NCBI RefSeq assembly: GCF_000176035.2
Contig: NC_015675.1
Span: forward strand, 930,001-994,000
Length of the DNA: 64,000 bases
Direction: 5' to 3'
Origin: Mesorhizobium opportunistum WSM2075
GTDB taxonomy: Bacteria > Pseudomonadota > Alphaproteobacteria > Rhizobiales > Rhizobiaceae
Positions 1 through 64,000 of this stretch are shown piece by piece. The number at the start of each line of letters is the position of its first letter. Position 1 is the stretch's first letter. The notes beneath the pieces were generated by a model. That model was not told the origin of the DNA. It was given only the letters and a program-made list of their open reading frames with translations, and did no database searches. Made by a program: the position numbers and the translations under genes.

Positions 1-405
1 CCCATCCCGCGCGAGCGGCAGTGCCAGGGAATCGATCATGCCTTGCGGTCTGCCGAGCTCCACAAAATAGCGGTTCGTCGTGGTGTCGAGGTTGGGATTG
101 AGCTGGCTCAACACCGCCGGCCGATCCATCGGCAGCGAGCCTACCACCGCCATGCCACCCCATAGCTCGACGATTTCAGCGCCGTAGCTGACCATCTGGT
201 CGACATAGGGCTGCGGGATGTTGCTGGTTACGTTGACCAGCACCTCGCCCGACGGCAACGCTTGCAGGCGGATGGCGGCGGTCCCGAAGCCAAGCGCGAT
301 GCGCATCTCCTCGATCGCGACGGGCCAGCGAGAGGGATCGATCGCGGCGTCGTAGATCAGCCCGATCAGTTCGGACAACTGAGCCATCGAGAAAGCAGAG
401 TGCAT
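1..405 (-). CDS. LuxR-type transcriptional regulator, N-terminal part (cut by window edge)
   Basis: An open frame on the minus strand runs from an ATG at 405 off the window start, about 135 codons. Its product begins MHSAFSMAQLSELIG and is clearly paralogous to the LuxR regulator at 4.2-5.3 kb. Shared blocks include SELIG-IYD, DPSRW, LPSGEV, VELWGG and RYFVELGRPQGM. Only the N-terminal sensory region is visible; the C-terminal HTH would lie outside. An AAGGGA about 7 bases upstream supports the ATG at 405; an in-frame ATG at 444 is the alternative. It is divergent from the adhesin gene, so it may control it. Homology is read directly; the regulatory link is inference. Confidence 0.75.
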   Translation of the reverse strand, partial: MHSAFSMAQLSELIGLIYDAAIDPSRWPVAIEEMRIALGFGTAAIRLQALPSGEVLVNVTSNIPQPYVDQMVSYGAEIVELWGGMAVVGSLPMDRPAVLSQLNPNLDTTTNRYFVELGRPQGMIDSLALPLARDG

Positions 406-859
406 CGCACCATCCCTTGCTGCATGGCAGCAAAATGAACGCATGATCCGGATCGGGCAAGCCCTGTCATCTCACAAGGGAGATGGTGATCCAGTCTTTG
501 GCGGTACCATCGGGCTTTGGCCGTCGCTATCCACCGAATGGTGGAAGACGCGGTATTTTCTTTGTGTTCGTTTGCGCCCGTCGGGTGCTGCGGTCCTGCG
601 CGGAATTCGAGGGCATCGGTGTTTTGCAAGGCGACTGCTGTCGGGGGACGACAGCACGAACGGTCGGTAGCGCACTGCTTTATTTCAGCCCAGCCATGGC
701 CGGAGCCTCTCCACCGGCCTGGCCATCGCGCGGGACCGCGAGCCGGCGAGACTTGGTTGATCATTTGGCAATGAGGCGAGGGCTTTGGGCGTGATTGCGG
801 AAACGAGCGAACGGGCGAGCATACCGGAAGACGCCATTGCCGGGACAAGGATCAGAACT
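406..859. other. Intergenic region between divergent LuxR and adhesin genes
   Basis: About 450 bases separating two divergent genes. It must hold both promoters, but no consensus -35/-10 pair, terminator or clear operator stands out. An AAGGA lies about 7 bases before the GTG at 860. Open frames on both strands here have no family resemblance and look like chance frames in GC-rich DNA. Confidence 0.5.
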
Positions 860-2185
860 GTGACGCCGACGCGTCCTCTGCGACAACACATTGCATCGAT
901 GTCTGCCGCAACAGCGGCTTTCGTGCGCGCGGCATCCTCCCAAGTGCCCGCTCTCGGGACCGCAGCCATCATGGCTGTCGTGGCTGCCGGCTTCGTCGCC
1001 TTCGCGCCCGGCACGGCGCGCGCGGCAGGAGTCATTTGCCAGGATTTCAATGGTCAGGATGGTGGAGCGGCTTTCGCGCAGACGTCATCCGGCGGCACCG
1101 CATGCGGAAGATCCGCCAATAGCAATGGCACTCTCTCGGTTGCGATGGGCAATGGCGCGGGTGCTTTCGGGGACAACAGCGTGGCGCTCGGCGTAAACGC
1201 CGGCGCCGGTGGACTTGTTTTCGACACGAACGCCGGCGGCCTGACCACAGACTACAACAATGCGAACACGACGGCCATCGGCACTGGGGCCGAGGCCGGC
1301 GCCGGCGGGGCGAACCAGGCCAATGCCACCGCCCTCGGCACCGCGGCCCAGGCGAATGCCGTGAACGCCACCGCCCTTGGCAGCTCGGCCCAGGCGAACG
1401 GCGGCAATGCCACGGCCGTCGGCAACGGGGCTACGGCAAATGCCGCGAATGCAATTGCCCTCGGCGACGCTACGACGGCCAATTATGACAACTCCATCGC
1501 CATCGGCGTGGGCGCAACGACGACGCGCGACAACCAGGTCATGCTTGGCAATGGCCTCAATACCTACACGCTGACCGGCGTCGCTTCGCAGGCAAGCAAG
1601 GCCGCGCAGGCCGGTCCTACCTATCTGATGACGACGGACAGCACCGGCAATCTGGCGGCGTCGACGTTCGATGTGGCGACGCTTGCGAACCTGCCAGCAC
1701 AAGTCGCCCAGAACAGCAGCGATATCAGCACGCTGAACAGCACTGTGAGCAGCCACACGAGCGAACTCGCCGATCACGAAACCCGCATCACCAACAACAC
1801 CACCGCGATTGCGCTGCACACGACCGAGATCGCGGACCTCGACACGCGGGTAGCCACCAACACCACCAACATTACCCAGCTCGACGGCCACGTCGGCGCG
1901 CTCGAGGCCGGCTTCCAGGGCCTCGGTGACCAGATCAGCGAAAACCGCACGGAAGCGCGTGCCGGCATCGCGCTGGCGCTGGCGACGGCGGGGCTGCGCT
2001 ATGACGACAGGCCTGAAAAACTGTCGCTCGCCGGCGGCTTCGGCCACTTCAAGGGTCAATCCGGCCTGGCGCTTGGTCTTGGCTACAACACCAGCGAGGA
2101 TTTCCGTCTCAACGCCGCTCTGTCGGCCACCACCAACCATGGCGATGTCGGCGTCAGCGTCGGGGCGTCATGGACGCTGAACTGA
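860..2185 (+). CDS. Trimeric autotransporter adhesin (YadA-like)
   Basis: Surface adhesin of the type Vc secretion class, about 441 residues from the GTG chosen here. A hydrophobic signal region ends near GTARA. The head consists of the roughly 14-residue YadA/Hep_Hag repeats (variants of NATALGSSAQANGG). Next comes an Asn/Thr-rich coiled-coil stalk with repeats such as NNTTAIALHTTEIADLDTRV, and finally a C-terminal YadA anchor with SENRTEARAGIALALA, a glycine-rich barrel and the terminal VGASWTLN. The start is uncertain: TTG 785 and ATG 899 are in frame, and GTG 860 is preferred because AAGGA precedes it. It is short for the family, so a compact stalk is expected. Head, stalk and anchor are all intact. 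The divergent LuxR-type gene next door is a candidate regulator. Confidence 0.88.
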   Translation: MTPTRPLRQHIASMSAATAAFVRAASSQVPALGTAAIMAVVAAGFVAFAPGTARAAGVICQDFNGQDGGAAFAQTSSGGTACGRSANSNGTLSVAMGNGAGAFGDNSVALGVNAGAGGLVFDTNAGGLTTDYNNANTTAIGTGAEAGAGGANQANATALGTAAQANAVNATALGSSAQANGGNATAVGNGATANAANAIALGDATTANYDNSIAIGVGATTTRDNQVMLGNGLNTYTLTGVASQASKAAQAGPTYLMTTDSTGNLAASTFDVATLANLPAQVAQNSSDISTLNSTVSSHTSELADHETRITNNTTAIALHTTEIADLDTRVATNTTNITQLDGHVGALEAGFQGLGDQISENRTEARAGIALALATAGLRYDDRPEKLSLAGGFGHFKGQSGLALGLGYNTSEDFRLNAALSATTNHGDVGVSVGASWTLN

Positions 2186-2234
2186 TGCGGTCGGCATGAT
2201 CCGAGGTGCGAGGGGCTGGCTTGAAAAAGCCGCT

Positions 2235-2264
2235 GGCGGCCGCGTTCCCACAGACGCGGCCGCC
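2235..2264 (+). other. Perfect GC hairpin after the adhesin gene
   Basis: GGCGGCCGCG and CGCGGCCGCC form a perfect 10-bp stem around a 10-nt loop, 50 bases after the adhesin stop and before the next start. There is no U-tract, so it is not a classical intrinsic terminator. It could be an RNA-stabilising or processing hairpin, or simply a NotI-like palindrome. Confidence 0.4.
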
Positions 2265-2310
2265 TGTCTCCCCGCCGGCGGCTCGATCTCGGATGAACTT
2301 CAGAGGCCAC

Positions 2311-2940
2311 ATGAAGCACCCGCAATCTTCATCGTTCAGGCGGATGGCGCGGGCCGCCGCGACAGGCTTGCTGTCGCTCGGCCTGTTGGCGGCATCCCAG
2401 GGCGCTGCGGTGGCGCAGGCCAAAAAGACGGAGAAGGGCGACAAGGTCCACGCCGCCCGCCCGGCCAACATCGACCGCAACGGCGTGCTGATCCTGATCC
2501 GCGGCACGCTGCTGGCGCTCGACCAGGCCAACAAGACCGGCAACTATACGGTGCTGCGCGATCTCGGCTCGCCGAATTTCCAGGCCAACAGCGCTGCCCA
2601 ACTCGGCGACATCTTCGCCAACCAACGCAAGCAGGCGCTCGACTTTGGAGCCGTCGCCGTGCTCGATCCGCAACTGACCTTGCTGCCGCAGATCGAACCG
2701 AACGGCATGCTGCACATGGCTGGGTTTTTCCCGTCGGTGCCAATGCAGGTCAATTTTGAGCTTTTGTTCGAGCCGGCGAACCGGCAGTGGAAGATCTACG
2801 GCGTGTCGGTCAACCTGACGTCCGGAGCGCCGCAAGCGCCCGACACACCCGCCGCCGGGCAACAGAAACCCGACGAGGCCGCCCCGCCGCCCGACGCACC
2901 CTCGATCACCGTGCAGCCGAAGAAGGCAGCGAAGCCTTGA
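2311..2940 (+). CDS. Exported hypothetical protein with Pro-rich tail
   Basis: About 209 residues from ATG 2311, which has an AGAGG just upstream; ATG 2293 is an alternative. The N-terminus (FRRMARAAATGLLSLGLLAA...AVAQA) is a Sec signal peptide, so the protein should be periplasmic or secreted. The mature part is a small alpha/beta domain with no motif I can assign. The last 50 residues are rich in Pro/Ala (APDTPAAG, EAAPPPDAP). It lies downstream of the adhesin on the same strand, about 125 bases away, and convergent with the LysE-type gene. Function unknown. Confidence 0.75.
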   Translation: MKHPQSSSFRRMARAAATGLLSLGLLAASQGAAVAQAKKTEKGDKVHAARPANIDRNGVLILIRGTLLALDQANKTGNYTVLRDLGSPNFQANSAAQLGDIFANQRKQALDFGAVAVLDPQLTLLPQIEPNGMLHMAGFFPSVPMQVNFELLFEPANRQWKIYGVSVNLTSGAPQAPDTPAAGQQKPDEAAPPPDAPSITVQPKKAAKP

Positions 2941-2964
2941 AGCGGCACGCGGACGCAGCCGCCG

Positions 2965-3606
2965 CTACAGCAACTCCAGCCGCAGCGCGCTTGCCAGCAG
3001 CGACAGTGCGAAGACCAACAGGCCCGAGCTGAAGACGAGGTTGACGGTGCGCAGCCCGCGCGCGCTGAGCCGCTTGCGCAGATGGTTGGTGGCCAGCGTC
3101 AGCGTCGTCCACCAGGCCGCCGAGCCGAGCAGCACGCCGGCCGAGACAATGGCCAGGCTTTCCCAGGACGGGATGCCGGCTCCCAGTATGCCCGGCGTCA
3201 GCGTGAAGAAGCCAAGCAGCGTCATTGGGTTGCCCAGCGTCCAGAACAACCCTGTCACATAGGCCCGGCCCGATGGCATGCGCCGCTGCTGGCCAGCGTC
3301 CAGCGACGGCGTCAGCCGCGCCGCCGTCACCGCCATGTAGAGCAGGAACATGCCCGCGCAGAGCTGCAGCAGCATGTGCCAGCCGATCAGCACATGCGCC
3401 ACCGCCCCAAGCCCGGCGGCGGCAATGGAGGCATAGACCGAGTGTGTGGTCGCCGCCCCATAGCCGGTCGCCAGACCCGGTGCGATGCCGCCCGCGATCG
3501 TGCGCTGCACGCATAAAAGGCCGGTGGGACCGATGGGAGCCGCGACCGCGAAACCCAGCAAGGCCCCACGCATCGCACTCAGGAAAAGTTCCGCTGTGCA
3601 GGACAT
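2965..3606 (-). CDS. LysE/RhtB-family exporter
   Basis: About 213 residues from ATG 3606. Six hydrophobic segments and the family signature near the N-terminus (GFAVAAPIGPTGLLCVQRT) place it in the LysE/RhtB amino-acid exporter superfamily, an inner-membrane efflux protein; the substrate cannot be deduced. WTLGNPMTLLGFF in the second half is also typical. The open frame reaches further upstream to 3783, but that extension is Arg/Ser-rich and non-homologous, so the start at MSCTAELF is preferred. It converges with the exported protein gene, with about 25 bases between the stops. Confidence 0.85.
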   Translation of the reverse strand: MSCTAELFLSAMRGALLGFAVAAPIGPTGLLCVQRTIAGGIAPGLATGYGAATTHSVYASIAAAGLGAVAHVLIGWHMLLQLCAGMFLLYMAVTAARLTPSLDAGQQRRMPSGRAYVTGLFWTLGNPMTLLGFFTLTPGILGAGIPSWESLAIVSAGVLLGSAAWWTTLTLATNHLRKRLSARGLRTVNLVFSSGLLVFALSLLASALRLELL

Positions 3607-4165
3607 GCCGACAGATCTTCCTTTGGCCGCACGTCGTCGGGATTCCCGGCCAGGCGACACCTGGCCAGATGCCGGCCAAGGCCAGCAACGGGCGCCCCGC
3701 TTTCGCGAGCTGCTTCGATGTTCTTCGGGTAAGACGGCCGTTGGCGGGGCTGACAAGCACGTCGTCTTGAAGTTTCTCTCCAAGTATTAGTTAGATGTAA
3801 TGTGTCTGCGCATAGACGCCGTTCCGTCCTGTGGGTTCAAGACCTGGCTGATGTGCCGACGCATTACTGGCGGCGGAGAAATGCAATTCTCCCGATGCGC
3901 GTCACGTGCCTTGAACTCAGTTCAACCTCAAGCCGGCGCAGCCAATCACAAAACAGGCATCGCGGCGTCCACCATTTGGATTAGGCTTGACTCCCAACTT
4001 CTATTTTTTTCTACTGACTTTCAGTTGGCTTTCGGTGTGCCCCCACCTCCGCGTCGGCTTCAGACAGCAAATCGCAAAATCGAACGAGGGATCGATCCCG
4101 TTGAAGCGATGTCGGCGCAGCAGCACGCGATGCTTGACAGGGACCGTCAACCCGTGCGGGCCGGC
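3607..4165. other. Intergenic region upstream of the second LuxR gene
   Basis: Roughly 560 bases, partly AT-rich around 3790-3810 and 3990-4030. A CCAACT...AGTTGG inverted repeat (about 3994-4028) with a T-rich loop could be an operator. An open frame runs through from 3800, but its translation before residue 104 lacks family resemblance and is probably leader DNA. No RNA gene recognised. Confidence 0.4.
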
Positions 4166-5332
4166 ATGAACGGCGACATGACTGGCCGCTCCTATCCGGC
4201 GGAGCGCATTTCGGAACTCATCGGCACGATCTACGATTGCGTCCTCGATCCGGCGCGATGGCAATCGGTGGTTGAAAGCATCCGCACCGAGCTGGACTTC
4301 TGCTACGCGGTTCTCGGCGTGTATCCGCTTCCGGGCGGGGAGGTTACGCTCGGCGTCGCAACCGGCATCGATTCGGTGAAGCTCGGCGAGCTTCCCGCTT
4401 ACGGCCAGGACCTCGTCGATCTCTGGGGTGGTGACACCAAGGTAAAGCAATATCCGCTCGAGGAACCGATCGCGCAGTCGCAGGCCGTGCCGGATGCCGC
4501 GCTTGTCGCCAGCCGCTATTTTCTCGAATGGGCGCAGCCGCAAGGGGTGGTCGACGCGGTCGCGATCGGATTGGAGCGCAATGCGCGCATGGTTTCCACG
4601 CTTTCCTTCGGACGGCATGAGACGGCCGGCATCGTCGGAAGCGCCGAACTCGACGCCTTGCGTCTCCTGGCCCCGCATTTCCGGCGCGCCATCGCCATCG
4701 GCCAGCTGCTCGAACTGCAATCGATAGCCGCCGCCAACGTGTCGTCGGTGCTGGACGGCCTCTCGGTCGGCGTCGTGCTGGTCGATGAACTGATGACCCT
4801 GGTCCACGCCAATCCGGTCGCCGAGGCCATGCTGGCCCGCAAGGATCCCATCAAGGTCAGCAATGGCCGCCTTGTCGTCTCGGACGCCTCGCCCGCGATC
4901 TCGTCGGCGATAGAGGACGCGGTCGCCCAGGCCGCCGGCAACGAGGCCGCGCTCGGGCGCCGCGGCGGCACCGGTTTTCCGACACGTGGCCTGTCGGGAG
5001 AGCCGCGCATCATCCATGTCCTGCCGCTGAAGCGGCGCGAAAGTCGTCCCGGCCTGTTCCGGCGGGCGATAGCAGCCCTCTTCGTCGCCCCGGTCGACAG
5101 ACCGATAAGTCTTCCCTTCGATGCGTTCGCGGCCCTCTACGGCCTGACCCCCGCCGAGGTTCGCATCGTGGAATTGATCGTCGCCGGCCGCACCCAGCGC
5201 GAGATCGCAAAGGCCCTCGGCCTGGCGAGCGCGACGGTCAAGACACATCTCCTGCATGTTTTCGAGAAGACCGATGTTCGCCGCCAGGTCGATCTCGTCA
5301 GGCTTGTCGCATCGCTGGCATCGCCGCTTTGA
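4166..5332 (+). CDS. LuxR-family transcriptional regulator
   Basis: About 388 residues from ATG 4166, which aligns with the start of the paralogue at the window edge; ATG 4109 is also in frame. The N-terminal 250 residues are a PAS/GAF-like sensory region (SELIGTIYDCVLDPARW, VDLWGG, YFLEWAQPQGVVDA). A second PAS-like stretch follows (VGVVLVDELMTLVHAN). The C-terminus is a LuxR HTH: YGLTPAEVRIVELIVAGRT, then QREIAKALGLASATVKTHL. The domain order suggests a ligand- or redox-responsive activator that is not an obvious acyl-homoserine-lactone receptor. Together with the paralogue it brackets the adhesin locus, which suggests a shared regulatory origin (inference). Confidence 0.85.
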   Translation: MNGDMTGRSYPAERISELIGTIYDCVLDPARWQSVVESIRTELDFCYAVLGVYPLPGGEVTLGVATGIDSVKLGELPAYGQDLVDLWGGDTKVKQYPLEEPIAQSQAVPDAALVASRYFLEWAQPQGVVDAVAIGLERNARMVSTLSFGRHETAGIVGSAELDALRLLAPHFRRAIAIGQLLELQSIAAANVSSVLDGLSVGVVLVDELMTLVHANPVAEAMLARKDPIKVSNGRLVVSDASPAISSAIEDAVAQAAGNEAALGRRGGTGFPTRGLSGEPRIIHVLPLKRRESRPGLFRRAIAALFVAPVDRPISLPFDAFAALYGLTPAEVRIVELIVAGRTQREIAKALGLASATVKTHLLHVFEKTDVRRQVDLVRLVASLASPL

Positions 5333-5817
5333 CGATTCGCACCTGGGAGGGCACGATCACGGGATGACCAGCCGAAGATAGCCGATACCTTCATGCCGCA
5401 ATTGCAGGGGAGAATTCCCAATTTGGCAAACAGGAGGCAAATCCATGCTTCAAATGGCTTGTGATTTGACAACCCGTTCCACGTACCGGAGGCTATGTAT
5501 AGTAATCTTATCGACATAGAGGGCCGGAGACGACGATGAGAGGCCAGACCGACCGTATCGCGGCGATCGCCGGTGGCGCCGGGTCCCAGCCGCGGGCCTC
5601 GGGGCACGCAAGCCGCGTTTCTGTGTCCGTGGCGTCACAAGCCGGGCCTAAAATGGCCGCAACGGCTTGAAAACCAAGCAAGATCAATCACAATTGGCTT
5701 GTATATCATGTCACTAGAATTTATGTGTCATGGATGCTTGGACGCGGCGGGGAGGCACGCCAGGCGTTTCGCAACGGATGGCTCGAAGCCATCGCATGAC
5801 AGAGAAACGTTCGGTTC
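5333..5817. other. Long leader/intergenic region before the Rrf2 regulator
   Basis: 485 bases. It holds a possible 24-codon ORF (5445-5519) with AGGAGG 8 bases before its ATG. An inverted repeat CTATGT...ACATAG lies at about 5493-5519. A second possible 44-codon ORF begins at 5536. AT-rich DNA with TGTATATCATG lies near 5700. The IR and AT-rich patches are plausible operator and promoter elements for the downstream regulator, which may be autoregulated. Nothing here is certain. Confidence 0.4.
5445..5519 (+). CDS. Possible 24-residue leader peptide
   Basis: ATG preceded by CAGGAGG at ideal spacing. The predicted peptide begins MLQMACDLTTRS, ends VILST, and has two Cys. It lies 300 bases upstream of a sulfur-amino-acid operon, so a Cys-containing leader would be of interest, but no conserved family is known to me and there is no obvious attenuator hairpin immediately downstream. 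Low confidence that it is translated. Confidence 0.25.
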   Translation: MLQMACDLTTRSTYRRLCIVILST

Positions 5818-6267
5818 ATGCTCACCAAAAAAGGCAAGTACGGCCTCAAGGCGCTGGTCCACCTGGCGCGGATGCCGGCCGGACAGCTCGCTTTCGTCGG
5901 CGATATCGCGACCGGCAACAACATCCCGAAGAAATTCCTCGACGCCATCCTGGGCGAGCTGCGCAATGCCGGCTTCGTCCAGAGCCGCAAGGGCAAGGAT
6001 GGTGGTTATCGCCTGGCGCGGCCGGCCGACGAGATCGAGATCGGCCACGTCGTACGCGTGCTCGACGGTCCGCTGGCGCCAATTCCATGCGCCAGCCGCA
6101 CACAATATCAGCGCTGTGAAGACTGCAACGAGGCGACATGCCAAGTCCGACATCTGATGCTCGAGGTCCGGCAGGCGATCGCCGAGGTGCTCGACCAGCG
6201 CAGCCTGGCCGAAATGCGCGACATCGGCCTCGACGACCTTGCGGACGCGGTGAAGATCCAGGCCTGA
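5818..6267 (+). CDS. Rrf2-family regulator with four-cysteine cluster
   Basis: 149 residues, the normal Rrf2 length. The N-terminus is the winged helix (MLTKKGKYGLKALVHLAR, then IPKKFLDAILGELRNAGFV and the GGYRLARP wing). Four Cys follow at about 91, 100, 103 and 108 (C-x8-C-x2-C-x4-C), unlike the three-Cys C-x5-C-x5-C ligand set of IscR. This suggests an Fe-S- or thiol-based sensor with altered geometry. It is the first gene of a probable operon with a FAD/NAD(P) protein, cystathionine beta-synthase and gamma-lyase/synthase. A role like that of CymR (cysteine control in Firmicutes) or an Fe-S/redox role is likely but inferred. Confidence 0.88.
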   Translation: MLTKKGKYGLKALVHLARMPAGQLAFVGDIATGNNIPKKFLDAILGELRNAGFVQSRKGKDGGYRLARPADEIEIGHVVRVLDGPLAPIPCASRTQYQRCEDCNEATCQVRHLMLEVRQAIAEVLDQRSLAEMRDIGLDDLADAVKIQA

Positions 6268-6322
6268 CGCCTCGCATCCTGACAGGTCGCATCCTGACAG
6301 TTCGCATGGGGCTGGAACGCGC

Positions 6323-7657
6323 ATGAGCGGGCGCGCCAATTCGATCATTATTGTTGGCGGCGGCGCCAGCGGCGTCGTGCTGGCGGCGCATCTGTTGAAA
6401 TCGCCCAATCCCGATCTGCGCGTGACGCTGGTCGAAAAGCGCCCGCATTTCGGCCAGGGCATTGCCTATTCGACGCTGCTGTCGGCGCATGTGCTCAATG
6501 TCAGCGCCGCCGGCATGAGCGCCTATGCCGACGATCCCGGCAATTTCTGGCGCTGGCTGCTGGAGCGCGGCCTTGCCACCCAGGACCAGGCGCCGGTCTA
6601 TGCGCCGCGCAGCGTCTATGCGCGTTATCTCGGCGAACTGCTCGACGAACTCGAGGCCCGCGAACTCAAGACGGGGCGGCTTCGCCTGATCCGCGAGGAA
6701 AGCCTGTCGATCACCCCCACCGCGTCCGGCGTCGAGGTCGCGCTTGCCAACGGCACCAGCGTCGTCGCCCATCTTGCGGTGCTGGCCACCGGCCATGACG
6801 AGGAGCCGGCCCAGGGCCATGCGATCAGGATGGGCTCGGAAGCCGACACCGCGCTCGCCCCGGACAGCAGCGTCATGGTGCTGGGCACCGGCCTCAGCAT
6901 GGTCGATGCCTTCCTGGCGCTGGAACAGCGCGGCCATCGCGGCGACATCGTCGCGGTGTCGCGGCGCGGCCTGCTGCCGTCGCCGCACCGCAAGGGCAAC
7001 CCGATCAAGCTCGACGTCGCCGACATCCCGCTCGGCACCCAGCTTTCCTATTTCGTCGGCTGGTTCCGCAAGCTGATCAAGGAAAGCCAGAAGGCCGGCG
7101 TCGACTGGCGCGACGTGGTCGACGGCCTCAGGCCGTTCAACCAGAAGATCTGGCAGAACTGGCCATCCTCGGCCAAGCGCCGCTTCGTCGAACACACCAA
7201 GGCGTGGTGGGACATCCACCGCCACCGCATGGCGCCCGAAGTCTACGCACGGGTGACGCAGGCCGTTCAGTCCGGCCGCATCCGGCTGGTGGCCGGACGC
7301 GTCATCGACATCACACGCGGCGCGGAGTTCACGGTCAAGGTCCAGTCGCGCCACACGCAGCGCCTCGAGACCTTCGACGTCTCCCGCATCTATGATTGCT
7401 CGGGCATCGTGCGCGACATCTCGACCTCGTCGAACAGCGTGGTGCGCTCGCTGGTCGACCGCGGGCTGGCCCGGCCGGACCCGCTGCGCATCGGCCTCGA
7501 CGTGTCGGCCAATTGCGAGATCATCGCCAGCGACGGCACGGTTTCGGCCAAGATCCTGGCGGTCGGCCCGCTGACCAGGGGCACTTTCTTCGAAATCGAC
7601 GCCATCCCCGATATCCGCGTGCAGTGCGCGCGGCTGAGCAAGCGGCTCTTAGGCTGA
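6323..7657 (+). CDS. FAD/NAD(P)-binding protein (COG4529-like)
   Basis: 444 residues. The N-terminal Rossmann motif is [19 protein letters not shown] second nucleotide-binding stretch ([19 protein letters not shown]) lies around residues 177-195, and there is a [11 protein letters not shown] loop. This matches the YdhS/COG4529 family of uncharacterised flavoproteins related to N-hydroxylating and siderophore monooxygenases. The reaction is unknown. It sits 55 bases after the Rrf2 gene on the same strand, so it is probably co-transcribed, and it may couple redox chemistry to sulfur-amino-acid metabolism (inference). Confidence 0.78.
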
Positions 7658-7677
7658 GACAAACCTCTTGATGCCGG

Positions 7678-7850
7678 CGGGACAGCACCCCCCTCTGGCC
7701 TGCCGGCCATCTCCCCCGCAAGGAGGGAGATCGGCAGCTTCTCTGGTGGCCCCAACTTTTGCCGTTGGAGATAGGCGAAAGCCGAGATGACGGCCAATCT
7801 CCCCCCTTGCGGGGGAGATGTCCGGCAGGACAGAGGGGGGTGCGTCCCGC
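7678..7850. repeat. Palindromic interspersed repeat, family 1, copy a
   Basis: Left arm 7682-7737 and right arm 7793-7848 are near-perfect inverted copies (CCCCCCTCTG, GCCGGCCATCTCCCCC, then GGGGGAGATG, CCGGCAGGACAGAGGGGGG) around a central 55-base spacer that itself holds GGCGAAAGCCG. It fills most of the gap between the flavoprotein gene and cystathionine beta-synthase. The same element recurs five more times in the window. Confidence 0.9.
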
Positions 7851-8019
7851 CAATCGTGGATTGGGAGGCTGGTGTACGCCACCGCCAGACCCGGAATTTC
7901 ATTCCTTATCTGGCCGGCCGATTGGCACGATCTATCTTCTTTCCAACTGTAAACGGCCGGAAAAGAGGCTACGCTGCCGCCCAGCCTGCGAGGCGGTCGC
8001 TTGATCAGGGAGTTTCGAT

Positions 8020-9459
8020 ATGAGCAAGCACAAGATCGCCGCGCCTGACAGCGACCCCTCGGAAAGCGCGACATCCCGTCTGCGTTCGCCCTACAAATCG
8101 GTTCTCGACCTTATCGGCCAGACGCCGGTGGTCGAGCTGACCAAGTTCGACACCGGCAAGTGCCGGCTGTTCATCAAGCTCGAAAGCCAGAATCCGGGCG
8201 GCTCGATCAAGGACCGCATCGCGCTGTCGATGATCGCGGCGGCCGAGAAAGAGGGCAGGCTGAAGCCCGGCGGCACCATCGTCGAGGCGACCGCCGGCAA
8301 TACCGGCCTTGGCCTTGCCCAGGTCGGCATTCCCAAGGGCTACCGCATCGTGCTGGTCGTGCCCGACAAGATGTCGCGTGAAAAGATCCAGCATCTGCGC
8401 GCGCTGGGCGCCGAGGTGCGCATGACGCGCTCCGATGTCGGCAAGGGCCACCCCGAATATTACCAGGACATGGCCGAGAAGATCGCTGCCGAGGTGCCCG
8501 GCGCCTTCTATGCCAACCAGTTCGCCAACCCGGCCAACCCGCTGGCCCACGAAACCACCACCGGCCCGGAAATCTTTTCGCAGCTTGACGGCGATGTCGA
8601 CGCGGTGGTTGTCGGCGTCGGCTCGGGCGGCACGCTGACCGGCCTTGGCCGTTACTTCGCCAAGGTTTCCCCGAAGACCGAAATGGTGCTGGCCGATCCG
8701 GTCGGCTCGGTGCTGGCGCCCTTGATCAAGACCGGCAAGATGGAAGAGGCCGGCAGCTGGACGGTGGAAGGCATCGGCGAGGATTTCGTGCCGCCCAATG
8801 CCGATTTGTCGCTGGTCAAAAAAGCTTATTCGATCACCGACAAGCAGAGCATGCTGGCGGTGCGCGATCTCTTGTCCCGTGAAGGCATCCTGGCCGGCTC
8901 ATCCTCGGGCACGCTTTTGTCGGCGGCCTTGCGCTATTGCCGCGAACAGACGACGGCCAAGCGCGTCGTCACCTTCGTCTGCGACAGCGGCAACAAATAC
9001 CTGTCAAAGGTGTTCGACGATTTCTGGCTGGCCGAGCAGGGGCTGGCCGAGCACGAACAGCATGGCGATCTGCGCGACCTCGTCATGCGCACGCATCGCA
9101 CCGGCGACACCGTCTCTATCGGGCCGGACGAAAGCCTGCTCAACGCCTATGGCCGCATGCGCCGATCCGATGTCTCGCAGCTGCCGGTGCTCGACAATGG
9201 CAAGCTCGTCGGCATCGTCGACGAAAGCGATATTCTTGCCCATGTCGACGGTCCCTATGACGGGCGTTGGGAACGCTTCAACATGCCGGTGCGCACGGCG
9301 ATGACTTCCAACCTGCACACGCTGCAGGCCAGCCAGACGCTGGATGCGCTGCTGCCGGTGTTCGACCGCAATGAGGTCGCCATCATCTTCGACGGCGACG
9401 AGTTCGTCGGCCTGATTACCCGCATCGACCTGATCAATCATTTGAGGCGCGCACGATGA
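8020..9459 (+). CDS. Cystathionine beta-synthase (PLP enzyme plus CBS pair)
   Basis: 479 residues. Condenses serine with homocysteine to cystathionine in the cytoplasm. Residues 20-340 are a fold-type II PLP domain with the PLP lysine in GGSIKDRI (K64), the EATAGNTGLGLA substrate loop and the GVGSGGTLTG phosphate loop. Residues 350-479 are two CBS motifs (HRTGDTVSIGPDES..., MTSNLHTLQASQTL...), which bind regulatory nucleotides or AdoMet in relatives. There is no haem-binding N-terminal extension of the animal type. An AGGGAG precedes the ATG. The stop overlaps the next gene's start (ATGA), so the pair is translationally coupled to the gamma-lyase/synthase. Confidence 0.93.
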   Translation: MSKHKIAAPDSDPSESATSRLRSPYKSVLDLIGQTPVVELTKFDTGKCRLFIKLESQNPGGSIKDRIALSMIAAAEKEGRLKPGGTIVEATAGNTGLGLAQVGIPKGYRIVLVVPDKMSREKIQHLRALGAEVRMTRSDVGKGHPEYYQDMAEKIAAEVPGAFYANQFANPANPLAHETTTGPEIFSQLDGDVDAVVVGVGSGGTLTGLGRYFAKVSPKTEMVLADPVGSVLAPLIKTGKMEEAGSWTVEGIGEDFVPPNADLSLVKKAYSITDKQSMLAVRDLLSREGILAGSSSGTLLSAALRYCREQTTAKRVVTFVCDSGNKYLSKVFDDFWLAEQGLAEHEQHGDLRDLVMRTHRTGDTVSIGPDESLLNAYGRMRRSDVSQLPVLDNGKLVGIVDESDILAHVDGPYDGRWERFNMPVRTAMTSNLHTLQASQTLDALLPVFDRNEVAIIFDGDEFVGLITRIDLINHLRRAR

Positions 9460-10637
9460 CCAGCCATACCCCACCAGCGGGCAAAAACCGCCTGGCTTTT
9501 TCGACGCGCACGATCCATGGCGGCCAGCGCCACGATCCGCTGACAGGTGCCGTGATGGTGCCGATCTACGCCACCTCGACCTATGGCCAGCAGTCGCCCG
9601 GCGTGCACAAGGGCTTTGAATATGCCCGCAGCCAGAACCCGACGCGCTTTGCCTTCGAGCGCGCCGTGGCCGACCTCGAAAGCGGCTCGGCGGCTTTCGC
9701 CTTCGCCTCCGGGCTGGCCTCGATCGCCACCGTGCTGGAGCTGCTCGACAGCGGCGCGCATATCGTCGCCACCGACGACATCTATGGCGGTTCCTTCCGG
9801 CTGATGGAGCGGGTGCGCAAGCGCTCTGCCGGCCTGCAGGTCTCGTTCGTCGATTTCACCGATCTTGCGGCGGTGGAGGCCGCGATCCGGCCGGAGACCA
9901 AGATGCTCTGGGTCGAGACGCCGACCAATCCGCTGCTGCGCATCGTCGACCTCGAAGGCGTCGCCGCACTTGCCAAGCGCAAGGGCATCCTGTCGGTCGC
10001 CGACAATACGTTTTGCAGCCCCTATATCCAGCGGCCGCTGGAACTCGGCATCGACATCGTGGTCCATTCGACGACCAAATATCTCAACGGCCATTCCGAC
10101 ATGGTCGGTGGCGCCGCCGTCGTCGGCGACAACAAGGAGCTGGCCGCCCAGCTGAAATTCCTGCAGAACGCCATCGGCGCCATATCGGGTCCGTTCGACA
10201 GCTTCCTGGCGCTGCGCGGCCTGAAGACACTGGCGCTCAGGATGGAGCGTCATTCCGACAACGGGCTGAAGATCGCGCAGTGGCTGGAAGCCCGCAAGGA
10301 CATACGCCGCGTCATCTATCCCGGCCTCGCCAGCCACCCGCAGCACGCCATCGCCGTCCAGCAGATGTACGCCTTCGGCGGCATGATCACCGTCGTGCTC
10401 GACCGCGATCTTGCCGGGACAAAACGCTTCCTCGAACGCACGCAATTGTTCACGCTGGCCGAAAGCCTCGGCGGGGTCGAGAGCCTGATCGAACACCCGG
10501 CGCTGATGACGCACGGGTCCATTCCCGCCGAGAAGCGGGTCGAGATCGGCATATCGGATTCGTTGGTGCGGCTGTCGGCGGGGATCGAGGATGGCGATGA
10601 TCTGATCGCCGATCTGGATCAGGCGCTGGGGGGATAG
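9456..10637 (+). CDS. Cystathionine gamma-lyase/synthase family PLP enzyme
   Basis: 393 residues. Cys/Met metabolism PLP family (fold type I) with the PLP lysine in VVHSTTKYLNGHSD (K208), the VETPTNPLLRI motif and the LAESLGGVESLIEHPALMTH C-terminal signature. Directly after cystathionine beta-synthase, the likeliest reaction is cleavage of cystathionine to cysteine, 2-oxobutyrate and ammonia. Sequence alone cannot exclude cystathionine gamma-synthase or methionine gamma-lyase activity. The 4-base overlap with the upstream gene points to coupled expression and stoichiometric production. Together the pair gives reverse transsulfuration from homocysteine. Confidence 0.92.
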   Translation: MTSHTPPAGKNRLAFSTRTIHGGQRHDPLTGAVMVPIYATSTYGQQSPGVHKGFEYARSQNPTRFAFERAVADLESGSAAFAFASGLASIATVLELLDSGAHIVATDDIYGGSFRLMERVRKRSAGLQVSFVDFTDLAAVEAAIRPETKMLWVETPTNPLLRIVDLEGVAALAKRKGILSVADNTFCSPYIQRPLELGIDIVVHSTTKYLNGHSDMVGGAAVVGDNKELAAQLKFLQNAIGAISGPFDSFLALRGLKTLALRMERHSDNGLKIAQWLEARKDIRRVIYPGLASHPQHAIAVQQMYAFGGMITVVLDRDLAGTKRFLERTQLFTLAESLGGVESLIEHPALMTHGSIPAEKRVEIGISDSLVRLSAGIEDGDDLIADLDQALGG

Positions 10638-10705
10638 CTCATCCCGGTTGACCGCGAACGCCATCTGCCCGAATTGTAGCCTCCTCAATTTCGGCTGCGG
10701 ACATC

Positions 10706-11674
10706 ATGGCCACGCGCGAACCCCCGAAACCCACCGAAACCCTCACCTTCGCGGTGCTGGTGTTTCCCGGCTTTCCGATGATGGCGTTCAGCTCCGTCAT
10801 CGAGCCGCTGCGCGCCGCCAATGTGCTGGCCAAGCGGCAGTGCTATCGCTGGATCATCGTCGGCGGCACGAAAGGGGCGGTCGAGGCTTCGAACGGCGTC
10901 GTCATCCAACCGGGTTTTTACGCGGAGAACGCGCCGAAGGTCGACCGCATCGTGGTGTGCTCGGGCGGCGATGCCGATCACCTGGTCGCCGAGGACGCGG
11001 CAAACTGGATCCGCCGCAGCTTGCGCAGTGGCGCGCATATTGGCGCGGTGGCGGATGCGGCATTTTTCCTGGCTCGCGCGGGCCTGCTCGACGGCCATGC
11101 CTGCACCTTGCACTGGACCAGCCAGGCCGCCTTCACCGAGGCGTTCCCGAACATCGAGCTGCGGCGCGACCTCTATGTCATCGACCGCAAGCGTTTTACG
11201 TCGGCCGGCGGCGTCGGCAGCCTCGACATGATGCTGGAGATCATCACCCGGGATTACGGCGCCGAGCTTGCCGCCGGCGTCGCCGAATGGTTCGTGCACA
11301 GCCAGTTGCGTTCCAGCGTCGACCGCAAGCTGATGCCGCTCAGGCTGCGCACCGGCGTGCAGAACGAGCTGGTGCTGTCGGCGATCGCCATCATGGAGGA
11401 CGCGGTGGAGGAGCGGCTCGGCATGGCGGAGCTGACGGCCCGGCTCGGCGTGTCCTCCGACAAGCTCGAGCGCAGTTTTCGGTCCGAACTCGCCATCTCG
11501 CCCAACGGCTACTACCGGCGGCTCAGGCTGAAACGCGCCGCCGACCTGCTGGCGCACTCGACGCTTGCCGTGCGCGACGTGGCTCTGGCCTGCGGCTTCG
11601 CCTCGATGTCGAGCTTTGCCCGGGCCTTTCGGGAAGAGCATGGGCACGCGCCGAAACTGGCGAGGAGGCAGTAG
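10706..11674 (+). CDS. GlxA-family AraC-type regulator
   Basis: 322 residues. The N-terminal half is a DJ-1/PfpI-like (class I glutamine amidotransferase-like) sensor domain (FAVLVFPGFPMMAFSSVIEP, VVCSGGDADHLV). The C-terminal 100 residues carry two AraC helix-turn-helix motifs (MAELTARLGVSSDKLERSF; VRDVALACGFASMSSFARAF). Regulators of this architecture include GbdR and CdhR, which control betaine and carnitine catabolism and sense small quaternary ammonium or amino compounds. It lies 320 bases upstream of the M24 hydrolase, cysteine hydrolase and esterase genes on the same strand and is the likely activator of that set (inference). Confidence 0.9.
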   Translation: MATREPPKPTETLTFAVLVFPGFPMMAFSSVIEPLRAANVLAKRQCYRWIIVGGTKGAVEASNGVVIQPGFYAENAPKVDRIVVCSGGDADHLVAEDAANWIRRSLRSGAHIGAVADAAFFLARAGLLDGHACTLHWTSQAAFTEAFPNIELRRDLYVIDRKRFTSAGGVGSLDMMLEIITRDYGAELAAGVAEWFVHSQLRSSVDRKLMPLRLRTGVQNELVLSAIAIMEDAVEERLGMAELTARLGVSSDKLERSFRSELAISPNGYYRRLRLKRAADLLAHSTLAVRDVALACGFASMSSFARAFREEHGHAPKLARRQ

Positions 11675-11702
11675 TTTGCGCTCACTGACGCTATGAGAGG
11701 TT

Positions 11703-11882
11703 AGCGGGACAGCACCCCCCTCTGTCCTGCCGGACATCTCCCCCGCAAGGGGGGAGATTGGCAGTTTCGATGCCGCCGTTCACCTTGCATCGCTGGAGAT
11801 TGGCGAAAGCCGGAAATGACAGCTGATCTCCCCCCTTGCGGGGGAGATGCCCGGCAGGGCAGAGGGGGGTGCTGTCCCGCCA
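11703..11882. repeat. Palindromic interspersed repeat, family 1, copy b
   Basis: A full copy between the GlxA-type regulator and the M24 hydrolase. Arms at 11705-11760 and 11824-11880 (AGCACCCCCCTCTG to AGAGGGGGGTGCT) enclose a spacer with GGCGAAAGCCGG. It occupies most of the 320-base gap, leaving about 110 bases for a promoter before the M24 start. Confidence 0.9.
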
Positions 11883-11995
11883 GCATCTCTCATTGGCCCA
11901 GCGGCATTCCGCACAACACACGCGGTTTTCCGCACAATCCTCCGGTCCCCGCTGCGCCATGCTCAGCCCTCCCAACCCACCAAGGCCAGCCACCC

Positions 11996-13300
11996 ATGAG
12001 CATCGTCGTTTTCGACCCCGACAGCACCGAGGACGTCGACTTCAAGGATCGCATGCGCCACCCCGCGGCGGCGGATTCGGCGGGCGGCATGTGGTTGTCC
12101 GACACCGAGCCGTCCTTCATCGACGCCGACGCCCTGCGCAAAGGCCGGCTGGCCAAGCTGCGCGGCTGGATGCGTGAGGCCGGCTATGGCGGGGTCGTGC
12201 TGTTCGACCCCTACAACCAGCGCTACGCCACCGGCTCGCGCAACATGTTCGGCTATTTCCTGCGCAACTCGACCCGTTATTTCTTTATCCCGACCGAAGG
12301 GCCGATCGTGCTGTTCGAGTATCCGCAGAGCTACCATGTCTCGATGGTGCTCGACACGATCGACGAGGCGCGTCCTTCCAAGCTCGTCTGGTCGTCGGTC
12401 TCCGGCCGCGACGACGAGACCGCCGGCCCGTTCGCCGACGAGATCGCGGAACTGTTGAAAAAGCATGGCGGCGGCTCGATGAAGCTCGGGCTCGACCGCT
12501 GCAGCCATCTGCAGGCGCTGGCGCTGGAAAAACGCGGCTGCGAGGTCAAGGATTGCCAGGGCGAGATTCTTGCCGTGCGCGCGGTGAAGACGCCCGAGGA
12601 AGTGAAGTGCCTGCAGGTGTCGATGGCTGGCGCCGAGGCCGCGGTCTACGCGGTGCGCGAGGCGATCAAACCCGGCGTCTCCGAAAACGAGCTGTTCGCC
12701 ATCATGTATGGCGAGGTCATCCGCCAGGGCGGCGAGTTCATCGAGACGCGGCTGTTGACGTCGGGCCAGCGCACCAACCCGTGGTTCAACGAGGCCAGCG
12801 GCCGCAAGATCCGGCCCGGCGAACTTTTGGCGCTCGATACCGACACGATCGGCTGCTATGGCTATTATTCCGATTTCTCGCGCACCTTCCGCTGCGGGCC
12901 GGGCAAGCCGACCGACTACCAGAAGTCGCTCTACCGCATGGCGCATGACCAGGTTCAACACAACATTTCGATCGTCAAACCCGGCATGGCGTTCCGCGAG
13001 ATCGCCGAGAAGGCCTGGAAGATCCCGGACCGTTTCGTCGACCAGCGCTACACCTCGGTCATGCACGGCGTCGGCATGCATGGCGAGACACCGTTCATTG
13101 CCCATGCCATGGATTACGAGACCTATGGCCGCGACGGCCATATCGTGCCAGGCATGGTGGTGAGCGTGGAAAGCTATATAGGCGAGAAGGGCGGCCGCGA
13201 GGGCGTCAAGCTGGAGGACGAGATCCTGATCACCGAGACTGGTACGGAGCTTCTGTCGCGCTTCCCCTATGAGGACGAGTTTTTGGAGAAGCAGGTTTGA
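11996..13300 (+). CDS. M24 (pita-bread) hydrolase, DddP-like
   Basis: 434 residues from ATG 11996; the longer open frame runs into the upstream repeat and is rejected. The creatinase-type N-domain covers about residues 45-190 and the M24 pita-bread fold about 200-420. The five metal-ligand positions are recognisable: D281 and D293 (with D283 in the same LALDTDTIG motif), H357 (MHGVGMHG), E392 (VVSVESY) and E407 (VKLEDEI). Motifs GGEFIETRLLTSG, RTNPWF and DTDTIG-YG closely recall the DMSP lyase DddP. Where DddP has its proposed catalytic Asp six residues after the His, this protein has Gly. A related hydrolase or lyase acting on a small betaine or amide is more likely than aminopeptidase activity. 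Followed by a cysteine hydrolase overlapping or 90 bases away, depending on its start. Confidence 0.82.
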   Translation: MSIVVFDPDSTEDVDFKDRMRHPAAADSAGGMWLSDTEPSFIDADALRKGRLAKLRGWMREAGYGGVVLFDPYNQRYATGSRNMFGYFLRNSTRYFFIPTEGPIVLFEYPQSYHVSMVLDTIDEARPSKLVWSSVSGRDDETAGPFADEIAELLKKHGGGSMKLGLDRCSHLQALALEKRGCEVKDCQGEILAVRAVKTPEEVKCLQVSMAGAEAAVYAVREAIKPGVSENELFAIMYGEVIRQGGEFIETRLLTSGQRTNPWFNEASGRKIRPGELLALDTDTIGCYGYYSDFSRTFRCGPGKPTDYQKSLYRMAHDQVQHNISIVKPGMAFREIAEKAWKIPDRFVDQRYTSVMHGVGMHGETPFIAHAMDYETYGRDGHIVPGMVVSVESYIGEKGGREGVKLEDEILITETGTELLSRFPYEDEFLEKQV

Positions 13301-13392
13301 CGGTGGTAACCAATGAGCGCCTCGTTCCTGTCCCGCCGGCCTACGGAAGAGTCTTTGGCTGCCTTGCCCATGCATCACCCAGGCGCATCCGC

Positions 13393-14073
13393 ATGAAAAG
13401 CCCCATCTCCATGAAGCGCGGCACCGTGGCCGCCGTCTTCATCGACCTGCAGGAGGAGCACCGGCAGGATCCGCGCTATCTGGTCGAGGGCTTTGCCAAC
13501 ATCCTCGCCAACGTCCAGCGCCTGCAGGCGGCGGCGCGGCAGAACCATGTGCCGCTCTATCACTGGGCCTATATCGTCGATCTCGACAAACAGGACCGGC
13601 CGTTTCACCCGGTCGGGGCCGACGGCAAGTCGGCCTTCTCCGACAAGAGCGACCCGCTGACCGAAATCTGCCAAGAGGTGGCGCCGGCCGAGGGCGAGGC
13701 GCTGCTGATCAAGGCCGAGGCCAGCGCCTTCCGTTCGGGGCCGGGTGCCGATCAGTTGAAGGCAAGCGGCATCGAATGGCTTGTCGTCGCCGGCGTCTGG
13801 ACGGAGGCCTGCATCGACGCATCCGTGAAGGACGCCGTGGCCAGGGGATTTCGCGTGCTGCTGGTCAAGGATGCCTGCGGCAGCGGCAGCGCGGCCATGC
13901 ACCAGACCGGCATCCTCAACCTCGCCAACCGGCTCTATGGCGGCGCGGTCATCGACACCGACGGCGCCTGCCGGCTGCTGGCGGGCGAAAGCGTGACGGC
14001 CTGGCAGGTCGAGGGCTCGGTGCCGCTGCGCTTCAGCTTCGACAATGCGGCCGCGCTCTATGCCGAGCTTTGA
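13393..14073 (+). CDS. Isochorismatase-like cysteine hydrolase
   Basis: 226 residues from ATG 13393. The Asp-Lys-Cys triad of the family is visible: D18 in VFIDLQEEH, K107 in LLIKAEASAF and C140 in VWTEACIDAS. The family includes nicotinamidase, N-carbamoylsarcosine amidase and RutB-type ureido hydrolases, so a C-N bond in an amide or carbamoyl group is the likely target. The exact substrate is unknown. The open frame extends upstream to 13297 with a 4-base overlap of the M24 stop, so the start could be earlier. Same strand and probably same operon as the M24 hydrolase and the alpha/beta hydrolase. Confidence 0.85.
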   Translation: MKSPISMKRGTVAAVFIDLQEEHRQDPRYLVEGFANILANVQRLQAAARQNHVPLYHWAYIVDLDKQDRPFHPVGADGKSAFSDKSDPLTEICQEVAPAEGEALLIKAEASAFRSGPGADQLKASGIEWLVVAGVWTEACIDASVKDAVARGFRVLLVKDACGSGSAAMHQTGILNLANRLYGGAVIDTDGACRLLAGESVTAWQVEGSVPLRFSFDNAAALYAEL

Positions 14074-14082
14074 ATTGCCGGC

Positions 14083-15042
14083 ATGACTGACAAGACCAGC
14101 CGCGGCGAATACGAGACACGGCTCGATCCGGCGCTGTGGGCCTATATCGACGCCATCAATGCCTGGTATCCGCCCGAAACCGTCGACCTGCCGATCGCCA
14201 AACAGCGCGCGATCTACGACCGCATGTGCCGGGCGCTGCGCCAGCCCTATCCGCCCGGCGTCATCGCCAAGGACGGGCTGATCGCTGCCGCCGGCCGCGA
14301 CATTCCCGTCCGGCGCTACCAGCTCGCCGGCACCGCCGCGCGGGCAAAAGTGCTCTATTTCCATGGCGGCGGCTTCATTCTTGGCGGGCTCGACAGCCAT
14401 GACGACATCTGCGCGGAAATCTGTGCCGGCACCGGCTATGCCGTGCTGTCCGTCGACTACCGTCTGGCGCCCGAACATATCCACCCCGCCGCCTTCGACG
14501 ATGCGCTGGCCGCCTTCGAATGGGCGGCGGCCACGACCGGCCAACCGATCGTGCTGTGCGGCGAGAGCGCCGGCGGCAATCTGGCGGCGGCGGTGGCGCA
14601 GGCGACGCGCGGTCATCCCCGCGCTGCGATCGGCCAGGTGCTGATTTATCCCGGCCTCGGCGGCGACGAGAGGTCCGGCTCCTATGTCGAACACGCCAAC
14701 GCGCCGCTGCTGTCCGTCGGCGACATTGCCTTCTACCGCGACGTGCGGTCGGCCAAGCGGCAATCGCAGGACGATCCGACATTTTCGCCTTTGCGCGACA
14801 GGAACTTCTCCGGCCTGCCACCGACGGTGATCGTCACGGCCGAATGCGATCCGCTGTCATCCGATGGCGAGACCTATCGCGACCGCATCCTGGCGACTGG
14901 CGGCAAGGCATGGTGGCATGAGGAAAAACGCCTGGTGCACAGTTTCCTGCGCGCCCGCACCACGGTGCCGGCGGCGGCGCAAGCCTTTGGGCGCATCATT
15001 TCGGCGATCGCGGCTCTGGGTCGCGGCGAGTGGCCGTACTGA
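14083..15042 (+). CDS. Alpha/beta hydrolase (HSL/acetyl-hydrolase family)
   Basis: 319 residues. The hormone-sensitive-lipase signature HGGGFILGG (about 94) supplies the oxyanion hole, GESAGG holds the nucleophile S162, the acid is in TAECDPLSSDG, and the His is in LVHSFLRAR. A cytoplasmic carboxylesterase or deacylase with no signal peptide. It begins 9 bases after the cysteine hydrolase stop, so it is almost certainly in the same transcript. With its neighbours it suggests stepwise hydrolysis of an N-containing substrate. Confidence 0.87.
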   Translation: MTDKTSRGEYETRLDPALWAYIDAINAWYPPETVDLPIAKQRAIYDRMCRALRQPYPPGVIAKDGLIAAAGRDIPVRRYQLAGTAARAKVLYFHGGGFILGGLDSHDDICAEICAGTGYAVLSVDYRLAPEHIHPAAFDDALAAFEWAAATTGQPIVLCGESAGGNLAAAVAQATRGHPRAAIGQVLIYPGLGGDERSGSYVEHANAPLLSVGDIAFYRDVRSAKRQSQDDPTFSPLRDRNFSGLPPTVIVTAECDPLSSDGETYRDRILATGGKAWWHEEKRLVHSFLRARTTVPAAAQAFGRIISAIAALGRGEWPY

Positions 15043-15045
15043 CTC

Positions 15046-15771
15046 TTACGACGCCGCGGCCTTTGCCTCGGATGATGTGGCCTTCAGCCAGAGCGCCTTT
15101 TCGCCGAGCGTGGCGACCATGGCGGCATGGGCGGCGCGCTCCGCCTCGGTCAGGCGCGGCAGCAACGGACCCGGGCGCACGGCGGCAATGATTTCGATGT
15201 GGCGGACATTTTCGCCGCGCTGCGCCGGCGCGGTCGCGCTGTCCAGGATGAGGGCGGCCTGCTTGCCGCCGATCAGCTCGATATAGACCTCGGCCAACAA
15301 TTCGGAATCGAGCAAGGCACCGTGCTTGGTGCGCTTGGCGTTGTCGATGCCGTAGCGCCGGCAGAGGGCGTCAAGCGAGTTGGGGCCCATCGGGTGCTTG
15401 CGGCGCGCCAGCGCCAGCGTGTCGACGACAAGGCCGGGATCGATGACGGGATGGCCGAGCCGGCCGAATTCGACGTTGAGGAAGCCGATATCGAAGGTCG
15501 CATTGTGCGCGACCAGCTTGGCGCCGTCGGTGAAGGCCAGCCATTCCTCGACGATCTCGGCAAAGGTCGGCTTGCCCGCGAGGTCGGCAGCGCTGATGCC
15601 GTGCACGGCTTGCGCCTCCGCATGGATCGCGCGCCCTTGAGGATTGATGTAGTGGTGGAAGGTGCGGCCGGTCGGGAACCGGTTGACCAGCTCGACGCCG
15701 CCCAGCTCGATCACGCGGTCGTCGCGCGAATCCAGGCCGGTGGTTTCTGTATCGAAGATGATCTCGCGCAT
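15046..15771 (-). CDS. dnaQ: DNA polymerase III epsilon subunit (3'-5' exonuclease)
   Basis: 241 residues from ATG 15771. Proofreading exonuclease of the replicase. Exo I is IIFDTETTGLD (D7, E9), Exo II is NATFDIGFLNVEF and Exo III-epsilon is KRTKHGALLDSELLAEVY with the catalytic His and Asp. The C-terminus (about 175-241) is the linker and alpha-binding tail. It is the distal member of a minus-strand run dnaQ-coaE-aroE-maf-PPPase leading away from the predicted origin, the same order as beside the Caulobacter origin. A repeat separates it from coaE. Confidence 0.95.
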   Translation of the reverse strand: MREIIFDTETTGLDSRDDRVIELGGVELVNRFPTGRTFHHYINPQGRAIHAEAQAVHGISAADLAGKPTFAEIVEEWLAFTDGAKLVAHNATFDIGFLNVEFGRLGHPVIDPGLVVDTLALARRKHPMGPNSLDALCRRYGIDNAKRTKHGALLDSELLAEVYIELIGGKQAALILDSATAPAQRGENVRHIEIIAAVRPGPLLPRLTEAERAAHAAMVATLGEKALWLKATSSEAKAAAS

Positions 15772-15837
15772 CGAATCAGGTGCTCCTGGGAGCAGAATCG
15801 CGAGACCGGAACAAAATGGCAATGGGAAATGCCTGTT

Positions 15838-15988
15838 TTCCCTTCTCCCCTTGCGGGAGGTGGCCGCGAAGCGGTCGGATGAGGGGTGCTCCAGGGAAAG
15901 CGGACGCCTCACTCCGCTGGAACACCCCCTCATCCGTCTCGGCGCTGCGCGCCGATCCACCTTCCCCCCACAAGGGGGGAAGGAAGAG
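15838..15988. repeat. Palindromic interspersed repeat, family 2, copy a
   Basis: Arms 15839-15895 (CCTTCTCCCCTTGCGGG, GCGGTCGGATGAGGGGTG) and 15925-15988 (ACCCCCTCATCCGTC, CCACAAGGGGGGAAGG) form a long imperfect palindrome, with small inner hairpins GGCCGCGAAGCGGTC and GGCGCTGCGCGCC. It lies between coaE and dnaQ on a run of minus-strand genes. Confidence 0.88.
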
Positions 15989-15989
15989 C

Positions 15990-16577
15990 CTAGTGATCCC
16001 CAGTGAACTCCGCGATGATCGCATCGACCTCAGCACGTGCGGCATCCATCCCCTCGCCGGTGTCGATGACGAAATCCGCCAGCCTGCGCTTTTCGGCATC
16101 CGGCACTTGCTTGGCCAGGATCGCCGCCAGCTTTTCTTCGGTCATCCCTGGTCGTGCCAGCACGCGTTGACGCTGGACTTCGGCGGGTGCGGTGACGACG
16201 ATGACCTTGTCGACGCGGTTGCGGCCGCCGGTTTCGAACAGCAGCGGAATGTCGAGCACGGCGATCGATTCGCCCGCGGTACGATGCCTGGCCAGGAAGG
16301 CGTCGGCGTCGGCGCGCACGAGCGGATGGATGATGGCTTCGAGTTGCTTCAGCGCGGCGGGGTCACCAAGTACACGGGCGCCAAGTCTTGCTCGATCGAC
16401 CACGCCGGCAGCGGTTGTTCCCGGGAAAGCCGCCTCGACCAGAGGCGCTGCCTTGCCGGCATAGAGGCGGTGTACCGTCTCGTCGGAATCGTGGACTGGC
16501 ACGCCGGCCTCGGCGAACATCTTGGCCGTCGTCGACTTGCCCATGCCGATCGAACCGGTGAGGCCGAGCACGATCAT
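15990..16577 (-). CDS. coaE: Dephospho-CoA kinase
   Basis: 195 residues. Last step of CoA synthesis: ATP-dependent 3'-phosphorylation of dephospho-CoA. The P-loop [17 protein letters not shown] is at the N-terminus. [12 protein letters not shown] carries the substrate-binding Asp, and [12 protein letters not shown] and [16 protein letters not shown] are family motifs. Full length. Its start overlaps the aroE stop by 4 bases, so the two genes are co-transcribed in the run that reads away from the predicted origin. Confidence 0.95.
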
Positions 16578-17416
16578 GGTTTCGGCACCAGGTCGGCTAC
16601 GATGATCGCGCGCAGCTCGGCCGTGACTTGCGGCCTGACGCCGAACCAGTGTTCGAAACCGGGCACGGCCTGGTTGAGCAGCATGCCGAGGCCGTCCACC
16701 GTCTTCAGCCCCCGGGCGCTTGCGGCGGCAAGCAGCGGTGTTTCCAGCGGCACATAGACAAGGTCGGTGACGATCGCATGGCTCGGCAGCAGGGCCGGAT
16801 CGGCGGCGAGGCCCTCATTGCCGACCATGCCGAGCGCCGTGGTGTTGACCAGCAGGCCGGCATCGACAAGCAGTTCGCCGGTCTCAGCCATGCCGTGCGC
16901 CGAAACGCCGGCGCCGAAACGATCGCGCAACTCCACCGCCCGGGCGAGCGTTCGGTTGACGATGCGGATGTCGGAAATGCCGCGCTCTTTCAGCGCGTGG
17001 ATGACGGCGCGGGAGGCACCGCCGGCGCCGAGCACGACCGCGGGGCCGGTGTTCGCCCAGCCCGGCGCGTGGTCGTCGAGATTGGCGGCAAAGCCATGGC
17101 CGTCGGTGTTGCCGCCCCACAGCGTGCCGTCCTCGAACCACAGCGTGTTGACGGCGCCGATCTCCTCCGCCGCCTGGTCGCGGCGGCCGGCCAGCGCAAA
17201 GGCGGCTTCCTTGTGCGGGATGGTGACATTGCCGCCGCGATAGCCGTTGGCCTGCAGGGTTGCCAGGAATTCGGCAAAGTCGTGCGGCGCGACATCGATC
17301 GCCTCGTAGCTGCCGTCGATGCCATGCTTGGCCAGCCAATGGCCGTGGATCTTCGGCGAGCGCGAATGCTTGATCGGATGGCCAGTGACAAAGGCCTTCT
17401 TCGTCGCCTCAGCCAT
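16574..17416 (-). CDS. aroE: Shikimate dehydrogenase
   Basis: 280 residues from ATG 17416; the open frame starts at 17473, but the family start is [20 protein letters not shown]-dependent reduction of 3-dehydroshikimate in aromatic amino-acid synthesis. [15 protein letters not shown] is the shikimate-binding motif, [12 protein letters not shown] carries the catalytic Lys, and [16 protein letters not shown] binds [18 protein letters not shown] follows as expected. The start overlaps the maf 3' end by 8 bases, indicating an operon maf-aroE-coaE. Confidence 0.95.
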
Positions 17417-18008
17417 CGATCGCTCCCAGCGTGCGCAGTTCGGCCAGCAGCGGCAAAAGCGGCAGGCCGACAATGGTGAAATGGTCGCCTTCGATCTTCT
17501 CGAAGAGCTGGACGCCTTCGCCCTCGACCTGGTAGGCGCCGACGCTGGCCAGCGCCCTGGCGCCGACGCGGGCGAGGTGGCGGCCGATGAAGGCGGGATC
17601 GAGCTTGCGCATGGTCATGGAGGCAATGCCGACATGGCGCCACAGCACCTTGCCGTCACGCACCAGGACGGCAGCGCTGTTGAGCTGGTGGGTCTTGCCG
17701 GACAGCGCCAGCAAATGACGCCGCGCGCCTTCCATGTCGGCGGGCTTGTGGAACACCTCGTCACCCAGCGACAAGGTCTGGTCGCAGCCGAGCACCAGGG
17801 CCCCTGGCCTGCGCTCGCTCACCTCGGTGGCCTTGGCCTCGGCCAGCACCAGGGCGACGTCTTCCGGCGAAACACCGCTATCCTGCAACGGCGCCTCGAG
17901 CGCGCGCTCGTCGACCTCGGCCGGCACCGCCTCGACGTCGATACCGGCATCGAGCAGCATCGCCTTGCGGAACGGACTGCCGGAAGCGAGGATGATTTTC
18001 TCGGTCAT
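17409..18008 (-). CDS. maf: Maf-family nucleotide pyrophosphatase
   Basis: 199 residues. Hydrolyses non-canonical or methylated nucleoside triphosphates and is linked to division arrest in relatives. The N-terminal Maf signature [19 protein letters not shown] is followed by [29 protein letters not shown] (catalytic Asp) and the C-terminal [15 protein letters not shown]. The family's conserved SxSPRR is SGSPFRK here. Head of the minus-strand maf-aroE-coaE operon, with a repeat separating it from the PPPase gene upstream. Confidence 0.93.
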
Positions 18009-18031
18009 GCTTGTTCACCAGAGTTGGCGTT

Positions 18032-18223
18032 CCGTCACGCACCCCTCATCCGACCGAGCTTCGCTCGGCCACCTTCTCCCACAAGGGGAGAAGGGAGGTG
18101 CTGCGCTGACGCTGCTGCAAATCGCCAACTGGTGGTAATCTGCGGGACGCTAGCGCCGAGTTCTTCCTTCTCCCCTTGTGGAGAAGGTGTCGCCGAAGGC
18201 GACGGATGAGGGGTGCGTGACGG
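18032..18223. repeat. Palindromic interspersed repeat, family 2, copy b
   Basis: The outermost 21 bases (CCGTCACGCACCCCTCATCC at the left) are exactly inverted at 18203-18223. Further in are TTCTCCCACAAGGGGAGAA-like hairpins. The central spacer is about 70 bases. It lies in the intergenic space between two minus-strand genes, near the 3' end of the PPPase gene and 5' of maf. Confidence 0.9.
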
Positions 18224-18246
18224 AATGCTCACTTATCTCGTCTGCC

Positions 18247-19068
18247 CTAGCGCGACTTCCCCCGCAGGGCAACGATCGCCGCCGCGGTTTCCTCGATCGA
18301 GCGGCGGCTGACGTCGATCATCGGCCAGCCATGGCGCGTGCAGATCTGGCGGGCGTAGGCGAGTTCTTCGTTGATGGCGGCGCGGTCGACATAATCGGTC
18401 GGCACGTAGGAGCTGCTGTTGCCCAGGATGCGGTTCTGGCGGACATGCGAGATGCGTTCGGCGGTGGCGATCAACCCGACCACCAGGGGGGTCTTGGCCG
18501 CGACCAGGCTTTCGGGAACGGGCACGCCGAGCACGATCGGAATGTTGGCGGTCTTGATGCCGCGATTGGCGAGATAGATGCTGGTCGGCGTCTTCGAGGT
18601 GCGCGAGATGCCGATCAGCACGACATCGGCATCGTCCATGTTGAGCGGCAACTGGCCGTCATCATGGTCCATGGTGAAGTTGAGCGCATCGATGCGGCGA
18701 AAATATTCGGCGTCGAGGACATGCTGGGCGCCGACGCGCCGGCCGGCCGGCGTGCCTAGATAGGACTGGAAGACGGTAAGCACCGGCTCCAGCACGGAGA
18801 CGCAGGGCAGGCCCATCGCCGCACAGCGCTCATCGATGCCGCGCGCCAGTTTCTGGTCGACGACGGTGTAGAGAATGATGCCGGGCTCCTCCTCGATGTC
18901 CTCGAACACTTTCGCCACCTGCTTTTCGGTGCGGATCAGCGGGTAGATATGCTCGATGGCGCGCGCGTCCTTGTATTGCGCCGAAGCCGCCCGCCCGGCG
19001 GCGAGCAGCGTTTCGCCGGTCGCGTCGGAAATCAGGTGCAGGTGAAAGAAGCTCTGGGGTTTGTTCAC
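18247..19068 (-). CDS. Pyruvate, phosphate dikinase/PEP synthase regulatory kinase-phosphorylase (DUF299)
   Basis: 273 residues from GTG 19068, chosen because the translation [20 protein letters not shown] is the family start and AGGTG precedes it; the open frame extends upstream without homology. Bifunctional ADP-dependent kinase and Pi-dependent phosphorylase controlling PEP-synthesising dikinases. The P-loop-like [18 protein letters not shown] is intact. This gene flanks the origin in Caulobacter and here faces hemE across the predicted oriC, reading away from it. Confidence 0.92.
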
Positions 19069-19471
19069 AGGGATCACCTGGGGCTGTGGGCGGATGTGGA
19101 TAAGGTTGGACAGCGAGCCAGGCTCGTTGGAGGCGACTGTATCAGATGCCAGTTTGTCCACAATTCGATGTGCTGTCAGCTTCGTCGGAGGGCTGGGGAC
19201 AAGTCCGTGGACGGATTTGCTTGGCCTTGGCCTGTCCACAGGGCCGGGTTTTCCGGCCGGGTCCTAAGGCTTTGGAAGCGATGATGGATTCCCGACTGTC
19301 CCCAGAACCCAACAATCCGGCCAAACGAGCGCGCGACAATATGCTTGCTGGCTTTTTGCCTGATGAAGCGGGACAGGTGGCAACCACCAGAACCAACAGA
19401 CTCTTAGAATCAGAAGAATCTTAGATATAAGAATATTTGATTAGAAAGAGGCTTGGAGAAGCGAGCGCTCG
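19069..19471. other. Predicted chromosomal replication origin (oriC)
   Basis: A 400-base non-coding gap between the DUF299 gene and hemE, the position of the mapped Caulobacter origin; Sinorhizobium is reported to have its origin beside hemE too. It contains a perfect DnaA box TGTGGATAA at 19095-19103. Near-consensus boxes are TTGTCCACA at 19154-19162 and CTGTCCACA at 19232-19240, with TTGTTCACA at 19061-19069 on the gene edge. An AT-rich stretch (about 19400-19445, with TTAGATATAAGAATATTTGATTAG-like sequence) could be the unwinding element. Genes on both sides read outward: left genes on minus, right genes on plus. No CtrA half-site pair was recognised. Confidence 0.8.
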
Positions 19472-20503
19472 ATGCCCCAGAACCGGATCATGCTGGATGT
19501 CCTGAAGGGCAAGGCGATTTTTCCTCCACCACTCTGGATGATGCGCCAGGCCGGACGCTATCTGCCGGAGTATCGTGAAACCCGCCGGCGGGCCGGTTCG
19601 TTCCTCGACCTCTGCTATGATCCCGACCTTGCGGTCGAAGTGACGCTGCAGCCGATCGAACGCTTCGGCTTCGATGCCTCGATCCTGTTCTCGGACATCC
19701 TTGTCGTTCCGCATGCGCTTGGCCGCGACGTGCGCTTCGAGGAGGGAAGAGGACCGCTTTTGACGCCGATCTCGGCAGCGGAAATTTTGGCTCTGGAAAG
19801 CGATGTGTTTCACGTGAATCTCGAACCGGTCTACGAGACGGTTCGCCGCTTGCGGGCAAGATTGCCTGACGAGACGACGCTGATCGGCTTCTGCGGCGCG
19901 CCGTGGACGGTGGCGACCTACATGATCGCCGGCCATGGCACGCCGGACCAGGCACCGGCGCGGCTGTTTGCTTACCGCGAACCGGCAGCGTTCAAACAGC
20001 TGCTGAAGGTGCTGGCCGATCATTCCGCCGCCTATCTGATCCGCCAGATCGAAGCGGGTGCCGACGTGGTGCAGATTTTCGATTCCTGGTCGGGCGTGCT
20101 CGACGACGCCTCCTTCGAACAGTTCTGCGTCGAGCCGGTGGCCGAGATCGTCAGGCAGGTAAGAGCCGTTCATCCCGATGTGCCGGTCATCGGTTTTCCC
20201 AAGGGCGCCGGCGCCCGCTACCAGAGCTATCGCGAGAAGACCGGTGTGGCGGGGCTGGGGATCGACTGGACGGTGCCCCTGGCGGCAGCAAAGGACTTGC
20301 AGCGCTCTGGTGCCGTCCAGGGCAATCTCGATCCCTTGCGGCTGGTGGCCGGCGGCAAGGCATTATCCGATGGCGTCGACGCGATTCTCGGGGCGTTGGG
20401 GGATGGACCGCTGATCTTCAATCTCGGCCATGGCATTACGCCGGAGACGCCGGTGGCGCATGTCGAGGCGATGGTGAAACTGGTGAGGAGCGCGGCACGC
20501 TGA
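19472..20503 (+). CDS. hemE: Uroporphyrinogen decarboxylase
   Basis: 343 residues. Decarboxylates uroporphyrinogen III to coproporphyrinogen III in haem synthesis. The two family signatures are present: [17 protein letters not shown] near the N-terminus, with the substrate-binding Arg residues, and [25 protein letters not shown] and FNLGHGI are also typical. It is the first plus-strand gene right of the predicted origin. A degenerate parS-like motif lies within the coding sequence at 19806-19821. The stop overlaps the hemJ start (TGATG), so hemE and hemJ are coupled. Confidence 0.96.
19806..19821. promoter_or_regulatory. Degenerate parS-like site inside hemE
   Basis: TGTTTCACGTGAATCT keeps the palindromic TTCACGTGAA core of parS with two mismatches in the right outer positions. 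It is within 0.4 kb of the predicted origin. ParB binding is possible but weaker than at the 27-29 kb sites; it may be chance. Confidence 0.35.
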
Positions 20504-21069
20504 TGGCTCGGCCAAAAGAGATGAACAATTCAGGCAACACGACTAACAGTGGGGGCAGCACCGGCCAGGCGATGATGCGCATGACCGTCGGCATCGCCGC
20601 GCTGATCGTGCTGACGGCGCTGTTGTTTTTCGTTGCACCCGACGGTTTCTATCCCTGGGCGAAGGCGATCCATATCCTGGCCGTCATTTCCTGGATGGCC
20701 GGCATGCTCTATCTGCCGCGGCTGCTGGTCTATCACGCCGATGCCGAGAAGGGCTCGGTCCAGTCGGAGACCTTCAAGGTGATGGAGCGGCGCCTGCTGC
20801 GCGGCATCATCAATCCGGCGATGATCGCGACTTGGATGTTCGGACTATGGCTGGCCTGGAAAGGCTTTGGTTTCCAGGGTGGCTGGCTGCACGCCAAGAT
20901 CGGTTTCGTGCTGCTGTTGTCCGCCGTCCACGGCTATCTGGCCGGCGCGGTGCGGAAATTCGCCGAGGATGCCAACGAAAAGTCCGCGAAGCACTGGCGG
21001 ATGATCAACGAGATCCCCACATTGCTGATGATCGCAATCGTGATCCTGGTTGTCGTCAAGCCGTTCTAG
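20503..21069 (+). CDS. hemJ: Protoporphyrinogen oxidase HemJ
   Basis: 188 residues from the ATG that overlaps the hemE stop. Integral inner-membrane enzyme oxidising protoporphyrinogen IX. It has four hydrophobic segments, the conserved His in AKAIHILAVISWMAGMLYLPRL, and a conserved Arg/Lys-rich stretch MERRLLRGIINPAM. The short N-terminal Asn/Gly/Ser leader is not conserved, and the true start could be MNNSGN or MMRMTVG downstream. Coupling to hemE and position before rho match other Rhizobiales. Confidence 0.9.
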   Translation: MARPKEMNNSGNTTNSGGSTGQAMMRMTVGIAALIVLTALLFFVAPDGFYPWAKAIHILAVISWMAGMLYLPRLLVYHADAEKGSVQSETFKVMERRLLRGIINPAMIATWMFGLWLAWKGFGFQGGWLHAKIGFVLLLSAVHGYLAGAVRKFAEDANEKSAKHWRMINEIPTLLMIAIVILVVVKPF

Positions 21070-21233
21070 GCCTCTATCGGTCGCGTAAAACGCAGCTTGC
21101 TCTTTCACCCGACCGACGATAAAAGACGGGTCTTCCTTCCCGTCATGCGCCGCCCTTCACTGTTTTCGGCCGCGCCCGGCATTTGTCGCATCCCGCCGAT
21201 ATATTTTCCCCAAAGCAGATTCAGAGTCCGTCT

Positions 21234-22499
<1,266 letters not shown>

Positions 22500-22534
22500 C
22501 GGTCGGTCCGAAAGGTTCGGATTTTTGCATTGAG

Positions 22535-22565
22535 CCCCATTCCGGGAGACCGGGATGGGGTTTTG
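22535..22565 (+). terminator. Intrinsic terminator after rho
   Basis: CCCCATTCCGG and CCGGGATGGGG pair over 11 positions with one T-G wobble around a GAGA loop, followed by TTTTG. It starts 36 bases after the rho stop. Clear rho-independent design, suggesting the hemE-hemJ-rho transcript ends here. Confidence 0.85.
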
Positions 22566-22667
22566 CTTTGGCGGGATCAGGTCGCATTCCCGATACCGAA
22601 TGGCCATATGCGGCAGCACGCAACGCCGTCTTCATGCGACGAGTAGCACTTCGCAGGTGCCGACGAC

Positions 22668-23600
22668 GTGAAAAAGACAATCCCGACCCTGATCGGCTTT
22701 TCGGCCATCCTGACCTGGTCCTTCCTGGCGCTGCTGTCGACGGCGGCGGGGCCGATCCCGCCCTTTCAGCTTGCGGCCATGACATTCCTGCTTGGGGCGC
22801 TCGCCGGTGCAAGCAGCTGGATCTTCCGGCCGGGGGCTATCCGGTCGCTGCGGCAGCCATGGCCTGTCTGGGCGACAGGGGTTGCGGGACTGTGCATCTA
22901 CCATTGCGCCTATTTCTTCGCGATCCAGTCGGCGCCGCCCGTCGAGGTCAGCCTGATTGCCTATCTCTGGCCATTGCTGATCGTCGTTTTCGCCGCCTTC
23001 CTGCCGGGTGAAAGGCTGCGGGTACACCACATTGTCGGTGTTGTCCTTGGTCTTGCCGGCGCGATCGTGGTGATCACCAAGGGCGGCACTATCGGCCTCG
23101 CCAACGGCGTGATGAAGGGCCATGTCATAGCGCTGTTCTGCGCCTTCATCTGGGCCGGCTATTCGGTGCTGTCACGCCGGTTCGGCCAGGTGCCGACCGA
23201 TGTCGTGGCCGGCTATTGCTTCATCACTGCGGCGGTCGCCTTCGCACTTCACCTGACGCTCGAGACCACCGTCTGGCCGCAGACCGTGACACAATGGAGT
23301 GCCATCCTCGTCCTCGGTGCGATCCCGCTGGGCGCCGGCTTCTACGCCTGGGACTATGGCTGCAAGCACGGGGACATCATGATCCTCGGCGCCTTGTCCT
23401 ACGCCGCGCCGCTGTTTTCGGTGATCGTGCTGCTGCTGGCAGGGTTCGGCGTGTTCCATTGGTCGGTGGCGCTCGCCTGCGTGCTCATCACGATAGGCGC
23501 GATGGTTGCCGCCAAGGATTTGCTGTTCAAGTCGCGGCCCGCCGCGGCGCCGGTTGAAACGGCAATTTTGGCTCCGGCGTCGCGGGCTGAGGGCACGTGA
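22668..23600 (+). CDS. DMT-superfamily (EamA) transporter
   Basis: 310 residues with about ten hydrophobic segments in two EamA repeats (about 5-140 and 150-285). Motifs such as YLWPLLIVVFAAFLPGE, GAIVVITKGG and ILGALSYAAPLFSVIVLLL are typical of the drug/metabolite transporter superfamily. The pattern is closest to the YddG-like aromatic amino-acid exporters, but the substrate is not determined by sequence. Stand-alone gene following the rho terminator. It converges with the DUF255 gene, with one base between the stops. Confidence 0.85.
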   Translation: MKKTIPTLIGFSAILTWSFLALLSTAAGPIPPFQLAAMTFLLGALAGASSWIFRPGAIRSLRQPWPVWATGVAGLCIYHCAYFFAIQSAPPVEVSLIAYLWPLLIVVFAAFLPGERLRVHHIVGVVLGLAGAIVVITKGGTIGLANGVMKGHVIALFCAFIWAGYSVLSRRFGQVPTDVVAGYCFITAAVAFALHLTLETTVWPQTVTQWSAILVLGAIPLGAGFYAWDYGCKHGDIMILGALSYAAPLFSVIVLLLAGFGVFHWSVALACVLITIGAMVAAKDLLFKSRPAAAPVETAILAPASRAEGT

Positions 23601-23601
23601 T

Positions 23602-25638
23602 CTATCGGCGACGCAGGAGACGCTCGAGCTCTTCCGGATCGGTCACGGCGGGAAGGCAGACCTGACCGGTGCACAGCCAGGCGCCGGGCCTGTTGGTCGG
23701 CGGCAGGATTCCACCCGGCAGCAAGGGTCGATTCGCTGCCGTACCGATCGGCACGATGATATCGACGCGCCGCGGGTCGGGGCTTCTATTCGCTACCGGA
23801 ACGAGCTTTGGATCCTCCGGCGCGTCCACGATGACCAGTTTCAGCGGTTCGATGGCAAGCGCGCAGGCATTGACGATGCCGGCCTGGCCATAGGCCTGGT
23901 GCTCGGCGCGGCCGGCGGCATGTTCGGCGATCGTCCAGGCCCGCTCCTGCAGGTCGACATCGCCTGTGACGGAGGCGAGCCGGACCAGTGCCTGGATGAT
24001 CTGGCTGGCGGCCGATGAAATGGCTTCGTCGACATCGCCCCTGATGCGGATCGGCACGTCTGTGCTGTCCGAAGCGGTCAGATAATAGCCTGTTCCCGAG
24101 GCATCGGCATGCCAGAGGTCGAGCTGTTGGACGAACCGGCCGGCATGGTCGATATAGCTCCAATCGCTGGACGCCTCGAACAGCGAGATCGCGGCATTGG
24201 TCATGGCGGCATAATCGCTCGACAGAGCCGGGAACAATTTCTGGGCGCCGAGCATCGAATGCGGCAAGCGGTTGTCGCGGCTGGCGGCGCTGATATGTGC
24301 GAAGGCTTTTGCTGCGGCATCGATCCAGTCGGGCCGCGCCAGCGAGCGGCCGGCTTCGGCCAGCGCAGCAATCATCAGGCCGTTCCAGTCGGTGAGCGTC
24401 TTGGCGTCGAGGCCTGGCCTGACGCGCCCCTCGCGCACGGCAAGAAGCCTGGCCTTGAGCGGGATGAGCTGTTCACGATCGGCAACGCTCTCGGACAGCT
24501 GGGCGCTGGTTTGGTGGATGATTGGCTTGCCTTCCCAAGCTGGCGGGCTGGCAAGTGTGAAGTACTTGAAAAACAAGGCAGAATCGTCGCCGAGGGCGGC
24601 TTCTATCTCGTCTCTGCTCCAGGTGTAGAACAGCCCTTCCTCGCCATCGCTGTCGGCGTCGAGGCTGGCGGCAAAGGCGCCGCCATCGACGCGCATTTCG
24701 CGCAGCAGCCAATCGGCGGTTTCTTCGATTCGTACCCGGAACAAATCATTGCCGCTTGCGGCAAAGGCCCAGTTGCAGAAGCGGATCAACTCCGCATTAT
24801 CGTAGAGCATCTTCTCGAAATGCGGCACCAGCCATTCCGCGTCGGTCGAGTAGCGGCTGAGCCCGCCGCCGATATGATCGTAGATGCCGCCGCCCAGCAT
24901 CCGCTCGAGGCTGACGAGCACGTCGTCGCGGTGGGTGGCATTGCCGTCGCGCAGCCAGGACAGCCACAGGGTGAGCATGAATGGCGCGTTGGGGAATTTT
25001 GGTGCGCCGCGCAGGCCGCCGAGATCGCGGTCGATCATGCCGTCGATGCGGCCGGCGAGTTCGGACAGCGTGTCGCGATCGAGAAGCGCCCTGGAATGCG
25101 TGCCGGAAAGCCGCGCCTCGACATGGGTGGTGAGGCCGTCGGCGCTCTGGTGCAGGCTCGCCCGCTTCTCGCGCCAGGCTTTGTCGACGACCTCCATCAC
25201 CTGGATGAAACCCGGTCGGCCATAGCGCGCCTCGCGCGGAAAATAGGTGCCGCCCCAGAACGGCTTGCCGTCCGGCGTCAGGAACATGGTCAGCGGCCAC
25301 CCACCCTGCTCGCCCATGGAGGACAAGGCCGCCATGTAGATCTGGTCGATGTCGGGACGCTCCTCGCGGTCGACCTTGATATTGACGAACAGACGGTTCA
25401 TGACGGCGGCGACGTCGTCATTCTCGAAGCTTTCATGGGCCATGACGTGGCACCAGTGACAGGCGGCATAGCCGACGGAGAGGAGGATCGGCCTGCCCAG
25501 GGCCTTTGCCTCCTCGAGAGAAGCCGGCGACCAGGCCCGCCAATGGACGGGATTGCCGCTATGCTGCTGCAGATAGGGGCTGGCTTCGTCGGCAAGCAGG
25601 TTTTTCGCGGGCAATGTCACGGCAGGCAACTCGGGCAA
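23602..25638 (-). CDS. Thioredoxin-domain protein of the DUF255/YyaL family
   Basis: 678 residues, the usual length. An N-terminal thioredoxin-like domain with NLLADEASPYLQQHSGNPVHW and the CHWC pair (C60, C63) in YAACHWCHVMAHESFE is followed by a long (alpha/alpha)6 barrel related to N-acylglucosamine epimerase or glycosidase folds (RGAPKFPNAP, GGIYDHIGGGLSRYSTD). Homologues include human SPATA20. Function is unknown; a redox or sugar-modifying role is suggested. It is oriented against the surrounding plus-strand run and overlaps no gene, and its start is about 50 bases from mnmE, so they share a divergent promoter region. Confidence 0.9.
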   Translation of the reverse strand: MPELPAVTLPAKNLLADEASPYLQQHSGNPVHWRAWSPASLEEAKALGRPILLSVGYAACHWCHVMAHESFENDDVAAVMNRLFVNIKVDREERPDIDQIYMAALSSMGEQGGWPLTMFLTPDGKPFWGGTYFPREARYGRPGFIQVMEVVDKAWREKRASLHQSADGLTTHVEARLSGTHSRALLDRDTLSELAGRIDGMIDRDLGGLRGAPKFPNAPFMLTLWLSWLRDGNATHRDDVLVSLERMLGGGIYDHIGGGLSRYSTDAEWLVPHFEKMLYDNAELIRFCNWAFAASGNDLFRVRIEETADWLLREMRVDGGAFAASLDADSDGEEGLFYTWSRDEIEAALGDDSALFFKYFTLASPPAWEGKPIIHQTSAQLSESVADREQLIPLKARLLAVREGRVRPGLDAKTLTDWNGLMIAALAEAGRSLARPDWIDAAAKAFAHISAASRDNRLPHSMLGAQKLFPALSSDYAAMTNAAISLFEASSDWSYIDHAGRFVQQLDLWHADASGTGYYLTASDSTDVPIRIRGDVDEAISSAASQIIQALVRLASVTGDVDLQERAWTIAEHAAGRAEHQAYGQAGIVNACALAIEPLKLVIVDAPEDPKLVPVANRSPDPRRVDIIVPIGTAANRPLLPGGILPPTNRPGAWLCTGQVCLPAVTDPEELERLLRRR

Positions 25639-25688
25639 ACTCGGTTCAACGTGTGGCGGAAGCTAGGGCGGTTCAACAAAGCGGGCAA

Positions 25689-27020
25689 ATGTTTTCAGGC
25701 GATTCCATCATTGCACTGTCGAGCGGCCGGCTGCCGGCTGGGGTCGCGGTGCTGCGCATTTCCGGCCCGCAGACTCGATTCGTAGTCGAAACGATTGCCG
25801 GCGGGATGGTTAAGGCGCGCGCGGCGACCCTGCGCGCGTTCAAAGCGCCGGATGGAACGGTGCTGGACAACGGCCTGGTCGTCTTCTTCCCCGGTCCGGC
25901 CAGTTTCACCGGAGAGGACGTCGCGGAATTCCATGTCCACGGCGGGCGCGCTGTTGTCGCTGGAATGCTGCAGACGATCGCCGGTTTTGACGGCGTCAGG
26001 CACGCAGAACCCGGTGAATTCACGCGCCGCGCCTTCCTGAACGGCAAGGTTGACCTGGTCGAGACCGAAGCACTCGCCGATCTGGTCAATGCCGAGACCG
26101 AGGCGCAGCGCCGCTTCGCCATCCGCAATACCGAGGGCGCCCAGAGCGAACTCTATCTCGGCTGGCGTCGGCGACTGATCCATGCGCGGGCGATGATCGA
26201 GGCGGAGATCGACTTTGCCGACGAGGATGATGTGCCCGGTTCCGTTTCGGATGCGGTTTGGTCTGATGTGCATGTAATGGTCGACGAGATCGATCGGCAC
26301 ATTGCCGGATTCCATGCCGCCGAGATCATTCGCGATGGGTTCGAGGTCGTCATTCTCGGTGCGCCCAATGCCGGCAAGTCGAGCCTGTTCAACGCCTTGG
26401 CGCGGAGAGATGCCGCTATTGTAACGGATGAGCCGGGCACGACGCGGGATCTGCTGGAAGTGGCGCTGGATCTCGGAGGGCTGCGCGTCCGGCTGACGGA
26501 TACGGCCGGGTTGCGGGACACGCCAGGGAAGGTCGAGGCGATCGGCATTGAAAGGGCGAGGGCGAAGGCCGACCGCGCCGATCTCCTGCTGGTGTTGGAA
26601 GACGTAGCAGACCCCGGGGATATCGGGCCGTTGTCGGCGGCGATCCCGGCATTGCGCGTCGGAACCAAGCTCGATTTGTTGGACGCGCAAGCGTCCGCGG
26701 AAGCGGCCAGACGGTATGATCTCGTTATTTCCGTCGTGAACGGGGCCGGGGTGGATGCGTTGCTGGCGGAGATCGGCCGGCGCGCGGCGGATGCGGCAGG
26801 CGACGTTGGCGATGTCCTGCCGTCGCGGCTGCGCCATGTCGAATTGCTCGACGAAGCAAAGCGGCATCTGGTTCGCGCCATCGACAGTGGCGTTGCCGGC
26901 CAGGAGCTGCGTGCCGAGGAGCTGCGGTTGGCCGCCGATCGGCTGGGCCGGATTGTCGGCGCCATCGACGTCGAGGATATGCTCGACGTTATCTTCTCGC
27001 AATTCTGCATCGGAAAATGA
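25689..27020 (+). CDS. mnmE: tRNA modification GTPase MnmE
   Basis: 443 residues from ATG 25689. Works with MnmG to place cmnm5 on U34 of tRNAs. It has an N-terminal formyl-THF-binding domain (MFSGDSIIALSSGRLPAGVAVLRISGP, with FPGPASFTGEDVAEFHVHGG). The G domain has P-loop GAPNAGKSSLFNALA, switch region TDEPGTTRD and DTAGLRDT. The protein ends in the catalytic FCIGK. Note the canonical Cys and K-loop are intact. It lies in the mnmE-mnmG-rsmG-parA-parB segment. Its stop codon lies inside a parS-like site. Confidence 0.96.
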   Translation: MFSGDSIIALSSGRLPAGVAVLRISGPQTRFVVETIAGGMVKARAATLRAFKAPDGTVLDNGLVVFFPGPASFTGEDVAEFHVHGGRAVVAGMLQTIAGFDGVRHAEPGEFTRRAFLNGKVDLVETEALADLVNAETEAQRRFAIRNTEGAQSELYLGWRRRLIHARAMIEAEIDFADEDDVPGSVSDAVWSDVHVMVDEIDRHIAGFHAAEIIRDGFEVVILGAPNAGKSSLFNALARRDAAIVTDEPGTTRDLLEVALDLGGLRVRLTDTAGLRDTPGKVEAIGIERARAKADRADLLLVLEDVADPGDIGPLSAAIPALRVGTKLDLLDAQASAEAARRYDLVISVVNGAGVDALLAEIGRRAADAAGDVGDVLPSRLRHVELLDEAKRHLVRAIDSGVAGQELRAEELRLAADRLGRIVGAIDVEDMLDVIFSQFCIGK

Positions 27021-27033
27021 CTCACGTGAAACA
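27018..27033. promoter_or_regulatory. parS-like site A (degenerate)
   Basis: TGACTCACGTGAAACA differs from the TGTTTCACGTGAAACA consensus at two positions in the left arm. It overlaps the mnmE stop codon. One of four parS-like sites within 2.3 kb. Confidence 0.6.
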
Positions 27034-27059
27034 CGCACGCGCCTGAAAGGGACGGTTGG

Positions 27060-27075
27060 TGATTCACGTGAAACA
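27060..27075. promoter_or_regulatory. parS site B
   Basis: TGATTCACGTGAAACA differs from consensus at one position. It lies in the non-coding gap between mnmE and mnmG, 27 bases after site A, so ParB could nucleate cooperatively. Confidence 0.8.
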
Positions 27076-27116
27076 TCGCCAGCCGTGGTGACTCAGCGAA
27101 AACACGGCGCCACGCC

Positions 27117-27215
27117 CTACCTCGTGGGGAGGTCGGACCGCAGGTCCGGGTGGGGGTCAGCGCCGCACCCCCCACCCCGCTGCTTCGCAGCGACCCTCCC
27201 CACAAGGGGGAGGGT
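27117..27215. repeat. Palindromic GC repeat related to family 3, between parS sites
   Basis: Arms CCTCGTGGGGAGG and CCTCCCCACAAGG-like flank GGTGGGGGTCAGCGCC / GCACCCCCCACCCCG with inner hairpins (GACCGCAGGTC, GCTGCTTCGCAGC). The layout (TGGGGG, inner loop, CTTCGCAG) resembles family 3 but the sequence has diverged. It separates parS B and C in the mnmE-mnmG gap. Confidence 0.75.
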
Positions 27216-27230
27216 ATAGACGCATTGCCC

Positions 27231-27246
27231 TGTTTCACGTGAAACT
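27231..27246. promoter_or_regulatory. parS site C
   Basis: TGTTTCACGTGAAACT matches 15 of 16 consensus positions, the best site in the window. It is about 80 bases upstream of the mnmG start, about 8 kb from the predicted origin. Confidence 0.88.
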
Positions 27247-27323
27247 AGCCGCGAAGTTTTCTTGACAGCTTGATCTTGCGGGGACATGTGTCCCTGCATT
27301 CTATTCGAGTCCAGGATTTGGAA

Positions 27324-29213
27324 ATGACCGATCACTATGAGGTGGTTGTGGTGGGCGGCGGCCATGCGGGTTGCGAGGCGGCCAGTGCTGCCGCGCGCGC
27401 CGGCGCCCGCACGGCGCTGGTGACGCTGCGCTTCGACACGATCGGCGTGATGTCTTGCAACCCAGCGATCGGCGGGCTCGGCAAGGGCCATCTCGTCCGC
27501 GAGATCGACGCCATGGACGGGCTGATGGGCCGGGTTGCGGATGCTGCCGGCATCCAATTCCGCCTGCTCAACCGCCGCAAGGGCCCGGCGGTGCGCGGAC
27601 CGCGCACCCAGGCTGACAGGAAGCTCTATCGCCTTGCCATGCAGGAAGCGATTCGGCAGCAGAACGATCTCGACGTGATCGAGGCCGAAGTGCTCGACTT
27701 TGAGATCGAAGAGGGACGGATCGCCGCTGTGCTCCTCGCCAATGGAAGGCGACTTGCCTGCGGCGCCGTGGTGCTGACCACCGGTACTTTTCTGCGCGGG
27801 CTTATTCATATCGGCGAGAAGAAGATTGTCGCCGGCCGCATGAACGAGCAGGCGAGCCTTGGCCTGTCGGCAACGATGAGCCGTGCGGGCTTCGCGCTCG
27901 GCCGCCTGAAGACCGGCACGCCGCCGCGGCTGGATGGGCGGACCATCGATTGGGCGTCGCTGGAAAGCCAGGCGGCGGATGACGATCCCGTGCCGTTCTC
28001 GCTGATGACCGATCGCATCGAGACGCCTCAGATCGATTGCGGCATCACCCGCACGACCACGGCCACGCATGAGTTGATCCGTGCCAATCTCGCTCGCTCC
28101 GCCATGTATTCCGGCTCGATCGAGGGCGTGGGGCCGCGCTATTGCCCGTCGATCGAGGACAAGATCGTCAAGTTCGGTGACCGCGACGGCCACCAGATCT
28201 TCCTCGAGCCAGAAGGGCTCGACGACGACACGGTTTATCCCAACGGCATTTCGACCTCGCTGCCGGAGGATGTGCAGCTCGACATCCTGAAGACCATTCC
28301 CGGGCTGGAGCGGGCTGTGATGCTGCAGCCCGGCTATGCCATCGAATATGATCATGTCGATCCGCGCGAGCTCAGTCAGACGTTGGAGACGAAGCGTGTC
28401 GCCGGGCTGTTCCTGGCCGGACAGATCAATGGCACGACCGGATATGAGGAAGCCGCGGGCCAAGGCTTGCTTGCGGGGCTCAACGCGGCGCGGCGCGCAT
28501 CGGGCGGCGAGCAGATCGTGCTCAGCCGCACCGAGGCCTATATCGGCGTTATGGTCGATGACCTGACCAGCCGCGGCATCAGCGAACCCTACCGGATGTT
28601 CACCTCGCGCGCCGAATTCCGGCTGTCGCTGCGCGCCGACAATGCGGATGAGCGGTTGACGCCTCTCGCTGCAAAGCTGGGAATTGCCTCGGCGCAAAGG
28701 ATGCAGCGGTACGGCGACGCCATGCGCCGGCTAGACGAGGCGCGAGCGCTGGCGACGGCACTGACGATGACCCCCAATGAGGCGGCGCGGCACGGGTTGG
28801 AGATCAACAGGGATGGTGTGCGCCGGTCCGGCTATGAGCTGCTGGCCTATCCCGATGTCGATGTGGCCTGGCTGGCCAGGGTCGAGCCGGGATTTGGCGC
28901 GGTCGATGCCAAGACGGCGGAGCGTCTCGAAACGGAGGCGAAATATTCCGTCTATCTCGATCGGCAGAAGACCGATGTTGCGCAGATTCGCCATGAGGAG
29001 AGCCGGCTGATCCCGGAAACCGTCGATTTCGCCGGCGTGCCTGGCCTGTCCAATGAATTGAAGCAGAAGATGCAGGCGCGGCGGCCGCGTTCCATTGCCG
29101 ACGCGCAGCGCATGGAAGGTATGACGCCGGCGGCGCTGGCGATCATTGTGGCCCATGTCCGGCACCATGAGGCTGCACAGAGGCCGCAGAGCGAACGAAG
29201 AGTTGTTGCGTGA
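27324..29213 (+). CDS. mnmG: tRNA uridine-5-carboxymethylaminomethyl modification enzyme MnmG
   Basis: 629 residues from ATG 27324. FAD enzyme partnering MnmE. FAD-binding [18 protein letters not shown] is at the N-terminus. [35 protein letters not shown] and the Cys in DCGITRTT are family hallmarks, and the C-terminal helical domain ends in [14 protein letters not shown]. The first 18 residues of the open frame are not conserved. Its stop overlaps the rsmG start, so the two genes are coupled. Confidence 0.97.
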
Positions 29214-29836
29214 GCTCACTAGAGAGCCTGCAGGGCGCGGCCGGTCCGGTTTCACGTGAAACATTCGATCGCCTGGTGGCGTTCGAAGAGATATTCCAGA
29301 AATGGAACCGCAGCATCAATCTCGTGGCGCAGTCGACATCGGGCGACGTCTGGCAGCGTCACATCCTGGACAGCGCGCAGCTGGCGCGACTGGAGCCTGA
29401 TGCCAAGCGCTGGGTCGACATCGGCTCGGGCGGCGGATTTCCCGGCCTCGTGATGGCTTTCCTGCTTGCCGAGCGCGACGGCGCCAGCATCGACCTGGTG
29501 GAAAGCAACCGCAAAAAAGCTTCCTTCCTGCAGGCCGTTGTTGGTCAGTTCAGCCTGCCGGCCCGGGTCGTGGCCCGCCGCATCGACGAAAGCCATGCGC
29601 TTGTTTCGACACCGCAAATCGTCACGGCGCGGGCCTTGGCCTCGCTGCCGACGCTGCTGGATCTGTCGGCGCCCTGGCTGACGACCGGCGCGCGCGGCCT
29701 GTTCCACAAAGGCCGGGATTATCGGGCCGAAGTGCAAGAAAGCGTTAACCGATGGGCCTTCGATCTGGTAGAACATCCCAGTGTGACCGACCCGCATGGC
29801 GTCATCCTCGAACTGTCCGACCTGCGACCTGTCTGA
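29210..29836 (+). CDS. rsmG: 16S rRNA (guanine527-N7)-methyltransferase
   Basis: 208 residues, starting at GTG 29210 inside the mnmG stop. AdoMet-dependent methylation of G527 in 16S r[19 protein letters not shown] is the AdoMet-binding motif [13 protein letters not shown] motif II, and [13 protein letters not shown] is typical. The 5' end of the coding sequence contains parS site D (29248-29263), so part of the N-terminus (FRETFDR-like residues) is shaped by that site. Sits between mnmG and parA, the conserved order in alphaproteobacteria. Confidence 0.95.
29248..29263. promoter_or_regulatory. parS site D inside rsmG
   Basis: GGTTTCACGTGAAACA matches 15 of 16 positions of the parS consensus and lies about 40 bases into rsmG. 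It encodes part of the protein, which is common for parS sites near parAB. Confidence 0.8.
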
Positions 29837-29869
29837 TCTTCGACTCGTCGAGCCATTGGCGACCCAAAA

Positions 29870-30691
29870 ATGAATTTCTGGCATAAATCCATGATGAAGA
29901 ACGGCCCCCGAATCATCACCGTAGCCAACCAGAAGGGCGGTGTCGGCAAGACCACCACCGCCATCAACCTCGCCACCGCGCTGGCCGCGATCGGCGAAAA
30001 GGTGCTGATCGTCGATCTCGACCCGCAAGGCAACGCCAGCACCGGCCTCGGCATCGACCGCAAGGACCGGACGGTGTCGTCCTATGACGTGCTGACCGGC
30101 GAGCTGGAGCTGGAAGAAGCGGCCATCCCGACCGCGGTGCCAGGCCTGTCGATCGTGCCGTCGACGCTCGACCTGCTCGGCATCGAAATGGAGATCGCCT
30201 CGGCGCCCGACCGGGTGCTCAAACTGCGCAACGCGCTGCGCGCCGCGACCGAGCGCGGAGCGCCGTTCGGCTATGTGCTGATCGATTGCCCGCCGTCACT
30301 CAACCTTTTGACTTTGAATTCAATGGCCGCGGCCGATTCTGTTCTCGTGCCGCTGCAATGCGAGTTCTTCGCGCTCGAAGGCCTCAGCCAATTGCTGGAA
30401 ACCGTCGAGCAGGTCCGTCGCTCGATCAATCCGGACCTCACCATTCAGGGCATCGTGCTGACCATGTATGACGGCCGCAACAATCTCGCCAACCAGGTGG
30501 TTCAGGACGTGCGGCAGCATATGGGCGACAAGGTCTATGAGACCATCATTCCGCGAAATGTGCGGGTGTCCGAGGCGCCGTCCTACGGCAAGCCGGCGAT
30601 CCTTTACGATTTGAAGTGCTCCGGCAGCCAGGCCTATCTGCAACTGGCCTCGGAAGTGATCCGTCGCGAGCGCAAATTGCGTGCCGCTTGA
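29870..30691 (+). CDS. parA: Chromosome-partitioning ATPase ParA
   Basis: 273 residues. The deviant Walker A is VANQKGGVGKTTTAINLA, followed by VLIVDLDPQGNAS (Walker A') and YVLIDCPPSLNLLTLNS (Walker B). A Soj-like segregation ATPase, with no N-terminal HTH of plasmid ParA. Two internal ATGs (29891, 29894) could be the start; IITVANQKGG is near the N-terminus either way. It lies 33 bases after rsmG and about 80 bases before parB, so parA-parB form one operon. Confidence 0.95.
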   Translation: MNFWHKSMMKNGPRIITVANQKGGVGKTTTAINLATALAAIGEKVLIVDLDPQGNASTGLGIDRKDRTVSSYDVLTGELELEEAAIPTAVPGLSIVPSTLDLLGIEMEIASAPDRVLKLRNALRAATERGAPFGYVLIDCPPSLNLLTLNSMAAADSVLVPLQCEFFALEGLSQLLETVEQVRRSINPDLTIQGIVLTMYDGRNNLANQVVQDVRQHMGDKVYETIIPRNVRVSEAPSYGKPAILYDLKCSGSQAYLQLASEVIRRERKLRAA

Positions 30692-30771
30692 TTAGACCGG
30701 ATGCAGGACTAACAGCCGATTCGATACCGAAACGATCTTGAGACCTTGAATAAAGAAGACTTGGAATAAAG

Positions 30772-31659
<888 letters not shown>

Positions 31660-31691
31660 TTAGCCGGCGAAATACCTTCGGGATTCGGCGT

Positions 31692-31720
31692 GGGCTGGCG
31701 TTGCCAGCCCTTCTCTTTTT
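31692..31720 (+). terminator. Intrinsic terminator after parB
   Basis: GGGCTGGC and GCCAGCCC make a perfect 8-bp stem around GTT, followed by TTCTCTTTTT. It lies about 35 bases after the parB stop and ends the parAB transcript. Confidence 0.85.
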
Positions 31721-31747
31721 CAGTCTCGATGATTGGCGAAATCGGCG

Positions 31748-31918
31748 AGGCTGCCAATCTCCCTCCTTGAGGGGGAGATGGCCGGCAGGCCAGAGGAGGT
31801 CGTCTCCATCAAGCGCCGGCGTCCTGCTGAAGGGGAAGAAGAGGTTGGCGTCCGGTCGTGCCGACCCCCTCTGTCGCCTTCGGCGACATCTCCCCCTCGA
31901 GGGGGGAGATTAGCCACG
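31748..31918. repeat. Palindromic interspersed repeat, family 1, copy c
   Basis: Arms at 31752-31803 (CCAATCTCCCTCCTTGAGG, GGGAGATGGCCGGCAGG) and 31862-31916 (CCCCCTCTGTCGCC, CTCGAGGGGGGAGATTAG). Outside-in the order is the reverse of copies a, b and e, so the spacer lies between the other ends of the arms. It fills the gap between the convergent parB and holA. Confidence 0.88.
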
Positions 31919-32956
31919 CTGCCCCAGCCTCGCGCTTTCCACCGCGATGCCCAGCAACGCCTGTCTTGCCAGCGCCGCCGACAGATCCGGCCGCCGCCGC
32001 GTCTGCAATACTGCCGTCTGCAACCGGGTCAATGCACGGCCAAGCGCGTCGCTGCTCCAGCGCTCCAGCGCCTTCTCGACGAGCTTGCGCCGCGAGAAGA
32101 AAACCGGGGGGCGGGCGCCGGCGACGACCGAGGCCGCGTTGCGGCCGCCCTGTTCCATCTGGCCGCGCATCACCTGGATCTGCTGCAGCTGGCGCATGGC
32201 CGAGGACAGCACCAGGAAAGGTGGCCCGCCGGACTGGCAGTGACGGGTGAAGGCGGTGTCGAAGTCGCCGACCTTGCCTTCGAGCAGCGCGTCGACGGCG
32301 TCGTCGAACGAAGCGCCGGACACATCGCCCGACATGGCCCGCACCTCTTCGAGCCCGATTTCCTTCTGGCCGTGGGCGTAGAGAACGAGCTTCTCGATCT
32401 CGCCGCGTGAGGCCAACCGGTCGCCGCCGAGATTGCGGCGCAGCGCCTGCCTCGCCTCCAGCGTCATCGACATGCCGGCCTTGCGCAACTCGTCATCGAT
32501 GACCGTATCGATGTCGCGTGCCTCATCGGCATAGCAGGGCAGCGCCATGGCTATGTCTGCGGCCTCGACCACGGCGCGCAGCCCGACGCCTTTTTTCAAA
32601 TCGCCGGCTTCAATAAGAATGATGGCATCGCGCGCGGGCTCGGCGGCCAGCGCCTTGACATCGTCGGCCAGCGCCTTCTGGCCGCTGGCATTGCGCACCC
32701 AGAGCAGGCGCCGGTCTGAAAACATCGGCACGGTGCGGGCCTCGTCGAGCAGCCGGCCCTCGTCGCGATCGACCTCCGAGCCCTCGAGCCGGACCACCGA
32801 GAAGGGATCGTCGAGCGGCAGGCCGGTCTTTGCGGCAAAGGCTTTCGCGCGCTCGGAAACGAGGCCGCGATCGGGGCCGTAAAGCAGGACGATTGAGATG
32901 CGCGCGTCAGGCTTCGCGAGCCACGAATCGACCTCGAAAGCTTTCTTCTGTGCCAT
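31910..32956 (-). CDS. holA: DNA polymerase III delta subunit
   Basis: 348 residues from ATG 32956. Opens the sliding clamp in the clamp loader. The N-domain has SIVLLYGPDRGLVSERAKAF, the usual degenerate P-loop region, followed by DPFSVVRLEGSE. There is a lid region (LRRNLGGDRLASRGEIEKL) and a C-terminal collar (LSSAMRQLQQIQVMRGQ). Diagnostic GGDR..S..E is present. It converges with parB across repeat c. The IS110 element begins about 75 bases upstream of its start and reads in the same direction, so promoter function may depend on the insertion. Confidence 0.93.
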   Translation of the reverse strand: MAQKKAFEVDSWLAKPDARISIVLLYGPDRGLVSERAKAFAAKTGLPLDDPFSVVRLEGSEVDRDEGRLLDEARTVPMFSDRRLLWVRNASGQKALADDVKALAAEPARDAIILIEAGDLKKGVGLRAVVEAADIAMALPCYADEARDIDTVIDDELRKAGMSMTLEARQALRRNLGGDRLASRGEIEKLVLYAHGQKEIGLEEVRAMSGDVSGASFDDAVDALLEGKVGDFDTAFTRHCQSGGPPFLVLSSAMRQLQQIQVMRGQMEQGGRNAASVVAGARPPVFFSRRKLVEKALERWSSDALGRALTRLQTAVLQTRRRPDLSAALARQALLGIAVESARLGQRG

Positions 32957-33005
32957 GAAGGGTGGGTTAGCATGATGCGGGGGCGGCTTCCAGCTTTGGC
33001 ACCCT

Positions 33006-33030
33006 TCCTCTCCCTCCGGAGGGGGGAGAG
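33006..33030. repeat. Family 3 repeat, copy a, left fragment (interrupted)
   Basis: CCTCTCCCTCCGGAGGGGGG plus AGAG is the first part of the family 3 element. In intact copies it continues directly with GTGGCGCTGCG. Here the continuation is at 34178 across the IS110 element. The AG at 33029-33030 recurs at 34178-34179. Confidence 0.9.
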
Positions 33031-33045
33031 CGACTGTCTGGGGTG

Positions 33046-33984
33046 TCAAGTTGCATTTGCGAACTCGGCTCGCGCATCGCGTGCTTTTGCATTGAGGATG
33101 ACGAGGAGTTTTCGGGCGAGTGCGATGCGGATGAGCATTTTGGACTTTCCGGCCTGTTGCAACCGCTGAGCGAACGGTTTGAGATGGGGATCGAACTTGG
33201 CCACGATGGCCGCGACGATGAAGAGGATGCCTCGCGGCCCGGCGCGTCCGCCGCGCACATGCCTGTTGCCGGCCCGCCTGCCGCTGTCATCTGCGATGGG
33301 GGCGAGGCCTGCCAGCTTAGCGATGGCTTTGTTGGAGATGAGGCCGATCTCAGGCAGTTCGGCCATCAGGCGGGCGACGGTGCGCCCGGCCACCCCCTTG
33401 AGCGAACGGAAGGCCCGCTCCAGCCTGGCCCACAGCGGATCGTCGTCGATCATCGAGGCAATCTCGCCTTCCAGCCGTCGTTGCTCGCGCTTGAGGAAGG
33501 CCAGCATGGCCTCGATGCTGGCGCATGTCTCGGCGTCGCGTGCGGCACTTCTGCGCTGCTTGTTGATGGTCGCATCGCCGACAACCTGGCAAAGCCGCGC
33601 AACCAGTGCGGCGAGCCGCTGCTGGGCAGCGCTCGGCGGTGGCGTGGGGACCGTCTTCTTGACTTCGCTGTAATGGGCGATGACAGCAGCGTCGATCCGG
33701 TCGGTCTTTTCCAGATAACCCATCGCCTCGGCGAAGCGACGCACGCTCTTGGCATTGACCACGCCGCACGGCATGCCATGCGCCCACAAAAGCATGAACC
33801 CCAGCCTCTCATAGCCGCCCGACGCCTCCATCACCGCCATTGCTGCGCCGTGGCCACGGCAGAACAGCCAAAGAGCTGCGATGCCCGTCGCGTCATTGGC
33901 GAAACGCTCTGCCGCACCGCCTGGCCAGACATGCGCGTCCAGCCAATCCTTCGAAACATCAACTCCACAAATGATCTTGTTCAC
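33046..33984 (-). CDS. IS110-family transposase/recombinase
   Basis: 312 residues from GTG 33984 with AGG upstream. The N-terminal RuvC-like DEDD domain has D9 (ICGVDVSKDWLD), E53 (VMEASGGYE), and D95 and D98 (EKTDRIDAAVIAHY). A coiled-coil linker covers about 145-190. The C-terminal Tnp domain (Transposase_20) has LKGVAGRTVARLMAELPEIG and LAGLAPIADDSG, with S234 in the position of the catalytic Ser of IS621. Spacing of these residues closely follows IS621. All residues appear intact, so the protein is probably functional. Confidence 0.93.
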   Translation of the reverse strand: MNKIICGVDVSKDWLDAHVWPGGAAERFANDATGIAALWLFCRGHGAAMAVMEASGGYERLGFMLLWAHGMPCGVVNAKSVRRFAEAMGYLEKTDRIDAAVIAHYSEVKKTVPTPPPSAAQQRLAALVARLCQVVGDATINKQRRSAARDAETCASIEAMLAFLKREQRRLEGEIASMIDDDPLWARLERAFRSLKGVAGRTVARLMAELPEIGLISNKAIAKLAGLAPIADDSGRRAGNRHVRGGRAGPRGILFIVAAIVAKFDPHLKPFAQRLQQAGKSKMLIRIALARKLLVILNAKARDARAEFANAT

Positions 33985-33989
33985 GGTAA

Positions 33990-34177
33990 CCTGCCTTGTG
34001 CGTACGGTTGGAACCAAGCGACTGTTCGGTCGTGCGTGACGAAGGCGAAGATCCCAAGCTCTCCCGCGGCTGTAGCCTCAGGTGGTACGGGCGACTTCGC
34101 CAAGCCAAGGTCCGGGCGGCCGCCCGGACCTTGGCTCAATCGCTTCAATCCCACGAAATCGCTCTCGTGTAGATACA
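33990..34177 (-). ncRNA. Predicted bridge RNA in the IS110 non-coding end
   Basis: On the minus strand the order 5'->3' matches the known IS621 bridge RNA. First is a strong hairpin (34134-34105, 13-bp stem with GGCC loop). Next is a target loop closed by GGCGAAG (34101-34095) and CTTCGCC (34050-34044). It holds CCACCT (34085-34080), identical to the left target, and GGGAGAG (34065-34059), complementary to the right target. Last is a donor loop with AGCGACTGT on the plus strand (34017-34025), identical to the element's own end at 33029-33037, and CTTGT (33995-33999), complementary to ACAAG at the other end (34175-34179). The transcript is not shown; this is a structural prediction. Confidence 0.72.
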
Positions 34178-34369
34178 AGGTGGCGCTGCGCAGCAGCGAC
34201 GGAGTGGGGGAAGCCGCTCTTCAATCGCGCCGCCGCAAGAGATGCACACGCTGGCGAGCAAGAACTCAGGCAAGCGGCACTGAGGCGGAGCCATCGCTTC
34301 AACGAAAGGTCGACCCCCACTCCGTCGAGCTTCGCTCGACACCTCTCCCCCGATCGACGGGGGAGAGGA
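34178..34369. repeat. Family 3 repeat, copy a, right fragment
   Basis: It resumes with AGGTGGCGCTGCGCAGCAGC, then CGGAGTGGGGGAAGCC. The far arm is 34308-34369 (GGTCGACCCCCACTCCGTCG, GCTTCGCTCGACACCTCTCC, CGATCGACGGGGGAGAGG). Combined with 33006-33030 it forms a complete element. It fills the region before the branched-chain dehydrogenase operon. Confidence 0.9.
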
Positions 34370-34433
34370 AGGGCGCGAGCTTGCCAGCCAATCGCCTTAT
34401 CTTCCGACAAACTCCCGGCAATCTTGGCCCTAA

Positions 34434-35840
<1,407 letters not shown>

Positions 35841-35844
35841 AGCC

Positions 35845-36858
35845 ATGCCAAGGCGGACCATGATCGAGGCGATCCGTGATGCCATGGATGTGTCGATGGG
35901 GCGCGACGACAAGGTTGTCGTGTTCGGCGAGGACGTCGGCTTCTTCGGCGGCGTCTTCCGGTGCACGCAGGGCCTGCAGGCCAAATACGGCAAGAGCCGC
36001 TGCTTCGACGCGCCGATCAACGAATCCGGCATTGTCGGCTCGGCCATCGGCATGGCCGCCTATGGGTTGAAGCCGTGCGTGGAAATACAGTTTGCCGACT
36101 ACATGTATCCGGCCTACGACCAGCTGACCCAGGAGGCAGCCAGACTGCGCTATCGCTCGAATGGCGACTTCACCTGCCCGATCGTGGTGCGCATGCCGAC
36201 CGGCGGCGGCATTTTCGGCGGCCAGACGCACAGCCAGAGCCCGGAAGCGCTGTTCACCCATGTGTCCGGCCTGAAGACGGTGGTGCCGTCCAACCCGCAT
36301 GACGCCAAGGGGCTGCTGATCGCGGCGATCGAGGATCCCGATCCGGTGATCTTCCTCGAGCCGAAGCGACTCTACAACGGCCCCTTCGACGGCCATCACG
36401 ACCGGCCGGTGACGCCGTGGTCGAAGCATGAGCTCGGCGAGGTCGCCGACGGCCACTACACCGTGCCGCTCGGCAAGGCGGCGATCCGCAGGGCGGGCTC
36501 GGCGATCACCGTGCTTGCCTACGGCACCATGGTCTATGTCGCGCAGGCAGCAGTCGAGGAGACCGGCATCGATGCCGAGATCATCGATTTGAGGACGCTC
36601 TTGCCGCTCGACCTCGACACGATCGTGGCCTCGGTCAAGAAGACCGGGCGCTGCGTCGTCGTGCATGAGGCGACGCTGACCTCCGGCTTCGGCGCCGAGC
36701 TGTCGGCGCTGGTGCAGGAAAACTGCTTCTACCATCTGGAAGCGCCGGTGGCCCGCGTCGCCGGTTGGGACACGCCCTATCCGCACGCGCAGGAGTGGGA
36801 CTATTTCCCCGGACCGGCGCGGGTCGGCCGAGCCCTTATTGAAACGATGGGAGCTTAA
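35845..36858 (+). CDS. bkdA2: Branched-chain 2-oxoacid dehydrogenase E1 beta
   Basis: 337 residues from ATG 35845, 4 bases after the E1 alpha stop. TPP-domain motifs VVFGEDVGFFGGVFR, DAPINESGIVGSAIGMA and IQFADYMYPAYDQLTQEAA, and the transketolase C-domain (RTLLPLDLDTIVASVKKTGR) are intact. It forms the alpha2-beta2 E1 heterotetramer with the preceding gene. The E2 start is two bases after its stop. Confidence 0.96.
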   Translation: MPRRTMIEAIRDAMDVSMGRDDKVVVFGEDVGFFGGVFRCTQGLQAKYGKSRCFDAPINESGIVGSAIGMAAYGLKPCVEIQFADYMYPAYDQLTQEAARLRYRSNGDFTCPIVVRMPTGGGIFGGQTHSQSPEALFTHVSGLKTVVPSNPHDAKGLLIAAIEDPDPVIFLEPKRLYNGPFDGHHDRPVTPWSKHELGEVADGHYTVPLGKAAIRRAGSAITVLAYGTMVYVAQAAVEETGIDAEIIDLRTLLPLDLDTIVASVKKTGRCVVVHEATLTSGFGAELSALVQENCFYHLEAPVARVAGWDTPYPHAQEWDYFPGPARVGRALIETMGA

Positions 36859-36859
36859 G

Positions 36860-38191
36860 ATGGGCGAACACATCATCAAGCTGCCCGATGTCGGCGAGGG
36901 CGTCGCCGAGGCCGAACTTGTCGAATGGCACGTCAAGGTCGGTGACATCGTGCGCGAGGACACCGTGCTCGCCGCCGTCATGACCGACAAGGCGACGGTC
37001 GAGATTCCATCGCCCGTCGATGGCGAGATCCTGTGGCTCGGCGCGGAGATCGGCGACACGGTGGCGATCGGTTCGCCGATCGTGCGGCTGCAAGTGGCTG
37101 GCGAGGGCAATGTGAGGCCGCAGGGCGGCGCCAACGCAGGGCCGGTGGCCGCCGAGCCTCCGGCGAAGCTTCCGACGCCGAAGCCCGAGAGCGCCGCGCC
37201 GACCACGAAAGCTCAGTCGAAGGCCGGTGTGCCGGAGGCGAAACCCGCCCCGGCCGCTTCGAAAAGTTCGGCAAAGATATCCGTCTCCGGCGCGCCGCGT
37301 CCGGAGGGTGAAAAGCCGCTGGCATCGCCAGCTGTTCGCCTGCGCGCGAAAGAGGCCGGCATCGATCTCAGGCAGGTCGCGGGAACAGGCCCGGCCGGCC
37401 GCATCGGCCATGAGGATATCGAGGCGTTCCTGGCGCGCGGGCCGCAGGTGGCCAAGGCATCGGGCCTTGCCCGCAACGACGCGGTCGAGGACATCAAGGT
37501 GGTGGGCTTGCGGCGCAAGATCGCCGAGAAGATGACGCTGTCCAAGTCGCGCATCCCACACATCACCTATGTCGAGGAGATCGACGTCACCGCGCTGGAG
37601 GAATTGCGCGCCGCGCTCAACAAGGAGAAGCGCTCCACCAAGGGGGGTGCGGAGAGACCCAAGCTGACGCTGCTGCCATTCGTGATGCGGGCGATGGTCA
37701 AGGCGATATCGGAGCAGCCCCAGCTCAATTCGCTGTTCGACGACGAGGCCAGCATCATCCACCAGCATGGCGGCATTCATATCGGCATCGCCGCGCAGAC
37801 CCCGTCGGGCCTGGTGGTGCCGGTGGTCAAGCATGCCGAGGCGCGCGACATCTGGGACTGCGGCGCCGAGGTCGTCAGGCTGGCCGAAGCGGCCAAGTCG
37901 GGTACTGCGAGCCGCGACGAGCTGTCCGGTTCGACCATAACCATCACCTCATTGGGCGCCATGGGCGGCGTCGTGACGACGCCGGTCATCAACCACCCGG
38001 AAGTGGCGATCATCGGCGTCAACAAGATGATGGTGCGGCCGGTGTGGGACGGCACCCAGTTCATTCCGCGCAAGATGATGAACCTGTCGTCGAGCTTCGA
38101 CCATCGGGTGATCGACGGCTGGGACGCGGCGGTGTTCATCCAGCGGATAAAGGCGCTGCTGGAAACGCCAGCGCTGATCTTTGTGGATTGA
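36860..38191 (+). CDS. bkdB: Branched-chain 2-oxoacid dehydrogenase E2 (acyltransferase)
   Basis: 443 residues from ATG 36860. One N-terminal lipoyl domain with the lipoylated K44 in VMTDKATVEIPSP. An Ala/Pro/Lys linker follows, then an E1/E3-binding domain (ASPAVRLRAKEAGIDLRQVA, TGPAGRIGHEDIEAF). The catalytic domain has SSSFDHRVIDGWDAAVF with the active-site His and Asp. It forms the core of the complex. The stop is followed by a family 2 repeat before the E3 gene. Confidence 0.96.
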   Translation: MGEHIIKLPDVGEGVAEAELVEWHVKVGDIVREDTVLAAVMTDKATVEIPSPVDGEILWLGAEIGDTVAIGSPIVRLQVAGEGNVRPQGGANAGPVAAEPPAKLPTPKPESAAPTTKAQSKAGVPEAKPAPAASKSSAKISVSGAPRPEGEKPLASPAVRLRAKEAGIDLRQVAGTGPAGRIGHEDIEAFLARGPQVAKASGLARNDAVEDIKVVGLRRKIAEKMTLSKSRIPHITYVEEIDVTALEELRAALNKEKRSTKGGAERPKLTLLPFVMRAMVKAISEQPQLNSLFDDEASIIHQHGGIHIGIAAQTPSGLVVPVVKHAEARDIWDCGAEVVRLAEAAKSGTASRDELSGSTITITSLGAMGGVVTTPVINHPEVAIIGVNKMMVRPVWDGTQFIPRKMMNLSSSFDHRVIDGWDAAVFIQRIKALLETPALIFVD

Positions 38192-38235
38192 GGGGGATGT
38201 TGATCGCGAAGCACGAAGCGTCGGGATCCAGGCTC

Positions 38236-38408
38236 CCCCTTCTCCCCTTGCGGGAGAAGGGGGCGCCGAAGGCGACGGATGAGGGGTGTTCCAGGGAACG
38301 CAGACGTCTCATTCCGCTGAAACACCAACGCCTCACTCCGCTGGAGCACCCCTCATCCGTCTCGGCGCTAAAGCGCCGATCCACCTTCTCCCACAAGGGG
38401 AGAAGGGA
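38236..38408. repeat. Palindromic interspersed repeat, family 2, copy c
   Basis: Arms at 38238-38291 (CCTTCTCCCCTTGCGGGAG, GGATGAGGGGTG) and 38345-38408 (CACCCCTCATCCGTC, CTCCACAAGGGGAGAAGG-like). The spacer carries tandem near-duplicates TCATTCCGCTGAAACACC and TCACTCCGCTGGAGCACC. It lies within the bkd cluster, between E2 and E3, and does not break synteny. Confidence 0.88.
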
Positions 38409-38444
38409 AGGCGCGCCGTGGCGTTCGCCGAAAGGACAGCCAAG

Positions 38445-39836
38445 ATGAAAGAAATCTCCTGCAAGCTGCTCGTCATCGGGGCCGGTCCGGGCGGCTATGT
38501 CTCAGCCATCCGCGCCGGCCAGCTCGGCGTCGATACGGTGATCGTCGAGGCCGGCAAGCCCGGCGGCACCTGTCTCAATGTCGGCTGCATTCCGTCGAAG
38601 GCGCTGATCCATGCGGCGGAAGAGTTCGAGAAGGTGTCGCATATGGCCGACGGCAAGAGCCCGCTCGGCATTTCGGTCGCCGCGCCTACGCTTGACCTCG
38701 GCAAAACCGTCGCCTGGAAGGACGGCATTGTCAGCCGGCTCAACAGCGGCGTTGCCGGCCTGCTCAAGAAGGCCGGCGTGAAGACCGTGCATGGCTGGGC
38801 GACATTCCGTGACGGCAAGACCGTCGCGGTCGAGACCGAGACCGGCGTACAGGTGATCCGCGCCGAGGCGATCGTCATCGCGACGGGCTCGGCGCCTGTC
38901 GAACTGCCGTTCCTGCCTTTCGGCGGGCCAGTGATTTCATCCACGGAAGCGCTGGCGTTGAACGAGGTGCCGAAGAAGCTCGCGGTGGTCGGCGGCGGTT
39001 ATATCGGGCTGGAACTCGGGATGGCCTTCGCCAAGATGGGCACGGCGGTGACCGTGGTCGAGGCCTTGCCGCGCGTGCTGGCACAGTATGACGCCGAACT
39101 CACCCGGCCTGTCGTGAAACGGCTCGCCCAGCTCGGCGTCGAAGTGATGCTGGGCGCCAAGGCCAAGGGCGTCAAGGGCGATGCGCTGCTGGTCGAGACC
39201 GCGGACGGCAAGAGCGCCAAAATTGCCGCCGACAAGATCCTGGTCACGGTCGGCCGCAAGCCGGTGACCGAAGGCTGGGGGCTCGACCAGATCGACCTCG
39301 ACATGGCCGGAAAATTCATCCGCATCGACGACCAGTGCCGCACCTCGATGCGCGGCATCTTCGCCATCGGCGACGTCACCGGCGAGCCGATGCTGGCGCA
39401 CCGGGCGATGGCGCAAGGCGAAATGGTCGCCGAGATCGTCGCCGGCCACAAGCGCAGCTGGGACAAGCGCTCAATCCCCGCCGTTTGTTTCACCGATCCC
39501 GAGCTGGTGACGGCCGGTCTGTCGCCGGAGGAGGCGAAGGCGCTCGGCGGCGAGATCAAGATCGGCCTGTTCCCGTTCGCCGCCAATGGGCGGGCGATGA
39601 CGAAGATGGGCGAGGATGGGTTCGTTCGTGTCGTCGCCCGCGCAGACAACCATCTGGTGCTCGGCATCCAGGCGGTCGGGCAGGGCGTGTCGGAATTGTC
39701 GGCGGCTTTTGGGCTGGCGCTGGAGATGGGCGCGCGGCTGGAGGACATCGCCGGCACGATCCATGCCCATCCGACGCAGGGTGAGGGATTCCAGGAAGCA
39801 GCGCTCAAGGCGCTAGGCCACGCGCTGCATATTTGA
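38445..39836 (+). CDS. lpdA: Dihydrolipoyl dehydrogenase (E3)
   Basis: 463 residues from ATG 38445. FAD enzyme reoxidising dihydrolipoamide with NAD. FAD-binding [19 protein letters not shown], redox disulfide C43/C48 in [18 protein letters not shown]-binding [32 protein letters not shown], and the C-terminal catalytic His in [10 protein letters not shown]. It probably serves the adjacent branched-chain complex. It is separated from E2 by a repeat, so transcription through it must be read-through. Confidence 0.96.
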
Positions 39837-39846
39837 GGGCACTTTT

Positions 39847-40059
39847 CCTCTCCCTCCGGAGGGGGGAGAGGTGGCGCTGCGAAGCAGCGACGGAGTGGGG
39901 GAAGCCGGTCCTCAAATGCGCCGCCGCTGGCAACTCACCACAGGGCCTCGATCAGGGCGAGGCATCGTTTCGGCTTGAATAGCAACGCCTGAGCCAGGTC
40001 GACCCCCACTCCGTCGAGCTTCGCTCGACACCTCTCCCCCGATCGACGGGGGAGAGGAA
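39847..40059. repeat. Palindromic interspersed repeat, family 3, copy b
   Basis: An intact element between the convergent E3 and saccharopine-dehydrogenase-like genes. The left arm reads CCTCTCCCTCCGGAGGGGGG, GAGGTGGCGCTGCG, GACGGAGTGGGGG. The right arm reads GGTCGACCCCCACTCCGTCG, CCTCTCCCCCGATCG. The spacer is about 100 bases. It contains an intact IS110 target with AG at 39869-39870. Confidence 0.9.
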
Positions 40060-40081
40060 TGGCGCGAACCTGAGCGCTACC

Positions 40082-41185
40082 TCAGCTCGCTAGCCGGCTC
40101 ACCATCTCGTGCTGGGCGTAGGCGCGGCCGAAGCGGTTGGCTAGGAAGGCGTCCAACGCGATCTCTTCCTGCTTGACGAAGCCGGTTGCCGGCAGGCTGC
40201 CGTCGGCCAGCATGTCGAGCACGGCGCAGATGCCGGACGCGGTGGTGATCTGGATGGCGCTGCGCACCACGCTGCCGATCCGCTTCGAATAGATCTTGTT
40301 GGCGTAGGTCTCCTGCAGCAGGCGGCCGTTCTTGCGGCCCGAGACTGTGACGAAGACGATGACCACGTCCTGCAGCGTTGCCGGGAGCGCGCTCTCGAAA
40401 ATGTCCTTCAGCACCTCGCGGCGATGGCGGAGCCCAAGGTCGTTGAGCAGCGCCTTCATGATCGCGGCGTGGCCGGGATAGCGGATGGTGCGGTAGTTCA
40501 GCGTGCGCACCTTGCCCTTCAGCGTCTCGGCCAAAGTGCCGAGCCCGCCCGAGGTGTTGAACGCTTCGTAGGTGACGCCGTCGAGCGAGAACTCCTCGCG
40601 CTCCTCCAGCGGCGGCACTTCGACCAGATCACCCTCGACGATCGCCTCGCACGGCTCGCAATATTCGTTGATGACGCCGTCGGTGCTCCAGGTCAGATTG
40701 TAGTTCAGCGCGTTGGACGGGTATTGCGGCAGGGCGCCGACGCGCATGCGCACGTTTTCCAGCGTGTCGAAGCGGCTGGCGAGATCGTTGGCGACGATCG
40801 AGATGAAGCCGGGCGCCAGGCCGCATTGGGGAATGAAGGCGCTCTTGCCCGAGCGCGCCAGCTCCTTGACGCGGCGGGTCGAGACGACGTCCTCGGTCAG
40901 GTCGAGATAGTGCACGCCGGCGCTGGCCGCCGCTTCGGCGATCCGCGTGGTGAGATGGAAGGGTGCCGCGCTCAGCACCGCGAACTTGCCGGCGAGCGCC
41001 GCTTCGAGCGTGCCTACTGCGGCGATGTCGAGTTCGAGCGTCTCGACGCCATCGGACGCTTCGGCCGCGGCGAGCTGCGCCGCCGAGCGGTCGACGAGGG
41101 TGACGTGGTAGTCGCCCGTTGCGGCAAGCATCTCGGCAATGGTCGAGCCGATCTTGCCGGCGCCGACGACGATGATTTTCTTCAT
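40082..41185 (-). CDS. Saccharopine dehydrogenase-like oxidoreductase
   Basis: 367 residues. N-terminal Rossmann domain (IIVVGAGKIGSTIAEMLAATG, VDRSAAQL, ELDIAAVGTLEAAL) and C-terminal saccharopine dehydrogenase domain (PQCGLAPGFISIVANDLASRF, GLGTLAETLKGKVRTLNYRTI). NAD(P)-dependent reductase or dehydrogenase of the saccharopine family; lysine degradation or an analogous amino-acid pathway is likely. Divergent from a Lrp/AsnC regulator 118 bases away, which probably controls it in response to an amino acid. Confidence 0.85.
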   Translation of the reverse strand: MKKIIVVGAGKIGSTIAEMLAATGDYHVTLVDRSAAQLAAAEASDGVETLELDIAAVGTLEAALAGKFAVLSAAPFHLTTRIAEAAASAGVHYLDLTEDVVSTRRVKELARSGKSAFIPQCGLAPGFISIVANDLASRFDTLENVRMRVGALPQYPSNALNYNLTWSTDGVINEYCEPCEAIVEGDLVEVPPLEEREEFSLDGVTYEAFNTSGGLGTLAETLKGKVRTLNYRTIRYPGHAAIMKALLNDLGLRHRREVLKDIFESALPATLQDVVIVFVTVSGRKNGRLLQETYANKIYSKRIGSVVRSAIQITTASGICAVLDMLADGSLPATGFVKQEEIALDAFLANRFGRAYAQHEMVSRLAS

Positions 41186-41302
41186 GACTGATCCCTCGAA
41201 CTGATTGTGGGACCAGGATCGCAGCTTGCCTGTCGAAAGGAAGCGTGAAATCTGGCAGAGTGAAACCTATCTTTAGTTGAATCGCCGAAGGGATTCGTCG
41301 AA

Positions 41303-41731
41303 ATGCTCAGTGAAGCCGAACAGGCCCTGCTTTCCCTGCTGCGCGCCAACGCACGCTCCTCGACAGCCGAACTGGCGCGGCAGCTCGGCGTGTCGCGCAC
41401 CACGGTGCAGAGCCGGATCGAGCGGCTGGAGCAGCGCGGCATCATCGCCGGCTACGGCGTCAAGCTCTCCGCCGATTACGAGCAGGGGCTGGTCAAGGCG
41501 CATGTGCTGCTCACCGTGACGCCGAAGCTCGCCGACAAGGTGGTGCGCGCTTTGCAGGCATTGCCGCCGGTCAGGACGCTGCATTCGGTGAGCGGCAATT
41601 TCGACATGATCGTCATCGTCGATGCGCCGTCGATCCGCGACCTCGACGCGCTGCTCGACCAGATCGGCGCCATGGACGGCGTCGAGCGGACCTCGTCGTC
41701 GATCATCCTGTCGACAAGGATAGAGCGGTGA
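41303..41731 (+). CDS. Lrp/AsnC-family regulator
   Basis: 142 residues. N-terminal HTH (LSEAEQALLSLLRANARSST, AELARQLGVSRTTVQSRIERL) and C-terminal RAM/AsnC ligand-binding domain (VLLTVTPKLADKVVRALQAL, SVSGNFDMIVIVDAP). It probably senses an amino acid and controls the divergent saccharopine-dehydrogenase-like gene. The 118-base shared region must contain its operator; none is obvious. A family 1 repeat follows. Confidence 0.92.
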   Translation: MLSEAEQALLSLLRANARSSTAELARQLGVSRTTVQSRIERLEQRGIIAGYGVKLSADYEQGLVKAHVLLTVTPKLADKVVRALQALPPVRTLHSVSGNFDMIVIVDAPSIRDLDALLDQIGAMDGVERTSSSIILSTRIER

Positions 41732-41742
41732 GGGCGATACAG

Positions 41743-41930
41743 CCGATCTCCCCCCTTGCGGGGGAGATGGCCGGCAGGCCAGAGGGGGGTGTGAAGGAAC
41801 GCCGGCCTCGCCCGGTTTGTTGTAGGCGTGAGCCTACCGATTGGTCGCCAGACATCGACAGGTTGGCGGGACAGCACCCCCCTCTGCCTTGCCAGGCATC
41901 TCCCCCGCAAGGGGGGAGATTGGCTGTATC
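41743..41930. repeat. Palindromic interspersed repeat, family 1, copy d
   Basis: Arms 41745-41792 (CGATCTCCCCCCTTGCGG, GGAGATGGCCGGCAGGCCAG) and 41870-41930 (GGACAGCACCCCCCTCTGCC, AGGCATCTCCCCCGCAAGG) with a 75-base spacer. It lies between the Lrp gene and the convergent histidine kinase. Confidence 0.9.
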
Positions 41931-41938
41931 TTCGCCGG

Positions 41939-43309
41939 CTAATCCATCGCGATGGGAAAACCCACCACCACCGCCAGCCCAGGCCGACAATCCTCCAATG
42001 CAATCGATGCCCCGTGCAGGTCGGCGATGGCCCTGACGAGGCTGAGGCCGAGGCCGCTGCCTGGCGTCGAGCGGCTGTGGTCCAAGCGGTAGAGCCGCTG
42101 GAAGACCTTTTCACGCTCCTCGGCCGGGATGCCTGGTCCATTGTCGGCGACGCTGCCGACGACATGTCCGCCGCGGCGCGTCACCGACAGCTTGATCGTC
42201 GTGCCCGGCGGGCAATGGCGCAGCGCGTTTTCGACCAGGTTGGCGAACATCTGCGTCAGCAGCTCGCGATCGCCATGGATGCGGTCCGTCACCTCCCGCG
42301 GCTGCACCAATGACAGCGACTTGCCGTCATCGTCGGCGACGTCGGCATAGATCTCGGCGATGGTTTCCAGGATCTCGCCGAGATCGACATCGGTGAAGCG
42401 CGCCTTGCGCGCGCCGGCCTCGATCTGCGCGATGCGCAGCAGCGCATCGAAAGTCTCGTTGATCTGATGGCCCTCGGCGCGCGCATCCGCCAGATCGCCG
42501 GAAACGTCCTGGTCCGGCCCGGCTTTGTCGGCGGCGCTCTCCAGGATCATCTGCAGCCGGTTGAGCGGCGTCTTCAAATCGTGCGCGATGTTGGCGCTGA
42601 CCTGCTTCATGCCTTCGACCAGACCCGACAGCCGGTCGAGCGCCGCGTTGACCTGGCTGGAGACGATGTCGATATCGTCGCCCTTGCCGGTCAGCGGAAT
42701 GCGGGTGTCCAGCCGGCCATGCGAAACATCGACCATGGTGGCGGCAATGCCATCGAGACGGCGCTGGACGCGCGAGGCGAGCAGGGCGCCGCCGGCCACC
42801 GCCAGGCCGGTGATAATCAGGGTGGCCCAGCCGAAGCTCATCAGCATGATCGTCTCCAGTTCCTCCGTCTCGGAAAGGCTGAAGGCAACCGTCAGGGTGT
42901 TGCCGCCGACCGCGCCGGAAAAGGCGCGATATTCGGTGTCCGGCGGTACGCCGGGCAATACGGCGTCGAAGGCCGAGAACCCGTCGGGAAGTCCCGCCGC
43001 GGTGAAGTTGCCGGCCAGTCGGTTGCCGGCCGCGTCGGTAAGTGAAAACAGCTGTTCTTTCTTCAGGCTGCGCGCGGAGTGGCTTTCGACGGTCTCCACC
43101 AGCTCCTTGAGATCCTTGTCGCCATAGGTCGCGGCGATGACCGAATAGGTCTCCCGGATGGTGTCGTCGAGCTGCTCGGCGAGATCGGCGCTCATCATCT
43201 GGTAGACGATGGCGCCCGCCAGCACGAAGGCCAGCATGAACAGGAAGGCGAATGTCAGCGCGAGCCGGAACGGCGTGCTGCGCAGCAGGCGGACCCATGT
43301 CGCGGTCAT
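41939..43309 (-). CDS. Sensor histidine kinase
   Basis: 456 residues. TM1 about 15-38, a periplasmic sensor domain about 40-150, TM2 about 155-178, HAMP about 180-235, HisKA with the phospho-His H243 (SANIAHDLKTPLNRL), then HATPase_c with NLVENALRHCPPGT (N box), VADNGPGIPAEE (G1) and GSGLGLSLVRAIADLHGAS (G2). It overlaps the response regulator by 4 bases, so they are a coupled pair. The periplasmic ligand is unknown; the neighbouring membrane protein and small exported protein are candidate targets or partners. Confidence 0.94.
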   Translation of the reverse strand: MTATWVRLLRSTPFRLALTFAFLFMLAFVLAGAIVYQMMSADLAEQLDDTIRETYSVIAATYGDKDLKELVETVESHSARSLKKEQLFSLTDAAGNRLAGNFTAAGLPDGFSAFDAVLPGVPPDTEYRAFSGAVGGNTLTVAFSLSETEELETIMLMSFGWATLIITGLAVAGGALLASRVQRRLDGIAATMVDVSHGRLDTRIPLTGKGDDIDIVSSQVNAALDRLSGLVEGMKQVSANIAHDLKTPLNRLQMILESAADKAGPDQDVSGDLADARAEGHQINETFDALLRIAQIEAGARKARFTDVDLGEILETIAEIYADVADDDGKSLSLVQPREVTDRIHGDRELLTQMFANLVENALRHCPPGTTIKLSVTRRGGHVVGSVADNGPGIPAEEREKVFQRLYRLDHSRSTPGSGLGLSLVRAIADLHGASIALEDCRPGLAVVVGFPIAMD

Positions 43310-43989
43310 GGCGAAGGCGATGCGTGCAGGCTGTAGCCGGTGTTGCGGACGGTATGGATGAGCTGGGTCTCGAACGGCTTGTCGATCTTGGCTCGCAGCC
43401 GGCTGATATGGGTCTCGACGACGCTGGTCCTGGGGTCGAAATGGAAATCCCAGACGCGCTCCAGAAGCATGGTGCGGGTGATGACGCGGCCCTCGCCGCG
43501 CATCAGCACCTCCAGCAGGCTGAATTCGCGCGGCTGCAGGTCGATCGGCCGGCCCTGCCTGACGACGCGCCGCATGATCAGGTCCATCTCGAGGTCGGCG
43601 ACCCGCAGAACCGTCTTCTGTTCCTGAGCCGCCGGACGGCGTCCGAGCGCGTTGATGCGGGCGAGCAGCTCGGAAAAGGCGAAGGGCTTGACCAGATAGT
43701 CGTCGCCGCCGGCTTCCAGCCCCTCGACGCGGTCGTCGATGCCGCCGACGGAGGTGAGGAAGATCGCCGGCGTGCGTACCCCCGCCGCGCGGATCGCCTT
43801 GACCAGGGACAAGCCGTCGAGACCGGGGATCATCCGGTCGGCCACGATCACGTCGTAGGTGCCGCTGGTCGCCGCGAACAGCGCGTCGTGGCCGTTGCGC
43901 AGCAGGTCGCAGACATGCCCGGCCTCCGTCAGCCCCCTGACGATGTAGTCGGCCGTCCTGTGGTCGTCCTCGACAAGCAGAAGTCGCAT
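43306..43989 (-). CDS. OmpR-family response regulator
   Basis: 227 residues from ATG 43989. Receiver domain with phospho-acceptor D51 (VIVADRMIPGLDGL) and DDYLVKPFAFSELLARI. Winged-helix effector with RRVVRQGRPIDLQPREFSLLE-like alpha-loop, VWDFHFDPRTSVVETHISRLR and a C-terminal HTVRNTGYSL. It starts about 180 bases downstream of the membrane protein gene on the same strand. It is the partner of the histidine kinase. Confidence 0.95.
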   Translation of the reverse strand: MRLLLVEDDHRTADYIVRGLTEAGHVCDLLRNGHDALFAATSGTYDVIVADRMIPGLDGLSLVKAIRAAGVRTPAIFLTSVGGIDDRVEGLEAGGDDYLVKPFAFSELLARINALGRRPAAQEQKTVLRVADLEMDLIMRRVVRQGRPIDLQPREFSLLEVLMRGEGRVITRTMLLERVWDFHFDPRTSVVETHISRLRAKIDKPFETQLIHTVRNTGYSLHASPSP

Positions 43990-44169
43990 GGCTGGTCCGG
44001 TTGATTGCCGATATCGGGGAGAGGCTATCACCGGCCCGGTTCCGTTCCTAGGATGGCACAAACCTTAGTCCCTGGGCGGAGCAAGGAGCGTAGCGACGCG
44101 GCACAGACCCGAGGATGACGAAGCGGTGGGGTTTCGACAATTGTCAACGCTGGCGCATCCGCCCTGTGC

Positions 44170-44964
44170 CTAATCCGACTCGAGCAGGATTTCGTCGGCC
44201 TCGTCGTCGGTCTTCTTCAGGGTCATGTAGAGAACGAGGGCAATGATGCAGCCAAGGAAGATCAGGCTGGTGAAGGTGGTGCCGAAGCCGAGGCCGCCAT
44301 ATTCGGACGGCTGCGACAGAAAATCGCCGAAGGAGGCGCCGAGCGGCCGCGTCAGGATGTAGGCGAGCCAGAAGGCCAGGATGGCGTCGAGATGGATGAG
44401 ATAATAGGCAAGCGCGATCAACGCGATGACGCCGCCGAACATGAGACCCGACGTCAGATAGCCCATCTCGAAGCTCTCGGCGACGAGATCGCCGGCGGCG
44501 GTGCCGAGCGAGAAGGTGAACAGGATCGCCAGCCAGTAGAAGATCTCGCGGCGGGTGGTGAAGATGGTGTGGATCGACAGTGTTCTTTCGCTGGCGTACC
44601 AGACGGCGAAAGTCGCAATGAGCGTGACCGAGAAAGCGATCGTCGTGGTCTGCAGGCGCACGCCGAAATTGTCGACGAGGTTATCGGTGATCAGCGTGCC
44701 GACGACGCTGATCAGAACCACCGCCAGCCAGTAGGCCCAGGGCACGTAGCGCTTCTGCGCGAACTGCAGGACAAGGGCAACGATCAGGACGCCGGTCATG
44801 ATCAGCGAGGTGACGGTCAGCCCGAGCCCGAGATTGACGGCGAGATAGTCGGCAGCCGTTTCGCCCATGGTCACCGCCATCAGCTTGATCAGCCAGAAAT
44901 CGAGGGTGACGTCCGGAACCCTGTTGTGGGCGGGTGCGGCGGGATGGGTGTGAGGCGCGAGCAT
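44170..44964 (-). CDS. Tetra-repeat membrane protein (COG4705-like), function unknown
   Basis: 264 residues, about eight hydrophobic segments, in four related units. Each unit opens with [FY]W, a Gly exactly 10 residues after the Trp, and an Asp exactly 5 residues after the Gly: W24-G34-D39, W79-G89-D94, W144-G154-D159, W199-G209-D214. Units are 55, 65 and 55 residues apart. The acidic tail is DDEADEILLESD. It resembles the uncharacterised membrane-anchored family COG4705. Four equivalent buried Asp residues suggest a transporter or channel, possibly for a cation (inference). In an apparent operon with the small exported protein upstream and the two-component system downstream. Confidence 0.75.
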   Translation of the reverse strand: MLAPHTHPAAPAHNRVPDVTLDFWLIKLMAVTMGETAADYLAVNLGLGLTVTSLIMTGVLIVALVLQFAQKRYVPWAYWLAVVLISVVGTLITDNLVDNFGVRLQTTTIAFSVTLIATFAVWYASERTLSIHTIFTTRREIFYWLAILFTFSLGTAAGDLVAESFEMGYLTSGLMFGGVIALIALAYYLIHLDAILAFWLAYILTRPLGASFGDFLSQPSEYGGLGFGTTFTSLIFLGCIIALVLYMTLKKTDDEADEILLESD

Positions 44965-44992
44965 GGCCGAAATCCTCGATGGCTGTGGCGGG

Positions 44993-45250
44993 TTACTTGC
45001 CCATGACCTTCATGGCCTGGGCGAAGAAATCGTCGGCGCGCTTGTCGTCATCCGCGTTGCAGCGTTCGATGCCCTTGGCCTCCAGCTCCGAGACCTTGGC
45101 CTTGTCGGTGGCGCTGAGCTTGGCTGCCGCTTCAGCGGCCCGAAGGGCCTTCAGCGTCTCCTCGCAAGGCGCGGTGGCCGCATAAACGGTGGAAATCGAG
45201 GCCGAGACGGCGAGGATGCCCACTGCAACGGCAGGTGCAAATCTTCTCAT
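44993..45250 (-). CDS. Small exported protein
   Basis: 85 residues. A signal peptide (MRRFAPAVAVGILAVSASIS, cleaved near VYA-AT) precedes a mature helical domain of about 60 residues with two Cys (CEETLKALRAAEAAAKLSAT; GIERCNADDD). The two Cys could form a disulfide pinning a helical hairpin. Probably periplasmic. It is 28 bases upstream of the tetra-repeat membrane protein on the same strand. Function unknown; possibly an accessory or binding component of that membrane protein. Confidence 0.75.
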   Translation of the reverse strand: MRRFAPAVAVGILAVSASISTVYAATAPCEETLKALRAAEAAAKLSATDKAKVSELEAKGIERCNADDDKRADDFFAQAMKVMGK

Positions 45251-45528
45251 GAAACCATTCCCTTTGCTGATACCGGCCTATCTGATGAAGGCGGTCCGGC
45301 TGCGGTAATCGAAGCCAGCCCCTAAATGGCGGTCCGGCATCTCGACAATAGGGAAGCGACTTCACTCCAGCCTGTCCGGTGGCATACAAATTCGTAAGAA
45401 TGGTCAGTGGCTGGCAAAAAGCCTTTACGAACCTCTCGTGTTGCGCTGATAGAAGGCCACGGCCTTGTATCCGCCATCAATGGCGTGCCCCAATGCCTGA
45501 TCGCAATGAACGCCCCAGGAAAAGACGA

Positions 45529-46164
45529 ATGAGCTACGCTTCCCTCAAGCCGGTCACGGAGGCCTTCGTCCAGCGCAAGCGGCTGATCTTCGTGCGGGCG
45601 GCGGCGGTACTGGCGGTGCTGCTTCTGTTCCTTACCAAGCCGGCGCTGAGCGAAGGCTCGAACGGCCACGAAACGCTCGAATTCCTCGGCTTCTGCCTGG
45701 TGCTCGCCTGCGTCGCCGGCCGGCTCTGGAGCATCCTCTATGTCGGCGGCAAGAAGAACGAGGAACTGGTTTCGACCGGACCGTTCTCGATAAGCCAGAA
45801 CCCACTCTATTTCTTCTCGACGATCGGCGCGGTTGGGATCGGGCTGCTCTACGGCTCGCTGGTGGCGGCCGTCGCGCTTGGCGTGGTCAGCTTCCTCATC
45901 TTCCGCGTCACGGCGCGCAAGGAGGCCGAATACCTCCTGGGCAAGTTCGGCCCGGCCTATGCCGCCTATATCAAGGCCACTCCCCGGTTCTGGCCAAATC
46001 CGCTGCTCTACCGCGACGACGATCAGTTGCAGTTCTCGCCCCGGGCGCTCAAGCGCACATTCTTCGACGGGCTCTATTTCCTCGCCATCTTCCCGGCCAT
46101 CGAGCTGATCGAGTATTTCAGGCACACCGGCCTGCTGTTCCCGGCTTTCATAACGCTCTACTGA
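45529..46164 (+). CDS. Isoprenylcysteine carboxyl methyltransferase-like membrane protein
   Basis: 211 residues from ATG 45529, with AGGAAAAG upstream. ICMT/PEMT-like methyltransferase: several hydrophobic segments and the family motif region GKKNEELVSTGPFSISQNPLY, with RVTARKEAEYLLGKFGPAYAAY and KATPRFWPNP, typical of the AdoMet-binding C-terminal half. A prenylated substrate is unlikely in this host; lipid or small-molecule methylation is plausible. ATG 45493 is an alternative start. Stand-alone gene, convergent with the NTF2-like gene. Confidence 0.8.
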   Translation: MSYASLKPVTEAFVQRKRLIFVRAAAVLAVLLLFLTKPALSEGSNGHETLEFLGFCLVLACVAGRLWSILYVGGKKNEELVSTGPFSISQNPLYFFSTIGAVGIGLLYGSLVAAVALGVVSFLIFRVTARKEAEYLLGKFGPAYAAYIKATPRFWPNPLLYRDDDQLQFSPRALKRTFFDGLYFLAIFPAIELIEYFRHTGLLFPAFITLY

Positions 46165-46252
46165 TCACGGTGCCGCGGCCTGTCTCCAGGGCGGCTTCAG
46201 AGCGGACGCAATTCCGGACGGAAAACCGTTTCACACTTTTCCTGGAATTGCT

Positions 46253-46738
46253 TCAGCCGCCCAGCGGATAGGGCATGTAGCCGACGAAGCCCGCGATCTT
46301 CCAGCTGCCGGCGACCTTCCTGCAGAAATACAGCGTTTGCCATTTCAGCCGGTCGACGCTGCCATCCGCCTTGGAGACGGTGCCGTCGAACTTCTTGTGC
46401 AGCACCGCGCGGTCGCCGTCGACATCGATGTCGCGCAGATTGGTGACGCGAAACAGCGCCTCGCGCAGCGGCTCGGCGAATTCCGTCGCCGCCGTCTCGC
46501 TGGCCTGGCGCAACCACTCGTCGCGATAGATTTCCAGCCTGGGGAATTGCAGCCGCCAGGCGTCGGCGTTGGGCAGGAAATGCGCGTGCATGCCGAAGAA
46601 GCTTTCGGCGACGAAATCATGTTCGACCATCGACCAGTCCTGGCCGATGAAGGCGTCGATGTCGCGCCGCACCAGCATCTCCCACAGCGCGTGGCGGTTG
46701 GCATCGCCTGGCGGAAACGGGTTCTTGTCGAAGGTCAT
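46253..46738 (-). CDS. NTF2/SnoaL-like protein
   Basis: 161 residues from ATG 46738, with GGAGAAA upstream; the longer open frame lacks homology. A cytoplasmic alpha+beta protein with an N-terminal helical pair (ALWEMLVRRDIDAFIGQDWS) and a curved sheet (DRAVLHKKFDGTV, LYFCRKVAGSWKIAGFVGYM) suggestive of the NTF2 fold. Such proteins act as small isomerases, hydrolases or binding partners. Divergent from the RidA gene across a gap with a 32-bp palindrome, so it is probably co-regulated with the catabolic block that follows. Confidence 0.65.
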   Translation of the reverse strand: MTFDKNPFPPGDANRHALWEMLVRRDIDAFIGQDWSMVEHDFVAESFFGMHAHFLPNADAWRLQFPRLEIYRDEWLRQASETAATEFAEPLREALFRVTNLRDIDVDGDRAVLHKKFDGTVSKADGSVDRLKWQTLYFCRKVAGSWKIAGFVGYMPYPLGG

Positions 46739-46824
46739 TGTCGGTTTCTCCAGTCGGGAAGGCACGAGTCCGCAGCGGTTTCGTGAGCCGCCCGGCGCGC
46801 GCACGATGCAAGCGCTCGTGTAAT

Positions 46825-46856
46825 AAAGCAACGTGGATTTCGAAGAATGTTGCTTT
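46825..46856. promoter_or_regulatory. Candidate operator: AAAGCAAC-N16-GTTGCTTT palindrome
   Basis: A perfect 8-bp inverted repeat with a 16-base spacer in the divergent region between the NTF2-like gene and RidA. An 11-base part, GGAAAGCAACA on the minus strand (46858-46848), recurs at 51856-51866 in the divergent region before the RpiR gene and the ABC transporter. The RpiR regulator is the obvious candidate binder, but this is inferred. Confidence 0.5.
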
Positions 46857-46953
46857 CCAACAAGGCCTCTATCCGGATCGTCCCGATCGGGGTAAATCTC
46901 GGCCAAGGCGGCCGCGCCAGGGCGCGGTGCCGCGTCATTACAGGAGGTCACCC

Positions 46954-47319
46954 TTGCCCAAGCAGACTTTTGGAACGTCGCATGTGCCGCTGTCGCCCGC
47001 CGTGCGGGCCGGCGACTTCGTCTATGTCTCGGGCCAGGTTCCGGTCGGCAGCGACGGCATCGTGGTCAAGGGCGGCATTACGGAACAGACCGAGCAGGTG
47101 CTTGCCAACGTCAAGGCCGCGCTGGCGCTGGCCGGCTGCACCATGGACGATGTGGTGAAGACCACGGTCTGGCTCGAGGACGCGCGCGACTTCGGCGCCT
47201 TCAACGCCGTCTACGGCAGGCACTTCCCCAAGGACCCGCCGGCCCGCACCACGGTCGAGTCGCGGCTGATGATCGACATCAAGATCGAAGTCGAGGCCGT
47301 CGCCTACAGACCTCTTTGA
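46954..47319 (+). CDS. RidA-family protein
   Basis: 121 residues starting at TTG 46954, chosen because AGGAGG precedes it at ideal spacing and the translation begins at the family N-terminus (PKQTFGTSHVPLSPAVRAGD). RidA deaminates reactive enamine/imine intermediates such as 2-aminoacrylate. FVYVSGQVPVGSDG, VKTTVWLEDARDFGAFNAVY and PARTTVESRLMI carry the conserved Arg and trimer-interface residues. First gene of the plus-strand arm of the second catabolic block, followed after 30 bases by an amidohydrolase. Confidence 0.9.
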   Translation: MPKQTFGTSHVPLSPAVRAGDFVYVSGQVPVGSDGIVVKGGITEQTEQVLANVKAALALAGCTMDDVVKTTVWLEDARDFGAFNAVYGRHFPKDPPARTTVESRLMIDIKIEVEAVAYRPL

Positions 47320-47349
47320 GCGAAGCCTAACGAAGCGGAGGCTACTTCA

Positions 47350-48582
47350 ATGCAATTCGACCTCCTGCTGAAGGGCGGACGGCTGATCGATCCAGCGGCT
47401 GGCCTCGACGCGCCGCGCGATGTCGCCATCGCCAATGGCCGCGTCGCCGCGGTCGATGCCAATATCCCAGCGGACAGCGCCGCGCGGATGATCGATGCGA
47501 CGGGCTGCATCGTGGCACCCGGCCTGGTCGACCTGCACAGCCACGTCTACTGGGGTGGCACCTCGCTCGGCGTCGATGCCGACCGGCTGGCGGCCAAGAG
47601 CGGCACCACCACTTTCATCGACGCGGGCAGTGCCGGCGCCGGCAATTTCCTCGGCTTCCGCCGTCACGTCATGGAGCGTTCGAAGGTGCGCATCCTGGCC
47701 TATGTCAACATTTCCTTTGCCGGCATCTTCGGTTTCTCGCAGACGGTGTCGGTCGGCGAATGCGGCGATCTCAGGCTCTGCGAGCCGCGCGAGGTGGTTG
47801 CCGCCGCGCGCGAGCACGCCGATGTCGTGGTCGGCATCAAAGTCCGCTCCGGCAAGCATGCCGGCGGCACCAGCGGCATCGCCCCGGTCGATCTCGCGCT
47901 GGAGGCCGCCGACAAAGCGGGCCTGCCGCTGATGGCGCATATAGACGAGCCGCCGCCCGGCCGCTCCGAAGTGCTGCCGCGCCTGCGCCGGGGCGACATT
48001 CTCACCCATTGCTTCCGGCCGTTTCCCAACGCGCCGGTCTTCGCCTCCGGCGCGGTGCGGCCCGACATGCGGCTGGCGCGGGAGCGCGGCGTCATCTTCG
48101 ATCTCGGCCACGGCATGGGCTCGTTCGATTTCGACGTTGCCCGGGCAATGCTCGCCGAAGGACTGGCGCCGGATGTGATCTCGAGCGACGTGCATCTCTA
48201 CTGCGTCGACGGGCCGGCCTTCGACATTCTGGTCTGCATGTCGAAGCTGATGGCGCTCGGCATGCCGCTGGTCGAAGTCCTGCGCGCGGCGACGCAAGGG
48301 CCGGCGCGGGCTATCGCAAGACCGGACCTCGGCACGCTGGCTGTGGGCACGGTCGGCGATGTCGCCGTGCTCCGGCAGCGGCCGGGCCGCTTCACCTTCG
48401 TCGACGCGGTCGGCGCCTCATTGGTCGCCGACCAGCGGCTGGTGTCGGAAGGCATCGTCATCGGCGGCACATGGTGGCCGAACGAGACGCCTGATCATGA
48501 CGAGACCGAGCATTTCGAGGCGCATGCCGCGCATACGCATGTCGAGGTGGCGGCAAGGCACTTCGGGCATCGGCACGAGTGA
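47350..48582 (+). CDS. Amidohydrolase/deacetylase-family metallohydrolase
   Basis: 410 residues. TIM-barrel metal hydrolase: H63 and H65 in GLVDLHSHVYWGG, a candidate carboxylated or bridging Lys in VVGIKVRSGKHAGG, His in LPLMAHIDEPPPG and ILTHCFRPFPN, and Asp in VISSDVHLYCVDG. C-terminal His-rich tail (EHFEAHAAHTHVEVAARHFG). It belongs to the COG3964-like branch of amidohydrolases (dihydroorotase/D-aminoacylase relatives). Probably opens a cyclic amide or deacylates; the substrate is unknown. Likely co-transcribed with RidA. Confidence 0.87.
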   Translation: MQFDLLLKGGRLIDPAAGLDAPRDVAIANGRVAAVDANIPADSAARMIDATGCIVAPGLVDLHSHVYWGGTSLGVDADRLAAKSGTTTFIDAGSAGAGNFLGFRRHVMERSKVRILAYVNISFAGIFGFSQTVSVGECGDLRLCEPREVVAAAREHADVVVGIKVRSGKHAGGTSGIAPVDLALEAADKAGLPLMAHIDEPPPGRSEVLPRLRRGDILTHCFRPFPNAPVFASGAVRPDMRLARERGVIFDLGHGMGSFDFDVARAMLAEGLAPDVISSDVHLYCVDGPAFDILVCMSKLMALGMPLVEVLRAATQGPARAIARPDLGTLAVGTVGDVAVLRQRPGRFTFVDAVGASLVADQRLVSEGIVIGGTWWPNETPDHDETEHFEAHAAHTHVEVAARHFGHRHE

Positions 48583-48640
48583 TTAGCCGATCTCGGCAGG
48601 GCTGTGCCTGTCTTGCGGCGGCGGCGCGTTTGGCGAGCGG

Positions 48641-48789
48641 CTTCCCCCACTCCGTCTCGGCTTCGCCGAGCCACCTCTCCCCCCTCCGGAGGGAGAGGAA
48701 GGTGCCAAGGCTGGCTAACGCGCGCCTTTCCTCTCCCCCGTCGATCGGGGGAGAGGTGTCGAGCGAAGCTTGACGGAGTGGGGGTCGAC
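48641..48789. repeat. Palindromic interspersed repeat, family 3, copy c (rearranged)
   Basis: Arms CTTCCCCCACTCCGTCTCGG / CCACCTCTCCCCCCTCCGG and CCTCTCCCCCGTCGATCGGG / GACGGAGTGGGGGTCGACC. Inside-out relative to copies b, d and e: the conserved outer ends face the centre. It lies between the convergent amidohydrolase and flavin monooxygenase genes. Confidence 0.85.
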
Positions 48790-48790
48790 C

Positions 48791-50578
48791 TTACGCGGCG
48801 TTGCTCGGCTTGCCATAAACCGGCGTCGCGATGCCTTCCATCCGCGCCTTGATCTGCAGCGCGACATATTTCGAATAGAAGCGCGACAGCGCCAGATTGC
48901 CGCCGTGGAACCAGAGCGCTTCCTGTGCCGTCGGCTTCCACATGTTGCGCAGCTCGCCTTGCCAGGGGCCGGGATCGCCCTTGACGCCGGAGCCGAGGCC
49001 CCAGCAGGGACCGACCTTGTCGGCGACCTCGCGCGAGACGAGCGCGGCGACATTCTCGTTCATCGACTGGTAGCCGGTGCAGGCGACGATGGCGTCGGCC
49101 TCGAGTTCGCTTCCGTCCTCGAACAGGATGCCATTCGGCGTCAGCGACTTGATGGCGACGCCGCTGCGGATGCCGATCTTGCCTTCGATGATCAGGTCCG
49201 AAGCGCCGACATCGATGTAGTAGCCGGAGCCGGTGCGATAGGCCTTCATCAGCAGGCCGGTCTCGTCGTCGCCGAAATCGATGGCGAAGCCGGCGGCGCG
49301 CAGGCGGTCGTAGAAGGCGGCGTCGCGCGCCTTGATCACCTCATAGAGCGCGCGCTGGCCCTTGGGCACCAGCGCGAACGGCGTCGAGGCGACAATCATG
49401 TCGGCCTTCTCGGTGGTGATGCCGCGCGCCAGCGCGGTTTCCGAGAAGATCTCGAAGCCGACTTCCATCAGCGTGTCCGATTTGACCACGGTGGTCGGCG
49501 AGCGCTGGATCATGGTGACGTCTGCACCGGTTTCCCAAAGATCGACGCAGACATCATGCCCCGAGCTCGCCGCACCGATGACCGCAACCTTTTTGCCGCG
49601 GAATTTCTCGCCGCTGGCATATTGGCTGGAGTGCAGCAATTCGCCCTTGAACTGGTCGGCGCCGGCGAGGTCGATCTTTCGCGGCGGGCCATAGGCGCCG
49701 GTGGCGAAGACGATGTGCTTCGGCTTCAGCGTGATCTGCCGGCCAACACGGTCGACCACCACGGTCCAGACCTTTTCCGCCTCGTCATAGGAAGCGCTGA
49801 GGCATTTGGTGGCGACCCAGTAGTTGAGCTCCATGACGCGCGTGTACATTTCCAGCCAGTCGCCCATCTTGTCCTTGGGCGTGAAGACAGGCCAGTTTTC
49901 CGGGAACGGAATATAGGGCAGATGGTCGTACCAGACCGGGTCATGCAGCACGAGTGTGCGGTAGCGGTTGCGCCAGGAATCGCCCGGCCGCGCGTTCTTC
50001 TCGATGACGATAGTGGGCACGCCGAGCTGCCTGAGCCGCGCACCGAGCATAATGCCGCCCTGGCCGCCGCCGATGACCAGGCAATAGGGCTGCTCGGATG
50101 CGCCGAGTTCGCGCGTCTCGCGCGCCCGCGCCTCCGACCAGGTCTCGCGCTCGGGGTCGGCTTTGTGGCGCACGCCGAGCGGCCGCGCCGCGCCCTTGCG
50201 CTCTTCGAACCCCCTAAGGTCGGTCATCGCCGTGAACAACGTCCGGCAGCGGCCGTCGCGCAGGCGCATGATACCCTGGCCCGAGGCCACCGCGGTCTCG
50301 AACGTGAACCAGGCCTCGATCGTGCCTTCGTCCGTGGTCGCTTCGCCGGTGAGCTGCCATGCCGTCGGCCTGGTCGTCGCCAGTGTTGACTTGAGCATGT
50401 CGGCGATCGCCTCGCGGCCTTCCATGGTGGTGACGTTCCAGGTGAAGGTCAGCAGATCGCGCCAGTAGCAGTCGTCGACGAACAGGTTGCTCGCAGCGGC
50501 AACGTCACCGGCCGCGAGCGCGCGTGCCAGGGATTCGAACCATGCGGCGGCCTGTTTCGATGGTGCCATTTCGAGCAT
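48791..50578 (-). CDS. NTF2-flavin monooxygenase fusion
   Basis: 595 residues from ATG 50578, with AGAGGAAAAG upstream. The N-terminal 120 residues are a SnoaL/NTF2-like domain (AAGDVAAASNLFVDDCYWRDL, FTWNVTTMEGREAI). After a linker the FMO domain begins: FAD motif LVIGGGQGGIMLGARLRQLG, the FMO-identifying motif FKGELLHSSQY, and NADPH motif VAVIGAASSGHDVCVDLW, with CTGYQSMNE near the C-terminus. Class B monooxygenase oxidising a soft nucleophile or, Baeyer-Villiger type, a ketone. The opposite strand relative to RidA-amidohydrolase, and in tandem with the RpiR gene upstream across a repeat. Confidence 0.9.
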   Translation of the reverse strand: MLEMAPSKQAAAWFESLARALAAGDVAAASNLFVDDCYWRDLLTFTWNVTTMEGREAIADMLKSTLATTRPTAWQLTGEATTDEGTIEAWFTFETAVASGQGIMRLRDGRCRTLFTAMTDLRGFEERKGAARPLGVRHKADPERETWSEARARETRELGASEQPYCLVIGGGQGGIMLGARLRQLGVPTIVIEKNARPGDSWRNRYRTLVLHDPVWYDHLPYIPFPENWPVFTPKDKMGDWLEMYTRVMELNYWVATKCLSASYDEAEKVWTVVVDRVGRQITLKPKHIVFATGAYGPPRKIDLAGADQFKGELLHSSQYASGEKFRGKKVAVIGAASSGHDVCVDLWETGADVTMIQRSPTTVVKSDTLMEVGFEIFSETALARGITTEKADMIVASTPFALVPKGQRALYEVIKARDAAFYDRLRAAGFAIDFGDDETGLLMKAYRTGSGYYIDVGASDLIIEGKIGIRSGVAIKSLTPNGILFEDGSELEADAIVACTGYQSMNENVAALVSREVADKVGPCWGLGSGVKGDPGPWQGELRNMWKPTAQEALWFHGGNLALSRFYSKYVALQIKARMEGIATPVYGKPSNAA

Positions 50579-50619
50579 GTCTTTTCCTCTTTGGTTTCCC
50601 ATTGGCGCAACTTGGCCTT

Positions 50620-50768
50620 TCCTTCTCCCCTGTGGGAGAAGGTGGCCTCGCGAAGCGAGGTCGGATGAGGGGGTGTTCCAGCTTGGCGCCGACGGCGCTC
50701 CGTCACGCACCCCTCAACCGTCTCGGCGCTGCGCGCCGATCCACCTTCTCCCACAAGGGGAGAAGGGA
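50620..50768. repeat. Palindromic interspersed repeat, family 2, copy d
   Basis: Arms at 50621-50674 (CCTTCTCCCCTGTGGGAG, GTCGGATGAGGGGGTG) and 50709-50767 (CACCCCTCAACCGTC, TTCTCCCACAAGGGGAG). It separates the monooxygenase from the RpiR gene on the minus strand. Confidence 0.88.
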
Positions 50769-50777
50769 AAGTCGTAC

Positions 50778-51722
50778 CTAATCTCCCAGCGGCTCCATCT
50801 CCTTGCCGGTGCGGTGGATCTGGGCGTTGTATTTGATGCGGCGGACCGTCTCGCGGGCCGAGGCGTCGAGCTTGTAGGCCGAGGCCACGGCCAAAAGGTC
50901 GATCATAGCCAGGAAGGCATAGCGCGAGGCCGTCGGCTTCAGCGTGTCGGGATATTCCGGAACCGCCACGGCCAGCCTGACGTCGCAGGCGCGCGCGAGT
51001 TCGGTGTCGGGCGCGGTCACGCCGATGGCGTTGGCGCGGTAATGCTTGGCGAGTTCGACGGCCTCGATCACCTCGCGCGTGCGCCCGGTCGCCGAGATCG
51101 CGATCACCAGGTCGCCGGGCTTTAAGGTCGAGGCGGTCATGCGCATCAGATAGGGGTCGCACTGGGCATTGACCGTGATGCCGTAGCGAAACAGCCGGTA
51201 CTGGGTTTCCTGCGCCAGCGCCGAAGAGCTGCCGCCCAGCCCGAACACCGTGACCTGGCGCGCCTTGGCGATCAGCTCGGCGGCCTTCTGCAACTCAACC
51301 GGATCGAGCTGCCGCTCGGCCTCCTGCAGCGCCCGGCGCGCCTCGCCGAACACGGCATTCCAGAACGGCATGCCGTTGCCGCTGCCCGGCGCCGGCGACT
51401 TGGCCAGATAGAGCGCGCCGACGACCAGGCTCTGCGCCAGCTTGAGCTTGAAATCGCGCAGGCCCTCGCAGCCGATGGCACGGCAGAACCGCGTCACCGT
51501 CGGTTCGCTGACCCCGGCGCGCTGGGCAAGGGCGGCGTTGGAAGCGTCGACCGCGTATTTGACATCGTCGAGCACGACATCGGCGACGCGGCGCTCGGCC
51601 CGGCGCAACTCGCTGTAGGAATCCTTGACCAGCGAGATGATGTCGGGAATGCGCCTGACAGGCTCGCGCCCATCATGGTCGTGATCTGGAACAGGCTCTT
51701 CGTGGCTCGCAGCTTCGGTCAT
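50778..51722 (-). CDS. RpiR/MurR-family regulator
   Basis: 314 residues from ATG 51722. N-terminal HTH (ELRRAERRVADVVLDDVKYA, AALAQRAGVSEPTVTRFCRA) and C-terminal SIS domain (VTVFGLGGSSSALAQETQYR, LVIAISATGRTREVIEAVEL) that binds phosphosugars or related small molecules. Divergent from the ABC-transporter operon across 312 bases and upstream of the monooxygenase, so it probably controls both. Shares with the RidA promoter a GGAAAGCAACA sequence. Confidence 0.93.
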   Translation of the reverse strand: MTEAASHEEPVPDHDHDGREPVRRIPDIISLVKDSYSELRRAERRVADVVLDDVKYAVDASNAALAQRAGVSEPTVTRFCRAIGCEGLRDFKLKLAQSLVVGALYLAKSPAPGSGNGMPFWNAVFGEARRALQEAERQLDPVELQKAAELIAKARQVTVFGLGGSSSALAQETQYRLFRYGITVNAQCDPYLMRMTASTLKPGDLVIAISATGRTREVIEAVELAKHYRANAIGVTAPDTELARACDVRLAVAVPEYPDTLKPTASRYAFLAMIDLLAVASAYKLDASARETVRRIKYNAQIHRTGKEMEPLGD

Positions 51723-52034
51723 GAAGTGGGTCTTCCTCCGCCCCTTTGGATCTGACCTCTTATCATGTTTGCACGCTGTCGTTCCATGCGCCCCGGCCAC
51801 GGTGCAACCGTTGCGTGCCGCAGGGCATGTCCGCGCTCTTTCCGGCAAGTATGTAGGAAAGCAACACGAATTTCAAGATGTAGAAAATATCGTAAAAACA
51901 ATGCACTAGCATCACAGTGGAATTTTGATGATACGGTTACCATCGCCGGCGCTTGACAGCAAAGTAGGATAGTTACAGACTGATTTTTGGCAGTCCGATG
52001 ACCATTGGATCATCACGCAATCTCCGAGGGGCGG
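51723..52034. promoter_or_regulatory. Divergent control region between RpiR and ABC operon
   Basis: 312 bases, AT-rich from 51850 to 51990. It contains GGAAAGCAACA (51856-51866), a GAATTTC...GAAAATAT imperfect palindrome just after it, and a TTGACA (51954-51959) that could be a -35 for the ABC operon. A matching -10 is weak. The region is likely bound by the RpiR protein (inference). Confidence 0.5.
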
Positions 52035-52868
52035 ATGAACGCGGGCGAGATAACAACGCCGAAGCTTGGCGTGCAGGCAGCGACCAAGATCTATCACACG
52101 GCGTCCGGCGACCTGCTGGCGCTGGACCGCTGCAGCCTCGATGTCCGCGCCAATGAAATCGTCTCGATCGTCGGCCCGTCCGGCTGCGGCAAGACCACGC
52201 TTTTGTGGTCGATGTCGGGCCTGCATGGCCTGACCAGCGGCGAAATCCGGCTCGATGGCAAAGCGATCACCGGGCCGCATCCCGACATCGGCATCGTCTT
52301 CCAGGAAGCAAACCTGCTGCCGTGGCGCAATCTCGACGCCAACATCCGCTTTCCCTTCGAGATCAAGGGCGAGAAGCCGGATCGCGCCTGGATCGCGCAT
52401 CTGCTCAACCGGGTCGGGCTCGACGGCTTCGGCGGCAAGTTCCCGCGCGAGCTTTCGGGCGGCATGCAGCAGCGCGCGGCGATCGTGCGGGCGCTGGCGC
52501 TGAAGCCCTCGGTGCTTTTGATGGACGAGCCGTTCGGCGCGCTCGATAGCTTTACGCGCGAGGAGATGAACCGGCTGGTCGAGGAGATCTGGCTCGACAC
52601 CAAGACCACCATCGTCTTCATCACCCACAGCATCGAGGAAGCGATTTTTCTCTCGGACCGGGTGGTGGTGCTGAGCGCGCGGCCGGGACGTGTCGCCAGG
52701 GAATACCGCGTGCCGTTTGCGCGCCCACGCTCACTGGAGATCATGGCGACCAAGGAGGTCTTCGACCTCACCAACCGGATCAAGATGGACATCGTCGGCG
52801 AGCGCGCCAGGCCAAAGGCGCCGGAACAGGAGCGCACCAGCGCCGAGATCGTGAGGATCAGGCCGTGA
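52035..52868 (+). CDS. NitT/TauT-type ABC transporter ATPase
   Basis: 277 residues from ATG 52035 (GGGGCGG upstream). Walker A GPSGCGKTTLLW, Q-loop FQEANLLPWRNL, signature LSGGMQQRAAIVRAL, Walker B VLLMDEPFGALDSF and H-loop ITHSIEEAIFLSDRV. Belongs to the SsuB/TauB/nitrate clade that imports sulfonates, nitrate or pyrimidine-like compounds. It overlaps the permease start by 4 bases. First gene of the importer operon. Confidence 0.93.
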   Translation: MNAGEITTPKLGVQAATKIYHTASGDLLALDRCSLDVRANEIVSIVGPSGCGKTTLLWSMSGLHGLTSGEIRLDGKAITGPHPDIGIVFQEANLLPWRNLDANIRFPFEIKGEKPDRAWIAHLLNRVGLDGFGGKFPRELSGGMQQRAAIVRALALKPSVLLMDEPFGALDSFTREEMNRLVEEIWLDTKTTIVFITHSIEEAIFLSDRVVVLSARPGRVAREYRVPFARPRSLEIMATKEVFDLTNRIKMDIVGERARPKAPEQERTSAEIVRIRP

Positions 52869-53719
52869 GCGACGCCATCCCGGAATTCTCCAAGTCCAAG
52901 TCGGGCGCCAAGTCGGGCGACGGCCACGATGTCAGCCTGACCAATTTGTCGGCCTTCGCCAGCGGTCCCGGCATCAAGTCGGGCAAGGAAGTGGCGGCCA
53001 TCGTCGCCGTCGCCGTCGTCATCATCGGCGGCATCGAACTGGCGCTGCGGCTGTTCCATGTGCCGCTCTACATCATGCCGCCGCCGAGCTCGATCGCCTA
53101 TGCGCTGTTCGACGAGTTCCCGCTGATCGCGCCGCATCTCGGCTACACGCTGGTCGAGCTGCTGTCCGGCTTTGCCATCGGCGCCGCAGTCGGCCTGGTG
53201 CTGGCCGCCGTCATCACCCAGTTCCCGTTCGCGGAAAAAATCGTCGCGCCTTACATTTTGCTGCTGGTCACCACGCCGATGCTGGCGCTGGTGCCGCTGC
53301 TCATCCTGCGCTTTGGCTTCGGCTACACGCCGCGCATCATCGCAGTGGCGCTGGCCGCCGGGCCGATGGTGATGATCAACGCCGCCACCGGCTTTCGCCG
53401 CGTCGACAGCGCCAAGATCGCGCTGGCGCGTTCCTATGGCGCCAGCACCTTGCAGATATTCTGGAAGATCCGCGCGCCAATGGCGCTGCCGATGATCCTG
53501 GTCGGCCTGATGATCGGCGCCATCTTCGGCCTGCTCACCGCCGTCGGCGCCGAGATGGTGGGCGGCGGCTTCGGCCTCGGCAACCGGCTGACCACCTATT
53601 CGTCGATGATCCAGATGCCGCAGTTCTTCGCCGTGGTGCTGATCCTGTCGACGCTCGGCATTCTGATCTACGTGCTGTTCTTCCTGATCGGCAAGAAGTG
53701 GGCGAGCTGGGAGGCATGA
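52865..53719 (+). CDS. NitT/TauT-type ABC transporter permease
   Basis: 284 residues, about six hydrophobic segments after a hydrophilic leader of 40 residues. The EAA loop is in ALARSYGASTLQIFWKIRAPMALPM, characteristic of SsuC/TauC-like permeases. GGGFGLGNRLTTYSSMIQMP is typical of the clade. Inner membrane. Four-base overlap with the ATPase gene indicates coupling. Confidence 0.93.
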   Translation: MSDAIPEFSKSKSGAKSGDGHDVSLTNLSAFASGPGIKSGKEVAAIVAVAVVIIGGIELALRLFHVPLYIMPPPSSIAYALFDEFPLIAPHLGYTLVELLSGFAIGAAVGLVLAAVITQFPFAEKIVAPYILLLVTTPMLALVPLLILRFGFGYTPRIIAVALAAGPMVMINAATGFRRVDSAKIALARSYGASTLQIFWKIRAPMALPMILVGLMIGAIFGLLTAVGAEMVGGGFGLGNRLTTYSSMIQMPQFFAVVLILSTLGILIYVLFFLIGKKWASWEA

Positions 53720-53783
53720 AGATCTGAAGCAAGACGCCCGGGAGGCGGGTGGCAGACTGACGTCAAACAAAAAGGGGAATGCC

Positions 53784-54947
53784 ATGACCAGAGACAATTT
53801 CATCCGCCAGGCGGGAATGAGCCGCCGCACTTTCCTGCAGGTGACCGGCGCCGGCCTGGTGACCGCGACGGCGCTCGGCGCCACTGGCTTCAAGGCGAAG
53901 GCCGAGGCCTATGGAAAATTCACCTGGATATCGCCGCGCGGCACGCTCGAAGTGCTCGACGACTATCCCTACTGGGCGGCCAAGAAGGCCGGCTATTTCG
54001 ACGGGCTGGAGACCGACATGCAGCCGGGGCCGTCGGACGGCACCGCGACCGTGAAGTTCGTCGATGTCGGCCAGGCCGACATGGGCTTCCCGTCGCCCGG
54101 CGTGTTCTCCTTCGCCATCCAGAACGGCATGAAGCTGAAGTCGGTGTTCCACATGGGCGCGCGCGACACGTTCAGCATCGCCTTCCGCAAGGGCGAGGGG
54201 TCGAACGACCTGAAGAAGCTCGAAGGCAAGACCATCTTGCTCGGCTCCGCCGCCTGGCAGTCGATCACCGATCCGCTGCTCGCCGCGCAAGGCGTCGACA
54301 TCAAGAAGGTCAAATATGTCGAGGCCGGCTGGCCGACCTGGGGCACGGCGCTTGCCGGCGGCCAGGGTGACGCTGCCTTGTCATGGGAAGGGCTGCGCGC
54401 CGAATGGATCGCCAAGGGCCTCGACTTCGAATACTGGCTCGGCGTGAAGAACTCCAAGCTGCCGGCCAACACGTTCGTGGTGCGCGCCGCCGACCTCGAG
54501 GATCCCGACAAGAAGGCATTCCTGGAGAAATACCTTCGCGGCTGGGCGATGGGCCTGGAGTTTGGCTATCAAAATCCACGCGCGGCCGTCGAAGCGGTGT
54601 TCGAGCAGTTCCCGACGCTGGCCAAGAATCTCGGGCCGGAGCTCGGCACCACCTCGATCCTGCAGCAGATCAACGTCTTCCGTGGCGACATGGACAAGCG
54701 CGGCGGCTGGGGCTCGCACGACATGGCGAGCTGGCAGGGCTTCTTCGACGAGATCCACAAGATCGGCCAGATCACCAATCCGGTGAAGGCCGAGGAGGTC
54801 TGCACCAACGACCTCATTCCCGCGGCCAACGACTTCGACAAGGCCAAGGTCAAGGCCGATGCCGACGGCGTCAAGCTGTCGGAAGGTTTTGCCGCGCTCG
54901 ATGTCGAGAAGATCAAGGCGCATCTGTTCGATTCGGCGGTGAAGTGA
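53784..54947 (+). CDS. NitT/TauT-type ABC substrate-binding protein
   Basis: 387 residues. Twin-arginine-like signal MSRRTFLQVTGAGLVTATAL, then a periplasmic binding protein of the NMT1/ThiY type (FTWISPRGTLEVLDDYPYWA, KAGYFDGLETDMQPG, VGQADMGFPSPGVFSFAIQN). AGWPTWGTALAGGQGDAALSWE lines the expected ligand cleft. Ligands in the family include thiamine precursors, taurine, sulfonates and riboflavin-like heterocycles. Follows the permease by 64 bases. A family 3 repeat follows. Confidence 0.9.
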   Translation: MTRDNFIRQAGMSRRTFLQVTGAGLVTATALGATGFKAKAEAYGKFTWISPRGTLEVLDDYPYWAAKKAGYFDGLETDMQPGPSDGTATVKFVDVGQADMGFPSPGVFSFAIQNGMKLKSVFHMGARDTFSIAFRKGEGSNDLKKLEGKTILLGSAAWQSITDPLLAAQGVDIKKVKYVEAGWPTWGTALAGGQGDAALSWEGLRAEWIAKGLDFEYWLGVKNSKLPANTFVVRAADLEDPDKKAFLEKYLRGWAMGLEFGYQNPRAAVEAVFEQFPTLAKNLGPELGTTSILQQINVFRGDMDKRGGWGSHDMASWQGFFDEIHKIGQITNPVKAEEVCTNDLIPAANDFDKAKVKADADGVKLSEGFAALDVEKIKAHLFDSAVK

Positions 54948-54994
54948 GGGTCAGCGCCGAGGTGAGCGCCGCCCTTGGCCCGCTTGGCTCCTTT

Positions 54995-55187
54995 CCTCTC
55001 CCTCCGGAGGGGGGAGAGGTGGCGCCGCGTAGCGGCGACGGAGTGGGGGAAGGCGTTCGCCAAACGCGCAGTCGTCGCAAGATAGGCACGATCCGGCGAA
55101 CAAGTAGCCCTTAGGTGGGCGCGAAGGTCGACCCCCACTCCGTCGAGCTTCGCTCGACACCTCTCCCCCGATCGACGGGGGAGAGGA
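54995..55187. repeat. Palindromic interspersed repeat, family 3, copy d
   Basis: An intact element: CCTCTCCCTCCGGAGGGGGG, GAGGTGGCGCCGCG, CGGAGTGGGGGAAGGC, then GGTCGACCCCCACTCCGTCG, CCTCTCCCCCGATCG. It carries an intact IS110 target with AG at 55017-55018. It separates the binding protein from the Gfo/Idh/MocA gene. The remaining intergenic DNA up to 55265 shows only a GGAGGG ribosome-binding site. Confidence 0.9.
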
Positions 55188-55265
55188 AAGGTGATTGTCC
55201 CGGATAGACATACGAGCGGCTGCCGATCGCCGCGCACATTCAATGAAGAATTCAGGAGGGCTGAA

Positions 55266-56354
55266 ATGGCCGACAAGGTAAAAGTGCTGGTGGTGGGTCT
55301 CGGCAATATGGGTGCGTCGCATGCCAGCGCCTATCACCGGTCGGACGGTTTTCAGTTCGTCGGCATCATGAGCCGGTCGATCAAGAGCAACACGAAGATA
55401 CCGGCGGAATTAGCCGGCTATCCGCTTTACGAGGATTTCGACCTGGCGCTGAAGGAAACCAGGCCGGACGCCGTGTCGATCAACAGCTGGCCAAACACCC
55501 ACGCCGAATATGCGCTGAAGGCGATCGCGGCCAATTGTCATGTGTTCATGGAAAAGCCGCTCGCCACCAACATCGAGGACGCCGAAAAGGTCGTGGCCGC
55601 CGCACGGGCGAAGAACCGCAAGCTGGTGCTCGGCTATATCCTGCGGGTCCATCCCTCGTGGATCAAGTTCATCGAGGTCGGCAAGACGCTGGGCAAGCCG
55701 CTGGTGATGCGCCTCAATCTCAACCAGCAGAGCAGCGGCACCGCCTGGCACTGGCACAAGAACCTGATCGATTCGCTGATCCCGATCGTCGATTGCGGCG
55801 TGCACTATGTCGACGTCATGTGCCAGCTCACCGGCGCCAAGCCAGTGCGCGTGCATGGCATCGGCGCCAAATTGTGGGCGGAGGCCGACAAGCAGAATTA
55901 CGGCCACCTGCACGTCACCTTCGATGACGGTTCGGTCGGCTGGTACGAGGCCGGCTGGGGGCCGATGATGAGCGAGACAGCCTATTTCGTGAAGGACGTG
56001 GTCGGGCCCAAGGGCGCGGTGTCGATCGTCGCCGGCCAGGCCGCGAGCAATGACAAGGACGCCGAGGTCTCCAATTCGGCCGACATCGACCGCCACACCA
56101 AGACCGATGCGCTGAAGATCCACTATGCCTCCGTCGACGGCGACAAGAACTTCTCCAAACCGGACGAGATCGTCAGCATGGAGGACGAGCCCGGGCATCA
56201 GGAACTGTGCGATCGCGAGCAGGCATTCTTCCTGCGCGCCATCCGCGAGGATCTCGATTTGACCGAGCAGATGGATGCGGCGGTCAACAGCCTGCGCATC
56301 GTGCTCGCCGCCGAACAGAGCATCGTGCTGGGGCGCACCGTCGAGCTGGCCTGA
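55266..56354 (+). CDS. Gfo/Idh/MocA-family oxidoreductase
   Basis: 362 residues from ATG 55266 (AGGAGGGCTGAA upstream). Rossmann domain VKVLVVGLGNMGASHASAYH, the family EKPLATN motif (HVFMEKPLATNIEDAEKVVA) and the C-terminal beta-sheet domain (NLIDSLIPIVDCGVHYVDVM with the conserved Asp/His). NAD(P)-dependent dehydrogenase or reductase of a sugar, inositol, imine or similar substrate. Located in the importer-amidase block, so it may oxidise the imported compound or a fragment. Confidence 0.9.
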   Translation: MADKVKVLVVGLGNMGASHASAYHRSDGFQFVGIMSRSIKSNTKIPAELAGYPLYEDFDLALKETRPDAVSINSWPNTHAEYALKAIAANCHVFMEKPLATNIEDAEKVVAAARAKNRKLVLGYILRVHPSWIKFIEVGKTLGKPLVMRLNLNQQSSGTAWHWHKNLIDSLIPIVDCGVHYVDVMCQLTGAKPVRVHGIGAKLWAEADKQNYGHLHVTFDDGSVGWYEAGWGPMMSETAYFVKDVVGPKGAVSIVAGQAASNDKDAEVSNSADIDRHTKTDALKIHYASVDGDKNFSKPDEIVSMEDEPGHQELCDREQAFFLRAIREDLDLTEQMDAAVNSLRIVLAAEQSIVLGRTVELA

Positions 56355-56464
56355 CGCAATCCGGTGGCTGGCGCTGGAGGAGGAACCAGCCCCACCACAG
56401 CATGATCCAACCGCGACGGCTGGGGTCGCCCTTGGCGATGCGGGAACATGCAAGGGAGAGAAAG

Positions 56465-57901
56465 ATGGTCACCGACAGTCTGCTGAAAACCTATGCCGAG
56501 TCCGATGCGCTTGACCTTGCGGGACTGGTGCGCGGTGGCCAGGTCTCGCCGGCGGAGCTGGTCGAGGCGGCGATCACGCTGGTCGAGCGGCTCAACCCGG
56601 CGCTCAACGCAGTGATCCATCGCCTCTACGACATGGGCCGCGCGCAGGCGCAAGCGGTCGACAGATCGGCGCCTTTCGCCGGGGTGCCGTTCCTGCTCAA
56701 GGAACTCGCCTCGTCCTGGACTGGCGCGCCGAACACCAATTCCTGCTTCTACCTGAAAGACATCGTCGCCGACTTCGACACCGAGGTCGTGCGCCGCATG
56801 AAGGCGGCGGGGCTGGTGCTGGTCGGCAAGTCGAACGCACCGGAAAACGGCTGGTCGATCACCACGGAGCCGAAACTCTACGGCACGACGAAGAACCCGT
56901 GGAAGGAGGGCATCACGCCCGGCGGCTCGAGCGGTGGCGCGGCGGCGGCCATCGCCGCGCGCATGGTGCCGATCGCCGAGGCCAGCGACGGCGCCGGTTC
57001 GATCCGCGTTCCGGCCTCCTGCTGCGGCATCGTTGGCTTGAAACCGTCGCGCGGCCGCGTCAGCCTCGCGCCGTTCGGCGACTACTGGTATGGCGGCGCC
57101 TATTTCCTGTGCTGCTCGCGCAGCGTGCGCGACACCGCGGCCTATCTCGACGCGGTATCCGGCGCGCTGCCGGGCGACCCCTATACGCCGCCGGTCCCGG
57201 ACGGCTCCTGGCTCATCCTGTCGGCGCGGGCGCCGAAGAAGCTGCGCATCGGCTTTTCCGTGACGCCGCCCAACGGCACGGCGATCGACGCGGAGGTGAA
57301 GGCGGCGGTGCTGGCGACCGTCGCGACGCTTGAAGGGCTGGGTCACGACGTCGAGGAGCACGACATGCCGCTCGACGCCAATGCCGTCTGGGCGACCTAC
57401 ACCAACATGACCTGCGTGCAGACGGCGGCGACCTTCGCTTACCATGAAACGGTGATCGGCCGGCCGGTAACGCCAGATGACGTCGAGCCGGTGACCTGGG
57501 CGATTATCGAGCGCGGCCGTGCGACCAGCGGCATCAGGCACATCAGCGATGTCGAGCAGCTCAGGCAGGTCGGCCGCGACATTGTCGCCGATCTCAGCGC
57601 CTACGATCTCTTCATCACGCCGACGCTGACGCAGCTGCCACGGCCGTTCGGCTATTACGACATGTCGGAGACCGACATCGACCCCTACAACGCCAAATGG
57701 ACGGATGCGGTGTTTGCCTTCCCCTTCAACATTTCCGGCCAGCCGGCGATCTCGCTGCCGCTCGGCTGGTCGAAAGGCGGCGTGCCGATCGGCGTGCAAC
57801 TGGTCGGCCGTTATGGTGACGAGGCGACGGTGCTGGCTGCGTCGGCGCAGTTGGAGCAGGCGATGCCGTGGAGGGAGAGGCGGCCGCCGGTGAGTGGTTA
57901 G
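56465..57901 (+). CDS. Amidase (amidase-signature family)
   Basis: 478 residues from ATG 56465 (AAGGGAGAGAAAG upstream). Ser-cisSer-Lys triad: K79 in PFLLKELASSW, S155 in GGSSGGAAAAIA and nucleophile S179 in GAGSIRVPASCCG. Cytoplasmic; hydrolyses an amide such as a carbamoylated or acyl substrate (family includes GatA and aryl amidases, but the tail is not GatA-like). Likely in the same transcript as the Gfo/Idh/MocA gene 110 bases upstream, though a 100-base gap leaves room for a promoter. Confidence 0.92.
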   Translation: MVTDSLLKTYAESDALDLAGLVRGGQVSPAELVEAAITLVERLNPALNAVIHRLYDMGRAQAQAVDRSAPFAGVPFLLKELASSWTGAPNTNSCFYLKDIVADFDTEVVRRMKAAGLVLVGKSNAPENGWSITTEPKLYGTTKNPWKEGITPGGSSGGAAAAIAARMVPIAEASDGAGSIRVPASCCGIVGLKPSRGRVSLAPFGDYWYGGAYFLCCSRSVRDTAAYLDAVSGALPGDPYTPPVPDGSWLILSARAPKKLRIGFSVTPPNGTAIDAEVKAAVLATVATLEGLGHDVEEHDMPLDANAVWATYTNMTCVQTAATFAYHETVIGRPVTPDDVEPVTWAIIERGRATSGIRHISDVEQLRQVGRDIVADLSAYDLFITPTLTQLPRPFGYYDMSETDIDPYNAKWTDAVFAFPFNISGQPAISLPLGWSKGGVPIGVQLVGRYGDEATVLAASAQLEQAMPWRERRPPVSG

Positions 57902-57928
57902 TTGGCTAGGCAATCAACGTCGAGTTCC

Positions 57929-58100
57929 GTGGCGCCCCCCTCTGTCCGGCAGGGCATCTCCCCCTCAAGGGGGGAGATTGGACGTTTCGGCGCCGGCTCG
58001 TCTTCTTGCAATGTTGAAAATTGGCGAAAGCGGTCACGGCAGCCAATCTCCCCACCCGTGGGGGAGATGGCCGGCAGGCCAGAGAGGGGCGCCGTAGAGT
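57929..58100. repeat. Palindromic interspersed repeat, family 1, copy e
   Basis: Arms 57935-57985 (GCCCCCCTCTGTCCGGCAGG, AAGGGGGGAGATTGG) and 58042-58098 (CCAATCTCCCCACCCGTGGG, CCGGCAGGCCAGAGAGGGGC). Spacer contains TTGGCGAAAGCGG. It lies between the convergent amidase and M24 genes. Confidence 0.88.
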
Positions 58101-58106
58101 GCCGGC

Positions 58107-59351
58107 CTACCCAATCCCCTCCAGCCGCCTCGGCAGCCGGTTCATCGGCCTGGGCCCTTCCGGCGTGATCAGGAACTGGTCCTCGAGATTGAAGCTGGCG
58201 AGGCCGTCTATGTAGAGCGGGATCTCGAAGGCCAGCACCATGCCGGCCTCGATCTCGACATCGCTGTCGGCGGCGATGAACGGCCATTGTTCGGAGAAGA
58301 CCGATTGACCCACGCTGTGACCGAAATGGCCGCGGCGGTAGGAGCGCAGCCCTTGCCGTGCCAGGCTTTCGGTGGTCACCCGGTGCACATGGGCAAGCGT
58401 GTTTCCCGGCACGAGCGCGGCCAGCCCATCCTCGAAGGCGCGCTCGGCGATGGCGTGCAGTTCCGCCTGGTCGGCGGAAGGCGGCCCGAAGGTGAAATTG
58501 CGCGACATGTCCGAGGCATAGAACCCGACCGTGCAGACCATGTCGCACTTCAAGGGATCGCCGGCCGTGGCTTTGGCGTCGGCGCCCTTGGCCCGGGCGC
58601 CCAGCGTCACATATTCCGCCGTCGCCACCGCATGGGACAGCCCGGCCGCCGCGTCGGCGACGCCTTGCCGGTAGAGCGCGACGAGATCGGCCTGGCGCAT
58701 GCCGGCCATCGCATCCACCTGCAGCCGCTCCAGCCCGGCTTCCGAGAGAAAAATGCCTTGCTGCAGGAGATCGATCTCGCGCTGCGATTTGATGGCCCGC
58801 AGCCTATCCAGCACCGGCGAGCCGTCGACCATCGGGCAATCCGGCAGCAGGGCCTGGATGGCGGCGAAATCGGCGGCGGGGATAAAGTCGAGGTCGACGC
58901 CCAGCGTCGCGCGCGCCAGCCCGAATTCGGCGAGCAGGGACTGCAATTGGCGCACCGAACCGGAGAGGTCGAACGTGGCGGGACGGGAGAAATCCGGCGC
59001 GCGGCCGAGCGAGGCGAGGCCCGCCTCGATGCGCCCGGCCAGGGGAAGGCCGTGAGATACTGTCTCGACCGGTGCGGATTCGATCCAGATCGGGTGCGAG
59101 CGCACGACCGCCTCGGGCGCGGCGGTCCGCAGCTGCGCCGCGTTGAAGTCGGCGACCACGACGCCGATCGGCAGGTCCTGCCGGGCCGGGATGACGACGA
59201 AGCCGCCTCCGGCGCGCCGGAACAGGCCCGCCGGGCCGATCCAGGCGCCGGTCGCATAGTGGAACGCCTCGGGCGCTGAGAGCACCAGCGCCGCGATGCC
59301 GGCCCGTTGCATCAAATGCGCGGCGCGCTGGCGGTCGACAAAGCCGGTCAT
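58107..59351 (-). CDS. M24-family metallohydrolase (creatinase/Xaa-Pro type)
   Basis: 414 residues from ATG 59351 (GGAGAAAGAC upstream). Creatinase N-domain about 1-160, then the pita-bread fold. Metal ligands: the two Asp in LKCDMVCTVGFYASDMSRNF, His in FGHSVGQSVF, Glu in VLAFEIPLY and Glu in FNLEDQFLITPEG. Similar to aminopeptidase P/creatinase/ectoine hydrolase relatives. Being the last gene of a catabolic block, a small-substrate hydrolase is more likely than a general peptidase (inference). Confidence 0.88.
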   Translation of the reverse strand: MTGFVDRQRAAHLMQRAGIAALVLSAPEAFHYATGAWIGPAGLFRRAGGGFVVIPARQDLPIGVVVADFNAAQLRTAAPEAVVRSHPIWIESAPVETVSHGLPLAGRIEAGLASLGRAPDFSRPATFDLSGSVRQLQSLLAEFGLARATLGVDLDFIPAADFAAIQALLPDCPMVDGSPVLDRLRAIKSQREIDLLQQGIFLSEAGLERLQVDAMAGMRQADLVALYRQGVADAAAGLSHAVATAEYVTLGARAKGADAKATAGDPLKCDMVCTVGFYASDMSRNFTFGPPSADQAELHAIAERAFEDGLAALVPGNTLAHVHRVTTESLARQGLRSYRRGHFGHSVGQSVFSEQWPFIAADSDVEIEAGMVLAFEIPLYIDGLASFNLEDQFLITPEGPRPMNRLPRRLEGIG

Positions 59352-59524
59352 AGTCTTTCTCCGCATGCTTGAAGCGGCAACGGAGCATTGCGGGTGCGGA
59401 CAATCAAGCCGTTTGCTCGAACTTCATCATCCCTGAGCGGAGCAGCCGCGTGGCGGCCTCGCGGAAGGCTCGACCGAGACAACAATGGCATTCCATGTCA
59501 AAACTTGCGCAGGGGGGAGATTTC

Positions 59525-60271
59525 ATGAGGATCGACAAAGCCGGTGCCCTGAAAAGGACAGCCATGGGCCTGTTGGGACTGCTCGTCGCCATGGCGGCGG
59601 GGTGCGGTTCAATCGACTATCAGAAACTCACCACGGGTCAGCTGTCGGGAAGCCTTTTCGTTATGTGGGTCGGTGAGGGCAACAGCTCGGGCGACGGAAA
59701 TTTCCTGTTCGTGCCCGACCCACGAGATCCATTGATCTTCCATCGATCGGATCCGTCTGCTCCGGGCAGCACGATCCAGCCGGGTCTCATGTACACGGAT
59801 GGCGGTTCGATCCCGAAAATCGCGCAGGTCTTCAAGGGACTGTCGCCTTGGGGCTACGCGCCGGCCTATATGATTCATGATTGGGTCTTTATCGCTCACC
59901 ATTGCATAGTGGACGGCAGCAGCGAGAAGCGGTTCGACCAGGTTCGCGGAATAGAATTCGATGATTCCGCCGCAATTCTCGGCGAAGCGATCAAGGCGCT
60001 GATCAAGGCTCGACAAGTGGCCCCCAACGACGTGGCGCCAAACGCCATAACGGCTGCCGTCGGAAGCGTGGTCGCCAGGAACCTTTGGGATCAGAAAGGC
60101 GCTTGCAAGTCCCTGCAGGTCAGCGCGAAGGACATCGCCGCCGCGGAGGCAGCCATACCGGGATCGACCAGCAAGGCACGGAATTTGAGGGCTTTCCAGG
60201 TTCCGGAGACGATCGCGCCCGCAATTCCCCAGGCAAAGCCGGCGAAGATCGTGGCTCGCGTGACATTCTGA
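59525..60271 (+). CDS. DUF1353-like lipoprotein
   Basis: 248 residues from ATG 59525 (GGGGGGAG upstream). The lipobox VAMAAGC (C27) marks a type II signal, so a lipid-anchored envelope protein. The mature domain contains YTDGGSIPKIAQVFKGLSPW and APAYMIHDWVFIAHHC, matching the DUF1353 pattern (T-D-x-G/A-S-x-P, then H-D-W/x). Its function is unknown; DUF1353 occurs in phage-associated and free-standing proteins. No phage genes nearby. Convergent with tRNA-Gly via a bidirectional terminator. Confidence 0.8.
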   Translation: MRIDKAGALKRTAMGLLGLLVAMAAGCGSIDYQKLTTGQLSGSLFVMWVGEGNSSGDGNFLFVPDPRDPLIFHRSDPSAPGSTIQPGLMYTDGGSIPKIAQVFKGLSPWGYAPAYMIHDWVFIAHHCIVDGSSEKRFDQVRGIEFDDSAAILGEAIKALIKARQVAPNDVAPNAITAAVGSVVARNLWDQKGACKSLQVSAKDIAAAEAAIPGSTSKARNLRAFQVPETIAPAIPQAKPAKIVARVTF

Positions 60272-60368
60272 GCTGATCCGTGCAAATGCCGGCCGCTGCT
60301 GGTCACCCTGGCTTTGGTCCGCCCAAAGGCTCCGCTTTTCCGGGCTTTCCGGTTTCCGCCCCGATAAA

Positions 60369-60400
60369 CGAAAAGGCCGGACAACAGCCCGGCCTTTTCG
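60369..60400. terminator. Bidirectional intrinsic terminator
   Basis: CGAAAAGGCCGG and CCGGCCTTTTCG form a perfect 12-bp stem with an 8-base loop, having an A-tract on the left and a T-tract on the right. It sits between the lipoprotein gene (plus) and tRNA-Gly (minus) and can terminate both. Confidence 0.85.
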
Positions 60401-60427
60401 TAGATGCTTGATTCCCTGGAAGGAAAT

Positions 60428-60502
60428 TGGAGCGGGTGAAGCGATTCGAACGCTCGACCCCAACCTTGGCAAGGTTGTGCTCTACCCCTGAGCTACACCC
60501 GC
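60428..60502 (-). tRNA. tRNA-Gly (anticodon GCC)
   Basis: 75 nt including the encoded CCA. Cloverleaf read on the minus strand: acceptor GCGGGTG/CACCCGC, D stem GCTC/GAGC, anticodon stem CAACC/GGTTG around TTGCCAA (anticodon GCC), T stem GAGCG/CGCTT (one G-T wobble) with TTCGAAT. Discriminator T. It reads GGC and GGT codons. A terminator lies 28 bases after its 3' end. Confidence 0.97.
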
Positions 60503-60715
60503 TCACACGGCGTCTTGGCCGCAAGCCGGGCCTATATGGCTGAAGAGCGCTGCGATTGCAACAGGGAATCGCGAGCCTTTTTACAAGCTCCGGGGTGATG
60601 CCGGCAAACCGCCGGCTCGGCGCGGATTTCACCGTCGCCTTGCGCGATGGTCTTGTGTCTGCCGCCTCATTGGCCGTAAACGGCAAGGCAAGCAAACGGA
60701 CGAAGAAGAAGATCG

Positions 60716-61213
60716 ATGCCGAAAACCGAAGCCGAACTTTTTGCATTCCTGGCCGAACTCGGGATCGCTGTTTCAACGATACGCCATCCACCCCTCTACA
60801 CGGTCGCCGATTCGCAGGCGCTGCGCGGCGAAATCGCCGGCGGGCACACCAAAAACCTGTTCCTGAAGGACAAGAAGGACAATTTCTTCCTGGTCACCGT
60901 CGGCGAGGACGCCGTCGTCGATCTCAAGCAGATCCACCAGCTGATCGGCGCCGCCGGCCGGGTTTCGTTCGGCAAACCGGAGATGCTGATGGAGCTTCTC
61001 GGCGTCGCGCCGGGCGCGGTTACCGTGTTTGGCGTCATCAACGACAGGCAAAACCGGGTCAAGCTGGTGCTCGACAAGGATTTGATGGAGCATGCCGTCA
61101 TCAACGCGCATCCGCTGACCAATGAAGCGACGACATCGATCGCGGCGGCCGACCTGATCAGATTCGTCGAGGCAACCGGGCATGATGCTGCTATCTTGAA
61201 AGTCTCGGCGTGA
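60716..61213 (+). CDS. YbaK/PrdX-family aminoacyl-tRNA deacylase
   Basis: 165 residues. Belongs to the INS-like editing superfamily that hydrolyses misacylated tRNAs (Ala-tRNA-Pro, Cys-tRNA-Pro and others). GHTKNLFLKDKKDNFFLVTV carries the conserved Lys, and FGVINDRQNRVKLVLDKDLM and HPLTNEATTSIAAADL are the family C-terminal motifs. It is of the stand-alone PrdX/ProXp type. 84 bases upstream of the thioredoxin-TPR gene. Confidence 0.88.
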   Translation: MPKTEAELFAFLAELGIAVSTIRHPPLYTVADSQALRGEIAGGHTKNLFLKDKKDNFFLVTVGEDAVVDLKQIHQLIGAAGRVSFGKPEMLMELLGVAPGAVTVFGVINDRQNRVKLVLDKDLMEHAVINAHPLTNEATTSIAAADLIRFVEATGHDAAILKVSA

Positions 61214-61297
61214 TCGCCACATGGATGGCGAAACCGACTTCCAATGAAGACTTTGCGCCGACCCGCGGGCCGGCGGCGCAACCGAAAGGGTGACGAG

Positions 61298-62323
61298 ATG
61301 AGCGACAACAATCCGTTTGGCGGGTCATTCGGCAGCAATGGCGGCCAGTATTCGACCTCGGTCCAGTATGGCGGAACCGAGCCCGCGCGCGCGAAAGTCG
61401 CGCTTGGCGAAGCGCCCGCCGGACCTGTTGCCGCCGGTCCCGCTGCTGCTGGAGATGTCATCAAGGACACCACGACCGCCGCCTTCGCCGCCGACGTCAT
61501 CCAGGAATCGCGCCGCCAGCCGGTGCTGGTCGATTTCTGGGCGCCGTGGTGCGGGCCTTGCAAGCAGCTCACCCCGCAGCTGGAAAAAGCGGTCAGGGCC
61601 GCCGGCGGCAAGGTCAAGCTGGTCAAGATGAACATCGACGATCATCCCTCGATCGCCGGCCAGCTCGGCATCCAGTCCATTCCGGCGGTCATCGCCTTCA
61701 AGGATGGCCAGCCGGTCGACGGCTTCATGGGCGCCATCCCCGAGAGCCAGATCGCCGAATTCATCACCAAGGTCGGCGGCAAGGGCAATGGCGCGCCGGC
61801 CGTGGCCGAGGCGCTGGCGGCGGCGACCGAGGCGCGTGACGCCGGCGACATGCAGACCGCCGCCGACATCTATGACGCCGTGCTGGCGCAGGCGCCGGAT
61901 ACGATCGAGGCGATCGCCGGGCTTGGCGAGTTGCTGTTCGAGGCCGGCGACACGGACGGCGCCGAAGCGTTGCTGGCGACGGCACCGGAGGCCAAGAAGG
62001 ATGCGCCGGCGCTTGCCGCCGTGCGCGCCAAGATCGCGCTGGCGGCGCAAGCCGCTTCGCTTGGCAATCCGGCCGAGTTCGAGCGCCGGCTGACCGACAA
62101 TCCCAACGACCATCAGGCGCGTTTCGATCTGGCCATGATCCAGAACGCAAGGGGTGAGCGCACGGCGGCGGCGGACAATCTGCTGGCCATCATCAAGGCC
62201 GACCGCGCGTGGAACGAAGACGGCGCCAAGACGCAATTGCTGCAGTTCTTCGAGGCTTGGGGCATGGCCGACGAGGCGACGCTGGCGGCGCGGCGCAAAT
62301 TGTCGTCGCTGCTGTTTTCCTGA
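61298..62323 (+). CDS. Thioredoxin-TPR protein (CnoX/YbbN-like)
   Basis: 341 residues from ATG 61298. A disordered N-terminus (GGSFGSNGGQYSTSVQYG) is followed by a thioredoxin domain about 60-165 with VDFWAPWCGPCKQLTPQLEK, so the WCGPC redox pair is intact, unlike E. coli CnoX (SxxC). Then TPR-like helices about 175-341 (EARDAGDMQTAADIYDAVLA, IEAIAGLGELLFEAGDTDGA). Redox-linked holdase or thiol chaperone in the cytoplasm. Overlaps nothing; probably in one transcript with the Lon-domain gene 114 bases on. Confidence 0.9.
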   Translation: MSDNNPFGGSFGSNGGQYSTSVQYGGTEPARAKVALGEAPAGPVAAGPAAAGDVIKDTTTAAFAADVIQESRRQPVLVDFWAPWCGPCKQLTPQLEKAVRAAGGKVKLVKMNIDDHPSIAGQLGIQSIPAVIAFKDGQPVDGFMGAIPESQIAEFITKVGGKGNGAPAVAEALAAATEARDAGDMQTAADIYDAVLAQAPDTIEAIAGLGELLFEAGDTDGAEALLATAPEAKKDAPALAAVRAKIALAAQAASLGNPAEFERRLTDNPNDHQARFDLAMIQNARGERTAAADNLLAIIKADRAWNEDGAKTQLLQFFEAWGMADEATLAARRKLSSLLFS

Positions 62324-62436
62324 GCCGGTTATCGGTTGTTTTGTCGCACAGGCTTGCGAGATCAGGCCAAAGCGCCAGATAGGAAAAACCAGGCAGAGTT
62401 GACGCGCTTCCTTGTGGAAGCGATCGGAGGAATGAG

Positions 62437-63108
62437 GTGCAAGCGGGAAACGCGCATTACCGGCTCGCCAAGGATTTGCCGTCAGCGATCCCGATCTTTC
62501 CGCTCGAGGGGGCGCTTCTGCTGCCAGGCGGCCGCATGCCGCTCAACATCTTCGAGCCGCGCTACCTGCAGATGGTGGACGAGGCGGTTGCCGGGTCGCG
62601 GCTCATCGGCGTCATCCAGCCTCGCCTCGACGGCGCGCTGCGCGACGATGGCGAGCCGGAGCTCTGCAATGTCGGCTGCGCCGGGCGCATCATCGCCTTT
62701 TCCGAAACCGGCGACGGTCGCTACCTGATTTCGCTGCAGGGCGTGTGCCGGTTCCGCATCACCCACGAACTGACGGTCAAGACGCCGTTTCGCCAGGCCA
62801 AGCCGGCGCCTTTCCTCGCCGACCTTGATGAGGACCAGGCGGCGGACGAGATCGACCGGCCCGCGCTCCTGAGAGCATTTCGCGCCTATCTGCAGGCCAA
62901 CGACCTGGAGGCCGACTGGGAAAGCGTCAGCCGCGCCGAGAACGCCATGCTGGTCAACGCGCTTTCGATGATGGCGCCCTACGGGCCGGCCGAAAAGCAG
63001 GCGCTGCTCGAAGCGGCGGACCTGAAGACGCGCGCCGAAACGCTGATCGCCATCACGGAGATGGCGCTGGCGCGCGAAAATGAAGATTTTGGCTCGAGCT
63101 TGCAGTAA
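62437..63108 (+). CDS. Lon-substrate-binding-domain (LON) protein
   Basis: 223 residues from GTG 62437 (GGAGGAATGAG upstream). A stand-alone LON N-terminal domain: [58 protein letters not shown], followed by a helical C-terminal half. It lacks ATPase and protease domains. Function unknown; possibly an adaptor. A 118-bp palindrome follows before the Trm112 gene. Confidence 0.9.
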
Positions 63109-63118
63109 GATGGGTCGA

Positions 63119-63236
63119 TGTCCGGGTGATGCCGGCCGCAAATGGCGGCTTGCTGCGCTTCCGGTGCTCACGTACGAAAGTACGCTCCGCTCCGGTTCTC
63201 GCAAGCCTCCATTTTCGACTCGGCCTGACCCGGATA
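63119..63236. repeat. 118-bp imperfect palindrome
   Basis: Two arms of about 57 bases are inverted with scattered mismatches around a CGTAC-GAAA-GTACG centre at 63171-63184. Outer ends are TGTCCGGGTGATGCCGGCCG and CGACTCGGCCTGACCCGGAT. It fills the gap between the LON protein and the Trm112 gene. No other copy of it is in the window; unlike families 1-3. Confidence 0.85.
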
Positions 63237-63272
63237 TCAACACATCTTCGGCGCGAAGCTGGAGGAGGCACG

Positions 63273-63512
63273 ATGGCGGATGGGCGTGACGGAAGGAAGA
63301 GCACTGTCGACCCCAAGCTGCTGGAACTCCTGGCCTGCCCGCTGACCAAGGGGCCGCTCGCCTGGGATCCGGAGCGGGGCGAGCTGATCTCTCGGGTCGC
63401 CAAGCTCGCCTATCCGGTTCGCGACGGCATCCCGATCATGCTGCCATCGGAGGCGCGGACGATTTCGGCGGAGGATGTGCTGTCGCCGCCGAAATTGGGT
63501 GGGACATCGTAG
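63273..63512 (+). CDS. Trm112-like protein
   Basis: 79 residues from ATG 63273 (GGAGGAGGC upstream); the longer frame upstream lies in a palindrome. The N-terminal [20 protein letters not shown] and C-terminal [17 protein letters not shown] are those of the short bacterial Trm112/UPF0434 family, related to the activator subunit of tRNA/rRNA methyltransferases in eukaryotes. Only one of the usual zinc-ligand Cys (in ACPL) is visible. Role in bacteria unclear. Confidence 0.87.
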
Positions 63513-63550
63513 GTTCGAACATATGCGACGAGAAGATTGCCAGAGGCTGG

Positions 63551-63715
63551 CGGGACAGCACCCCCCTCTGGCCTACCGGCCATCTCCCCCACAAGGAGGG
63601 AGATTGGCTGTCGTCCTCGCTTTCGCCAATCTCCAGCGTTGCAGGAGCTGCTGATCTCCCCCTGTTCGCGATGTCCACGGTCCAAACACCTCCTTGCGGG
63701 GGAGAGGAAAGGCGC
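63551..63715. repeat. Family 1 repeat, copy f (truncated and chimeric)
   Basis: The left arm (63551-63607: GGGACAGCACCCCCCTCTGG to AAGGAGGGAGATTGG) and the spacer (CGCTTTCGCCAATCTCCAGC) are normal. The right arm breaks after CTGATCTCCCCC (63663); a 30-base unrelated segment and CTCCTTGCGGGGGAGAGGAA follow. Directly afterwards comes a complete family 3 copy. Confidence 0.82.
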
Positions 63716-63739
63716 GAGTTCGCCAACCTGGGCGCCCTT

Positions 63740-63949
63740 CCTCTCCCTCCGGAGGGGGGAGAGGTGGCGCTGCGCAGCAGCGACGGAGTGGGGGAAGGCA
63801 TTCGCCAAACGCGCGGTCGCCGCAAGGCAGGAACACCCTGGCGAGCAAGGCAAGCAGCGATCAGTCGGAAACATTGCTTCAACGAAAGGTCGACCCCCAC
63901 TCCGTCGAGCTTCGCTCGACACCTCTCCCCCGATCGACGGGGGAGAGGA
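63740..63949. repeat. Palindromic interspersed repeat, family 3, copy e
   Basis: An intact element with both arms (CCTCTCCCTCCGGAGGGGGG, GAGGTGGCGCTGCGCAGC; GGTCGACCCCCACTCCGTCG, CCTCTCCCCCGATCG). It has an intact IS110 target with AG at 63762-63763. The last 50 bases of the window begin yet another arm (GTGGGGGAGAGGTGC), cut by the edge. No gene is seen between 63513 and the end. Confidence 0.9.
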
Positions 63950-64000
63950 AAGGCGCAAACTCGCCAACCCTTGTGCCCTGCCCAAGTGGGGGAGAGGTGC

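Follow-up and report, generated by a model that had tools for sequence, protein, structure and literature searches.

In the 64,000-nucleotide stretch of the Mesorhizobium opportunistum WSM2075 genome analysed here (the window), an IS110-group insertion sequence carries, in the non-coding end to the left of its transposase, what we hold with high confidence to be a bridge RNA, one whose target loop would guide insertion. The element and its relatives form a compact natural series in which target guides and insertion sites differ together.

The element and its recombinase

The element occupies 33031..34177 on the minus strand (1147 bp without the core). Its junctions were read in seven copies and its ends are fixed by an uninterrupted site in a related locus, L154. 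A CT core flanks it on both sides, at 34178..34179 on the left, where the left target reads CCAC-CT, and at 33029..33030 on the right, within CT-CTCCC (both on the minus strand). The transposase, a DEDD/Tnp recombinase of 312 aa encoded at 33046..33984 on the same strand, begins with GTG at 33984. It contains the domains PF01548 (E 1.7e-18) and PF02371 (E 1.5e-11), both above the curated cut-offs, and matches the solved structures of IS621 (8wt6, E 7.4e-25) and ISCro4 (9t56, E 2.3e-23). The catalytic residues D11, E60, D102, D105 and S241 described for IS621 (PMC11208158) align with D9, E53, D95, D98 and S234, the last in the pair S234–G235. The left non-coding end, upstream of the transposase, measures 193 nt (34177-33985) and the right end 15 nt. 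Where elements of this group have a sub-terminal inverted repeat of 2–3 bp (ATA/TAT), the left end reads TAT and the right end ACA in the window copy and ATA in many relatives. Judged by its domains, its DEDD and serine residues, its long left and short right ends and its short core, the element is of the IS110 group. The IS1111 group was considered and rejected, since it would need a long non-coding region downstream of the transposase, where this element has its 15 nt. Transposases 89–95% identical to this one occur in seven named Mesorhizobium records, two of them partial.

The insertion site

Where does the element insert? The genome (one contig, 6.88 Mb) holds seven copies with proteins 99–100% identical, all at one point and in one orientation of a palindromic repeat, reading ...CCACCT/element, CT/CTCCC...; the exception is the left flank of one copy (L005), which is GACACCT. 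Across the genome there are 58 occurrences of the site CACCTCTCCCCC versus none for the reversed control, and 37 of CCACCTCTCCC, the second arm of the repeat, versus two. Full-length matches to the RNA end likewise number seven, each beside one of the seven transposases; seven other matches, of 34 nt, lie on the opposite strand of the same hairpins. A search of the whole genome found no bridge-RNA end without a transposase.

At the same locus in the relative G036 (L154) the repeat is uninterrupted, CCACCTCTCCCCCC, from which it follows that nothing beyond the CT core was duplicated on insertion. It is also uninterrupted in the relative G114 (L146), with one difference, which lies in the core (GT for CT). 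Ten further CACCTCTCCCCC motifs lie in the window, most of them as inverted pairs about 70–170 bp apart: at 34340-34351, 39862-39873, 40029-40040, 48672-48683, 48747-48758, 55010-55021, 55158-55169, 63755-63766, 63920-63931 and 63988-63999. By their sequence these are open target sites for the element.

Four guide segments in the left end

The left non-coding end contains four short segments, all read on the minus strand, that match either the target or the element's own ends. The left target guide, CCACCT (34080..34085), is identical to the left target plus core; the right target guide, GGGAGAG (34059..34065), is the complement of the core plus right target, CTCTCCC. The left donor guide, ACAGTCGCT (34017..34025), is the same as the right end plus core; the right donor guide, ACAAG (33995..33999), is the complement of the core plus left end, CTTGT. 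All four stand where a preliminary description of this DNA had placed them, and their order, polarity and sharing of the core, which it had likened to those of the IS621 bridge RNA, agree with the layout as described in PMC11208160.

That description had also held such matches to be hard to obtain by chance. In 200,000 dinucleotide shuffles of the non-coding end, the chance of finding the two target guides in order was 8.05e-4 and that of the two donor guides 5e-5. When the left target guide is located by scanning, six of the eight scanned positions match in the window copy. Far stronger evidence than these odds is the covariation of guide and target in relatives.

Guide and target change together

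If the first loop selects the site, how do its guides behave in elements inserted elsewhere? We oriented 72 related loci, 51 of which had both ends readable; one (L068) was dropped as a duplicate of L088, leaving 50. The 21 loci left out were truncated, lay at contig ends, had a match ending inside the gene or belonged to a subfamily of 37–39% identity with other ends. Loci L063-L065, L072, L073, L077-L079 and L081-L087, being duplicates of included loci or end fragments, stand outside the set, and L095, whose transposase is partial, is in the counts and out of the tree. We located the 7-nt right target guide from nothing but the context downstream of it, blind to the target. This rule fixes the last two letters as AG, so that only five positions are free, and the permutation null was drawn under the same limit.

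In 43 of the 50 elements the right target guide complements core and right target without a mismatch (7/7); it matches at six of seven positions in five and at five of seven in two (the imperfect ones being L066, L069, L095, L110, L113, L115 and L116). The perfect pairs of guide and target are GGGAGAG/CTCTCCC, GGATGAG/CTCATCC, GAATGAG/CTCATTC, GGGTGAG/CTCACCC, AGGTGAG/CTCACCT, GACGGAG/CTCCGTC and GGAGAAG/CTTCTCC, with ACGTCAG/CTGACGT perfect in one of five copies; the guides GGATTAG (L069) and CAGGGAG (L095) have no perfect site. Over the 22 distinct loop sequences the mean match of the right guide is 6.77, versus 5.23 (sd 0.17) with the targets permuted, and none of 20,000 permutations scored as high. 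For the left target guide, taken as the best match by scanning, the mean over 22 clusters is 6.16 versus 5.43 (sd 0.14), again with none of 20,000 reaching it. With one entry for each distinct guide (10 in all), none of 50,000 permutations was as good. The preliminary description had named altered guides at matching altered targets in homologues as the test on which it could fail; the relatives did not refute it.

Can shared ancestry account for this agreement? Placed on a maximum-likelihood tree built from 24 transposases, the nine guide types must have changed at least 10 times; GGGAGAG by itself requires two changes, occurring as it does in the clade of the window copy and again in the distant L094. 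Shared ancestry alone is therefore no explanation of the covariation. The covariation suggests pairing between the first loop and CCAC-CT-CTCCC, the chromosomal target, which lies between two hairpins of the repeat; it also suggests that in nature changes in the target loop have led sister lineages to insert in other repeat sequences.

It might be argued that the matches are a residue of insertion, the end having captured pieces of the repeat, and that no RNA guides anything. After all, six letters of the flank recur unchanged in the left guide, and the genome has many copies of the repeat. But the right guide reads as its flank's reverse complement, lies within a loop that is conserved and follows the site from one lineage to the next; the uninterrupted site in the relative shows no duplication beyond the core; and the permutation result already contradicts such a residue, to which we attach a practically negligible probability.

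Five copies in one genome (L110, L113, L115, L116 and L117) have a common right target guide, and their targets match it at 7/7 in one case, 6/7 in three and 5/7 in one; one of the two mismatches in the last is a G–T pair. Copies with one guide and differing targets amount to natural data on mismatch tolerance.

The donor guides

The second loop would address the element itself. Compared with the right end plus core, the left donor guide matches at 9/9 in 34 of the 50 elements, at 8/9 in 15 and at 7/9 in one. As right donor guide, 43 elements have ACAAG and six GCAAG, and in one it was not located. In several close relatives the guide in the RNA is still ACAGTCGCT and the element's own end is ATAGTCGCT, a single mismatch. 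From these matches we infer that the second loop pairs with the joined ends of the element; a tetramer of the recombinase would then exchange strands at the CT core, by analogy with IS621.

Is the active form in the cell really a two-loop bridge RNA, or is it a shorter, processed guide of the seekRNA kind? RNAs of 70–100 nt co-purify with their transposases, one IS110-type element included, according to the account in PMC11187229, and the weak support for the donor-loop stem here (see below) also speaks for a shorter guide. Against this, the left donor guide is retained at 8/9 or better in 49 of 50 elements, and the right one as noted, both in the IS621 arrangement. We judge the shorter guide unlikely.

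Structure of the predicted RNA

The 193-nt left end folds at -92.6 kcal/mol (z = -5.4), and none of 200 shuffles is as stable. Because the stretch folded stops short of the donor loop's outer 3′ arm, its energy says nothing on the outer stem there.

A fold of such stability directly upstream of a start codon could be mainly a regulatory leader controlling translation or transcription of the transposase, with the protein choosing the site; ISPpu9 is described as having a structured regulatory 5′-UTR (PMC8450116). In six free RNAs, however, the pairing probabilities of the start codon and ribosome site range from mostly paired to mostly open, and so neither is consistently hidden. A leader would also leave the covariation of guide and target unexplained, and we consider it very improbable as the main role of this end.

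The consensus fold of 21 aligned relatives consists of a 5′ hairpin, the target-loop stem, an inner CCCG/TGGG stem and the donor-loop stem TCACG/CGTGA. To these stems we added a GACC/GGTT stem by hand and tested the resulting structure. In it 96.5% of cells are paired and 16 of 34 pairs show changes on both sides; none of 500 shuffles was as good on any of five measures, and versions slid along the alignment reached at most 51.7% paired. All both-side changes sit in the 5′ hairpin and the target-loop stem; no such change occurs in the inner target stem or in either donor-loop stem.

The 5′ hairpin (34103..34136, minus strand) has 14 consensus pairs, 12 of which change on both sides among the 21 relatives, and at least 11 of the 14 form in the minimum-energy fold of every one (21/21). 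It had been described as a 13-bp hairpin; the hairpin stands, its length does not. The stem that closes the target-binding loop is made by GGCGAAG (34095..34101) and CTTCGCC (34044..34050), both on the minus strand, as proposed from the outset. It belongs to the consensus fold, with compensatory both-side changes in four of its seven pairs; all seven form in 12 of the 21 minimum-energy folds and none in three.

The donor-binding loop presents a different picture. In the consensus fold its outer stem joins TCACG (34035..34039) to CGTGA (33981..33985), again on the minus strand, the 3′ arm overlapping the transposase start codon. This stem is 100% paired in the 21 relatives, with no both-side changes, and appears in two of the 21 minimum-energy folds, the inner stem in one. 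By eye, the outer stem of the distant L094 and L100 can be read as TCCATC/GATGGA, start codon (ATG) included. Of the second loop that had been put forward, then, the donor guides are conserved, but the closing stem, though part of the consensus fold, shows no covariation. Conserved guides and the IS621 precedent argue for the donor loop more than folding does; perhaps the protein shapes it. Donor-loop stems that do not covary, a target-loop stem missing from three of 21 folds, the six of eight scanned positions matched by the left target guide of the window copy, right guides with one or two mismatches (7/50) and left donor guides with at least one (16/50) all count against the bridge-RNA reading.

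A rival helix was seen in the minimum-energy folds, in which an upstream segment, AAGCGATT (34138-34145), pairs with the left donor guide (34016-34023) and so hides it. Seven or eight of its eight pairs form in 10 of the 21 folds, that of the window copy included, and 87.5% of its cells can pair across the 21 relatives. Its covariation among these 21 is no greater than in shuffles, 112 of 500 of which pair equally well; for this reason we did not build upon it, though we reckon it as evidence against the donor loop. The helix may represent an alternative state that conceals the donor guide, or be due to chance.

A scan of the whole window against Rfam at gathering scores returned only a tRNA and no bridge-RNA match, a further point against the bridge-RNA reading. 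The transposase of one relative, L009, begins with a stop codon in the frame given by the homology match; it may thus start elsewhere, or this copy may be damaged.

A predicted promoter at the element's joined ends

How would such an RNA be transcribed? A -35 box, TTGACA (33044..33049, minus strand), contains the TGA stop of the transposase, and a -10 box, TATCTA (34170..34175, minus strand), falls 17 nt from it when the ends are joined. The predicted TTGACA-17-TATCTA promoter arises only on this joining. The joined junctions of all 50 elements (50/50) have a TTGA-type box and, always at 17 nt, TATCTA, TATCTG or TAACTT. A promoter across the joined ends has been published for IS621 (PMC11208160). 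Excision of the element as a circle would bring TTGACA of the right end to within 17 bp of TATCTA of the left end, and the putative promoter so formed would transcribe the bridge RNA.

The predicted transcript (33981..34163, minus strand) is some 183 nt long. We place its 5′ end near 34163 because of the spacing from the junction -10 box, taken as in IS621, and its 3′ end near 33981 because the donor-loop stem reaches there. The RNA thus probably runs from about 34163 to 33981, overlapping the start codon of the transposase. The span had previously been given as 33990..34177. Position 34177 is indeed the end of the element but not a likely 5′ end of the RNA, and 33990 fails as a boundary, for the donor loop extends to 33981 in the consensus fold and would lose its 3′ arm. 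At this end the element differs from IS621: the 177-nt IS621 RNA, whose sequence was located in E. coli records, ends just before the transposase ATG, whereas the last predicted donor-loop pairs of the Mesorhizobium element include the GTG start.

Two lineages in a probably shared repeat

Two Mesorhizobium lineages whose complete transposases are 73–74% identical use different sites, GCCAC-CT-CTCCC in the window's lineage and ACACCC-CT-CATCC in the second. Repeats of the first kind consist of arm 1 (mostly CCCCCACTCCG), a hairpin and arm 2, the CCACCTCTCCC counted above (15 distinct stretches, from 30 of the 58 places). The genome has 17 intact second-kind sites, at 16 places, all of which we read; their hairpin is followed by CCACCTTC in 13 of 17, by ACACCTTC in three and by CCCCTTC in one. 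By eye, hairpin and arm 2 follow in eight of 10 complete elements of the second lineage (one in a variant form) and do not follow L016 and L028. These layouts indicate that the second lineage inserts in arm 1 and the window's lineage in arm 2. L100, 42% identical, sits in arm 2 of a second-kind repeat and has the matching guide, GGAGAAG. From the common layout we infer that the two repeats are homologous.

A bolder reading, which we offer tentatively and think rather doubtful, is that rhizobial bridge-RNA elements divide a composite repeat among themselves by changes in the target loop, and that the start codon within the donor-loop stem limits the supply of recombinase. Arm 2 would be cut by one lineage and arm 1 by its sister, and a distant subfamily would cut arm 2 in repeats of the sister type. 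As TCACG/CGTGA contains GTG, one transcript could not be both folded bridge RNA and translated message. The mixed accessibility of the start codon in the six free RNAs leaves this lock unsupported by free RNA. The two arms of a shared repeat, each used by a lineage with a matching guide, make natural retargeting directly testable. Beside one copy of the sister lineage stands a second IS110-type transposase, 35% identical (L030:2882-3769).

Relation to known systems

The closest parallel is IS621 of E. coli. In the descriptions of PMC11208160 and PMC11208158, as here, a DEDD/Ser recombinase is preceded by a bridge RNA in the left end, with the target loop before the donor loop and four guides that each include the CT core; the sigma70-like promoter across the joined ends (seen here as sequence) and insertion into palindromic repeats are shared too. 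Host, repeat and guide sequences differ. ISRm19 of Sinorhizobium meliloti, likened to the present element by description, is another rhizobial IS110-family element in repetitive palindromic sequences (4/4 copies as tabulated in PMC1525189), and the account of it there (Tobes and Pareja 2006), so far as drawn on here, mentions no RNA. The seekRNA elements (ISEc21 and the IS1111 types) also find their target by means of an RNA from a non-coding region, in the account of PMC11187229; that RNA is shorter, and in the IS1111 types its usual place is downstream of the transposase, the guide order being reversed.

How much of this is new? Bridge RNAs, insertion into palindromic repeats and covariation with thousands of targets are already in print (PMC11208160), as are natural reprogramming in ISEc11/ISXne4 (PMC11187229) and, since 2006, IS110 elements in the palindromic repeats of rhizobia, namely ISRm19 (PMC1525189). 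Among the titles listed by searches of the open-licence PMC literature we found no report of a bridge RNA in a rhizobium, which is no proof of absence. The Mesorhizobium element is a new, well-documented example of a known system, and its novelty is modest. With its relatives it allows the bridge-RNA model to be checked independently beyond the enterobacteria, and it supplies recombinases whose target pairs are known.

The E. coli records contain one further curiosity. Ahead of the IS621 copy at L118:1560-1870 lies part of its own left end a second time, breaking off inside the target-loop region. Such a doubled left end may have arisen by self-insertion or by recombination between copies; four other E. 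coli records, among the matches listed, likewise match in two pieces.
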